Below are positions 1-40,856 of a stretch of DNA of 40,856 nucleotides, in pieces. The stretch is from Bacteroidales bacterium. GTDB taxonomy: Bacteria > Bacteroidota > Bacteroidia > Bacteroidales > F082. Each line of letters begins with the position of its first letter. Position 1 is the stretch's first letter. The position numbers and the translations under genes are program-made. The stretch is taken from contig JAFZKP010000024.1 of assembly GCA_017553625.1 (NCBI GenBank), forward strand, positions 1 to 40,856, given 5' to 3'. The notes under the pieces were generated by a model that had not been told where the DNA came from, ran no database searches, and worked only from the letters and a program-made list of their open reading frames with translations.

Positions 1-957
1 CATCGCAGCCTGTTTTCCGTAAGGCAGATGAGCGTCTTTCATGCGGCAGGCCTTGTAAAGCAGCTCGCGTGCCGCCTCAATCTTCATCGCCATATCGGCA
101 AGCATGAAGCTGACAGCCTGGAACTTGCACACCGGCTTGCCAAACTGCTCACGCTGTTTCGAATATTCGAGAGCCATCTCGAAGGCACCCTGAGCGCAGC
201 CGAGACCCATCGCACCGATTGAAAGACGTCCGCCGTCCAATGTAGCAAGCATGATATGCGAGCCATCGCCAGGTTTTCCGAGGATGTTCTCATCGCCCAG
301 TTTCACGTTGTTGAACTTCAGCTCTCCAGTGTTCGAGGCACGCCACATCATCTTGCGGTCCATCGGACGCTGAGTGAAGCCAGGAGTTGTGTTTTCAATC
401 AAAAACGCAGTAAACTCAGGCTTTCCGTTGCTCTCGCCAGAGATAACTTGAATGGTGCTTCCCAAAGTCATCGGAGTGGCACTGTTGGTTATGAATATCT
501 TTGTTCCATTGACGAACCATTGATTATCAACTTTCTTTGCAGTCGATTTTGTTCCTCTCGAGTCGCTGCCAGCTGTCTCCTCGGTGAGACCGAAGCCCCA
601 GAGATGGTCTTTGCAGAGTTTCGGGAGATATTTCTCTTTCTGTTCTTTCGTTCCGTAATCTTTGATTGGTCCGATACCGAGCGAGTTGTCCGCCGCGATG
701 GTAGCAGCCGTGGAGCCATCGATGCGTGCAAGTTCCTCAACAGCAATGATATACGACAAAGTATCAAGACCTTGTCCGCCGTATTCCTGAGGCACGCACA
801 TGCCGAGAAGTCCGAGTTCGCCCATCTTCTTGGTCAGCTCGACATCGAATTTCTCGTGCTCGTCGTTGAAAGCCGCCACCGATTTTACCTCTTTCTCAGC
901 GAAATCGCGGACTTTCGCGCGCAGTTCGATTTGTTTTTCAGTCAATCCGAAATTCAT
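1..957 (-). CDS. Acyl-CoA dehydrogenase, isovaleryl-CoA dehydrogenase-like (3' end outside window)
   Basis: Open from an ATG at 957 to the window edge, giving 319 codons. The protein is an FAD-dependent acyl-CoA dehydrogenase. It has the N-terminal helical domain (MNFGLTEKQIELRAKVRDFA), a substrate/FAD loop reading LTEETAGSD, a KIFITNS strand and a QREQFGKPVCKFQAVSF segment of the C-terminal domain. The catalytic glutamate region lies beyond the window, so substrate class cannot be read directly. Its ATG overlaps the stop of the upstream biotin carboxylase gene in an ATGA, so translation is probably coupled. Coupling to a methylcrotonyl-CoA carboxylase subunit makes isovaleryl-CoA (leucine pathway) the likely substrate; that part is inference. 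Butyryl-CoA-type dehydrogenases have a similar N-terminal half and cannot be excluded. Confidence 0.93.
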   Translation of the reverse strand, partial: MNFGLTEKQIELRAKVRDFAEKEVKSVAAFNDEHEKFDVELTKKMGELGLLGMCVPQEYGGQGLDTLSYIIAVEELARIDGSTAATIAADNSLGIGPIKDYGTKEQKEKYLPKLCKDHLWGFGLTEETAGSDSRGTKSTAKKVDNQWFVNGTKIFITNSATPMTLGSTIQVISGESNGKPEFTAFLIENTTPGFTQRPMDRKMMWRASNTGELKFNNVKLGDENILGKPGDGSHIMLATLDGGRLSIGAMGLGCAQGAFEMALEYSKQREQFGKPVCKFQAVSFMLADMAMKIEAARELLYKACRMKDAHLPYGKQAAM

Positions 958-2936
958 ATTCCAAGTTCAATTAAAACTGTTTTCGTATCTACTTTTTCGC
1001 CTTCTTTAACATTGATTTTCATGACTTTAGCATCGCCTTTTGCCACAATGTTGTTTTCCATCTTCATAGCCTCAACAATGCAAAGGATAGTGCCGTAATG
1101 CACCTCGTCGCCCTCTTTCACGTTGATTTTCATCACGTTACCAGGCATTGGTGAGAAGAATTTCATATCGTCGCCAGCCACATCGGTATGCGAATAGTCA
1201 CGCATGTCGTTGAGCTGGTCGTCGCGACGGCAGACGAAATCCAAGCCGCGCAGATGCACGCAGTAGTCGTGATGCGGGGTCTGCGACACAAACACAGGCT
1301 CGGTGCGGCCGTTGATAATCACCTTTTGGACTTCGCCATTCTGCGAAAGCATTACAGAATAAGGCTTTCCGTTGATAACACATTCAAGGTTGGTGCCCGA
1401 AAGATGGTTGATCTGCACCTTCATCGACTCGCCTTCCACAGTGACGTTAAGCGACATCTGGAAACGCCAGTAACCTATTGAGTTCCAGACATTTGCAGCA
1501 TCCTGACGGTTGTTAAAATCGTGGAAAAGGAACAACGCCGCCACATCTTCTTTCTTGATGTTTTGGCGAGCCTGACGCATGGTCTCAACCAGCTCCTCCT
1601 GATGCTTTCCGCAATAGGAAGTATCAATTTTATTATTTGTAAAGTCTTGATTATCAATAATACTTTGCAGATAAGGGATATTCGTCTTCTCAGTCTGAAC
1701 GATATATTCCTTCAACGCTCTGCGAGTGATTTCTATTGCTTCATCTCTCGTCTTGCCAAAGCATATCAGCTTGGCGATCATCGGGTCGTAGCTGTCGCTG
1801 ATGGTGCAAGAACCGTCGATGCTGCTGTCGATACGCACGCCGCGCATCTGAGGCTCGTGATAGAGCGTCACCTCGCCTGCTGCCGGAAGGAAGTTATTCT
1901 CCGCATCCTCAGCATACACACGGCATTCGATGGCGTGACCCTTGTCCTGAATCATGTCCTGAGTCCAGCCCATCTCCTTGCCGCGAGCAATGCGAATCTG
2001 CTCCTCGACGATGTCGATTCCGGTGCGCTGCTCTGTGACAGGATGCTCCACCTGAATACGCGTGTTCATCTCGAGGAAATAAAAGTTGAGGTCTTTATCA
2101 ACAAGGAATTCAACTGTTCCAGCATTCTTGTAACCCACTGCTTTACAGAGGTTTACGGCGGTCTCGCAAATCGCCTGACGTTTCTCGGGAGTGAGTGTCG
2201 GCGACGGCGATTCTTCGATGATTTTCTGGTAACGACGTTGCACCGAGCATTCGCGTTCGTAGAGATGAATCACGTTGCCGTAATGGTCGGCAAGCACCTG
2301 CACCTCGACGTGGCGTGGGTTTTCGACATATTTCTCGACGTAAACCTCGCCGTCGCCGAAATATTTCTGCGCCTCGCGCGACGCTTTCTCGAGCTCGTCA
2401 CGCAAATCTTCTTTACTGCGGACTATGTGCATGCCTTTTCCTCCGCCGCCTGCCGCTGCTTTTATCAGCACAGGATAAGGAAGTGCCTCAGATTGCTTCA
2501 TGATGTCGTCCATGGTGCCGGTAACGCCAGTGGTCACTGGTATTCCGTGCGACTTGGCAAACTCACGGGCAGCGATTTTGTTACCCATCAAGCGCATGGT
2601 GTCGGCATCCGGACCGATGAAGATGATATTGTTATTGGCGCAAGCTTCGGCCAGTTCAGGACTTTCCGAGAGGAAACCATAGCCAGGATGAATGGCGTCG
2701 GCGCCAGTGTCAAGAGCCGCGTCGATAATCTTCTGAATATTGAGATAAGTATCTTTAAGTGCGCCGTTGCCGAGAGGACGAGCCTCGTCAGCCATACGAC
2801 GGTGCAGACTGTCGGCGTCGTTGTCGGCATAGATAGCTACCGAGTTGATACTCAGCTTTTTAAGCGTACGCATCACCCTCACCGCAATCTCTCCGCGGCC
2901 AGCAATCAGCACTTTATGAATCTTCTTCGAAGGCAT
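954..2936 (-). CDS. Biotin carboxylase / biotin carrier subunit of methylcrotonyl-CoA (acyl-CoA) carboxylase
   Basis: This 660-residue protein carries out ATP-dependent biotin carboxylation and also bears the biotin. In order it has the biotin carboxylase N-domain (IAGRGEIAVRVMRTL), an ATP-grasp glycine loop (KAAAGGGGKGM), the catalytic EMNTRIQVEHPVTE block, a linker, and a C-terminal biotinyl domain with the attachment motif EAMKMEN (about Lys625). The ATG at 2936 is chosen because the longer reading frame (to 2963) contains the promoter -7 box. The fused BC-BCCP layout is that of the alpha subunit of methylcrotonyl-CoA and propionyl-CoA carboxylases. The matching beta subunit, at 10144-11751, is methylcrotonyl-type, which favours leucine degradation. 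It is followed by the acyl-CoA dehydrogenase with a 4-nt overlap. Confidence 0.93.
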   Translation of the reverse strand: MPSKKIHKVLIAGRGEIAVRVMRTLKKLSINSVAIYADNDADSLHRRMADEARPLGNGALKDTYLNIQKIIDAALDTGADAIHPGYGFLSESPELAEACANNNIIFIGPDADTMRLMGNKIAAREFAKSHGIPVTTGVTGTMDDIMKQSEALPYPVLIKAAAGGGGKGMHIVRSKEDLRDELEKASREAQKYFGDGEVYVEKYVENPRHVEVQVLADHYGNVIHLYERECSVQRRYQKIIEESPSPTLTPEKRQAICETAVNLCKAVGYKNAGTVEFLVDKDLNFYFLEMNTRIQVEHPVTEQRTGIDIVEEQIRIARGKEMGWTQDMIQDKGHAIECRVYAEDAENNFLPAAGEVTLYHEPQMRGVRIDSSIDGSCTISDSYDPMIAKLICFGKTRDEAIEITRRALKEYIVQTEKTNIPYLQSIIDNQDFTNNKIDTSYCGKHQEELVETMRQARQNIKKEDVAALFLFHDFNNRQDAANVWNSIGYWRFQMSLNVTVEGESMKVQINHLSGTNLECVINGKPYSVMLSQNGEVQKVIINGRTEPVFVSQTPHHDYCVHLRGLDFVCRRDDQLNDMRDYSHTDVAGDDMKFFSPMPGNVMKINVKEGDEVHYGTILCIVEAMKMENNIVAKGDAKVMKINVKEGEKVDTKTVLIELGI

Positions 2937-2952
2937 AAAATATAATTCGTTG

Positions 2953-2960
2953 CAAAAGTA
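2953..2960 (-). promoter_or_regulatory. Bacteroidetes -7 box for the biotin carboxylase operon
   Basis: On the minus strand this reads TACTTTTG, a match to TAnnTTTG, with a TTTG about 20 nt upstream as the -33 element. It gives a short leader to the ATG at 2936. The carboxylase/dehydrogenase pair is therefore its own transcription unit, separate from the rest of the leucine genes. Confidence 0.6.
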
Positions 2961-2990
2961 CAAAAATTATATTGACTATGCAAATTATTT

Positions 2991-3132
2991 GACAGGATTA
3001 TTTTTTAGACAGGATTTACGAAATAATTAGACAGGATTTACAAGATTAACAAGATTTTGCCACTCTGCTCGTATGCGAGGAAGTTGATGACGGGGAGAGA
3101 GGAGTATCAGGATGTGATATTATAATCCTGTC
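2991..3132. repeat. Three GACAGGATT direct repeats plus one inverted copy
   Basis: The 170-nt gap between the nuclease and carboxylase genes holds three forward copies of GACAGGATT (from 2991, about 3009 and about 3039), each preceded by a T/A-rich spacer. An inverted copy, ATAATCCTGTC at 3122-3132, overlaps the nuclease stop codon. The outer copies (GACAGGATTAT and ATAATCCTGTC) could close a large stem. No gene is seen here; function unknown. Confidence 0.6.
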
Positions 3133-4156
3133 ATTTCCCCTCCTGCTGAAGCAGAAACAAATTCTTTTGATGGTCGATTTCATGACGTAATTCTTCTTCG
3201 GTTGGCATTAACGGCATATACTTCGCTGCATAAAGATGATTGTTGTCGTGAAGCACCGAATATCTTGCAATGTCCTTGCTTGTCTCATTGCACAATACAA
3301 TTCCGATAGTAGGATTATCTCCTTCTGAACGTTTCAAATCATCATACATTCTGACATACATGTCCATCTGCCCGACATCTTGATGCGTGATTTTACCTTT
3401 TTTGATATCAACCAAGACAAAACATTTCAGTATATAATTGTAAAACACGAGGTCGATGTAAAAATCGCCGGCATCGGTGAAAACATGCTGTTGCCGTGCA
3501 ACAAAAGCGAAGCCGCGACCGAGTTCAATCATGAAATCCTGAAGATGGGATATAAGAGCCTTCTCCAAATCAGTTTCAGTGTAATCGGTATTTTGTTTAA
3601 AGCCAAGAAACTCAGCCATCACAGGACTTTTCAAAATTTCATCCTTGTCGGGCGTTTGTTTGTTTTCTGGATTGTCCAGAATTTTTGGCTGTTTGAAATG
3701 GCGTTCAAAATACTGCGTGCTGATGTTTCGGTCGAGTGTGCGGACACTCCACATCTCATCGGAAGCAGTTTGAAGATACCATCTAGCAGCGACATCATCG
3801 TCAACTCTTAAAGTTGTTCTGATGTGTGACCATGTCAAATTCTGCACACGCGTGTGCAGAATTTCCAAGTTATTGAATGTCAAATAGAAACGTTTGAAAA
3901 GCCACAGATTTCTTGTGCTAAAACCTTTACCGAAAGTCCTCGTTAATTCTTGCGATAGTAATTCTATCAATTGCTTACCATAATCGGCTCTTTCGCGGCC
4001 TTTTTGTTCCTGTTCGACAATACGCTGTCCAATGCGCCAATAGGTTTCAATCATAATGGAATTAACAGCTCCGTATGCTGCATTTCTGCCTTGTTCAACG
4101 AGTTTTTTAACATCGCTGACGAACAAATTTTCCGTAAAATTTGACAACTCTTTCAT
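3131..4156 (-). CDS. YhcG/DUF1016-family PDDEXK nuclease
   Basis: 341 residues. The N-terminal DUF1016 part (about 1-170) begins with a helical region and includes YWRIGQRIVEQEQKGRERADYG. The C-terminal PDDEXK fold (about 190-341) shows the catalytic pattern DFYIDLVFYN...VLVDIKKGK, i.e. an Asp followed by Asp-x-Lys, and a GQMDMYVRMYDD helix. The length is normal for the family. These proteins are found near restriction-modification loci and in mobile regions; no restriction genes are visible here. The gene is AT-rich, has its own promoter flanked by long inverted repeats, and opens the accessory block that separates the two leucine-catabolism units. Biological target not determinable from sequence. 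Confidence 0.9.
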   Translation of the reverse strand: MKELSNFTENLFVSDVKKLVEQGRNAAYGAVNSIMIETYWRIGQRIVEQEQKGRERADYGKQLIELLSQELTRTFGKGFSTRNLWLFKRFYLTFNNLEILHTRVQNLTWSHIRTTLRVDDDVAARWYLQTASDEMWSVRTLDRNISTQYFERHFKQPKILDNPENKQTPDKDEILKSPVMAEFLGFKQNTDYTETDLEKALISHLQDFMIELGRGFAFVARQQHVFTDAGDFYIDLVFYNYILKCFVLVDIKKGKITHQDVGQMDMYVRMYDDLKRSEGDNPTIGIVLCNETSKDIARYSVLHDNNHLYAAKYMPLMPTEEELRHEIDHQKNLFLLQQEGK

Positions 4157-4232
4157 AATTTAAAATTTTTGTTCTGTAATACGATGCAAAGATAATGGTT
4201 TTTTGCCATTTACTGGAACAAAATTTTAAATT
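4157..4232. repeat. Inverted repeat bracketing the YhcG promoter
   Basis: The arms are AATTTAAAATTTTTGTTC (4157-4174) and GAACAAAATTTTAAATT (4216-4232), complementary apart from one A. Similarity extends inward as GTTCtgtaat versus attactgGAAC-type sequence. The -7 box lies between the arms. This could be an operator or the footprint of a miniature element. Confidence 0.55.
4187..4194 (-). promoter_or_regulatory. -7 box for the YhcG nuclease gene
   Basis: Minus strand reads TATCTTTG, an exact TAnnTTTG match, about 31 nt before the ATG at 4156. It sits inside the inverted repeat described separately. Confidence 0.6.
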
Positions 4233-4316
4233 ATTTTGGTTGGCAAAAAGAGGTTTAATAAAGAAAGTAACTAAAAAGTTGTTATTCTCTTTGTTTTTCA
4301 GCAAAAACAGTGCTTC

Positions 4317-4862
4317 CTATGGCCAACTCCAAAATGATGTTTTGATGTTATTTTCTTCAAACCAATTAAGAATATTGGTGTAAGAACCATATCCGTCAGG
4401 CGAGAAATGTTTGTATAGATATTCTGCCGCCTCATCTCCATTGCTAGCATTATCGCAAAGTTGCATAAGACGAATCATATCATCACCTTTCACTGAAACA
4501 ATGGTTTCAATAAAATCTTCATCAATAGACAGCATATAACTCGGCTTGGGACACCAGTCGTTTTTGTAAAGCAATAGTTTCCACTCACCATCACTCACTG
4601 ATGAATGTATCCAAAAACTCATGCCTTCTCTACGTTTCTGAAGGTCATCAGACTTGGAATCATCAAAGAAAGTATAATTAGGTTCCAGTTCTCTAATTGC
4701 ATTGATAGATTCCTCCATCTCTGTCTCGCGTTGACCTTTTATATCAGAAATTTTTTCAGAAGATTTTTTCTTGTTTTTACTATGATTTGAAATTAGAACG
4801 ACAACCATTATAATTGTCAAAACAACAAGAGAAATGAGATTGATTATCAGATGTATTTGCAT
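4317..4862 (-). CDS. Hypothetical membrane-anchored protein
   Basis: 181 residues, not recognised. One N-terminal transmembrane segment (about 5-26, ISLVVLTIIMVVVLI) is followed by a Lys/Ser-rich stretch and a soluble domain with several tryptophans (SDGEWKLLLYKNDWCPKPSYML) ending in a FEENNIKTSFWSWP tail. Topology suggests a short cytoplasmic-membrane anchor with the C-terminal domain on one face. It lies 31 nt downstream of the nucleotidase remnant, on the same strand and in the accessory block, and may be co-transcribed from the Fic promoter. No function is proposed. Confidence 0.65.
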   Translation of the reverse strand: MQIHLIINLISLVVLTIIMVVVLISNHSKNKKKSSEKISDIKGQRETEMEESINAIRELEPNYTFFDDSKSDDLQKRREGMSFWIHSSVSDGEWKLLLYKNDWCPKPSYMLSIDEDFIETIVSVKGDDMIRLMQLCDNASNGDEAAEYLYKHFSPDGYGSYTNILNWFEENNIKTSFWSWP

Positions 4863-4893
4863 AAAAATCTAAAATTGAAATTATCAACAAGTT

Positions 4894-5075
4894 TTATTTG
4901 TTCTCTTGCATCAGATACTCTAAAACTGATTGCCAGTCGGGAAATCTGTCAGTTCCGAAATGAATCCATTCTCCTTCAAACTCCGATGTGCCGTTTTTGC
5001 CTCGGTCATCAATAAGATAATCGCCTTTACACAAATCTTTTCTGTGAGTTATTATCATTTTCTTGTGAAATACAA
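4894..5075 (-). pseudogene. C-terminal fragment of a 5'(3')-deoxyribonucleotidase (NT5C-like HAD family)
   Basis: An open frame of 97 codons ends at 4894, but only its last 55-60 residues look like real protein. They read KKMIITHRKDLCKGDYLIDDR followed by KNGTSEFEGEWIHFG and FPDWQSVLEYL. This is the C-terminal HAD motif region (GDYLIDDR, then GE.IHFG and PDW..VLEYL) of bacterial NT5C-type deoxyribonucleotidases. The family's N-terminal two thirds, including the catalytic DxDGV motif, are absent. The frame upstream of about 5075 overlaps the DUF1905 gene antisense to nothing meaningful. I read this as a truncated remnant whose breakpoint lies within about 20 nt of the DUF1905 stop codon. Family assignment rests on motif memory, not a search. 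Confidence 0.65.
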
Positions 5076-5093
5076 ATACGTCAAACCGCCCGA

Positions 5094-5360
5094 CTATTTC
5101 CTCTCCCAAAACGTCACCTTCACCGTATCGCCAAAGGTTTTTCCTATCTGTTTTCTGATGTCTTTGCGAACTCCGATAATGTAGCAAGGCGTTCCCATCT
5201 TCACGATTTGGCCGTCGTAGGGGACTCCATCAAAAGTGGCATGCACCAAGAGTCGGCCTTTGCCGAAAAGCGTTTTGATGTCGAATGGCACTTCGACATA
5301 GGCAGCATCCATATCTTCATTTTGAAGAATTATTGCAGAGAATTCAAAGTGATCAGGCAT
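5094..5360 (-). CDS. DUF1905 domain protein
   Basis: 88 residues forming a single DUF1905 beta-barrel-like domain. Recognisable features are [23 protein letters not shown] near the start, [20 protein letters not shown] in the middle, and a C-terminal [25 protein letters not shown]1905 is usually fused to, or next to, a YdeI/OmdA-type domain; here it stands alone. It begins 4 nt after the Fic gene stop, so the two are probably one operon. Molecular function is unknown for the family. Confidence 0.85.
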
Positions 5361-5364
5361 AGTG

Positions 5365-6252
5365 TTACGGATTAAATTTGATTTTAAAATAGTTGAGTAA
5401 AGACTTGAAATTGTCTTGCGCCGAAAGGCAAGTATCTCGTAGGAACCCGTTGGTTTTTCCCCAGTTTTGAAGACCGCGATAGTAATAAAAACGCAATTCT
5501 TCAGTGATGATGAACGGGACTATCGCATTTTGCAGACATTGCCATAACATTATGAGACGCCCGACACGGCCATTGCCATCCTGAAACGGATGAATACGCT
5601 CGAAACAAACGTGAAAATCAAGGATGTCGTCAAATTGCACTTTTTTTATTGCATTAAAATCGGTTAGCAAAGCCTTCATCTGTTTGTGCACCTCCTCTGG
5701 CAATGCGGTTTTCTCGCCACCGACTTCGTTTGCCAAACGTTTATAATCGCCAACGGCAAACCAAGCTTTTTGACTGTCGGAAGTGTTGTTTTTCAGCATC
5801 AGATGCAGCTGTTTGATATGCGATTCTGTAATCTTTTCGCCAGCATGGTCGATAATAAAATCGATACAGCGGAAATGGTTCACCGTTTCAAGAATATCGT
5901 CGATTCGCGTGTTTTCAGTGGTAAATCCGAGGGTGTTAGTCTCAAAAATGAAACGAGTCTGTTCCTTTGTCAGACGGCTGCCTTCGATATGGTTTGAGTT
6001 ATATGTCAGGTCGATTTGAATGTGATGATAAATTCCGCCTTTGAGCCTATTACTTTTTTCTTTCCTCAAGCGTAAAAGCAGTGGCGATGGTTTCTTTTTG
6101 CGTTTTTGGGGCAGAACGGAATCTTCCGGAATATTCCATGTTTTTCCTGTCAGAAACGCTCCGTCTATCTTTCCTGATGCGCAGTAATTTCTGACTGTGC
6201 GTTCGCTCACGCCGTACTTTTCCGCAAACTGTTTAACTGAAATATATTCCAT
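5365..6252 (-). CDS. Fic-family protein with N-terminal DNA-binding helix-turn-helix
   Basis: 295 residues. Residues 1-50 form a MerR/excisionase-like winged helix ([24 protein letters not shown]). The Fic core carries the full catalytic motif [12 protein letters not shown] at about 221-232, expected to AMPylate or otherwise nucleotidylate a target hydroxyl. An auto-inhibitory motif of the (S/T)xxxE(G/N) type, SNHIEG, is at about 86-91, i.e. in the N-terminal position that marks a class II Fic protein held off by its own helix. All key residues are present, so the enzyme should be active when released. Three TTGCCGA heptamers around its promoter suggest autoregulation through the N-terminal helix-turn-helix (inference). 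Confidence 0.93.
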
Positions 6253-6256
6253 TTTA

Positions 6257-6313
6257 TCGGCAAATTTTTAATAATCACGCTGCAAAGATAGTAATTTTTG
6301 CCGACATCGGCAA
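6257..6313. promoter_or_regulatory. Possible Fic operator: three TTGCCGA heptamers around the promoter
   Basis: TCGGCAA lies at 6257-6263 in the leader. A palindrome TTGCCGA-CA-TCGGCAA lies at 6298-6313 just upstream of the -7 box. All three share the same heptamer. The arrangement brackets the promoter, as an autorepressor site would. Confidence 0.5.
6283..6290 (-). promoter_or_regulatory. -7 box for the Fic operon
   Basis: TATCTTTG on the minus strand, about 31 nt before the Fic ATG, located between the heptamer repeats. Confidence 0.6.
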
Positions 6314-6342
6314 GATTTTTTGAATTTCTATAGTGAGTCATA

Positions 6343-6825
6343 TCACCTTTGAGAAAACGAACGCGCACCATTACCGACAGGCATACAACGATACTTATTA
6401 TAGAAACTACCGATTAAGAGACTTTCAAACTCCTTGGCACTTTGAGTTCCTTTACAATAAAATACATCAACTATTGCACCACAATATAGCATATATTGGT
6501 ATTTATCTGACATCTGAATAATTTTGTTAGTATTTAGACCATAGTTAGGATTCTCTAACAAGATTTTCAAATGCTTAATATAATGTTCATCATGCAAACG
6601 ACGATAAAGCTGATCAGATTGACCTATATACAGAACGGGACTTTTACCCTTAGCATATTCAAAAACCCTATTTGTTGATGAAATAATATAACACCCCTTC
6701 TTATCTAAAACGCCACAATCAAATTCAGGATTTGCAAAACCAAGCATATCAAAATGTGCATTAACACCCTCAACTACGCGGAAGTCCGCTCCCATAAAAG
6801 CCTGTATATATTTAGGTACTTTCAT
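6343..6825 (-). CDS. GIY-YIG nuclease-fold protein
   Basis: 160 residues. After about 45 N-terminal residues the GIY-YIG fold starts with GCYIISS and continues with VLYIGQSDQLYRRLHDEH, giving the paired Tyr-containing strands and the conserved Arg. Downstream, AKEFESLLIGSFYNKYRCMPVGNG supplies the conserved Glu and an Asn near the end. The sequence matches free-standing GIY-YIG proteins rather than UvrC. It sits between the Fic operon and the chaperone gene in the accessory block. A role as nuclease is likely from the family; its target (mobile element homing, restriction or repair) is not visible. Confidence 0.8.
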   Translation of the reverse strand: MKVPKYIQAFMGADFRVVEGVNAHFDMLGFANPEFDCGVLDKKGCYIISSTNRVFEYAKGKSPVLYIGQSDQLYRRLHDEHYIKHLKILLENPNYGLNTNKIIQMSDKYQYMLYCGAIVDVFYCKGTQSAKEFESLLIGSFYNKYRCMPVGNGARSFSQR

Positions 6826-6898
6826 GATTTTGTATACTTATTATTTTAATAAAACGTCTAAAAAGTCAGATTCTTATGTTTTATAAGTATTTTTCACT

Positions 6899-7321
6899 TT
6901 ACGACACCACAAACGCCTTGTCTATCACTTTATCCAAATAAATCGGTGGCAAAATGAAGGAATTAAGCGGTGAACCTATGGTTTTCGTGTATATTACGCC
7001 ACGCATTGAGCCATAACACAAGGAAGAAAACTGGACCAATAAAAATGGATTAAATACTATTTTTTCGTCCTGTAACAGATTTTTAACCGACTCGGGTTCA
7101 ATTTCAAAATAGCTGCAAAGACAGGCTTTCAAAACTGGTTTTTCAACTTGTGAAGCCGTAATAATGATTTTGCTGCACAAAACATTATTGCCTTTGTCAA
7201 AAGAGAATTGAATATCGGTTTGGAACTTCACTTCATTAACAGCCGCATCATAATTCTCTTCAAACATTGCAAACTGTTCCAAATCAATTTTTGAATATTT
7301 ATATGTAATTTGTTGATTCAT
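6899..7321 (-). CDS. SecB-like chaperone of a toxin-antitoxin-chaperone module
   Basis: 140 residues from the ATG at 7321. The longer frame to 7369 is rejected because it overlaps the preceding HTH gene. The pattern is that of SecB-fold proteins: an alternating beta-sheet region (VKFQTDIQFSFDKGNNVLCSKIIITAS), a FEIEPES turn, and a C-terminal conserved block MRGVIYTKTIGSPLNSFILPP. In Bacteroidetes such proteins commonly follow an XRE antitoxin, forming toxin-antitoxin-chaperone modules in which the SecB-like protein protects the antitoxin. Here it begins 10 nt after the XRE gene stop, and the gene before that is a broken toxin, so the context fits. The assignment is from pattern and neighbourhood. 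Confidence 0.72.
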   Translation of the reverse strand: MNQQITYKYSKIDLEQFAMFEENYDAAVNEVKFQTDIQFSFDKGNNVLCSKIIITASQVEKPVLKACLCSYFEIEPESVKNLLQDEKIVFNPFLLVQFSSLCYGSMRGVIYTKTIGSPLNSFILPPIYLDKVIDKAFVVS

Positions 7322-7331
7322 AATACTATTT

Positions 7332-7766
7332 TTATGCTGTAAGTTCATATTTACCCATTTCAAAAGCACCTGTTATAACCTGAGTTTGGGTGTATTTGTC
7401 ACTTGTAACATCATTGACAAATGTGTGTCGGCAACTTGATAATTCCAAAATTTGTTTGAAAACATAAGGATGAGTCAGCGATAACAATTCCTCGCCAATA
7501 GCGTTTTGCAATTTACAAATTGTCTCAAGGGTAAGATTCTCAGTGCCTTTTAACAATTTAGCGACATAAGCCGCTGACACTGCCATCCTTTCAGCCAAAT
7601 CCTTCTGGCTCATGCCAGATTTGCGCAAATAATAGTGTACGCTCAACGCTATGTCTTGCGACATTCGAATCCATTCGCGGTTTTCACGTCTGAATTGTGC
7701 TTTTGCTTTCGCTTCTTCACTTCGCGGCTTAGCCATCTCCGCCAATTTATCAGTATTAAATGCCAT
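7332..7766 (-). CDS. XRE-family antitoxin/regulator of the chaperone-linked TA module
   Basis: 144 residues. An N-terminal helical, charged segment (about 1-35) precedes a classical helix-turn-helix at about 45-90, SGMSQKDLAERMAVSAAYVAKLLKGTENLTLETICKL. A C-terminal extension of about 50 residues ends GAFEMGKYELTA. Such extensions are where chaperone-addicted antitoxins are recognised; whether this one works that way is inference. It is 11 nt downstream of the toxin remnant and 10 nt upstream of the SecB-like gene, so all three are on one transcript. Confidence 0.85.
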   Translation of the reverse strand: MAFNTDKLAEMAKPRSEEAKAKAQFRRENREWIRMSQDIALSVHYYLRKSGMSQKDLAERMAVSAAYVAKLLKGTENLTLETICKLQNAIGEELLSLTHPYVFKQILELSSCRHTFVNDVTSDKYTQTQVITGAFEMGKYELTA

Positions 7767-7777
7767 AATATATTGTG

Positions 7778-8063
7778 TTATAAATCATTACTATCAAATA
7801 TTCCATTTTGTTTCAACCAAGCTTTGACTTTGTCAATATTCTGCAAAACATGGTCTTTTAAGTCCGGTGAATTTTGAATTGTATCTCCTAATTTTATTCC
7901 TCCACCAGTTATCAAATAACAAATAATCAATATTATCCATCATAAAACGAGTAACAAACTCCAAATCGCTCCACTGCTGAAACAATCTGTCAAATTCATT
8001 TTCATCCTCATTGTCGTATTGCACACTATACAAATAAGGTTTATAAATTTCGATTATCTCCAC
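7778..8063 (-). pseudogene. RelE/HigB-like toxin gene with internal deletion and frameshift
   Basis: The frame from a GTG at 8063 encodes IYKPYLYSVQYDNEDENEF and then LFQQWSDLEFVTRFM, the start of a toxin family that precedes XRE/SecB-like genes in Bacteroidetes. After about residue 43 it becomes nonsense and stops at 7833. In another frame, overlapping from about 7930 down to a TAA at 7778, the sequence reads YLITGGGIKLGDTIQNSPDL then AWLKQNGIFDSNDL, which I recognise as the C-terminus of the same family. Both termini are therefore present but in different frames, and the middle of the protein is missing. The toxin is almost certainly inactive while the antitoxin and chaperone are intact. 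Confidence 0.7.
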
Positions 8064-8105
8064 ACCAAAATTAACTTATAAATTTAACACAATAAAACTC
8101 ACCTG

Positions 8106-8113
8106 CAAAAATA
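8106..8113 (-). promoter_or_regulatory. -7 box for the TA-chaperone module
   Basis: TATTTTTG on the minus strand, about 43 nt upstream of the toxin GTG. The gap 8064-8172 otherwise holds only A/T-rich sequence. Confidence 0.5.
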
Positions 8114-8172
8114 CAAATATTTTTGACACAACAAACAATTTTTAAGAAAAAAATTAACCTTTGGGTTTATTT

Positions 8173-8625
8173 TTATGGTATTAGTCTGTAAATCGTCCAC
8201 TCATCCATTGGCTTGGCACCCAAGGATTTGTAGAAGTCGATTGACGGCTGGTTCCAGTCGAGGCAGACCCACTCCATGCGGCCGCAGTGGCGCTCTTTGG
8301 CGAGACGGGCGAGGTATAACAACAGTGCTTTGCCGTAACCTAAACCACGTTTTTCAGGGATGACAAACAAATCTTCAAGATATAATCCTTTGCGACCGAC
8401 GAAAGTGCTGAAGTTGTGGAAAAACAAGGCAAAACCGACAGGAACGCCATCCTCGCAACCGAAAACGACCTCAGCATCGTGCTTAACGAATAATGAATCG
8501 TAAATGGTCTCTGGAGTTGCTTCAACCTCGTCGAGCATTTTCTCATAAACCGCGAGTTTCTTGATGAAATCGAGGACTAATGCGGCTTCGTCTTCGCGGG
8601 CGGGACGTATTTCGAATTTCGGCAT
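8173..8625 (-). CDS. GNAT N-acetyltransferase, spermidine/diamine acetyltransferase-like
   Basis: 150 residues, one GNAT domain. The N-terminus is MPKFEIRPAREDEAALVLDFI. The acetyl-CoA loop is LFVIPEKRGLGYGKALLLYL (Q/RxxGxG/A type) at about 92-111. The end is EWVCLDWNQPSIDFYKSLGAKPMDEW. The GLYLEDLFV strand and the WNQPSIDFYKSLGA motif are those of the SSAT/thialysine acetyltransferase subgroup, which acetylates polyamines or related diamines. The gene starts one base after the SGNH hydrolase stop, so it is the last gene of the carboxylase-hydratase-hydrolase unit. Confidence 0.88.
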   Translation of the reverse strand: MPKFEIRPAREDEAALVLDFIKKLAVYEKMLDEVEATPETIYDSLFVKHDAEVVFGCEDGVPVGFALFFHNFSTFVGRKGLYLEDLFVIPEKRGLGYGKALLLYLARLAKERHCGRMEWVCLDWNQPSIDFYKSLGAKPMDEWTIYRLIP

Positions 8626-8626
8626 T

Positions 8627-9313
8627 TTATTTGATATTTAATGAGTTAATCACCTTCAAAACCATCTCCTCCATCGTGAAATAGGTGTCGGGGTTCGGAT
8701 GGCAGCCGTCTTCGCTGAGAGCTTTGGGCAGACCAAGGTTCTCGTCGGCAAGAGCAGCGTGATAATCGACATAGATGATGCCATTTTTATCAGCGTATTC
8801 TTTCAAACTTTTATTGATATTGACAATGGTCTGGCCGGGGTTTAAAATCTCCTTTCGCCAAGGAAATTCAGAGCATGGCGGTATTGAGCCGATTATCGGG
8901 ACGATGCCGTTGGCTTTGGCAAGATTGCACATCGCAATGATATTTTCAACCACTTTTTCAGGCTCCACGTAAAAATCGTTGTGCGCCACATCGTTTGTGC
9001 CAGCCATGATAACCACAGCTTTTGGATGAAGCTCGACGACATCGGCAGTGAAACGAACAAGCATCTGCGAGGAGGTCTGCCCGCTTATGCCTCTTCCGCA
9101 GAAGTTATTGTCGCTAAAGAAGTTAGGATGATAATAAGCCCAGTTTTCGGTTATCGAATTACCCATAAAGACAACTTTTGGATAATTTCCACTCGCCTTG
9201 ATTTGATCATTTTCAGCCTTAAACCTGTTGAAACCGAACCAATCCTGCGAAAAACCGAAAAATGACATCATCATTAATAGTGTTAATAAAAGTATTCTTT
9301 TCATAGTTTTCAT
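8627..9313 (-). CDS. Secreted SGNH/GDSL-type hydrolase
   Basis: 228 residues with a signal peptide (MKTMKRILLLTLLMMMSFFGFSQ). The mature protein shows the four SGNH blocks: block I VVFMGNSITENW (nucleophile Ser), block II GRGISGQTSSQM (Gly), block III AGTNDVAHND (Asn), and block V EDGCHPNPDTY (Asp/His). The closest type is the acylhydrolase/acetylesterase group found in Bacteroidetes, probably de-esterifying glycans or acyl conjugates outside the cytoplasm. An internal ATG three codons in is an equally good start. It lies 60 nt after the hydratase gene and one base before the acetyltransferase gene, with no visible promoter of its own. Confidence 0.92.
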   Translation of the reverse strand: MKTMKRILLLTLLMMMSFFGFSQDWFGFNRFKAENDQIKASGNYPKVVFMGNSITENWAYYHPNFFSDNNFCGRGISGQTSSQMLVRFTADVVELHPKAVVIMAGTNDVAHNDFYVEPEKVVENIIAMCNLAKANGIVPIIGSIPPCSEFPWRKEILNPGQTIVNINKSLKEYADKNGIIYVDYHAALADENLGLPKALSEDGCHPNPDTYFTMEEMVLKVINSLNIK

Positions 9314-9327
9314 ATCTATAGTTTTTT

Positions 9328-9375
9328 AGACCTTAGACATTAGTTATTTTCGAACCTCGCTAAGGTCTAATGTCT
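9328..9375. repeat. Overlapping double inverted repeat between hydratase and SGNH genes
   Basis: The left arm is AGACCTTAGACATTAG (9328-9343) and the right arm CTAAGGTCTAATGTCT (9360-9375). AGACCTTAG can pair with CTAAGGTCT, and the overlapping AGACATTAG can pair with CTAATGTCT, so two alternative stems exist in the transcript. The right arm covers the hydratase stop codon. Confidence 0.6.
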
Positions 9376-10141
9376 ATTTATTTAAAAATTTCTTCATTCT
9401 CTCCTGCGCATCTTTTCCCATTCTCTCTTTTGCGATGAGCGCCGACGTCAAATTAAAAACATCACTATATGGGTCGTCATGTCCAGCAACTGAACGGATC
9501 AACTGCTTGCAATCTCCAATTGCTACTGGCGATGCCGATAGATATTGTTCCGTATAGAAATCCAAGCGTTTGTTGAGATCCTCCATCGTGCCTATGTAGT
9601 TCACAAGGTTGAATTTCAATGCCTCCTGAGCCGTGAATTTACGGCCGCTCAGCATAGTGTCGCGTGCCATAGTCTCTCCGCAACGTGCGATGACGAAAGG
9701 CGAAATGGTGGCTGGAGTGAGTCCCAGTTTCACCTCGCTGAAGGCAAAAACGGTGTCGTTTTCAGCCAAAACCACGTCGCAAGCGGCTATGATGCCGTTG
9801 CCGCCTCCGATAACATGACCATGAACCAGCGCTATCACTGGCGTGTTGCAGAAATAGATGGTCTTAAACAGCTTCGACAGCTTGTTGGCGTCATCCAGAT
9901 TCTGCGCATAGCCATATTTTGCTATGTCTTTCATGTAGTTGAGGTCGGCGCCGGCGCAGAAGCTCTTTCCGTTGCCGCAGATCTCAATCACGTGTATATC
10001 CTCACGCGCGTCGAGCCAGTCGATGGCCTCGGTGAGCTCACGTATCATCATGGCGTTCAAGGCGTTACGAACCTCGGGACGGTTCAGCGCGACGCGCGCG
10101 ACGTTTTTCTCAATTCCTATTTGAAGTGTGGTGAATTCCAT
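9374..10141 (-). CDS. liuC: Methylglutaconyl-CoA hydratase (crotonase superfamily)
   Basis: 255 residues, the full crotonase length. The oxyanion-hole strand reads GKSFCAGADLNYMK and the second one HGHVIGGGNGIIAACDVV. The acid/base Glu lies in FSEVKLGLTPATISPFV. The position of crotonase Glu144 is a Gly here (GGGNG), and the segment GLTPATISPFV matches the LiuC/3-methylglutaconyl-CoA hydratase group rather than short-chain enoyl-CoA hydratases. The reaction would be hydration of 3-methylglutaconyl-CoA to HMG-CoA, directly after methylcrotonyl-CoA carboxylase. The gene starts 2 nt after the carboxyltransferase gene, supporting the pathway assignment. Confidence 0.85.
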   Translation of the reverse strand: MEFTTLQIGIEKNVARVALNRPEVRNALNAMMIRELTEAIDWLDAREDIHVIEICGNGKSFCAGADLNYMKDIAKYGYAQNLDDANKLSKLFKTIYFCNTPVIALVHGHVIGGGNGIIAACDVVLAENDTVFAFSEVKLGLTPATISPFVIARCGETMARDTMLSGRKFTAQEALKFNLVNYIGTMEDLNKRLDFYTEQYLSASPVAIGDCKQLIRSVAGHDDPYSDVFNLTSALIAKERMGKDAQERMKKFLNK

Positions 10142-10143
10142 AA

Positions 10144-11751
10144 TTACATTCTAAATACTCCGAACTGTTGTGGCGGGAACTTCTGGTTGAGCGAGGCTGC
10201 AATGCCCATGGCGAGGATTCTTCGCGTATCGACCGGGTCGATGATGCCGTCGTCCCACAGACGAGCGGTGCTATAGAAAGCCGAGCCTTCGTAGTCGTAT
10301 TTCGCCAGAATCTCGCGCTTCAGCTGCTTGATTTCCTCTTCTGGCACTGGCATTCCCTTGTAGTGATACTGGTCTTCCTTCACGGTTGCCAAAACATTAG
10401 CCGCCTGTGTGCCTCCCATGACCGAAATCTTGGCGTTTGGCCACATAAACAGCAGTCTCGGACTATAGGCGCGACCAGCCATTCCGTAGTTTCCGGCACC
10501 GAACGAGCCTCCGAAGATGACCGTGAACTTAGGCACGTTGGCGTTACTCACCGCGTGCACCATCTTAGCGCCGTCCTTAGCGATACCGCCGCATTCGTAT
10601 TGTTTTCCGACCATGAAGCCGGTGACGTTCTGCAAGAAAACCAACGGAATATTACGTTGGCAGCAAAGCTCTATGAAGTGCGTCGCCTTCAATGCTGACT
10701 CGCTGAAAAGCACGCCGTAGTTGGCGATGATGCCCACCGGAAAGCCCATCAGATGAGCGAAGCCGCAGACGATAGTCGTCGCATATCTCTCTTTAAATTC
10801 CTGGAAGCGGCTACCGTCGACGATACGCATGATAACCTCGCGAGGGTCAACAACTTTACGCAAATCTACAGGTGCGATGCCGTAGAGTTCCGCAGGGTCG
10901 TAGAGAGGCTCTTCGACAGGAAGCATATCGAGCAGCTGTTTCTTCGGCTTCTCTAATGTTTTAAAGATGTTACGACAAATCTGCATAGCGTGGCTGTCGT
11001 TCTCCGCAAGGTGATCGGCAACACCCGAGACAGAGGTATGCATCTCAGCTCCGCCAAGCTCTTCAGCGGTGACTATTTCACCTGTAGCGGCTTTCACTAA
11101 CGGAGGTCCACCAAGGTAGATTGTGCCTTGTTTCTTCACTATGATGGTCTCGTCGCTCATCGCAGGCACGTAGGCGCCGCCCGCGGTACACATTCCCATC
11201 ACTATGGCGATTTGCGGGATGCCCATTGCCGACATTCTGGCTTGATTATAGAAAAATCTGCCGAAATGCTCCTTATCCGGGAACACTGTGTCCTGCTCGG
11301 GAAGGAAGGCGCCGCCGCTGTCAACCATATACACGCACGGCAGATGGTTTTCCATCGCGATCTCCTGTGCGCGTAGGTGTTTCTTGACGGTGTACTGCAT
11401 ATACGTGCCGCCTTTCACCGTGGCGTCGTTGGCAACGATAACCGCCTCACGGCCTTGAATCATACCTATTCCGGTGATGATGCCAGCCGACGGGAAGTCG
11501 TTGTTATACGTGTCGTAAGCCGCCATCGGCGAGAGCTCCAAAAACGGAGTGTTCTTGTCGATAAGCAGGTCGATGCGCTCGCGGGCAAGGAGTTTGTTAC
11601 GTTTCTTATGCTTGGCGATTGCCGCTTCTCCGCCGCCGTGCATACTGGCGTCCATGGCGTCGTGATACTTCGCCATCAGCTCCATGAAAGCCTTGCGGTT
11701 CTCCTGAAACTCAGCACTTGCTGGGGATATTTGAGATTTTAGTGTTTGCAC
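10144..11751 (-). CDS. Methylcrotonyl-CoA carboxylase, carboxyltransferase (beta) subunit
   Basis: 535 residues from a GTG at 11751. The frame runs to 11772, but that upstream TTG lies inside the -7 box. The conserved N-terminus of the family ([19 protein letters not shown]) starts just after the GTG. Diagnostic blocks are [22 protein letters not shown]-like, [65 protein letters not shown], and the end FGVFRM. These follow the MCC beta subunit closely, including the C-terminal F-G-x-F-R-M. It transfers the carboxyl group from biotin to 3-methylcrotonyl-CoA. The partner alpha subunit is 7 kb away in a separate unit. Confidence 0.94.
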
Positions 11752-11769
11752 TTCTTTTCGTATTTTCTG

Positions 11770-11777
11770 CAAAAATA
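11770..11777 (-). promoter_or_regulatory. -7 box for the carboxyltransferase operon
   Basis: TATTTTTG on the minus strand. Its position over the in-frame TTG is the reason the GTG at 11751 is taken as the start. Just upstream, 11787-11818 carries repeated words of the type TTTGAAGT. Confidence 0.55.
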
Positions 11778-11828
11778 CAAAAAAGTTTGAAGTGTGGAGT
11801 TTGAAGTTTGAAGTTTTTTACAATTATA

Positions 11829-11849
11829 GATGTCGCATTTTGCGATATC
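11829..11849. promoter_or_regulatory. Palindrome upstream of a TA promoter (candidate operator)
   Basis: GATGTCGCA-TTT-TGCGATATC: nine-base arms with a single G/A mismatch, placed about 46 bp upstream of the -7 box at 11895. It is a plausible site for the XRE antitoxin of the following pair. Confidence 0.4.
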
Positions 11850-11894
11850 AAAGAAATTTTTAAAATTTTTCTTGCATAAATCAACTTTTATGTT

Positions 11895-11902
11895 TATTTT
11901 TG
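11895..11902 (+). promoter_or_regulatory. -7 box for the second TA pair
   Basis: TATTTTTG on the plus strand, 23 nt before the toxin ATG. Confidence 0.55.
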
Positions 11903-11925
11903 CAGCGTCATAAAAATCGGAATTT

Positions 11926-12405
11926 ATGAAAAGAAATTTATTAATTGAATTATTGGAAGACAGAGAAAACGTTAGTTTGTATTCTCCAAGATTTGAAGGT
12001 GAAACTTATACGGAATTTGAGAAATTCCTGTTGAAATATAAAGATGATTATCCTCGGGATATAGCGCAGATAGTATATCGATTGGATATTGTAAAACGCG
12101 ATGGTGCAGCGGACCGGCATTTCAGATATGAAGGGAAGAAAAGCGATAGGGTTATGGCTCTCCCATCGCATTTGGAGACAACATCATTAAGATTGTATCT
12201 GTTAAATATCGATGCAAAGATTTTGATTTTGGGCAATGGCGGATTAAAAAAGGCCGCAACATATCAAGAAGATGAATACCTAAATAGATGCGTTGAGACT
12301 TTGCAAAAGATTGATATTGAGTTGATTAGATTGGAACAACAAAATGTTATAACAATAACTGGAACAAAATTATTAGGTACTTTGACGTTTGTCATTGATG
12401 ATTAA
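11926..12405 (+). CDS. Putative RelE/HigB-like toxin of a toxin-first TA pair
   Basis: 159 residues. No exact family name is recalled, but the protein has the order expected of RelE-fold toxins. A charged N-terminal half contains FRYEGKKSDRVMALPSH. A strand-rich core reads TTSLRLYLLNIDAKILILGNGGLKKA. The C-terminal helix/strand ends NVITITGTKLLGTLTFVID. The pattern LRLY...ILILGNGG-(I/L)K resembles the gene that precedes XRE antitoxins in Bacteroidetes. It overlaps or abuts the XRE gene, which is the toxin-first order of HigBA-type systems. AT-rich, like the other accessory genes. Toxin activity is inferred from context. Confidence 0.65.
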   Translation: MKRNLLIELLEDRENVSLYSPRFEGETYTEFEKFLLKYKDDYPRDIAQIVYRLDIVKRDGAADRHFRYEGKKSDRVMALPSHLETTSLRLYLLNIDAKILILGNGGLKKAATYQEDEYLNRCVETLQKIDIELIRLEQQNVITITGTKLLGTLTFVIDD

Positions 12406-12406
12406 G

Positions 12407-12664
12407 ATGAAAACCAACAAGATACTGGATGAAATCAGGGGGTATATCAGTCCTGATGTAAAAAAGCAACTGGAGATTTCAGTGAGCCTTGCAAATCGTA
12501 TTTACGATATTTTGGAAGCGAAAGATATGAGCCAAAAGGACTTAGCTAAGCTTTTGGGAAAAACCGAAACCGAAGTAAGCCGCTGGCTTTCAGGCACCCA
12601 CAACCTCACCATTGCAACAATTGCAAAAATTTCGGTGGCATTGGGAGAGGATATTATTAAATAA
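12407..12664 (+). CDS. XRE-family antitoxin
   Basis: 85 residues from the ATG at 12407, one base after the toxin stop. An alternative ATG at 12398 would overlap the toxin by 8 nt. The helix-turn-helix is at about 40-75, with the recognisable string KDMSQKDLAKLLGKTETEVS then RWLSGTHNLTIATIAKIS. It lacks an extra domain, fitting a compact HigA-type antitoxin that also represses the operon. Together with the preceding gene it makes a complete two-gene module. Confidence 0.88.
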   Translation: MKTNKILDEIRGYISPDVKKQLEISVSLANRIYDILEAKDMSQKDLAKLLGKTETEVSRWLSGTHNLTIATIAKISVALGEDIIK

Positions 12665-12666
12665 AA

Positions 12667-12701
12667 TCGGAATGGAATGAGACGAGGAAATTCCATTCCG
12701 A
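12667..12701. terminator. Perfect 12-bp inverted repeat between convergent units
   Basis: TCGGAATGGAAT (12667-12678) pairs with ATTCCATTCCGA (12690-12701) across an 11-nt loop, starting 3 nt after the antitoxin stop. There is no strong U-run after it, so it could be a bidirectional weak terminator or an operator. Confidence 0.5.
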
Positions 12702-12726
12702 GTTTGAGGTTTAAGATTGGATAGTA

Positions 12727-13140
12727 TTAAAACAGACTACCTATTCCACTAAATATTAGTCCAATAAGAGCAATTATAAGTGCTGAACCTATTGCAACCA
12801 AAAAATACTGTCCAATCATTCCAAGGAAACTTTCGGATTCAACTATGGTGTTACCACCTTTTCCTACGATTCTATGAATTTCTTTTGGAGTTGTTTCTTT
12901 TATCCTATATTTGGGAAATGCTTTGCAACAAATAGATGCTTTTTTAGCAGTTATCTTTACGAAATCAATAGCGAGATAATCGCATGTATGCAATGAAAAA
13001 GCTTCTACTCTATCTTCAAGTATTTCCCCATTTTGCCTATTGATAAATTTAATACAAACCTCATTTATTGGACAATCCCAACAAATCCCTGTATCGCCTG
13101 CGGGATTGTCTATGACAGAAAAAGTTCTTTCGACTAACAT
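12727..13140 (-). CDS. Hypothetical cysteine-containing protein with C-terminal membrane helix
   Basis: 137 residues, not recognised. Cysteines occur in a spaced series (GICWDCPINEVCIKF, then HTC and SICCKAF). The C-terminus has one hydrophobic segment (about 108-133, MIGQYFLVAIGSALIIALIGLIF), so it is probably tail-anchored. It lies 12 nt downstream of the lipoprotein gene on the same strand, so it probably shares its structured leader and promoter. The Cys pattern could bind metal, but no known motif is complete. Confidence 0.6.
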   Translation of the reverse strand: MLVERTFSVIDNPAGDTGICWDCPINEVCIKFINRQNGEILEDRVEAFSLHTCDYLAIDFVKITAKKASICCKAFPKYRIKETTPKEIHRIVGKGGNTIVESESFLGMIGQYFLVAIGSALIIALIGLIFSGIGSLF

Positions 13141-13152
13141 ATTTAAGTGTTT

Positions 13153-13626
13153 TTAAGGGTGAATAAGATGATACCTTCTAGTGATAGTATATGTCTTTGT
13201 GCCGTAATGCTTGTTTCCATTAGCATATAATCTATCAACATACCTAAATTCAACATACAAATAGTCATTGCAATCGTAATGATCGCTTTCTTCCCCATAT
13301 GTTACAACAACATAACCTTTACCATGTCCATAATCGGGTGAAACAGAAGCTGAAGCCTCAAAATGAGATTTATCCAAAGTAACAGACCATTCTGAGTTCG
13401 AATCAAAATAGACTTTGGTGCTACCTGCATGATAGTCTAAATTGGTGCCTGTACTATTGAAATAGAAATAATAAGTTGTAGTACCACCATTATTGTTTCC
13501 ATTGCCAATTGTATCATTTGTTGTGGTGTTTGTATTTGTGTTTGAAGCAATATCATTCTTTTTACATGATACAGCAGCAAACAACACCAATACCATTAAC
13601 AAATAGCATAATCGTTTGAGTTTCAT
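13153..13626 (-). CDS. Lipoprotein with BACON-like beta-sandwich domain
   Basis: 157 residues from the ATG at 13626. The frame extends to 13752, but that extension lies in the structured leader. The lipobox is LVLFAAVSC, giving an N-terminal lipidated Cys followed by a Ser/Thr/Asn/Gly linker. The domain after it reads GSTKVYFDSNSEWSVTLDKS then ASVSPDYGHGKGYVVVTYGE, the rhythm of BACON domains (N..W.V, a turn, then G.g...V.V.Y). BACON domains occur in Bacteroidetes surface proteins and are thought to bind carbohydrate or mucin; here that is inference. It is transcribed from a distant promoter at 13981 through about 350 nt of structured RNA. Confidence 0.75.
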   Translation of the reverse strand: MKLKRLCYLLMVLVLFAAVSCKKNDIASNTNTNTTTNDTIGNGNNNGGTTTYYFYFNSTGTNLDYHAGSTKVYFDSNSEWSVTLDKSHFEASASVSPDYGHGKGYVVVTYGEESDHYDCNDYLYVEFRYVDRLYANGNKHYGTKTYTITRRYHLIHP

Positions 13627-13639
13627 TTCGAATCTCCCT

Positions 13640-13980
13640 GATTTGTGTCGGGCGCAACTTTTAATTATGCCTACTCTCAACTGCAGTTTTCGGCATCCCT
13701 GCTTTGAGTCGGCGGTTGTTGTTTGGAAAATAAGCGGGGAAAAGAAAGGCATGAACCCTTTTCAACCACTTATTCTCATCGATGGTGTCTGGAATAACCA
13801 TATAAACAAATAAGTGTGAATGATTCACGCCTAAAAGCGCGAACTTCAGCAATCTTATTCTCGTTTATATGTAACAGTTTTCCAGACTTTACGATGAGAG
13901 AACAAGAGCGTCAGCTCAATATGTCTTTTTATCTATTTCGTTGTTATTATTACATTTTTTTGCTTTTAATTTTCACTTTG
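13640..13980 (-). ncRNA. Long structured leader RNA with pseudoknot, upstream of the lipoprotein gene
   Basis: The 400-nt gap 13627-14028 has no convincing gene but folds extensively on the minus strand. Stems, in plus coordinates: 13775-13781 with 13892-13898 (CTCATCG/CGATGAG); 13787-13794 with 13880-13887 (GTCTGGAA/TTCCAGAC); 13799-13807 with 13863-13871 (CATATAAAC/GTTTATATG); 13809-13814 with 13854-13859; 13825-13830 with 13837-13842; 13729-13737 with 13766-13774; and 13676-13680 with 13704-13708. The loop of the last stem (GGCAT, 13692-13696) is complementary to ATGCC at 13667-13671, forming an H-type pseudoknot just before the start codon. This nesting is far beyond chance. Riboswitch-like leader, independent RNA, or mobile-element RNA are all possible. 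Confidence 0.6.
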
Positions 13981-13988
13981 CAAAGGTA
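13981..13988 (-). promoter_or_regulatory. -7 box for the structured leader
   Basis: TACCTTTG on the minus strand (TAnnTTTG), placed about 75 nt before the outermost stem of the RNA and 355 nt before the lipoprotein ATG. No closer match to the promoter consensus is seen. Confidence 0.5.
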
Positions 13989-14028
13989 GTCATTATTTTT
14001 AATTAATACAAAAATATTTTGTATTTCA

Positions 14029-15147
14029 TCAAATATCGCATCGTAGCAAATCACCACAATTTGCCCTCACCTCCTCATAAATTTCTTTGCAACGTTGTTC
14101 TGACATGCGATTTTTAACACCAACAATTATCATATCTTTTAAAGCCGGATGCCCGGTGCCGTTTATTGAAGTGGCATGTTCGCCGTTGTAGCCCTCGGTA
14201 CAGAGAGTGAGGTCGTAAGCAGGCGCCAAGTGCCAATGATAATGGCCATGGTCATCATCTTCAACATAGAAACTGAAATTCTTGCAATGGTCGTCCTTGT
14301 TGTCTGTCAAATAGTTGAACACCATTCTACGGAACATCTCTTCCACTTCTTTTGGATTCTGAGTAAGAAATCCTGTCAAAGCAAGAAGATTGTTGTAGTC
14401 GAGGAATGGCGTTGACAATGACAAGCAAAGCAGGCCTCCTGCCGTTGCTGTGTGAATGCGTTTCCCGTCACTTGCTATATCAAATCGGCGAGTGGTGAAA
14501 TAACGGCCGTTAGTAAGCTTGAAGTCGGACACGGTAATTCCGCATCGGCGGGCAACGTCATTATAATGGAATTCCTGAAGACCAATATCAGTTGGATCGT
14601 AAGTGTGACGGAATTTCACAATCCAATGACCGTCGCTGTCAGAAAACACAGCCTTAGGACGAGCGCCTCCACTGTTTCCGCTGTTGTAAAGCAAAAGTCC
14701 GGCATCGGTATCCTGCTGCTCCTTCAACACCTCCAACGCTTTTGTTTGCAAATAGTCAAAATCTGTTTGCTCAACATCATTCAAAATCACAGTTTCGGGA
14801 TAATATGACAGCGCACCCATTCCTCCATTACCGACAATGCTCAATTTGTCAAGAGCAGACAAGTCGGAATCGTTGACACCTTGCCGCATCAATGTCTTGT
14901 GCAACAGATAACGGCCATATCCATCCGGAAGACTATCCTCAAATATGCCGAAACCACCATTAAAAGGTTGCAGTTTTGCAATAAAAAGCCCAGTTTTTAA
15001 AGGCAATTCAAAAGGAGAAATGCTAAAACCGTCGGCAAGCCATGCTTTGTCGTACTCAAACGCGCAAAGACGATTGTCAGGCGTAAGTGACATGGTTCCG
15101 ACCTTTCGTCCGCGATAATTCACTGTTAGATTGTCAACTTTTATCAT
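14029..15147 (-). CDS. hipA: HipA-family serine/threonine kinase toxin
   Basis: 372 residues, a complete single-chain HipA. The N-terminal coupling domain (about 1-100) reads VDNLTVNYRGRKVGTMSLTP. The central kinase part has the Gly/Ser loop YNSGNSGGARPKAVF and a WIVKFRHTYDP strand. The catalytic loop reads NYLTDNKDDHCKNFSF and the metal-binding DFG-like segment LAPAYDLTLC. All kinase residues seem intact. HipA kinases phosphorylate tRNA synthetases or other targets and induce growth arrest. The ATG overlaps the hipB stop in an ATGA, so hipB is translated first and coupled, as expected for this module. Confidence 0.92.
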   Translation of the reverse strand: MIKVDNLTVNYRGRKVGTMSLTPDNRLCAFEYDKAWLADGFSISPFELPLKTGLFIAKLQPFNGGFGIFEDSLPDGYGRYLLHKTLMRQGVNDSDLSALDKLSIVGNGGMGALSYYPETVILNDVEQTDFDYLQTKALEVLKEQQDTDAGLLLYNSGNSGGARPKAVFSDSDGHWIVKFRHTYDPTDIGLQEFHYNDVARRCGITVSDFKLTNGRYFTTRRFDIASDGKRIHTATAGGLLCLSLSTPFLDYNNLLALTGFLTQNPKEVEEMFRRMVFNYLTDNKDDHCKNFSFYVEDDDHGHYHWHLAPAYDLTLCTEGYNGEHATSINGTGHPALKDMIIVGVKNRMSEQRCKEIYEEVRANCGDLLRCDI

Positions 15148-15482
15148 TTCCTGTATGCTTTTGTTTTACCTTTGTTTTTGCGGATCTGCGTCAGCTCTTC
15201 CATGGTGGAATATTTCGGCTGCGCAAAAATGTTTTTTATCTCTGCGGTGTAGCCTAATGCCATTGCCAAACCAATCAGATTCTTCAACGAAATCAGCCCT
15301 TTTTGTTCAAAGCGAACTATGTTACTTATTGCCACACCAGAACGCTCTGCAATTTGTTCACGTGTCAGTCCTTTTTCAACTCGGCGGTGACGGAAATCAC
15401 TTGCCAATTGCTTGGAAACACTATCCTCGTTATCGGATAAATACCCGTCAAGAACTGACAATATATTATTTGTATCTTCCAT
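15144..15482 (-). CDS. hipB: HipB-family antitoxin (XRE)
   Basis: 112 residues. The helix-turn-helix at about 32-85 reads RRVEKGLTREQIAERSGVAI then SNIVRFEQKGLISLKNLIGLAMALG. The C-terminal tail is basic (IRKNKGKTKAYRK). It precedes hipA with a 4-nt overlap. The promoter lies beside AT-rich palindromes, giving autorepression by HipB/HipAB as the likely control. Confidence 0.88.
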   Translation of the reverse strand: MEDTNNILSVLDGYLSDNEDSVSKQLASDFRHRRVEKGLTREQIAERSGVAISNIVRFEQKGLISLKNLIGLAMALGYTAEIKNIFAQPKYSTMEELTQIRKNKGKTKAYRK

Positions 15483-15524
15483 TTTAATATTTAAATGAAT
15501 AATATATTATCAGTTGCAAAGATA
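15460..15524 (-). promoter_or_regulatory. hipBA promoter with paired AATATATTAT sites
   Basis: The -7 box TATCTTTG is at 15517-15524 (minus). A 12-bp palindrome ATAATATATTAT sits at 15499-15510. A second AATATATTAT lies at 15460-15469 inside the first codons of hipB, 41 bp away, i.e. about four helical turns. This is a good candidate for paired HipB binding. Confidence 0.5.
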
Positions 15525-15663
15525 CAAAATATTTCCATTCGCGCATCCAATTTTTGAAAAAATTTACCGTCTGACACATAATAATTATTATACCCTTTCG
15601 GATATAAATTCATAAAATTTCAGCCTTTTTACACCCTATCTGATGTAATTTGTGGAAAATTTG

Positions 15664-15671
15664 TAATTTTG
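15664..15671 (+). promoter_or_regulatory. -7 box for the EEP-fold gene
   Basis: TAATTTTG on the plus strand, 25 nt before the ATG at 15696. The rest of 15525-15663 is AT-rich with no gene seen. Confidence 0.5.
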
Positions 15672-15695
15672 ACGCAGAAAAATATAACTAACATA

Positions 15696-16460
15696 ATGAA
15701 AAAATTACTTTTTGACGCTATCCTCCTGATATTTTTGACAATTGCGAGCTTTTGGCTGATCTTGTCAATTAAGCCGGTACAGGTGACAATTATGAGTTAC
15801 AATGTTAGGCATTGCGCGGGGATGGATTGGGTAGTCGATTATGACAGGACAGCTGAGGTGATACTCGAGCAAATGCCTGATATTGTGGCACTTCAGGAGC
15901 TCGACAGCATGACGGGAAGAAGTGGACAGAAATATCAAATTGAAGAATTGGCAAAGCGCACAAATTATTATCCTGTTTTTGGCAAAGCCATTGATTATGA
16001 TGGAGGTGGTTACGGCATTGGCATTTTGACGAAAGAAAAACCTTTGAGCACAAAACGAATTCCGTTGCCTGGCGAAGAGCCAAGAGTGCTTTTAATAGTT
16101 GAACTAGCGAACTATGTAATTGCCTGCACACACTTGGATTTAGAGGAATCTGAACGATTAGCATCTGCACATTTAATAATTAATGAGGCGCAACATTGGC
16201 AGAAGCCTTATATTCTGGCAGGCGATTGGAATGATCATCCTGATTCACAGCTTTTAAAGGAGTTAACGAAGTTTTTTACAATAAATTCAGGAAACGAATT
16301 CACATTTCCTGCCGACGAGCCAAATGAATGCATTGATTACGTGGCGAGTTTCAATAGTTTTTCAGCAGAAACAATAAAATCGATTGTGATTGAAGAGAAG
16401 GAGGCTTCAGATCACAGACCGCTTTTAGTAAAATTGCAGCTGCATAGAAGAACTAAATAA
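15696..16460 (+). CDS. Endonuclease/exonuclease/phosphatase-fold protein, membrane-anchored
   Basis: 254 residues from ATG 15696. One N-terminal hydrophobic helix (LLFDAILLIFLTIASFWLIL) anchors it or acts as an uncleaved signal. The EEP domain then shows IMSYNVRHC, IVALQELDS (metal-binding Glu), YGIGILTK, IACTHLDLEES, ILAGDWNDHPDS (Asp/Asn pair), ECIDYV and the final SDHRPLLVKL (catalytic Asp/His). The fold covers DNases, sphingomyelinases and inositol-phosphate phosphatases. The extracytoplasmic location favours a phosphodiesterase acting outside the cytoplasm, but substrate is open. It converges on rlmN with 19 nt between stops. Confidence 0.9.
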   Translation: MKKLLFDAILLIFLTIASFWLILSIKPVQVTIMSYNVRHCAGMDWVVDYDRTAEVILEQMPDIVALQELDSMTGRSGQKYQIEELAKRTNYYPVFGKAIDYDGGGYGIGILTKEKPLSTKRIPLPGEEPRVLLIVELANYVIACTHLDLEESERLASAHLIINEAQHWQKPYILAGDWNDHPDSQLLKELTKFFTINSGNEFTFPADEPNECIDYVASFNSFSAETIKSIVIEEKEASDHRPLLVKLQLHRRTK

Positions 16461-16479
16461 CCTAAAAGAACTAAACAAT

Positions 16480-17487
16480 CTAGTTTCTTTTCGTTGACAG
16501 CAACCCGCAGGCGGCATCGATATCCTGGCCCCTTGAGGCGCGGATTGTTGCGATAATTCCTTTATCATTTAATTTATCGCGGAAGCGAACCATATCGTCC
16601 ATTGACGGGCTTTGCAAATCTATATTAGGTATAGCGTGGAAGCGAATTAAATTAACGCGGCAACGCAAGCTTCCGAGCTGTTTCGCGAGCTCGTTGATGT
16701 GCTTTGGAGTGTCGTTAAGGCCTTTGAAAACGATGTATTCGAACGAGACACGACGCTGACCGCTCCAGTCGTGCTGACGGATGGCGTGGATGACCTCGTT
16801 GATTGGATATGTCTTCTCAACCGGCATGATCTTGGCGCGTTCATCGTGGAACGGACTGTGCAGACTGATAGCCAAATTGCATTTCGACTCGTTGATGAAA
16901 CGCTTCATATTCGGAATCACGCCAGCAGTTGAAACCGTGATTCTTGTCGGGCTCATCGCCAGACCCCAGTCGGAGGTCATGATTTCGAGAACGCGCATGA
17001 TGTTGTCGTAGTTGTCCATCGGCTCACCCATGCCCATGAAGACGAAGTTCGATAAAGTTTCGTATTCAGGCAGGCTAAGTATCTGATTTATAATGTCTCC
17101 AGCCGACAAATTGCCCTGAAATCCTTGTTTTCCGGTCAGGCAAAAGAGGCAGTTCATCTTACAGCCCACCTGGCACGAAACGCAAAGTGTAGCACGTTCT
17201 TTTTCAGGGATATACGCCGTCTCAACGAAGCCGTTTTCGGCAGGAAACAGATATTTCTTGGTGCCGTCTTTCGACTCCTGCACATCGGCGAATGGGCGAT
17301 AGCCGGTCTCGTAGTTTTCAGCCAAAAGCTGGCGTGTCTGTTTCGAAAGATTGGTCATCTCATCGAAGGTGGTAGCGCGTTTGCGGTAGAGCCAATCGAC
17401 GAGCTGTTTGGCGGTATATTTGGGTAAATTATGAAGAGACACAAGATTTTGTATCTCTTCCAACGACATTCCAAGAAGAGATTTCAT
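16480..17487 (-). CDS. rlmN: 23S rRNA (adenine(2503)-C(2))-methyltransferase / tRNA A37 methylase
   Basis: 335 residues from the ATG at 17487. The frame reaches 17526, but that would place the start inside the promoter. It is a radical-SAM enzyme with the CxxxCxxC cluster at Cys109, Cys113 and Cys116. The catalytic cysteines are Cys102 (in LCVSCQVGC) and Cys327 (in RGQDIDAACGLL), matching the RlmN pair that forms the methyl-Cys intermediate. Further blocks are NFVFMGMGEPMDNYDN and SLHSPFHDERAKIMPV. It methylates A2503 of 23S rRNA and A37 of some tRNAs. This is a housekeeping gene at the edge of the accessory region. Confidence 0.96.
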   Translation of the reverse strand: MKSLLGMSLEEIQNLVSLHNLPKYTAKQLVDWLYRKRATTFDEMTNLSKQTRQLLAENYETGYRPFADVQESKDGTKKYLFPAENGFVETAYIPEKERATLCVSCQVGCKMNCLFCLTGKQGFQGNLSAGDIINQILSLPEYETLSNFVFMGMGEPMDNYDNIMRVLEIMTSDWGLAMSPTRITVSTAGVIPNMKRFINESKCNLAISLHSPFHDERAKIMPVEKTYPINEVIHAIRQHDWSGQRRVSFEYIVFKGLNDTPKHINELAKQLGSLRCRVNLIRFHAIPNIDLQSPSMDDMVRFRDKLNDKGIIATIRASRGQDIDAACGLLSTKRN

Positions 17488-17506
17488 GACAAAAACATTT
17501 TGGCTG

Positions 17507-17514
17507 CAAAAATA
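17507..17514 (-). promoter_or_regulatory. -7 box for rlmN
   Basis: TATTTTTG on the minus strand, 20 nt upstream of the ATG at 17487, which fixes the start of rlmN. Confidence 0.55.
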
Positions 17515-17555
17515 TAAAAATTTCATTAATCCATCATTTTGAAAAAAATTTTTCC

Positions 17556-17563
17556 TATCTTTG
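17556..17563 (+). promoter_or_regulatory. -7 box for small RNA 1
   Basis: TATCTTTG within the longer string TTTTTCCTATCTTTGCA, which recurs almost unchanged at 17703 for the second RNA. Confidence 0.6.
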
Positions 17564-17567
17564 CATC

Positions 17568-17664
17568 GAGATTCCCGACAGTCCCTGAGAGATCAAACTG
17601 CCGGGTGAGGATATGACACCAGGAGAAACAAGTGCGTACGACTTCATTCCTGGTGTTTTTATTT
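17568..17664 (+). ncRNA. Small RNA 1: two hairpins with an intrinsic terminator
   Basis: Downstream of the -7 box, hairpin 1 is CCCG-a-CAGT (17574-17582) with ACTG-c-CGGG (17597-17605). Hairpin 2 is ACACCAGGA (17616-17624) with TCCTGGTGT (17648-17656), nine perfect pairs followed by TTTTATTTTTT, a strong intrinsic terminator. The unit is about 95 nt, has no reading frame, and lies between divergent rlmN and the second RNA. It could be an independent sRNA or a terminated leader. I do not recognise it as a known riboswitch class. Confidence 0.6.
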
Positions 17665-17702
17665 TTTATCATTTTTTCATCTCCCTTTAAAAAATTTTTT
17701 CC

Positions 17703-17710
17703 TATCTTTG
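17703..17710 (+). promoter_or_regulatory. -7 box for RNA 2 / the T9SS cargo gene
   Basis: TATCTTTG. No other TAnnTTTG match is seen between here and the ATG at 17905, so it is probably also the gene's only promoter. Confidence 0.55.
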
Positions 17711-17859
17711 CACGCCATTTTGAAGATGACTCCGTGAGGTGGGATTAGTTTATTTTAATTTATTGACTCTCAAACATTTGCACAACCATACCCTGCGTGC
17801 GGTATCTGTGCGGAGCTTGTTAGTTTTAAGGTTGTTTCATCTTTTGTGGCGTGGTTTTT
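17711..17859 (+). ncRNA. Structured RNA 2: long closed hairpin with internal bubble, 6S-like topology
   Basis: CACGCCA (17711-17717) pairs with TGGCGTG (17847-17853), followed by five Ts. GAAGATGA (17722-17729) pairs with TCATCTTT (17837-17844). CTCC (17730-17733) can pair with GGAG (17812-17815). The apical stem is GCACA (17780-17784)/TGTGC (17807-17811) then ATACC (17788-17792)/GGTAT (17801-17805). The ends are closed by a stem starting at the presumed +1 and finishing in a T-run. The middle is a large unpaired bubble, and the whole is about 149 nt. That outline resembles 6S RNA. It equally suits a leader that attenuates the following gene, 45 nt downstream. An alternative pairing ACAACC/GGTTGT would reshape it. 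Confidence 0.5.
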
Positions 17860-17904
17860 GAGAAATCGAAACAAGAATTAATAATAAAAACTAAACAAAA
17901 CAAA

Positions 17905-20900
17905 ATGAAAAAAAGATTTACAATCTTAATCGCAGCGCTCATGCTGCTGACAATGATTTCACAGCCGACAAGGTTGTGGGGACAAGAAAGAGCCGCAGTA
18001 TTTACTGAAACTTTTAAAAATTGTACAGGAACAATGGGGTGGTCAGGTACGGCTGCTAATGGTACTTTTACCCCAGATAATACTTGGACGGTTTCTAATG
18101 CATATGGTGCAAGAGGCTCGGCAAAGTTTGGCACTAGTAAAAAAAAAGGAAGTGCAGAAACGCCTAATATTACTGTATCTGGTGGTGAGAAATTAACTTT
18201 AACATTTAAAGCTGGAGCATGGTCTGGTGACCAAACACAATTAAATCTTAGCTCTACAAATTGTACATTAAAACAAAATGGTTCTGCAATAACATATGTG
18301 ACAATGGCAGATAGCGATTGGACCATATATACTGTTGACATTGAGGTAAATGATAATGTATCATCTATTAAAATTAAGTTTGAAGGAAAGCAGGCATCAA
18401 ACGCTCGTTTCTTATTAGATGAAGTTGTCGTAACTCCAAAACACTCCATCACTTACGCGGTTTCACCTGCTGCATCTGGAAGCGTAGGCGGAGTTGTGTA
18501 TGGAACATCGACAGTTGTTGCATCGGAAGCTTATATTACAGAAGGAGGTAAGGTCACCCTTACAGCTGAGCCGGCATCTGGCTATACATTCTCATCATGG
18601 AGCGATGGAGGTACAAATTCAACATTGTCAAGTACAACTACCAACCCTACAACATTTACGATGGGTACATCCAATGTAACTATTACAGCAAACTTCACAT
18701 CTTCTGGAACAGTGGCAACTCCATACTTCTCACCAGATGGTGGTACTTACAACGAAACAAAATCAGTTGAATTAAGTTGCGATACCGACGGAGCAACTAT
18801 TCATTACACCACTAACGGCACCCCACCAACATCAAGCAGCCCGACATATAGCACGGCAATATCGGTAACAACAACCAACACCACAATCAAAGCTATAGCT
18901 GTTAAAGACGGATTGTCAGATAGTGAAGTTGCTTCAGCAACATATGTTATTAAAACTAAAACTCCAACATTCACTGTTTCAGGGGGAACATACACCACAT
19001 CACAATCGGTTGAATTGCAGTGCGAAACAGCTGGAGCTACAATACATTACACCACTGACGGCTCAACGCCAACAGCAAGCAGCCCGACATATAGTTCAGC
19101 ATTGTCTGTTTCGGAAACTACAACAATAAAAGCCATAGCAGTAAAAGCAAATTGGACCAATAGTGATGTAGCGGAAGCCGTTTATAGCATCAAAGTGGCT
19201 ACACCAACATTCTCACCTGTAGCAGGTGTTTATTCAGGAACACAAAATGTTACATTAAGTTGTGAGACATCAGAAGCTACAATAAAATACTCAACAAATA
19301 ATGGCGAAACATGGAACACTTATAGTTCAGCAATACCAGTTAGCGCTACAACAACTATAAAAGCTAAAGCTGAAAAGACAGGATTGGCTGAAAGCGATGT
19401 GGCAACAGCTACATATACAATTGTAACAGTTCACGATGTTGCATGGGCATTAGCAAACATTCCTACAAATGGTACTGATAAAATAAAAAATGCGTATATC
19501 AGAGGTATTGTATCTGATATAAAAATAGAATATAGTTCAACATATCATAACATATCCTATAATATGTCAGATGATGGACAGACATCAAGTGACCAATTAT
19601 ATGTTTTTCGTGGTAAAGGAATAGGCGGAGCCGACCTTTCGTCGGTATATGATATTATGGCAGAAGATGTTGTTGTCGTTAATGGAGATTTGATATATTA
19701 TAATCAAACAACTTTTGAATTTGAGGCTGGTAGCGGATTAGCATATATCAAACCTGTAATCAAGAAGGAATCAGTAAGCTTAACGGCATTTAACTATAGC
19801 CATGGCAACGGTCCGAGTGCATCACAAAGCTTCACTGTAAGAGGCAGAAATCTCACAGAGAATCTGTCGGTTTCAGCATCAAGCGATTATGAAGTGTGTG
19901 CGACATCAGACGGAACTTACACAAGCTCGCTTTCATTATCCACAACAAACAGCACAACGAAAACAATCTATGTGCGATTGAAATCCGGTTTGAGTATTGG
20001 AGACCATAATGGAACTATCACAATGACATCATCTGATGCAGTTACACAGACCATCGACTTATCTGGAAGCGTTTCAGGTTACACCGTAACATACGATGAC
20101 AACGGTTCAACAAGCGGCACAGTGCCTACAGATGCGACGGCATACGAGAAAAGTGCAACCGTTACAGTAAAAACAAATTACGGAACTTTGGCAAAAAGCG
20201 GTTACAATTTCACTGGTTGGAACTCTAAAGCAGACGGAACGGGTAATCATTATGATGCTACACTTCCATTAGGAACATTCACAATTACAGCCAACACGAC
20301 AATATATGCGGAATGGACTCCTGTCACATACGGATATACAATTAATAAAACAGGTGACGATGCCAGCGCAACAGCAAAACTGCAGGTGTGGAATGGCTCG
20401 GCATACGTAGATGCCGGAGACAAAATAGCCTGCGATGCACAAGTGAAAGTTGTTGTAACCACATCACAAACTTATTATACTTACACTTTAAGTAGCAGTG
20501 ATGTTTCAATAGATGAAAATGGTGTCTTTACAATGCCTGCAAAAGCTATTACAATCACTGTAACGACACGTCAATTATACACAATCACTTATCCTGGCAG
20601 CTACACGAACGGAAGTGTGACAACAGCACCAGAAAGCGCTTATGCCGGTGAGTCTGTAACAATAGTGACAGAACCTTCAACTAATTATTATCTTTCAGGC
20701 ATAACATGTTCTGACATCACCCCAACCATTGATGGAAACAATATAACCTTCAATATGCCGGAAAAGAACATTACAATTTCTGCCATAACATTCACAAGAA
20801 TTGTTTATACTGTTACATATTCGGTTAATAATAATACAGGGATAATAGCCGCAGAAAATGTTAATGCAGGTGCAAGCACGACATTGCCGACAAGCGTTAC

Positions 20901-22917
20901 ACCTCCATCTGGCTTTACATTTGCCGGTTGGACAGAAAGTGGCGATGTAACAGTTTTAACAGGCGATTACGAGCCTACAAGTAATGTAACATTATATGCT
21001 GTTTTTGATGCTCCAGTTCTGTCAGAAGCATCGGTATTCCTTGATGGCTCTCAATTAACATCTACAGCTACAACAGGAGCCACGGATAAAACTGTATATG
21101 GTTTTGAATATACCTTTAGCGATGGTGCTAAACAACAAAAGGTTCAAAAAGATGCACAACAAGCTTTCTCAGGAATCACATCTGATGATTATGCGGTTTT
21201 AATTGGTAAAAAAGGTAAATATATTAAGAATAAGACAGCTTTTGGTGAAGGTATTACCAAATTCGAAATATATGCTAACAAAGGTGCATCTACAGCTGTT
21301 TCTGTCGGAGTTTATTTTAGTTCGTCAACAATCGATTCTTATGTTGCATATAATGCCAGTACAAATATCAATACGTGGGAATGCGATTTAAGTAAAAATG
21401 ATACTGTATATGATGCTTCAGCAGCATTATATAATGCTTCATCAGAATTAATAGGCGCAAAATATTTTTGGTATCAAGTGACAAATTCCAATAACTCGCA
21501 AGTTATTTTCAGGATTACATACAATTATTACAAACATTCATATTACACGCGTGTAATCACTGGCAATACTACCGCCAATGCTAATATCAATACTGGAGAG
21601 ACAGGACCTATTTACATCAAGTCGGGCAACAAGTTGGATATGAGCACATATACTCTGGTCAACACCGACCCAGCCAACCTTGTCATCGAAGACGGTGGTC
21701 AGCTCATCACTGCAAGTGAAAATGTTGCTGCCACAGTGAAAAAAGAAATTCACGAAGCAGCTACAAAAGACGCCACCTACTGGTATGTCATTTCATCTGC
21801 TGTTGCAGACCCGAGCATCGGAGATGACACCAACCTTATCACCGTAGATGGTGAAGACAATCCAACATACGACCTCTATCGTTTCAACGAGAAGTATAAT
21901 GCTTCCACTCCATGGGAGAACTACAGAGCTGGTCATGCCGATTTCACAACTCTTGAAAAAGGTCGCGGCTACCTATATCGTAATGCTTCAACTTTTACAG
22001 TCAGCATGGAGGGCGAGGTTAACGTTGCAGATATCAATTATCCTGTTACAATTACGGGTGAAGGCGATTTTGCGGGCTTCAACCTTATCGGCAACCCATA
22101 TTCACACAATATCTATAAAGGTGCCGGCACGGCTATCCCTAATGGAACAGAATTCCTCAGTACAGGATTCTATTACATGGATCCTGCCGAAGGCGCATGG
22201 AAGCCGGGAACAGACAACACAACGCCTATCAAGCCTAATGAGGGCATTCTCGTGAAAACAGCCAAAGACGGCGATATTGAAATGACAAAAACAACAGCCA
22301 GTGCTTCGGCAAAATACAACAGCGACAATATCATGTTCCAAGTGGCGAACAGCAAATACGAAGACATTGCTTACGCATGGTTCGGAAAAGGCATCGGCTT
22401 GGACAAGATAAATCACCGCAACCCAGAAGTCCCGATGCTATACATCCGTCAGGACGGCGGCGATTACGCCATCGCCACAATGGGCGACGACACCAAGGCG
22501 TTCAGCCTCAACTTCAGGGCGATGACGACAGGCAAATACACTCTGAGCTACAAGGCGAAGGGCGAGTTCAGCTATCTGCACGTCATCGACAAGTTCACGG
22601 GCGAGGACGTCGACATGCTTCTCGAGGGCGAGTACAGCTTCATTGCAAGCCCTAACGACAGCGACGCGCGCTTCATTGTGAAGCTTGCCTACCTGCCTGA
22701 CTACGGCGAGGGCAGCGACGACATCTTCGCATTCCAGAGCGGCAGCGAGGTGTTCGTGAGCGGCGAGGGCGAGCTGCAGGTGTTCGACGTGCTCGGTCGC
22801 TTCGTGATGAGCGAGCGCATCAACGGCGTGAAGACGGTGAGCGTGCCGGCACAGGGCGTTTACGTGTTCAGGTTAGTGGGCGAGAACGTGAAGACACAGA
22901 AGATAGTGGTGAGATAA
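17905..22917 (+). CDS. Giant T9SS-exported repeat protein (cell-surface, adhesin-like)
   Basis: 1670 residues from ATG 17905, with a signal peptide to about residue 27. Domains in order: a jelly-roll-like N-domain (about 30-175); an InlB-type repeat (about 180-265, ITYAVSPAASGSVGG...GYTFSSWSDGG); three chitobiase C-terminal-like repeats (about 271-510, each with ATIHYTT-DG or ATIKYSTNNG and TTIKAIAVK); an OB-like region (about 515-625); an Ig-like region to about 727; a Listeria-Bacteroides repeat (YNFTGWNSKADGTG); further divergent InlB repeats; a long beta-rich region; and a T9SS type A sorting domain from about 1603 (FDVLGRFVMSE...GVYVFRLVG...KIVVR). The sorting tail is cut off after export by the type IX machinery. 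Probably a surface adhesin or glycan-binding protein. From about 22380 the DNA turns markedly GC-rich. Confidence 0.9.
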   Translation: MKKRFTILIAALMLLTMISQPTRLWGQERAAVFTETFKNCTGTMGWSGTAANGTFTPDNTWTVSNAYGARGSAKFGTSKKKGSAETPNITVSGGEKLTLTFKAGAWSGDQTQLNLSSTNCTLKQNGSAITYVTMADSDWTIYTVDIEVNDNVSSIKIKFEGKQASNARFLLDEVVVTPKHSITYAVSPAASGSVGGVVYGTSTVVASEAYITEGGKVTLTAEPASGYTFSSWSDGGTNSTLSSTTTNPTTFTMGTSNVTITANFTSSGTVATPYFSPDGGTYNETKSVELSCDTDGATIHYTTNGTPPTSSSPTYSTAISVTTTNTTIKAIAVKDGLSDSEVASATYVIKTKTPTFTVSGGTYTTSQSVELQCETAGATIHYTTDGSTPTASSPTYSSALSVSETTTIKAIAVKANWTNSDVAEAVYSIKVATPTFSPVAGVYSGTQNVTLSCETSEATIKYSTNNGETWNTYSSAIPVSATTTIKAKAEKTGLAESDVATATYTIVTVHDVAWALANIPTNGTDKIKNAYIRGIVSDIKIEYSSTYHNISYNMSDDGQTSSDQLYVFRGKGIGGADLSSVYDIMAEDVVVVNGDLIYYNQTTFEFEAGSGLAYIKPVIKKESVSLTAFNYSHGNGPSASQSFTVRGRNLTENLSVSASSDYEVCATSDGTYTSSLSLSTTNSTTKTIYVRLKSGLSIGDHNGTITMTSSDAVTQTIDLSGSVSGYTVTYDDNGSTSGTVPTDATAYEKSATVTVKTNYGTLAKSGYNFTGWNSKADGTGNHYDATLPLGTFTITANTTIYAEWTPVTYGYTINKTGDDASATAKLQVWNGSAYVDAGDKIACDAQVKVVVTTSQTYYTYTLSSSDVSIDENGVFTMPAKAITITVTTRQLYTITYPGSYTNGSVTTAPESAYAGESVTIVTEPSTNYYLSGITCSDITPTIDGNNITFNMPEKNITISAITFTRIVYTVTYSVNNNTGIIAAENVNAGASTTLPTSVTPPSGFTFAGWTESGDVTVLTGDYEPTSNVTLYAVFDAPVLSEASVFLDGSQLTSTATTGATDKTVYGFEYTFSDGAKQQKVQKDAQQAFSGITSDDYAVLIGKKGKYIKNKTAFGEGITKFEIYANKGASTAVSVGVYFSSSTIDSYVAYNASTNINTWECDLSKNDTVYDASAALYNASSELIGAKYFWYQVTNSNNSQVIFRITYNYYKHSYYTRVITGNTTANANINTGETGPIYIKSGNKLDMSTYTLVNTDPANLVIEDGGQLITASENVAATVKKEIHEAATKDATYWYVISSAVADPSIGDDTNLITVDGEDNPTYDLYRFNEKYNASTPWENYRAGHADFTTLEKGRGYLYRNASTFTVSMEGEVNVADINYPVTITGEGDFAGFNLIGNPYSHNIYKGAGTAIPNGTEFLSTGFYYMDPAEGAWKPGTDNTTPIKPNEGILVKTAKDGDIEMTKTTASASAKYNSDNIMFQVANSKYEDIAYAWFGKGIGLDKINHRNPEVPMLYIRQDGGDYAIATMGDDTKAFSLNFRAMTTGKYTLSYKAKGEFSYLHVIDKFTGEDVDMLLEGEYSFIASPNDSDARFIVKLAYLPDYGEGSDDIFAFQSGSEVFVSGEGELQVFDVLGRFVMSERINGVKTVSVPAQGVYVFRLVGENVKTQKIVVR

Positions 22918-22920
22918 TGT

Positions 22921-23150
22921 GCCGCGATGCGGAAAGTGCCGCGATGCGGAAAGTGAAGCCTTCGGCTTAATGTGCCGCGATGCGGAATGTGCCGCCTGAC
23001 GGCGGAATGTGCGGTCTTCGACCGAATGAGGTGAAGCCTCCACATTCCCGAACGTAGTGAGGGCACATTTCACGAAGTGACACATTTCACGAAGTGACAC
23101 ATTTCACGAAGTGACACATTTCACGAAGTGAATCACATTCTGCGAAGCAG
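22921..23150. repeat. Array of about 13 mini-hairpins with a constant spacer and an orientation switch
   Basis: Right after the stop codon come short palindromes with 3-4-nt loops: CCGC-GAT-GCGG three times (22922, 22939, 22975), AAGCC-TTC-GGCTT (22956), CCGCC-TGAC-GGCGG (22992), CGGTC-TTC-GACCG (23012) and a weaker GAGG/CCTC (23028). They are separated by AATGTG or AAGTG. From about 23040 the spacer becomes CACATT, its reverse complement, with four perfect 17-nt copies of CACATTTCACGAAGTGA (23064-23131) and then CTGC-GAA-GCAG (23140). Stem sequences differ while loop and spacer stay the same. There is no gene. The gap 22918-23199 also lacks a promoter for the next gene. Confidence 0.85.
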
Positions 23151-23199
23151 CAAATTTTGAGAAGCAACAAATATTGACAAATTTAAAAAAACAGATACA

Positions 23200-23463
23200 A
23201 TGAGAAAAGCATTATTAACTATAGCAATCGTATTGACAATGGTTTTGGGTGCGAGTGCCCAGAGTGACGGTTTCTTCAAGAACTACAGGGATGACGTCTA
23301 CGGCGACCGCGGTGGAAGTGGCAGCGACCCGTTGATGCCAGCATTGCCAGGTGGCGGCGTGGGTGCATACAACACCGACCAGGGCGCTCCGTTGGGAAGC
23401 GGACTCTTAGTGCTCACGGCACTCGGAGCAGGATACGCCGTCTATCGCAAAAAACGCAGTTAA
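23200..23463 (+). CDS. Small exported protein with exosortase-type C-terminal tail (PID-CTERM-like)
   Basis: 87 residues. A signal peptide (MRKALLTIAIVLTMVLGASAQ) is followed by a short Gly/Asp/Pro-rich stretch. The C-terminal tripartite tail is a Pro-containing motif (GAPLGSG), a hydrophobic helix (LLVLTALGAGYAV) and a basic end (YRKKRS). This is the layout of PEP-CTERM/PID-CTERM-type sorting signals recognised by exosortase-like enzymes in Bacteroidetes. The match to a named family is from memory. It has no promoter of its own, so it is probably on the transcript of the T9SS cargo gene, downstream of the hairpin array. Function unknown. Confidence 0.75.
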   Translation: MRKALLTIAIVLTMVLGASAQSDGFFKNYRDDVYGDRGGSGSDPLMPALPGGGVGAYNTDQGAPLGSGLLVLTALGAGYAVYRKKRS

Positions 23464-23498
23464 TGGCTGTTGGCTAATAGCTAATGGCTAAGAAATAG

Positions 23499-23544
23499 CC
23501 GCACAAGACGTTTTCTTACTTCAAAATGGCTTTGTTTTGTGCGG
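23499..23544 (+). terminator. Hairpin after the small exported gene
   Basis: CCGCACAA (23499-23506) pairs with TTGTGCGG (23537-23544), followed by TTT. Just before it, 23462-23499 carries the quasi-repeat words GGCTAATAGCTAATGGCTAA. Confidence 0.5.
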
Positions 23545-23548
23545 TTTG

Positions 23549-23593
23549 GCCCGCAGCGATGCGGGCTTTCATGCCAAAGCTGCAGCGATGCAG
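23549..23593. repeat. Two hairpins with GCGA loops
   Basis: GCCCGCA-GCGA-TGCGGGC (23549-23566) and CTGCA-GCGA-TGCAG (23580-23593). Both have GNRA-type loops and a GCGATGC core, the same core as the CCGCGATGCGG units of the array at 22921. Confidence 0.7.
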
Positions 23594-23616
23594 ACTTATT
23601 TGTTTAGTTTTTATTA

Positions 23617-23650
23617 AGAAGGCCCCACGCAGTGATGCGCCGGGTCTTCT
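23617..23650. terminator. Bidirectional terminator between the exported gene and the MATE gene
   Basis: AGAAG (23617-23621) pairs with CTTCT (23646-23650), with inner CCC/GGG and GCA-GTGA-TGC pairing. T-rich sequence lies on the 3' side of each strand. It serves both converging transcripts. Confidence 0.55.
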
Positions 23651-23654
23651 GGTT

Positions 23655-25028
23655 TTATTTATACCTCTTAAAGCTCACCAGGACCATCGTCACGGAGATG
23701 ATGAACGCCAGGGTGTCGGAGATGGGGCTGGCGGCGAGGATGCCGTGGATGCCCATGAACTTCGGCAGGATGATGAGAAGCGGTATCAGGAAGAGCCCCT
23801 GCCTCGACAGCGACACCAGAAGCCCGTGCTTCGGGTTGTCGGTGGCGGAGAAGTAGGTGACGGTGACAGGCTGTATGTTCTGGAAGAACACAAACATCAT
23901 GTAAATCTTGAGATATTTCTCGGCGAACTCGAAATACAAGTCCGAGCCCGTTCCGAATATCGAGACGATTTCGCGGGGGAACAGCTGCAGCAGGGCGAAG
24001 AAGACGACGCCGATGGCGAACGCCGCCGCGAACGCCCGTTTGTAGGTCCCTTTGACGCGCTGGTAGTTTTTCGCGCCGAGGTTGTAGCCCCAGATGGGCT
24101 GGCAGCCCTGCGCTATGCCTACCGCAAACGAAATCATAATCATATTGGTTTTCTGTGCCACTCCCGACACCGCGAGCGGGATGACGGAGCCGTAATGCGA
24201 GGCGGCGCCGTAGGTCTCCAGCATGTTGTTGAGCACGATGTTGGTGGTCATGAGAAGTATCTGGTTCATGAAAGTGGGTATTCCCGCCTTCATGCTGTTC
24301 TCGATGTGTCTCATGCTCAGGCTGATGTCGCACAGCCTCATCTTAAACGCCTTGAATCTCGGGAAGTACATCATGGCGAGCACGAACGTGACGATTTGCG
24401 ATATTACCGTCGCCGCCGCAGCGCCTTCGATGCCCCAGCCGAACGGATACATGAAGAGCCAGTCGAGCCCGACGTTGAGCGCCGCTCCCACGACGTTGAA
24501 AATCATGGAGTAGCGTGGACTGCCGTCGGCGCGTATCGTGGTGGCGGCAGCCGAGGCGAAGATGTAAAACGGCAGCCCTATGGCTGAGATGGAGAGGTAC
24601 TTCATCGCGTAGGGGTACACCTTGCCCGACGGACTCGCTCCGCAGAGGTCGATGATCTGACCCCTGAAGAGGAATACCAGCAGACCCGTCAAGAACCCGA
24701 TGATGGCTGTCATGGTGAGTCCGGTGTAGACGTATTTCTTGGCTTCGTCGGTTTTTCCGGCGCCCTGGCTGATGTTGAACCCTGCCGCGGTGCCTATCCC
24801 GAGCAGCATGCAGATGGCTGTCGACAACGTGGTGGTGGGGAAGACGACGTTGGAGGCGGCGTTGCCCACGACTCCCACGATGCGTCCGATGAAAATCTGG
24901 TCGGTGAGGTTGTACAAAGCCCCGACAAGCATGCTGATAATCGACGGAATAGCGTATTTCGCGATGAGCGGCATCAGCGGCGCCGAGCCAAGTTCCACTT
25001 CCGGATTTGCAGCGTGTCTCCTTTCCAT
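23655..25028 (-). CDS. MATE-family multidrug efflux transporter
   Basis: 457 residues from the ATG at 25028. The frame to 25046 begins at a TTG inside the promoter and is not used. It has about 12 transmembrane helices in two similar halves. Typical MATE features are the first helix PLIAKYAIPSIISMLVGALYNLTDQIFIGR, the loop GTAAGFNISQGAG, and the second-half counterpart FAVGIAQGCQPIWGYNLGAKNYQRVKGTYKRA. It is expected to export cationic compounds in exchange for Na+ or H+ across the inner membrane. The gene is GC-rich and monocistronic, divergent from the envelope operon at 25094. Confidence 0.93.
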   Translation of the reverse strand: MERRHAANPEVELGSAPLMPLIAKYAIPSIISMLVGALYNLTDQIFIGRIVGVVGNAASNVVFPTTTLSTAICMLLGIGTAAGFNISQGAGKTDEAKKYVYTGLTMTAIIGFLTGLLVFLFRGQIIDLCGASPSGKVYPYAMKYLSISAIGLPFYIFASAAATTIRADGSPRYSMIFNVVGAALNVGLDWLFMYPFGWGIEGAAAATVISQIVTFVLAMMYFPRFKAFKMRLCDISLSMRHIENSMKAGIPTFMNQILLMTTNIVLNNMLETYGAASHYGSVIPLAVSGVAQKTNMIMISFAVGIAQGCQPIWGYNLGAKNYQRVKGTYKRAFAAAFAIGVVFFALLQLFPREIVSIFGTGSDLYFEFAEKYLKIYMMFVFFQNIQPVTVTYFSATDNPKHGLLVSLSRQGLFLIPLLIILPKFMGIHGILAASPISDTLAFIISVTMVLVSFKRYK

Positions 25029-25043
25029 AGGCTTTTGAAAGTG

Positions 25044-25051
25044 CAAAGATA
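25044..25051 (-). promoter_or_regulatory. -7 box for the MATE gene
   Basis: TATCTTTG on the minus strand, leaving a very short leader to the ATG at 25028. Confidence 0.6.
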
Positions 25052-25093
25052 CATTTTTTTTAAAAAAAACTTTTTTTTAATTATTTAATTCGT

Positions 25094-25101
25094 AATTTTG
25101 C
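25094..25101 (+). promoter_or_regulatory. -7 box for the envelope operon
   Basis: TAATTTTG on the plus strand, 19 nt before the ATG at 25120. This is the only promoter seen for the four-gene operon running to 31545. Confidence 0.55.
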
Positions 25102-25119
25102 GAGGCTAATTCGATAAAG

Positions 25120-27096
25120 ATGAAAAACCTTGTGATAAAACATCGTACGCTGTTTTTGAGTTTGTTGCTTGTATCGCTGCTGTCGGGACTACCGTTCACT
25201 TCGACGGCACAAAAAGCAAAACGTGAGACCTTGATTGACCCGCTTACCGTCTCAGGTACTGTAGGAACCCAGCTGACCTCGTCGTGGAATAATGTCGACC
25301 TGCATTTCAATGCGCCGTTTTCGGCTCTTGCTTACGCAAACATGACATTCAACATCTACGGTGTCTGTATTCCGGTGACGGTCAACTACATCACGGTGAG
25401 TGCCACCCCGTTTGACTTCTCCAATCCGAAATACACTATCAGTGTGAGGCCTATGTGGAGGAGGTTCTACTTTTATTTCGGCACTAACAGCATGAATTTC
25501 TCCAACTACACCTACAACGGCATCTCGTTCACCGGTGTCGGTATGGAATATAAAGGTGAGAAGTTGCGTTTCGGAGGCTTCTACGGCACTTTCAACCGCT
25601 CCACGACCTTCAGCGCCGAGCTTGACAACAAGGACGCCATCCAATATCTTTCCGACTCGCTGATGGGTGTCAACAACGTGGCTTACACCACCTTCCCGCA
25701 GTTCAAGCGCAAGGCTTACGCCGCCCACATCGCTGTCGGTAGCCTTCGCAACTATGTGGACTTCAGCCTCCTCCATGCAGCCGACGACCGCAACAGTCTG
25801 CCGGAGCAGTGGTATATGATAAACATGCTGACAACCACCATCATTGACACTATTCTCGTCAACCGCGACCAGGCTATCAAAGCCAAGGAAAACCTGGCGA
25901 TGGGTTTGAGGGGACACTTCTCCTTTGGCAAGCATGTGATGTTTGAGACCAACCTGGGTGCGAGCTTGTTCACCCCCGACCTCTCGCAGGATGAGATTTC
26001 CATTGACGGCGGCGACAAGGCGAATATGGCTAATGACATCATCCATGGGGTGGGAAAGACAGGGCTTTTCACGGTGCGTTACGGCAGCGAGATTCATTTT
26101 GCCGGTGACGCTTTGCTGAATCTGAACTTCAAGCCTGTCACCACGACGATTACCTACCGCTTCGTGCAGCCGAACTACACCTCGTTGGGTGCCAACAGGT
26201 TCAACCAGAACTCGCAGGCAATAGGCGGTAACCTCGCCACGACGCTGTTCCGCAACAGGGCGCGCCTCAACCTGAACGGCAACCTGCAGCAGGACAACTT
26301 GGACGGAAAGCAGAAATTCACCAACAGGGTGGGCACTTATACAGTCAACTGGAGCAATTTCTTTGGCGAGAGGATGGCCCTGGCGGTCATATACAACGGC
26401 GTGACACAGCAGCAGCTCAAAGGTCTGCTCGAAGTGCCGGAAGAGACCCGCGTCGACAAAATCACCCATTCCATCGACCTCACCCCGACATACACCGTGA
26501 TGCGCCGCAACGACCACACCTTCGGACTGCATTTCAATTATCTGCAGAACATGAACCGCAACAAGAAGATGGTTAACAGGTTGAACGTCAACACCACGAG
26601 TTTCGGTGTCGGTTATGATGTGAGGTTCAAACGCAAGGGCGTGTCGCTTGATTTCGACTACGACTACTCGATTTCACGCTCGCCGGGCAACGACTACAAC
26701 TCGCACGGCTTCTCTGGCGGCACCACCTTTAATTTTGTAAAAAAGAAAAACTACACCCTTTCGGGAAACGCCAGAGTGGTGCTCGCATTTAACATGCAGA
26801 AGACCGAGGAGGAGCTTTCAGAAAAAGACAGGATGCTTCTCGACTACCTCGCAGGCGGCGTGGGCGCTGAAACCATGGACGTTGTCACCAACGACGTCTC
26901 GGTCGCGACACGTCTGGGCGCGTCATTCAATTACAAGGACCACCACAAGGCAACTCTCTCATTCTCAATTAGTAACTATAGCGACAACATCGTCATCGGA
27001 CAGCATGTGGCGGTCAACACCGACGTGCGTCTGATGTTTGAATACAGCTATAATTTCGCTTCACGTTGGATTAAATCGAAAAAACATAAACAATAA
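25120..27096 (+). CDS. Outer-membrane beta-barrel protein
   Basis: 658 residues. A signal peptide to about residue 31 (LSGLPFTSTAQ) is followed by a long series of amphipathic strands alternating with turns, rich in Tyr, Phe, Asn and Gly, as in RRFYFYFGTNSMNFSNYTYNG, KATLSFSISNYSDN and the last strand VRLMFEYSYNFASRWI. No TonB box or plug is seen. The pattern is of a 16- to 20-strand outer-membrane barrel of no named family that I recognise. It is the first gene of the operon, 8 nt before the TANFOR-like gene, so the two probably form a surface complex. Confidence 0.8.
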   Translation: MKNLVIKHRTLFLSLLLVSLLSGLPFTSTAQKAKRETLIDPLTVSGTVGTQLTSSWNNVDLHFNAPFSALAYANMTFNIYGVCIPVTVNYITVSATPFDFSNPKYTISVRPMWRRFYFYFGTNSMNFSNYTYNGISFTGVGMEYKGEKLRFGGFYGTFNRSTTFSAELDNKDAIQYLSDSLMGVNNVAYTTFPQFKRKAYAAHIAVGSLRNYVDFSLLHAADDRNSLPEQWYMINMLTTTIIDTILVNRDQAIKAKENLAMGLRGHFSFGKHVMFETNLGASLFTPDLSQDEISIDGGDKANMANDIIHGVGKTGLFTVRYGSEIHFAGDALLNLNFKPVTTTITYRFVQPNYTSLGANRFNQNSQAIGGNLATTLFRNRARLNLNGNLQQDNLDGKQKFTNRVGTYTVNWSNFFGERMALAVIYNGVTQQQLKGLLEVPEETRVDKITHSIDLTPTYTVMRRNDHTFGLHFNYLQNMNRNKKMVNRLNVNTTSFGVGYDVRFKRKGVSLDFDYDYSISRSPGNDYNSHGFSGGTTFNFVKKKNYTLSGNARVVLAFNMQKTEEELSEKDRMLLDYLAGGVGAETMDVVTNDVSVATRLGASFNYKDHHKATLSFSISNYSDNIVIGQHVAVNTDVRLMFEYSYNFASRWIKSKKHKQ

Positions 27097-27104
27097 TTCT
27101 TGAT

Positions 27105-29159
27105 ATGAACCGCATTATTAGAGTTTTATTTTTGGCTGCCGCTCTCGTTTTCGGAGTGACGACCGTATCAGCACAGACAGTTCAAGTCGTTGCCACACAA
27201 AAGGTTATAAACCTGCCAACGACAGTGACAAGCTATTTGGACGACCCTCTTTATTATTTCGATGTGAATTTTATCGTGACAGGTTCGGGAACCGCCGGCG
27301 TGGACATCTTCTTCGACATGTCGTTCAGGGTCAACACCAGTTCGTTTTATGTGCAGACCAATCCGAATACCATTCCACCGGAGTACATACACCTTAGAGA
27401 AGGCTCCAACCCGATGAGGAAGGATATTTTGGAGAACCAGATGCACCACCGCATCGACACCAACATGGATTACAGCGACCTCATGAGCTTGCTGCAGCTG
27501 CCTGAAGGCACTTACACGCTTTGCTTTAACATCTATCGCTGGGAAGACAGGTTTGTCCCGGTTCAAAACCGTGAGAAAATCAACGACGACTATTGCCCTG
27601 AGTTCGAGATTTGCTATTCTGGCTCAGCACCTGAGCTGGTGTCGCCATTGGCAGGCGCGGAGATAGGTCTTGACGGCGAGATGGTGGTGAAACCTACACG
27701 TAAAGTCAATTTCTTCTGGACTCCAGTAGTATCAAACTGCGCCACCAACAACACACGTTTCAGATATATGCTGAAGATGGTGAAGGTGTTTGACGGTCAG
27801 AACTATCAGGACGCCATCAACTACAACCCGACGGTGTTTTCCGCAGAGACGCGCAACACTTACGTGGTTTTGGACACTCTGCGTGACGTCAAGGTGCAGC
27901 TTGAAAGAGGCGCGATGTATGTGGCGCAAGTGAAGGCTCAGCAGCTCGAGACAGCAAGAGAGGAGACGTTCATCATCGCCAACGACGGTGTCAGCCAACC
28001 GATGCCATTCTACTGGGGCTACAGTGAAGACATGTTTACGAGAACCTATAAGACCAGCATGAAGGACGAGGCAGATAAGGACAAGGAAAAGAAAGGAATG
28101 AGCGGATTGACGCAGTGGGAAGGCGGCATCAAGACCGTGTCGCAGCTGGATACCATCAATGAGAAGATGAAGAGACAGTATCTGGCGAGCTTCATCCAGG
28201 ACGTTGATGCGGTGAACAGCCTCACGGCGAAATATCCTGAGGAGATGAGATACGTGCCGGCTCCAAAACATCATTATGTGGAGAGCGACGGCTACTACAC
28301 CGTCCCGATGACCGACGACCTGGAGGTCAGCTTCATGCCGACACGCCATGGCTCGCTGAAGAAGACGTCATATTCAATAGCACTGTATAATTATAAAAAA
28401 GGTGGCATGGACAGCATCACGTCAAGAGAGCCGTTGATGGTTGAGAATATCGATAACGTCCCTGACAGCTACAGCAAGCCTAACAGCCATGAGATGGTCA
28501 GCCGCACTCTCGAGGGATGGGGCGCGAAGCTGAGCCAGGGCAGCCGCTACTATCTGCAGCTGTCGTGCCAATATGACGTGGATTATTGGAAATACACCGT
28601 TTCCGACACCAGCTATTACGTCAACGACTTGTTGGCGGAGCAGATTCACGACACCCTTTCGCGCGACTTCGTGAGCGAGACGCTGAGATATTCCAACGGA
28701 GTTTGTTTCCAGTGGGGCGACAACCCCGACATGCCTGCTTTCGACACGCCACAGTGGACGGCTCCAGTCGATTGCTCAGGCTATGACGTCTATGACCCGA
28801 CGAGCTACGAGCTCCCAACAACATTGCCAGAAGTGAAGAAAGGCAAGTCGTTCCCAGTTTCGTGGACTCCTGTCACCGTCGTGACCGAGGGCGACAAGGC
28901 GGAATATGAGGTGAAAGTCTATGAGCTGAAGCATGGTCAGACGATGAAAGAAGCCATCTCGACGAACAAGGTGCTGGTGTCGCGCACTGTCACGGACGCA
29001 AACGAAATCGCTGAAAGCGACGCGAAGTTCTTCAAGGTGTTCTCACACAAGAAGACATACGTGATGACACTTACGACCAAAGTGAAATGTGAGAACGGCA
29101 GTTACCATTTCAAGAATGGCAATGAGGCTATTCCTGCCGTCTTCAAGGTTGTGAAATAA
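27105..29159 (+). CDS. Secreted TANFOR-domain-like protein
   Basis: 684 residues with a signal peptide (to about VSAQ, residue 24). The N-terminal 180 residues resemble the TANFOR region found in large surface proteins of Tannerella and relatives. They start with beta strands, then TYTLCFNIYRWEDR, DDYCPEFEICYSGSAPELVSPLAGAEI and a fibronectin-like stretch (VNFFWTPVVSNCATNNTRFRYMLKMVKV). The remainder is beta-rich with a charged insertion (KDEADKDKEKKG). A T9SS tail is not seen. It lies 8 nt after the barrel gene and one base before the peptidase gene. A surface-exposed partner of the barrel is inferred. The TANFOR assignment comes from pattern memory. Confidence 0.6.
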   Translation: MNRIIRVLFLAAALVFGVTTVSAQTVQVVATQKVINLPTTVTSYLDDPLYYFDVNFIVTGSGTAGVDIFFDMSFRVNTSSFYVQTNPNTIPPEYIHLREGSNPMRKDILENQMHHRIDTNMDYSDLMSLLQLPEGTYTLCFNIYRWEDRFVPVQNREKINDDYCPEFEICYSGSAPELVSPLAGAEIGLDGEMVVKPTRKVNFFWTPVVSNCATNNTRFRYMLKMVKVFDGQNYQDAINYNPTVFSAETRNTYVVLDTLRDVKVQLERGAMYVAQVKAQQLETAREETFIIANDGVSQPMPFYWGYSEDMFTRTYKTSMKDEADKDKEKKGMSGLTQWEGGIKTVSQLDTINEKMKRQYLASFIQDVDAVNSLTAKYPEEMRYVPAPKHHYVESDGYYTVPMTDDLEVSFMPTRHGSLKKTSYSIALYNYKKGGMDSITSREPLMVENIDNVPDSYSKPNSHEMVSRTLEGWGAKLSQGSRYYLQLSCQYDVDYWKYTVSDTSYYVNDLLAEQIHDTLSRDFVSETLRYSNGVCFQWGDNPDMPAFDTPQWTAPVDCSGYDVYDPTSYELPTTLPEVKKGKSFPVSWTPVTVVTEGDKAEYEVKVYELKHGQTMKEAISTNKVLVSRTVTDANEIAESDAKFFKVFSHKKTYVMTLTTKVKCENGSYHFKNGNEAIPAVFKVVK

Positions 29160-29160
29160 G

Positions 29161-30426
29161 ATGAAAAAATTTTTGGTTTTATTATTGGCGGTGTTTGTTA
29201 TAGAGACGTTTCAGGAAACGTCTCTACAGGCACAGGATTTGGTTCATTACAAAAAGATTATAAAGGAGCTGAGCTCAGCGAAATACCAGGGCAGGGGATA
29301 TGCCAAGGGCGGCGTTAACAAGGCGGGGAAATACCTCGTGAAAGAGTTTGAGAAAGCGGGCGTCGACGAGGTCGTGTGCCAGCCTTTCACCATCGACATC
29401 AACACTTTCTGCGGAAAGATGGAGATGTGGGCTGACGGCAAGAAGCTCGTCCCGGGCGTTGATTTCGCGATGAGAGAATATTCACCGGGCGTGCATGGCG
29501 AGTTCCCGGTTTATCACGTCGACACAGTGAATTTCGACGCCGAGAAGATGTACGCGGACCTGGCGAAGCCGGAATACGCCAACTGCCTCGTGGTGTGCGA
29601 GTTCTGGTTCATGTACAAACATCCTGAGTTCAAGCCGTTGCATAAAAAAGACTCTTCTGTGGGAGGATTCATCCAGACCTGGACGTCGCCAATAAAGTTT
29701 TACAAGGCTTACGGCAGCAAAGTGATGGGCAAGCCTATCGTCTGGGTGACGCCTGAGGCTATACAGGGCGTGAAAAACGTCAAGTTGGATGTCGACAACG
29801 AGTTTTTGAAAGGTTATGAGCTTTTCAATGTCATCGCGAAGGTCAACGGTGAGAGACACGACAGCTGTTTTGTCTTTACCGCTCATTACGACCATCTTGG
29901 AAACCTCGGAAAGAAGGTGTATTATGCCGGTGCCAACGACAACGCTTCGGGTACCGCCGCTATCGTCACCTTGGCGGAATATTATGCCAAGAACAAGCCT
30001 GAATACGACATGTATTTCATCGCTTTCTCGGGCGAAGACTCGGGCTTGAACGGCTCGATTCACTATGCGGAGCATCCGACGGTGCCGCTTGAGCAAATAA
30101 AATATCTGTTCAACCTTGACATGATCGGTGACAACAACCCGGTGCAGTACTGTGAGGCGAGCGACGAGGGCAACAGTGGATATGCTTTGTTGGAGAAAAT
30201 AAATTCAGAGAAGCAATATTTCAAGGCTTTGAATAGAGGCGAGCTGGCTGCCAACAGCGACCATTATCCGTTTGCGGAGCGTCATGTGCCATGCATCTTG
30301 TTCGAGAATGAGAACGGCGACGCGTTCAAATATTATCACACGATTTACGACACCTACGAGAACGGTATTTTCGTGACATACGAGCCTATTTTCAAGATAA
30401 TCACTGATTTCGTTGAGAGATATTGA
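29161..30426 (+). CDS. M28-family zinc aminopeptidase, exported
   Basis: 421 residues, signal peptide MKKFLVLLLAVFVIETF... to about residue 24. The two-zinc site of M28 peptidases is complete: His242 (HYDH), Asp260 (ANDNASG), catalytic Glu292 with ligand Asp293 (SGEDSG), Asp320 (NLDMIG) and His393 (YYHTIYDT). It should remove N-terminal residues from peptides in the periplasm or outside, fitting an amino-acid-using organism. The coding region for the end of the signal peptide contains a perfect 26-nt palindrome (29201-29226), read as IETFQETSL. Third gene of the envelope operon. Confidence 0.93.
   Translation: MKKFLVLLLAVFVIETFQETSLQAQDLVHYKKIIKELSSAKYQGRGYAKGGVNKAGKYLVKEFEKAGVDEVVCQPFTIDINTFCGKMEMWADGKKLVPGVDFAMREYSPGVHGEFPVYHVDTVNFDAEKMYADLAKPEYANCLVVCEFWFMYKHPEFKPLHKKDSSVGGFIQTWTSPIKFYKAYGSKVMGKPIVWVTPEAIQGVKNVKLDVDNEFLKGYELFNVIAKVNGERHDSCFVFTAHYDHLGNLGKKVYYAGANDNASGTAAIVTLAEYYAKNKPEYDMYFIAFSGEDSGLNGSIHYAEHPTVPLEQIKYLFNLDMIGDNNPVQYCEASDEGNSGYALLEKINSEKQYFKALNRGELAANSDHYPFAERHVPCILFENENGDAFKYYHTIYDTYENGIFVTYEPIFKIITDFVERY
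29201..29226. repeat. Perfect REP-like palindrome inside the M28 signal-peptide coding region
   Basis: TAGAGACGTTTC, a 2-nt centre AG, then GAAACGTCTCTA: 12-bp perfect arms. Palindromes with AGAGACGT...ACGTCTCT arms are, from memory, common intergenic elements in Bacteroidetes. Here one is within codons 14-22 and is translated. Confidence 0.75.
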
Positions 30427-30435
30427 TTTTAGAAA

Positions 30436-31545
30436 ATGAGAAAACACTGGATTGACAATTTGCGTTGGGCGACAGTGCTTCTGGTGCTGCTTTACCACGT
30501 TGTTTATTTTTACAACAACAAAGGCGTTTTCGGTGGAATAGGCGGCTTCGGCGACGGTCCGCAGTACCAGGACGTGCTGATGTATATCCTTTATCCTTGG
30601 TTTATGCCGCTGCTGTTTTTGCTGGCGGGAATCAGCTCAAGATATTCGTTGGAGAAAGTCTCTGCAGGACAATGGTTTAAGTCGAGAACGAGGAAGCTTC
30701 TTGTGCCTGCGACCATCGGACTGTTCGTATTCCAGTGGATGACGGGCTATTTCAACACTCTGGTGGCTGGCAGGGGCGATGTCCTCGCCGATGCGCAGGG
30801 ACCTGCCAAGTATATCATGTGCTCCTTGAGCGGCATCGGACCGCTGTGGTTTATCCAGGACCTGTGGCTTTTCTCACTGGTTTTGCTCATCATCAGAGCC
30901 ATCGACAAAAACGACCGCTTCGGCAGCTGGTGCGGCAAAATAGCTTCAGGAAAGTCGGGGATGGTATGGATTGTGCTTCTCGTAATCCTTTTCTGGCTTG
31001 GCGAGAAGACTCTCATCATGAGCCCTCGTCCCGAGTCGCTCGACGGGCTTTACAACCTCTACAAGCCGGTGTTTTACTTCATCGTTTTCCTGATGGGATA
31101 TTTTATCTTTTATCACGAAAAAGTGCATGAGCTGTTAAGCAGATTCTGGGCTCCGATGATGGTGTTCGCCGCCATAGCGGGCGTGGTTCTGGTCATTACC
31201 ACCTTCGGGCAGGACAACACCACGCCGCGATATATGGGAAGTCCGCTCAACTGCCTCTACGGCTGGCTGATGTGCATCGCCATGATGGGATGGTTCAAGG
31301 CAAAATTCGATGAAACCGGAAACTTCGCAAGTTACATGACGAAATCCAGTTTTGGGCTCTACATCGTTCATTATCTGGTGATTGCGAGCCTCGGATACCA
31401 GATGTACCGCCACACCTCATTGCCTCCGTTTGCGATGTACCTTATCCTGACGGTGGCGGTGTTTACAATTTCACCGTTGCTTTATGAAGGATTGAGGAGA
31501 ATTCCGTTTGTGAGATGGTGTGTTTTCGGAGAGAAGAAGAAATAA
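30436..31545 (+). CDS. Membrane acyltransferase (acyltransferase 3 family)
   Basis: 369 residues, about 10 transmembrane helices. The N-terminus has the family signature W-IDNLRWATVLLVLLYHVVYF (Asp, Arg and His of the acyltransferase-3 motif). Later helices include PWFMPLLFLLAGISSRYSLEK and a GIGPLWFIQDLWLF stretch. Such enzymes transfer acyl groups, often acetyl or succinyl, to sugars of surface polysaccharides. It is the last gene of the envelope operon, 9 nt after the peptidase, and may modify the glycan or lipid attached to the exported partners (inference). Confidence 0.88.
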   Translation: MRKHWIDNLRWATVLLVLLYHVVYFYNNKGVFGGIGGFGDGPQYQDVLMYILYPWFMPLLFLLAGISSRYSLEKVSAGQWFKSRTRKLLVPATIGLFVFQWMTGYFNTLVAGRGDVLADAQGPAKYIMCSLSGIGPLWFIQDLWLFSLVLLIIRAIDKNDRFGSWCGKIASGKSGMVWIVLLVILFWLGEKTLIMSPRPESLDGLYNLYKPVFYFIVFLMGYFIFYHEKVHELLSRFWAPMMVFAAIAGVVLVITTFGQDNTTPRYMGSPLNCLYGWLMCIAMMGWFKAKFDETGNFASYMTKSSFGLYIVHYLVIASLGYQMYRHTSLPPFAMYLILTVAVFTISPLLYEGLRRIPFVRWCVFGEKKK

Positions 31546-31561
31546 AGGGCAAGGCGGGCTG

Positions 31562-31978
31562 TTATGCCGTCAGCAATTCTTTGCCCATTTTATGCAACGC
31601 TTCGCGGATTTGATTTAGACGTTGCTCGCTTGGTTTTGATATGCCGTAAATGTAGCGTGCCAGCAGACTTTTGTTAATTCCGATGGCATTAGCGACCTCC
31701 GAAACGTTCAACCATGGAAAGCGGTTAAACATCTCTGCCACTTCGTTGCGATAATTCGGCTCTGTCGTCTCATAGAAACTCGAGATGTGCATGTCGGCGT
31801 CCAAAGCTTCCCAACGGATTGAAACGCCATCACTATCAATAACGAAGTCGTTCCGTTCTTCAGCGGATGCCTCTTGCAGCTCGATATACGCTTCGAGCGG
31901 GCGGCTCAATACACGGTTTTCGGTCGTTCTAATGTAAATTCGATTCTCATCGAACCACAAGCTTTTTATTATTTCCAT
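31562..31978 (-). CDS. DUF2442 domain plus helix-turn-helix protein
   Basis: 138 residues from the ATG at 31978. The frame extends to 32050 but would overlap the DUF4160 gene. The N-terminal DUF2442 half reads DENRIYIRTTENRVLSRPLE then DGVSIRWEALDADMHISSF. The C-terminal half is a helix-turn-helix, LNVSEVANAIGINKSLLARYI. It follows DUF4160 by 10 nt. DUF4160/DUF2442 pairs are common small modules with a toxin-antitoxin-like appearance, the DUF2442-HTH partner being the likely regulator. Function unproven. Confidence 0.82.
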   Translation of the reverse strand: MEIIKSLWFDENRIYIRTTENRVLSRPLEAYIELQEASAEERNDFVIDSDGVSIRWEALDADMHISSFYETTEPNYRNEVAEMFNRFPWLNVSEVANAIGINKSLLARYIYGISKPSEQRLNQIREALHKMGKELLTA

Positions 31979-31988
31979 CTTGGTTATA

Positions 31989-32222
31989 TTAGTCAAACCT
32001 TTTGTGCCATTCCTCAATAAAATCGTCCCTATAAATCGCACAAGTGTCAAGTATTTTCTTTATTTCCTGTTCCTTGAAACCATGATTATAATCCAAATAA
32101 ACCGTCGGTTCAAGCACAATTTTCGCTTTCTTCCCATTGCCGTCAACATGAACGTGAATCGGCTGATGTTCATCCATGTAAAAGAAATAGCGCATTCCAA
32201 AAGATATCATCAATGTTGGCAT
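31989..32222 (-). CDS. DUF4160 protein
   Basis: 77 residues from the ATG at 32222. The family pattern is clear: MPTLMISFGMRYFFYMDEH followed by QPIHVHVDGNGKKAKI and a C-terminal LDYNHGFKEQEIKKILDTC. The His residues after the M(D/E)EH segment are conserved in the family. It is the first gene of a two-gene unit with the DUF2442-HTH gene. Confidence 0.85.
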   Translation of the reverse strand: MPTLMISFGMRYFFYMDEHQPIHVHVDGNGKKAKIVLEPTVYLDYNHGFKEQEIKKILDTCAIYRDDFIEEWHKRFD

Positions 32223-32238
32223 AAAACTAAAATTTTTG

Positions 32239-32246
32239 CAAATATA
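32239..32246 (-). promoter_or_regulatory. -7 box for the DUF4160/DUF2442 unit
   Basis: TATATTTG on the minus strand, 17 nt upstream of the ATG at 32222. Confidence 0.5.
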
Positions 32247-32290
32247 GGTATAAATTTTTATACCTGGATGTTTTTTTGAAAAAAATATAT

Positions 32291-32298
32291 TATTTTTG
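32291..32298 (+). promoter_or_regulatory. -7 box for zinc-ribbon gene copy 1
   Basis: TATTTTTG on the plus strand, 31 nt before the ATG at 32330; divergent from the DUF4160 promoter. Confidence 0.5.
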
Positions 32299-32329
32299 CC
32301 GTTGAGATAAATAATCAATAGAGTTGATT

Positions 32330-32605
32330 ATGAAAAACGAAATGAAATTTTGTCAAAGCTGTGGAATGCCACTGAATGCTGAAAATCTCGGTACTAATGC
32401 CGACGGCAGCAAAAACGAAGATTATTGCATGTATTGTTACAAAGACGGCAAGTTTACCAATGACTGCACAATGGAAGAGATGATTGAATTCTGTGCACAG
32501 TTTGTTGACGAGGTGAACAAAAACATGCCGAAACCGATGACGAAGGAGGAGTATAAAGCGATGATGCGGCAGTACTTCCCGATGCTCAAACGTTGGAAAA
32601 AGTGA
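32330..32605 (+). CDS. Zinc-ribbon protein (PF12674-like), copy 1
   Basis: 91 residues. The zinc ribbon has CxxC pairs FCQSCGMPL and YCMYCYKDG, followed by a helical tail ending MMRQYFPMLKRWKK. The family (putative zinc ribbon, about 80-90 residues) is uncharacterised. A near-identical copy lies at 38385 (79 of 86 aligned residues the same). The stop TGA overlaps the ATG of the GNAT fusion by one base. Confidence 0.88.
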   Translation: MKNEMKFCQSCGMPLNAENLGTNADGSKNEDYCMYCYKDGKFTNDCTMEEMIEFCAQFVDEVNKNMPKPMTKEEYKAMMRQYFPMLKRWKK

Positions 32606-33462
32606 TGGAAACAAATATAATTTTATTGCGTCCTTGGCGTGATGATGATGCCGAGGTACTTTTTAAATATGCTTCAGACCCTGATGTAGGACCTCGAGCC
32701 GGATGGCCGCCGCATAAAAGCGTGGAGGAGAGCTGCGAAGTGATAAAAAACTTCTTCAGCAATGAAGATACTTGGGCAATTGAACTCAAGGAGACCTCCG
32801 AGATAATCGGATGCATCGGAGTTCTTCGAGCTGGCTCTTCAAACTTGAAAATAGCCGAAACTGAGTGCGAAATCGGCTATTGGATAGCCAAACCTTACTG
32901 GGGTAAAGGTATCTGCACCGAGGCGCTGCGTCTTGTAATCGATTACTGTTTCAATGTGAAAAATTTCACTACACTGTGGGGTGACTATTTCCCCGAAAAC
33001 CCTGCATCTGGCAAAGTAATGGAGAAATGCGGATTCAAAGATACCGGCAAAGAGGTGCTCTGCCCGAATCTGCTAGTTGGTGCTGACCGACTGGTAAAAG
33101 TGATGAGATTGACGAAGAATAAAATGATTGCATACTGTGGCTTGAACTGTGCAAAATGTGACGCTTTTATCGCCACGAAAAACAACGACAACGCTTTGCG
33201 CGAAAAGACTGCGAAACTTTGGTCTGAGCTGAACCAAATAGAAATTTTGCCGAAACAAATCAACTGCGAAGGCTGCCGTGTTGACGGCAAAAAGACCGTT
33301 TTCTGCGACAAGCTTTGTCAAATCCGCCAGTGCGCGATGAAAAAAGGCTTCGAGACCTGCGGCGATTGTCCGAATATGGAACAATGTGCGAAAATATCCA
33401 TGGTTCATATGAATAATACGGAAGCGAAGAGGAGCTTGAAAGATTATTCACTTTTACATTAA
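32605..33462 (+). CDS. GNAT acetyltransferase fused to DUF3795
   Basis: 285 residues. Residues 1-173 form a RimJ/RimL-type GNAT domain: LRPWRDDDAEVLFKYASDPD at the start, GYWIAKPYWGKGICTEALRL as the acetyl-CoA loop region, and NPASGKVMEKCGFK. From Met174 a DUF3795 domain begins with MIAYCGLNCAKCDAFIATKN and carries further Cys pairs (CEGCRVDGKKTVFCDKLC, QCAMKKGFETCGDCPN), probably binding zinc or a cluster. The junction keeps the DUF3795 initiator Met, as if two adjacent genes had fused by loss of the stop codon. GNAT substrate unknown. Confidence 0.85.
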   Translation: METNIILLRPWRDDDAEVLFKYASDPDVGPRAGWPPHKSVEESCEVIKNFFSNEDTWAIELKETSEIIGCIGVLRAGSSNLKIAETECEIGYWIAKPYWGKGICTEALRLVIDYCFNVKNFTTLWGDYFPENPASGKVMEKCGFKDTGKEVLCPNLLVGADRLVKVMRLTKNKMIAYCGLNCAKCDAFIATKNNDNALREKTAKLWSELNQIEILPKQINCEGCRVDGKKTVFCDKLCQIRQCAMKKGFETCGDCPNMEQCAKISMVHMNNTEAKRSLKDYSLLH

Positions 33463-33487
33463 ACAAATGCTTTTTCAAAAAATTTTA

Positions 33488-33495
33488 TATCTTTG
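33488..33495 (+). promoter_or_regulatory. -7 box for the helicase gene
   Basis: TATCTTTG on the plus strand, 31 nt before the ATG at 33526. Confidence 0.6.
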
Positions 33496-33525
33496 CATCA
33501 ATTTTAGAGCATCACTTTCTTAATA

Positions 33526-36500
33526 ATGGCAAAAATTAACGATTATTTCGACAGAATAAGAAATGGTTTTTTTACCAGCGACGTTTTGTCTGGAATCGTT
33601 TTTATTGATACCGAAGTTGGAGTTAAAGATAAAAAAATACACGATTATGGTGCCTATAAGGAGCCAAACAATTCGTTTCACAGCAGTTCAAAGAAAGATT
33701 TTGAGCTATTTATCTCTAAAACTGAATATCTTTGTGGTCATAACATAATCCATCATGATTTGAAATATCTTTCTGATATCAATTCCATTGGTAAGAAGAA
33801 AGTTATTGATACTTTATATTTGTCACCACTTTTATTTCCTCGCCGTCCATACCACAAACTGCTTAAAGATGACAAAATTCAGTCAGATGAATTGAACAAT
33901 CCGCTTAACGACTGCCTGAAAGCAAGAGATTTGTTTTATGATGAAGTCAATGCTTATAATGAATTACCGGAGAGTCTGAAACAGATTTTTGCGGCTTTGC
34001 TGTGCAATATCCAAGAGTTTAAAGGATTTTTTCAAAATCTTGGTTTTATTCCGGTAACCGATGATGTTTCGGAATTAATAAAAAAGGAGTTTATGGGTGA
34101 GATTTGCAGCAACAGCCCAATTGAAATGCTTGTTAATGATCGTCCTGTAGAATTGGCTTATTCGTTGGCTCTTATTGCTACAGATGACTTCGTTTCTGTT
34201 ACTCCGCCATGGCTGTTAAAAAATTATCCATATATTACAAATGTGATAAATTTGCTTTGTAATAAGCCTTGCCATGATACAAACTGCATTTATTGCCGAA
34301 ACAAACTTGATATCCACAGGGGATTGAACGAGGTTTTCGGTTATTCCGAGTTCCGTACTTTTGACGGCGAGCCGATGCAGGAAATGGCAGTGCAAGCTGC
34401 GATTGACGGCGAATCGTTGTTGACGATTTTTCCTACAGGAGGTGGCAAATCTCTGACTTTCCAATTACCTGCCATCATTACCGGACGTGCCGTTCATGGT
34501 TTGACAGTTGTGATTTCGCCGTTACAGTCCCTAATGAAAGACCAGGTGGACAATCTTGCGGAAAATGGTTTAACCGAGGCTGTTACAATTAACGGATTGC
34601 TCGACCCGATAAGCAGAGCAGATGCTTTTGAACGTGTTGCAAACGGGAGCGCATCTTTGCTATATATCGCACCGGAAATGTTACGTTCGAAAACAATAGA
34701 AAACCTTCTTGTTTCAAGAACGGTCGTCCGTTTTGTCATTGACGAGGCACATTGTTTTTCATCTTGGGGACATGATTTCAGAGTTGATTATTTATATATA
34801 GGTGATTTTATCAAAAAGTTGCAAAAAGCAAAAGGAACCTATGAAACGATTCCTGTCTCATGTTTTACAGCTACCGCCAAACAGAAGGTCATTACCGATA
34901 TTTGTGATTATTTCAAGAAGAAACTTAATCTTGATTTGAAAATTTTTGCTTCTTCATCAACCAGAAAAAACTTGCATTATTCTGTCATTCATGCTGACAC
35001 AGAAGAAGCCAAATATAACATTCTTCGCGACTTGTTGATTATGGACCAGTGTCCTACAATCATATATGTTTCGAGGACACAAAAAACAATAGATTTAGCT
35101 CAAAAGCTAAGTAAAGACGGCATAAGTGCACTGCCTTTTAATGGTAAGATGGAGTCAAGTGAAAAAATCGCCAATCAAAACGATTTCATATCGAATAGAG
35201 TGCGGGCTATGGTTGCGACGTCGGCGTTTGGCATGGGTGTGGATAAGAAAGATGTCGGGATGGTGATACATTATGACATCTCCGACTCGCTTGAAAATTA
35301 TGTCCAGGAGGCAGGACGCGCAGGACGTGACCCCAAAACCGATGCGAAGTGTTACGTTCTATATAGCGACCATGATTTAGACAAGCATTTTATTCTTCTT
35401 AACCAGACAAAAATCAGCATCAGCGAGATACAACAGGTTTGGAAAGCGATAAAGGATTTTACCAAGCTAAGAAAACGAGTCAATTGCTCTGCTCTTGAGA
35501 TAGCCAGACAAGCAGGTTGGAATGAAAATGTTGCCGATGTTGAGACTCGGGTGCGTACTGCGGTTGCGGCTTTGGAAGAAGCTGGATACGTGAGTAGAGG
35601 CAACAATGTGCCACATGTTTTCGCCACCGGAATAATGGTGAAAAATATGGATGAAGCACGTGCACGAATTGAAAAGTCAAGGTTCTTCAATAACGATAAT
35701 GAAAAACAAAATGCGATAAGAATCATTAAGTCGCTCATCTCACAAAAGCATATATGTGAAAGCACAAATGATGATGCAGAGTCGAGAGTTGATTATCTTG
35801 CCGACATGCTTGGTCTGACAAAAGGAGATGTCATAAGCTCAGTGAATATGATGCGTCAGGACGGCATCTTGGCGGATTCCAGAGACATGACCGTGTATCT
35901 TGAAAATTCTGAAAACAAATCTCAACAGATTTTTGAAAGATTTGCAAAATTAGAGCGTTTCCTAATCACAACTTTGGCAGACAACGAAGATGCACTTTCA
36001 TATAAAGAACTCAATGAAAGTGCAATTGCTAATGGTGTCGATTCTAATATTAAGAATATCAAGACTTTATTATATTATCTGCAGATAAAATCACTGATTA
36101 AGAAAAAAGAGAAACCATATAATGAAGTAGTCAGTGCTATGTTGTGCCAGGAGCTTGAACCGACATTGCAAAAGCATGATAAGCGGGTTGATATTTGCAG
36201 ATTTATAATTAAATATCTGTACTATAATGCAAGTACGTTTGTCCAGTTTTCTGTTACTGCTTTACTAAAAGAATATGTCAAAAAGCAAAACTATCTTCTC
36301 GTCGAAATACAAGTATTTACCATTGAAGACATAGAGGATGCGCTTCTTTATCTCTCAAAAATTGGCGCGTTAAAACTTGAAGGCGGTTTTCTGGTGTTGT
36401 ATAACGCTATGGAAATAAATCGACTGACTGATATGAAATATCGCTATAAAGTCGAGGATTACCGTATGCTTGACGAGTTCTACAAACAAAAAATCAGACA

Positions 36501-38340
36501 GATACACATTGTGGGCGAATTTGCAAATCTGATGGTTAGAGATTATGATGCCGCTCTGCAATATGTAAATGATTATTTCCAACTTGATTTCAAGAAATTT
36601 ATCGACAAATATTTCAAAGGGGAACGACAGGCTCAGATTGAAAAAAACATAAGACCTGAGCAATACAACAAGCTTTTTGGTGAAATGTCGGAAAAGCAAA
36701 AAGCAATAATAAATGACAAACAATCGAAATATATTGTGGTTGCCGCTGGTCCTGGAAGCGGTAAAACACGCGTTTTGGTTCACAAACTGGCATCTCTGCT
36801 TTTGCTGGAAGATGTAAAACATGAGCAGCTTCTGATGTTGACATTCTCGCGTGCAGCAGCGACTGAGTTTAAGCAACGTCTCATTTCTCTTATTGGAAAT
36901 GCAGCACATTATGTTGAAATCAAGACATTCCATGCGTTCAGTTTCGACATCTTGGGAAAAACAGGTAATCTTGAAGACGCGGATAATATCGTTGCGAAAG
37001 CAGCGCAAATGATAGAGAATGGTGAGGCGGAACAAGGACGCATCAACAGAGCTGTTCTTGTTATAGACGAGGCACAAGATATGGATGAAAACGAATATGC
37101 ACTTGTGCGCGCACTGATAAAAAACAATGAAGAGATGCGAGTCGTCGCCGTTGGCGACGACGATCAAAACATTTATGAATTCAGAGGCTCTAACAGCAGA
37201 TATATGCAATCGCTAATCACTGATTTTCATGCTGTAAAATATGAAATGACCGAGAATTATCGAAGTGTGCAGCCGATAGTTTCGTTTTCCAACGATTTCA
37301 TAAAACGAGTTTCAAATAGAATTAAAGTGTCGCCTTGTGTGTCTGTAAGAAACGATTTAGGAGCTATTAAAATAATCAGGCATAAATCAGAAAATTTAGA
37401 GATACCTCTTGTAAATGATTTAATTGAAACATATAATAACGAAAAAACATGTGTTCTGACAAACACCAATTATGAGGCATCACAGGTGGTTGGACTGCTT
37501 AAACGCAAAGGCATAAAAGCAAAGCTGATTCAATCTGTTGACGGCTTCCGCTTTGGCGATCTTGCAGAAATACGCTATTTCCAGAAACTCATTGATAACG
37601 GACTGCAAACACCCATAATAAGCCAAGAACGTTGGAATGAAGCTAAAAACAAAACGTTAACAAATTATCAGTCAAGTAGTTGTGTTGATTATATAAAAGA
37701 GTTTTTCTCCGTTTTCGAACAAACAAACCACGTAAAATATCGCAGCGATTTGGCAGATTTCATCTTTGAATCGAATTTGGAGGATTTCTGTGGTACAGAC
37801 ACACAAACAATTTTCGTGTCAACAATTCATAAGGCAAAAGGAAGAGAATTTGACACTGTTTATATGCTGTTGGATGATGAAAAGGCCGAAACTGATGAGA
37901 AAATCAGGAAGTTATATGTGGGCATAACACGAGCAAAACATAATTTGTTTGTGCATTGCAATACAAATATATTTGACAACATAAGAAACAGAAATGTATT
38001 AATAAAACAAGATTCGGAATTGTATCAGTCGCCAGATGAGATATCGTTACATCTTGGTCATCGGGATGTGTTTTTGGATTATTTTAAAGGTAAAAAGACA
38101 ACGATTCTTAAAATGAGAAACGGAATGCCATTGTTTTTAAATAATGGATATTTGTGTTCTGATACAGGTGTGAGGCTTATAGCATTTTCAGCAAAATTCA
38201 AAACCGAGCTGCTTTCATGGGAAGAAATGGGATATAAAATCAAGTCAGCATCAATAAACTACATTCTTGCATGGAAGGGAAAGGAAGACAAAGAAGAAAC
38301 AGCTATTATTTTGCCATGTCTAACGCTTAAAAAATATTGA
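33526..38340 (+). CDS. Exonuclease - RecQ helicase - UvrD helicase fusion protein
   Basis: 1604 residues. Residues 1-190 look like a DEDD 3'-5' exonuclease: DTE at 28-30, GHNIIHHDLKYL from about 71, and NDCLKARDLF near 130. A Cys cluster follows (CNKPCHDTNCIYC, about 245-258). The RecQ part has motif I TGGGKS (about 305-310), DEAHCFSSWGHDFR (about 406), FTATAK and MGVDKKDVGMVIHYD ending in QEAGRAGRD, with winged-helix sequence after it. The UvrD part has AAGPGSGKTR (about 1075), VIDEAQD (about 1182), GDDDQNIYEFRGSN, STIHKAKGREFD and LYVGITRAKHNL. Every helicase motif is intact. Both helicases work 3'-5' in their families. A DNA repair or antiphage role is possible; the sequence does not decide. 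Confidence 0.9.
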   Translation: MAKINDYFDRIRNGFFTSDVLSGIVFIDTEVGVKDKKIHDYGAYKEPNNSFHSSSKKDFELFISKTEYLCGHNIIHHDLKYLSDINSIGKKKVIDTLYLSPLLFPRRPYHKLLKDDKIQSDELNNPLNDCLKARDLFYDEVNAYNELPESLKQIFAALLCNIQEFKGFFQNLGFIPVTDDVSELIKKEFMGEICSNSPIEMLVNDRPVELAYSLALIATDDFVSVTPPWLLKNYPYITNVINLLCNKPCHDTNCIYCRNKLDIHRGLNEVFGYSEFRTFDGEPMQEMAVQAAIDGESLLTIFPTGGGKSLTFQLPAIITGRAVHGLTVVISPLQSLMKDQVDNLAENGLTEAVTINGLLDPISRADAFERVANGSASLLYIAPEMLRSKTIENLLVSRTVVRFVIDEAHCFSSWGHDFRVDYLYIGDFIKKLQKAKGTYETIPVSCFTATAKQKVITDICDYFKKKLNLDLKIFASSSTRKNLHYSVIHADTEEAKYNILRDLLIMDQCPTIIYVSRTQKTIDLAQKLSKDGISALPFNGKMESSEKIANQNDFISNRVRAMVATSAFGMGVDKKDVGMVIHYDISDSLENYVQEAGRAGRDPKTDAKCYVLYSDHDLDKHFILLNQTKISISEIQQVWKAIKDFTKLRKRVNCSALEIARQAGWNENVADVETRVRTAVAALEEAGYVSRGNNVPHVFATGIMVKNMDEARARIEKSRFFNNDNEKQNAIRIIKSLISQKHICESTNDDAESRVDYLADMLGLTKGDVISSVNMMRQDGILADSRDMTVYLENSENKSQQIFERFAKLERFLITTLADNEDALSYKELNESAIANGVDSNIKNIKTLLYYLQIKSLIKKKEKPYNEVVSAMLCQELEPTLQKHDKRVDICRFIIKYLYYNASTFVQFSVTALLKEYVKKQNYLLVEIQVFTIEDIEDALLYLSKIGALKLEGGFLVLYNAMEINRLTDMKYRYKVEDYRMLDEFYKQKIRQIHIVGEFANLMVRDYDAALQYVNDYFQLDFKKFIDKYFKGERQAQIEKNIRPEQYNKLFGEMSEKQKAIINDKQSKYIVVAAGPGSGKTRVLVHKLASLLLLEDVKHEQLLMLTFSRAAATEFKQRLISLIGNAAHYVEIKTFHAFSFDILGKTGNLEDADNIVAKAAQMIENGEAEQGRINRAVLVIDEAQDMDENEYALVRALIKNNEEMRVVAVGDDDQNIYEFRGSNSRYMQSLITDFHAVKYEMTENYRSVQPIVSFSNDFIKRVSNRIKVSPCVSVRNDLGAIKIIRHKSENLEIPLVNDLIETYNNEKTCVLTNTNYEASQVVGLLKRKGIKAKLIQSVDGFRFGDLAEIRYFQKLIDNGLQTPIISQERWNEAKNKTLTNYQSSSCVDYIKEFFSVFEQTNHVKYRSDLADFIFESNLEDFCGTDTQTIFVSTIHKAKGREFDTVYMLLDDEKAETDEKIRKLYVGITRAKHNLFVHCNTNIFDNIRNRNVLIKQDSELYQSPDEISLHLGHRDVFLDYFKGKKTTILKMRNGMPLFLNNGYLCSDTGVRLIAFSAKFKTELLSWEEMGYKIKSASINYILAWKGKEDKEETAIILPCLTLKKY

Positions 38341-38384
38341 TTTTTTTCTTTTTTTGCAGACGATTTGTGATAAACAGTTTTTAT

Positions 38385-38660
38385 ATGGAACAAGAAATTA
38401 AATTCTGTCAAAGCTGCGGAATGCCTCTGAATGAGCAGGTTTTGGGCACAAATGCCGACGGCAGCAAAAACGAAGATTACTGCATGTATTGTTATCAGAA
38501 TGGCAAGTTTACCAACGACTGCACAATGGACGAGATGATAGAGTTCTGTGCACAGTTTGTCGATGAGGTGAACAAAAACATGCCAAAGCCGATGACAAAA
38601 GAGGAATACAAAGACATGATGCGGCAATATTTCCCGATGCTTAAACGCTGGAAAAAGTAA
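38385..38660 (+). CDS. Zinc-ribbon protein (PF12674-like), copy 2
   Basis: 91 residues from ATG 38385. The longer frame starts in a T-rich tract just before the helicase stop and is not used. Same CxxC pairs and C-terminal helix as copy 1. Differences are confined to a few positions (AEN/EQV, KD/QN, E/D, A/D). The DNA is also closely alike and the similarity continues 12 nt past the stop. No -7 box is seen upstream, so it probably relies on the helicase transcript. Confidence 0.88.
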   Translation: MEQEIKFCQSCGMPLNEQVLGTNADGSKNEDYCMYCYQNGKFTNDCTMDEMIEFCAQFVDEVNKNMPKPMTKEEYKDMMRQYFPMLKRWKK

Positions 38661-38670
38661 TGAAAACAAA

Positions 38671-39162
38671 TTGGCAAACATCATCACCATAATCCGAATC
38701 TTGTGTAGCATCGCAATATTGTTTTGCAATGCGTTGTCCCCAGTGTTTTATACCTTGTACATTATTGCAGGCGTTTCGGATATGGTTGATGGCTATGTAG
38801 CCAGAAGAACTAATACTGTTAGCGAACTCGGTGCAAAACTGGATACCATTGCCGATTTCGTCTTTGTGGTGGTTTGTTTGATAAAACTGCTGCCGGTTTT
38901 GACAATTCCAAGTTGGCTGTGGATTTGGTTTGGAGTCATCGCTCTTATCAAGATTATAAACATCATTTCTGGATTGGTAGTCCAGAAAAAGTTTGTTGCA
39001 ATTCATTCTATAATGAATAAAATTGCAGGGTTTTTGCTGTTCGTTTTCCCTCTGACGTTGTCTTTTGTCGAATTAAAATATAGTGCTGTGGTTGTCTGTC
39101 TTTTTGCTACCTTTGCAGCAATACAGGAAGGACATTTTATAAGGACGAAAAAAGTCTCTTAA
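38671..39162 (+). CDS. CDP-alcohol phosphatidyltransferase
   Basis: 163 residues if started at the TTG at 38671, with 4-5 transmembrane helices. The family motif is exact: [23 protein letters not shown], i.e. DGx2ARx8Gx3Dx3D. It would join an alcohol (glycerol phosphate, inositol or similar) to CDP-diacylglycerol in the inner membrane. The start is uncertain. An ATG at 38660 overlapping the zinc-ribbon stop is one base out of frame, and the frame contains no other ATG upstream. A single-base change or a real TTG start are both possible. Confidence 0.85.
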
Positions 39163-39392
39163 CATCTTTCATGATCTCTTCGTGATCGAAAGCCAGTTTC
39201 TTCTTCAAGTTCCCTTACGGCGCATTGCTCTGTGGTCTCGTCCATGTTCATGAATCCGCCCGGAAACGCCCAACAGCCTTTAAACGGCTCATTGCCACGC
39301 TGAATCAGCAGCACCTGCGGCTCATTTTCTTTGGTTATCACCACGCAGTCGGCGGTGACGGCAGGACGGGGATATTCGTAAGTGTATGACAT
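39137..39392 (-). pseudogene. Nudix hydrolase with central deletion
   Basis: The frame from 39392 encodes the normal N-terminus ([19 protein letters not shown]) and a complete Nudix box, [21 protein letters not shown] then TGF, then turns to nonsense and stops at 39159. One frame over, the same stretch reads [19 protein letters not shown] and stops at 39137, which is the C-terminal helix of this Nudix group. The 50-60 residues normally between the two are missing. The joint lies in GAAACTGGCTTTC, which can be read as either E-T-G-F or K-L-A-F. It overlaps the 3' end of the phosphatidyltransferase gene on the other strand. Confidence 0.7.
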
Positions 39393-39420
39393 TGAATTAC
39401 TTTTTTTTGTATTTTTTTTG

Positions 39421-39428
39421 CAAAATTA
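39421..39428 (-). promoter_or_regulatory. -7 box of the Nudix remnant
   Basis: TAATTTTG on the minus strand, 29 nt upstream of the Nudix ATG. It is divergent from, and 13 bp away from, the lipoprotein -7 box. Confidence 0.45.
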
Positions 39429-39440
39429 CAAAATTATTAT

Positions 39441-39448
39441 TATCTTTG
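39441..39448 (+). promoter_or_regulatory. -7 box for the terminal lipoprotein gene
   Basis: TATCTTTG on the plus strand, 54 nt before the ATG at 39502. Confidence 0.55.
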
Positions 39449-39501
39449 CGAGTTGCTTTTTAATCAATTAAGTGGAATATTAACCTAAAAAACGTTGTAT
39501 C

Positions 39502-40856
39502 ATGAAAAAATTATTAGGTGTTTTTATAATTCTGGCGCTGGTTTTCTGCAGCGTTTCTTGTGATAAAGACAGTGACGGCGGCAGCAGCTCGTCGTTTAAA
39601 ATGAGTAAGGTAAACCTCAATGGTGCTCGTTATCTCGCTTTGGGCGCTAAAGACGGTGCCAAAGATGGTGAGAGCGGCGGATTCCTCTATAGCATCGACG
39701 ATGAGGGCAACCTTCAGCTCATGGCTTACGAATACGACTGCGACGACAATGGTATCGCTACGGAATTGAAACGTAGTCTCACCATCCAGATTACGCAGAT
39801 GATTCCTGTGGGCGATGTCTACATCTGGCTCATGGGATGCCGTTACCAGTGTGACGACTACAGCGGTTTCAGCGATGATATGGCCGATCGTATCCGCGGC
39901 ATGGTGGATCATAGCTGGTGGTCGGATTGGGGTGAGAACTTCCTTCTCCGTCGTAGCGACGGTAAGATTTACGACCTCAATGGTGCGACTGGAGCATTCC
40001 CGATTGGAAACCTTAAATATTTTGGCGGACCGAATGTGCCGTGGGTTTTCGACAATGGAATACCAATACCGCTCGATGGTGACCTTACCGGTGAAAGACT
40101 GCGTAAGCTGGGTCTCATCTCACAAATCGGCGACGACGTCTATCTCGCTTCTGGCTCATATCGGGGCGGATTGAGCAAGCTCCGTATCAATGGCGATAAT
40201 ATCAATGTGATCAATGTGTTGCCGGGTAGTGAAGGAAATCCTATCAACATCGCTTATGCGGTCACCGATAACGACGGTCACCTTGGCACCTGTATCAGCT
40301 ACGGCAGCAATACACCTCATGTGCCGGCTATCATGGCTTCTGACGGTACTTTGCCGGCAATTCAGGGTATTCCGGTTGCTACAGGCTGGGAATCATCATA
40401 TTATCCTGAGATGCGTTGCATCGGAGGTAAGTATTTCGTTTCGATATATTATAACGGAACTCCGACAATTTACCGTGTCGATATCAACGGCGATGTGGCT
40501 ACTGGTACTGCAGTGGCAGAGGGCTATTTCAGTGATGACCCATGTGAGTTGTTGGCATCAATAAGGGTTTGTGTCAGTGATGAGGAGAACTATTCGTGGG
40601 TAAACTGCGAGACTCTCTATACCTTCAATGCAAACACCTATCAGTTGACATCTAACACTCTTCCTTCGGGATGGCCTGGATATGCTTGGTTTGACGCTGA
40701 AGGCCGTTACTATGAGTCGAATTTGTCGAATGGCTTGACGAGCTTCACAATCTATGACCTAGCCACTATGAACACCGAGACCGTCGCTGTCGACCGTTCA
40801 CAGGTGCCACAGTATAATATGGTGACGGAATGCAATTATGACGGCGGCATTATGGC
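39502..40856 (+). CDS. Lipoprotein with beta-propeller-like repeats (3' end outside window)
   Basis: Open to the window edge, 451 codons visible. Lipobox VFCSVSC, then an Asp/Gly/Ser linker (DKDSDGGSSSS). The remainder is a series of short strands with Asp/Gly turns and recurring Y-x-(V/L)-x-x-NG-D units (KLRINGDNINVINVL, IYRVDINGDVATGTAVA, LYTFNANTYQLTSNTL), suggesting a beta-propeller. It resembles DUF4374-type Bacteroidetes lipoproteins in outline, but I cannot fix the family. The mature protein should sit on the outer membrane. Confidence 0.75.
   Translation, partial: MKKLLGVFIILALVFCSVSCDKDSDGGSSSSFKMSKVNLNGARYLALGAKDGAKDGESGGFLYSIDDEGNLQLMAYEYDCDDNGIATELKRSLTIQITQMIPVGDVYIWLMGCRYQCDDYSGFSDDMADRIRGMVDHSWWSDWGENFLLRRSDGKIYDLNGATGAFPIGNLKYFGGPNVPWVFDNGIPIPLDGDLTGERLRKLGLISQIGDDVYLASGSYRGGLSKLRINGDNINVINVLPGSEGNPINIAYAVTDNDGHLGTCISYGSNTPHVPAIMASDGTLPAIQGIPVATGWESSYYPEMRCIGGKYFVSIYYNGTPTIYRVDINGDVATGTAVAEGYFSDDPCELLASIRVCVSDEENYSWVNCETLYTFNANTYQLTSNTLPSGWPGYAWFDAEGRYYESNLSNGLTSFTIYDLATMNTETVAVDRSQVPQYNMVTECNYDGGIM

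Follow-up and report, generated by a model that had tools for sequence, protein, structure and literature searches.

A widespread leader RNA family of Bacteroidota and Fibrobacterota with two mutually exclusive folds

The described RNAs closest to the one reported here, which we call element A, are transcription attenuators and transcriptional riboswitches. Element A resembles them in lying in a 5′ leader ahead of a co-oriented gene, in having mutually exclusive antiterminator-like and terminator-like folds, and in carrying a U-tract. It differs from them in having no known ligand or tRNA, in the depletion of ATG from its leaders, and in its downstream genes, which are surface, modification and other accessory genes and not members of one pathway. 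A metabolite riboswitch would therefore be unusual here. A further difference is that the two halves of element A are near reverse complements of each other, with complementary tip loops.

A second group of comparable RNAs is the FopS and GibS sRNAs (PMC11697453, PMC7366714), which, according to the portions of these reports available to us, share with element A multiple copies, a promoter, a terminator and their occurrence in Bacteroides. FopS is described there as a single-stranded 5′ stretch followed by a terminator hairpin (PMC11697453), whereas element A, compared with FopS and GibS at the level of these partial descriptions, is mostly paired in both of its folds and does not have that architecture. 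The same partial text places six further paralogous sRNAs of B. thetaiotaomicron beside transposases or invertases (PMC11697453). Finally, palindromic candidates including HMP2_1032 and HMP2_4205 were listed in 2021 (PMC8040213). As described in the part of that report available to us, they are, like element A, from Bacteroidetes, palindromic, terminator-like and near TonB or TPR genes, but that part gives neither a two-state model nor a function for them. The candidates as described there may include pieces of the element A family. In the open-licence literature searched by title and abstract, together with a word look-up in PMC11109978 and PMC8632094, no description of the family was found. 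From comparison of its sequences, we propose that element A is a cis-acting, bistable (two-state) transcription attenuator, a reading to which we give a probability of roughly two in three.

Two conserved elements in one leader

The window, meaning the whole stretch of DNA analysed, is 40,856 nucleotides long. Within it, a spacer of 400 bases between a HipA-like gene and a lipoprotein-like gene holds two separate conserved elements, each with its own matches in related genomes: element A at about 13917-13740 on the minus strand (model match 13917-13741, minus) and the DUF805b-like element B at about 13703-13630 on the minus strand. In the list below, z values compare each strand's own partner with swapped partners.

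15147-14029, minus strand: HipA-like gene, the upstream neighbour
13981..13988, minus strand: promoter box TACCTTTG, of the -7 type of Bacteroidota, read from the sequence
13920..13924, minus strand: ACATA motif directly ahead of the first hairpin (59 of 102 leaders, 12 expected)
13906..13917, minus strand: hairpin H0, GAGCTGACGCTC, seen in the alignment and the leader listing
13898..13906, minus strand: b1, CTTGTTCTC, partner b2 in the two-hairpin fold (z 9.1) or b4 in the rod (z 3.9)
13892..13896, minus strand: 5′ strand of P1, from own versus swapped partners
13880..13886, minus strand: 5′ strand of K, TCTGGAA, the loop of local hairpin Ha, from the K pairing counts
13863..13870, minus strand: 5′ strand of P2, ATATAAAC, from own versus swapped partners
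13854..13862, minus strand: b2, GAGAATAAG, partner b1 or b3
13837..13844, minus strand: 5′ strand of H4, GTTCGCGC, formed in the rod only (97.6% of cells paired)
13823..13831, minus strand: H4b, GGCGTGAAT, partner the 5′ strand of H4 in the rod (z 7.8) or the tail in the terminator (z 12.9)
13808..13814, minus strand: b3, CTTATTT, partner b4 (z 13.6) or b2 (z 3.8)
13800..13807, minus strand: 3′ strand of P2, GTTTATAT, from the swap test and pair counts
13788..13794, minus strand: 3′ strand of K, TTCCAGA, the loop of local hairpin Hb, from the K pairing counts
13777..13781, minus strand: 3′ strand of P1, CGATG, from the swap test and pair counts
13766..13774, minus strand: b4, AATAAGTGG, partner b3 or b1
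13748..13758, minus strand: tail, GGGTTCATGCC, which closes the terminator-like hairpin in the fold of the 3′ half
13740..13747, minus strand: TTTCTTTT, an interrupted U-tract, from the count of T runs over copies
13668..13703, minus strand: element B, DUF805b-like, which holds AUGCC/GGCAU (RF02914)
13632..13668, minus strand: conserved sequence GTTGCGCCCGACAC..AATCAGGGA between element B and the start codon, from short BLAST matches in genomes of the same genus
13153..13626, minus strand: downstream gene for a lipoprotein-like protein of 157 aa, with no match in Pfam or NCBIfam

The promoter-like sequence of the initial annotation is TACCTTTG, found at 13988-13981 (minus). TTTG at 14012-14009 (minus) lies 20 nt upstream of it, and we take the two to be a promoter on the assumption of a -33/-7 consensus in Bacteroidota. 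Immediately upstream of the leader, an HTH gene and the HipA-like gene form a toxin-antitoxin pair (15482-14029, minus). The same annotation had called the leader devoid of a credible gene, and none was found between the end of the HipA-like ORF at 14029 and the start at 13626. Eight frames of at least 20 aa overlap 13735-13985. One is the lipoprotein ORF extended back to an ATG at 13752, its signal peptide beginning at 13626; five of the others were scanned across element A in the window, and no Pfam family was matched, so that the match to a protein family that had been named as grounds for abandoning an RNA did not appear. Because only 18 of 102 element A cores are free of stops in a forward frame, a shared protein frame across the element is unlikely.

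The minimum free energy (MFE) of 13990-13620 (minus) is −93.6 kcal/mol, against −72.9 ± 5.9 kcal/mol in shuffles (z −3.5), with none of 100 shuffles as low. All three stems quoted at the outset are present in this structure. The view that no known class matches also stands for the main part, element A: Rfam 15 returned 0 matches in the window at the gathering cut-off, and at permissive thresholds nothing overlapped element A in the window, in 10 distant loci or in 15 B. faecis loci.

Element B scores 30.5 bits against the DUF805b RNA (RF02914; E 1.2e-6), below the cut-off of 35.6 bits. Its alignment to RF02914 contains the conserved GCCGAAAA and AGAGUAGGCA with their spacing, and on the basis of this core it is likely a relative of the DUF805b RNA that falls below the cut-off. 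In common with that RNA it is a 35-nt motif shortly ahead of a start codon; the difference is that the gene behind it is without a Pfam match and is thus not a recognised DUF805 gene. Of 128 distinct copies of element A, 6 are followed in the next 350 nt by the pattern of element B, which indicates that the two are independent modules. The AUGCC/GGCAU pairing proposed at the outset is therefore present, but it belongs to the separate element B and lies outside the main fold, and a start-codon pseudoknot was rejected as a part of the main RNA on the same count. The sequence GTTGCGCCCGACAC..AATCAGGGA also stands ahead of other start codons, with or without elements A and B (L009, L016, L017 and L018).

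Copies and distribution of element A

It is virtually certain that element A is a real and widespread structured RNA family. A BLAST search with the window leader located 3 more sites in its own genome and gave matches in 28 of 60 genomes (matches to element B counted), and by covariance model the window genome has 11 copies of element A. A first model, R1, was made from 15 aligned copies and a second, R2, from 101. With R1, matches came from 92 of 99 genomes in the genus, from 64 of 247 sampled across the order and from 14 of 247 sampled across the phylum; with R2, 62 of 295 genomes in the class gave a match; the window genome is included in all of these tallies, as it is in the 28 of 60. Fibrobacterota, to which Fibrobacter succinogenes belongs, gave matches in 27 of 60 genomes, the richest with 21 copies; in a control phylum, that of the cyanobacterium Scytonematopsis, 0 of 59 genomes match.

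Among named genomes, for which the R2 search covered 18 of 19 loci or genomes (L131 left out), Bacteroides faecis MAJ27 carries 15 copies, Bacteroides sp. 214 carries 6 and Rikenella microfusus 8; two Alistipes genomes have 12 and 18, and four from Fibrobacter or Fibrobacterales have 6, 9, 10 and 18. R2 found no copy in the nine other genomes of this search, among them a Bacteroidota, Aquiflexum, and a genome from Balneolales. The 128 distinct cores reduce to 102 at 88% identity. The alignment of 101 copies represents 100 of these 102 loci, with L136 (the weakest match) and L164 omitted and L145 giving two copies.

Loci with two copies of the RNA, separated by about 0.9 to 3.2 kb, were seen in Bacteroides sp. 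214 (L145, 3960-5018) and in Fibrobacterota (L303, L304, L306, L307 and L308). BLAST of the window leader gave one weak, chance-like match against plasmids and none against phages. A Bacteroides copy matched one Parabacteroides distasonis plasmid (L214, 6001-6109, by BLAST match alone), between an HTH gene and a response-regulator gene, and no phage. A scan for stretches yielded at least 117, 80 of them among the matches listed. Two stretches from the pattern scan lie in viral contigs, and the model confirmed neither. Nor did it confirm pattern matches in Nostoc, Scytonematopsis, an archaeon, an alphaproteobacterium, a Nitrospinota bacterium and others.

Two mutually exclusive folds

Two folds can be drawn for element A. 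In fold I the RNA would form a long rod (b1:b4, P1, K, P2, b2:b3) with the apical hairpin H4, in which H4b and b3 are locked up. In fold II it would form two hairpins, b1:b2 in the 5′ half and H4b:tail with b3:b4 in the 3′ half, the latter followed by the U-tract as a putative intrinsic terminator.

In 96 of 101 copies the P1 strands pair better with each other than do 95% of swapped combinations (z 38), and for P2 this holds in 78 of 101 (z 30); these statistics, like the shuffles below, ignore the kinship of the copies. The sequences of P1 and P2 are wholesale different among copies, and complementarity is kept. By the same comparison K reaches a z of 17, b3:b4 13.6, H4b:tail 12.9, b1:b2 9.1 and H4 7.8, against −1.5 to 0.6 in controls. 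The rod-specific b pairs covary weakly (b1:b4 z 3.9, b2:b3 z 3.8), and those of the two-hairpin fold more strongly (z 9.1 and 13.6).

Across the 101 copies, 92.8% of rod cells are paired (slid controls 35.5-43.3%) and 35 of 39 pairs have changed on both sides, against 22.6 in shuffles, with none of 500 shuffles as high; these counts lean towards the rod because the alignment was fitted to it. The nested stems of the initial annotation thus do covary. For the two-hairpin fold, none of whose pairs is in R1, the model that made the alignment, and which therefore had no such help, 88.3% of cells are paired (slid controls 37-57%) and 21 of 31 pairs have changed on both sides, against 13.4 in shuffles, again with none of 500 as high. 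Two conserved and mutually exclusive folds are what an attenuator calls for.

The K pairs, also absent from R1, were counted in fixed columns, which involve no choice of offset: 95.7% of cells are paired and 6 of 7 pairs have changed on both sides. The 6-nt tip loops are exactly complementary in 95 of the 97 copies that could be parsed (of 101), across several loop types, a figure favoured by taking the partner loop as the best of 15 offsets. One control in this loop test, HaL:HbR, gave a z of 3.4 and the other −0.5, so that small z values are unreliable in it. A kissing loop as the sole structure was rejected, as the same K pairs nest within the rod.

H4b:tail is paired in 83.3% of cells (at one position up to 36 of the 101 copies lack the pair), and for the inner Hb stem the figure is 62.3% (fixed columns). 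Folding the 3′ half by itself gives the closed H4b:tail helix in 92 of 101 copies. Read individually, 13 of the 15 B. faecis 3′ halves close in this way (not L262 and L269), and that of the window gives one long hairpin of −29.2 kcal/mol with H4b:tail closed, directly before TTTCTTTT. In contrast, the H4b:tail helix is found in only 4 of 101 full-length MFE structures, and from this difference it is likely that the two folds compete. The initial annotation had read every stem as part of a single nested set, and for that reason overlooked the terminator-like fold, which is also conserved and excludes the first.

The absence of the H4b:tail helix from 97 of 101 full-length structures would also be expected of a constitutive leader that forms only the rod and sets mRNA stability or ribosome access without any switching. 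We consider this improbable: b1:b2, b3:b4 and H4b:tail are conserved and covary though they are impossible in the rod, and a U-tract is present. For the attenuator, the full-length energies, which favour the rod (mean −60.8 versus −49.3 kcal/mol), imply that the terminator must form kinetically or be induced. As expected of an attenuator, a terminator-like hairpin (92 of 101 copies) goes with a T run of at least 5 in 73 of 102 copies. Against it, the U-tract of the window is interrupted, and in 20 of 102 copies the longest T run is 3 or shorter.

On the sense strand, G-U pairs exceed A-C mismatches in both the rod (244 versus 52) and the two-hairpin fold (300 versus 69). It is therefore the transcript, and not the DNA, that does the pairing.

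Genomic setting and a proposed attenuator

In the 200 nt ahead of the element, 77 of 101 copies have TAnnTTTG, where 14 are expected, and the other 24 lack the exact motif. In 114 of 119 cases the closest ORF downstream runs in the same direction as the RNA (median distance 62 nt for these), while upstream ORFs are mixed (80 plus, 42 minus; n=122). These ORFs are longest frames, so some true starts may be further in, and of the 128 copies 9 gave no downstream and 6 no upstream ORF. A promoter upstream and a co-oriented gene downstream is the position of a leader, again as expected of an attenuator.

A promoter box before most copies and a U-tract after them would equally suit a free-standing, trans-acting sRNA with its own promoter and terminator, the downstream gene being independent, and multicopy sRNA families are known from Bacteroides (FopS has 14 members according to the part of PMC11697453 available). 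The close and almost uniform co-orientation of the downstream gene argues against this, as does the scarcity of TAnnTTTG boxes in the downstream stretches (6 of 99). Of the 114 co-oriented ORFs, 12 have their ATG inside the core or no more than 2 nt from its end, which leaves scant room for a second promoter, with the reservation that 4 of the 12 are longest frames that may start later. An independent sRNA seems unlikely to us, although the two ideas are not exclusive, and the short transcript left by attenuation could also act in trans.

Attenuation by a leader peptide was rejected, no conserved short reading frame having been found in 102 leaders. ATG is depleted in them (present in 49 of 102, 66 expected), which disfavours a leader peptide, and short start-stop frames occur in 35 of 102 against 24.1 ± 4.3 expected, an excess too weak to claim.

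The genes downstream of element A are diverse: secreted proteins, TonB receptors and small HTH proteins are among their products, and so are DNA methyltransferases behind chosen copies from Fibrobacterota. The main Pfam set comprises 116 first co-oriented genes within 700 nt. Commonest among the 25 of 79 families listed for it are TonB plug, CarboxypepD_reg-like and weak HTH_7 (7 each), Por_Secre_tail (6) and LRR_5 (5); N6_Mtase and WG repeats have 3 each. Small HTH proteins of the IHIG type, grouped in one cluster, are encoded behind 24 of 71 copies (35 ORFs in a partly redundant pool). In 8 of 9 loci from class-mates outside the order there is an ORF belonging to one cluster, SusC/TonB-like to judge from its sequence. 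In a non-random sample of 21 high-scoring Fibrobacterota copies, 19 have a co-oriented first gene and 11 of these 19 encode DNA methyltransferases (5 N6_Mtase, 3 N6_N4_Mtase, 1 D12 and 2 C5), and several of these carry restriction-modification domains of type I or type III. A set of 17 first genes (15 from B. faecis, 1 from Rikenella and 1 from Alistipes) includes BspA-type LRR, BACON and RibD-like proteins and one hybrid sensor kinase. The other 10 copies in the window genome each precede a co-oriented ORF, several with signal peptides by eye. The leader proposed by the initial annotation stands as a structured 5′ UTR that is most likely cis-regulatory, but its family is not tied to lipoprotein genes.

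Upstream, co-oriented genes (75 of 77 in the Pfam set) include PIN_3 in 6 of 75 and DUF1016, zeta and Schlafen-type genes in 2 each; PIN, zeta-like, DUF2442 and DUF1016 genes were noted upstream of some other copies. In three loci of upstream cluster c2 (L039, L042 and L047), the RNA and a small HTH gene lie 3′ of a thrS-like (threonyl-tRNA synthetase-like) gene with differing secreted-protein genes behind the RNA, a possible site of cargo exchange. In B. faecis, serine or tyrosine recombinase-like ORFs lie, by eye, about 200 nt before the RNA in L257, L259 and L260, and an rteR sRNA (RF04181, 94.6 bits) lies near one copy, at 1407-1487 (minus) of L267.

Such neighbours raise the question of a DNA-level element, either an integron-like recombination or insertion site or a miniature transposon, at which neighbouring cargo is exchanged. 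It would account for the varied cargo that follows the RNA at a single chromosomal location, 3′ of the thrS-like gene, for the PIN, zeta, DUF1016 and Schlafen-type genes upstream, for the three recombinase-like neighbours in B. faecis, and for the quasi-palindromic sequence, through which the reverse strand also matches weakly. The sense-strand excess of G-U speaks against it, as do the one-sided promoter box and U-tract, the upstream genes on the minus strand (42 of 122), and P1 and P2 strands that are wholesale different yet complementary. We judge it very unlikely as an account of element A, while cargo exchange at the site may still occur. Unlikelier still is the antitoxin RNA of a type III-like toxin-antitoxin module. 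ToxIN has the order promoter, RNA, terminator, gene, which the layout of element A resembles, and toxin families are among the upstream neighbours; no toxin, however, is among the downstream Pfam families listed (25 of 79, 12 of 12 and 23 of 23).

In the attenuator that we favour, transcription would start at the Bacteroidota promoter and run through the two near-complementary halves, with the folds competing as the RNA emerges. Formation of the rod would let the polymerase read into the accessory gene, whose start in some copies is right where the U-tract finishes, whereas fold II would stop the polymerase and leave a short RNA. The 5′ half would act as a built-in antisense of the terminator loop. 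In antisense RNA pairs, pairing starts by loop-loop contact; by analogy, the complementary 6-nt tip loops could nucleate the exchange from two hairpins to the rod. The balance might be tipped by a ligand or protein acting at the conserved loops on either side of K, by the speed of transcription, or by chance.

More tentatively, and with the odds against it, element A might represent a dedicated class of RNA switches in Bacteroidota and Fibrobacterota, each copy deciding whether its own gene is read; the genes under such control would be phage-facing accessory ones (restriction-modification, receptors, surface proteins). As the folds would compete during transcription, cells of the same clone could then differ without any change of DNA. 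Invertible promoters occur in this bacterial group, and such a class would be their RNA counterpart, or else a response to one global signal common to the copies. Reaching about 20 copies in some genomes of gut and rumen bacteria, and spanning two phyla, the family would be a sizeable undescribed class of leader RNAs, and many surface, TonB-receptor and DNA-methyltransferase genes would share one kind of RNA-level control. It would also offer hundreds of natural variants for direct tests of attenuation by competing folds.
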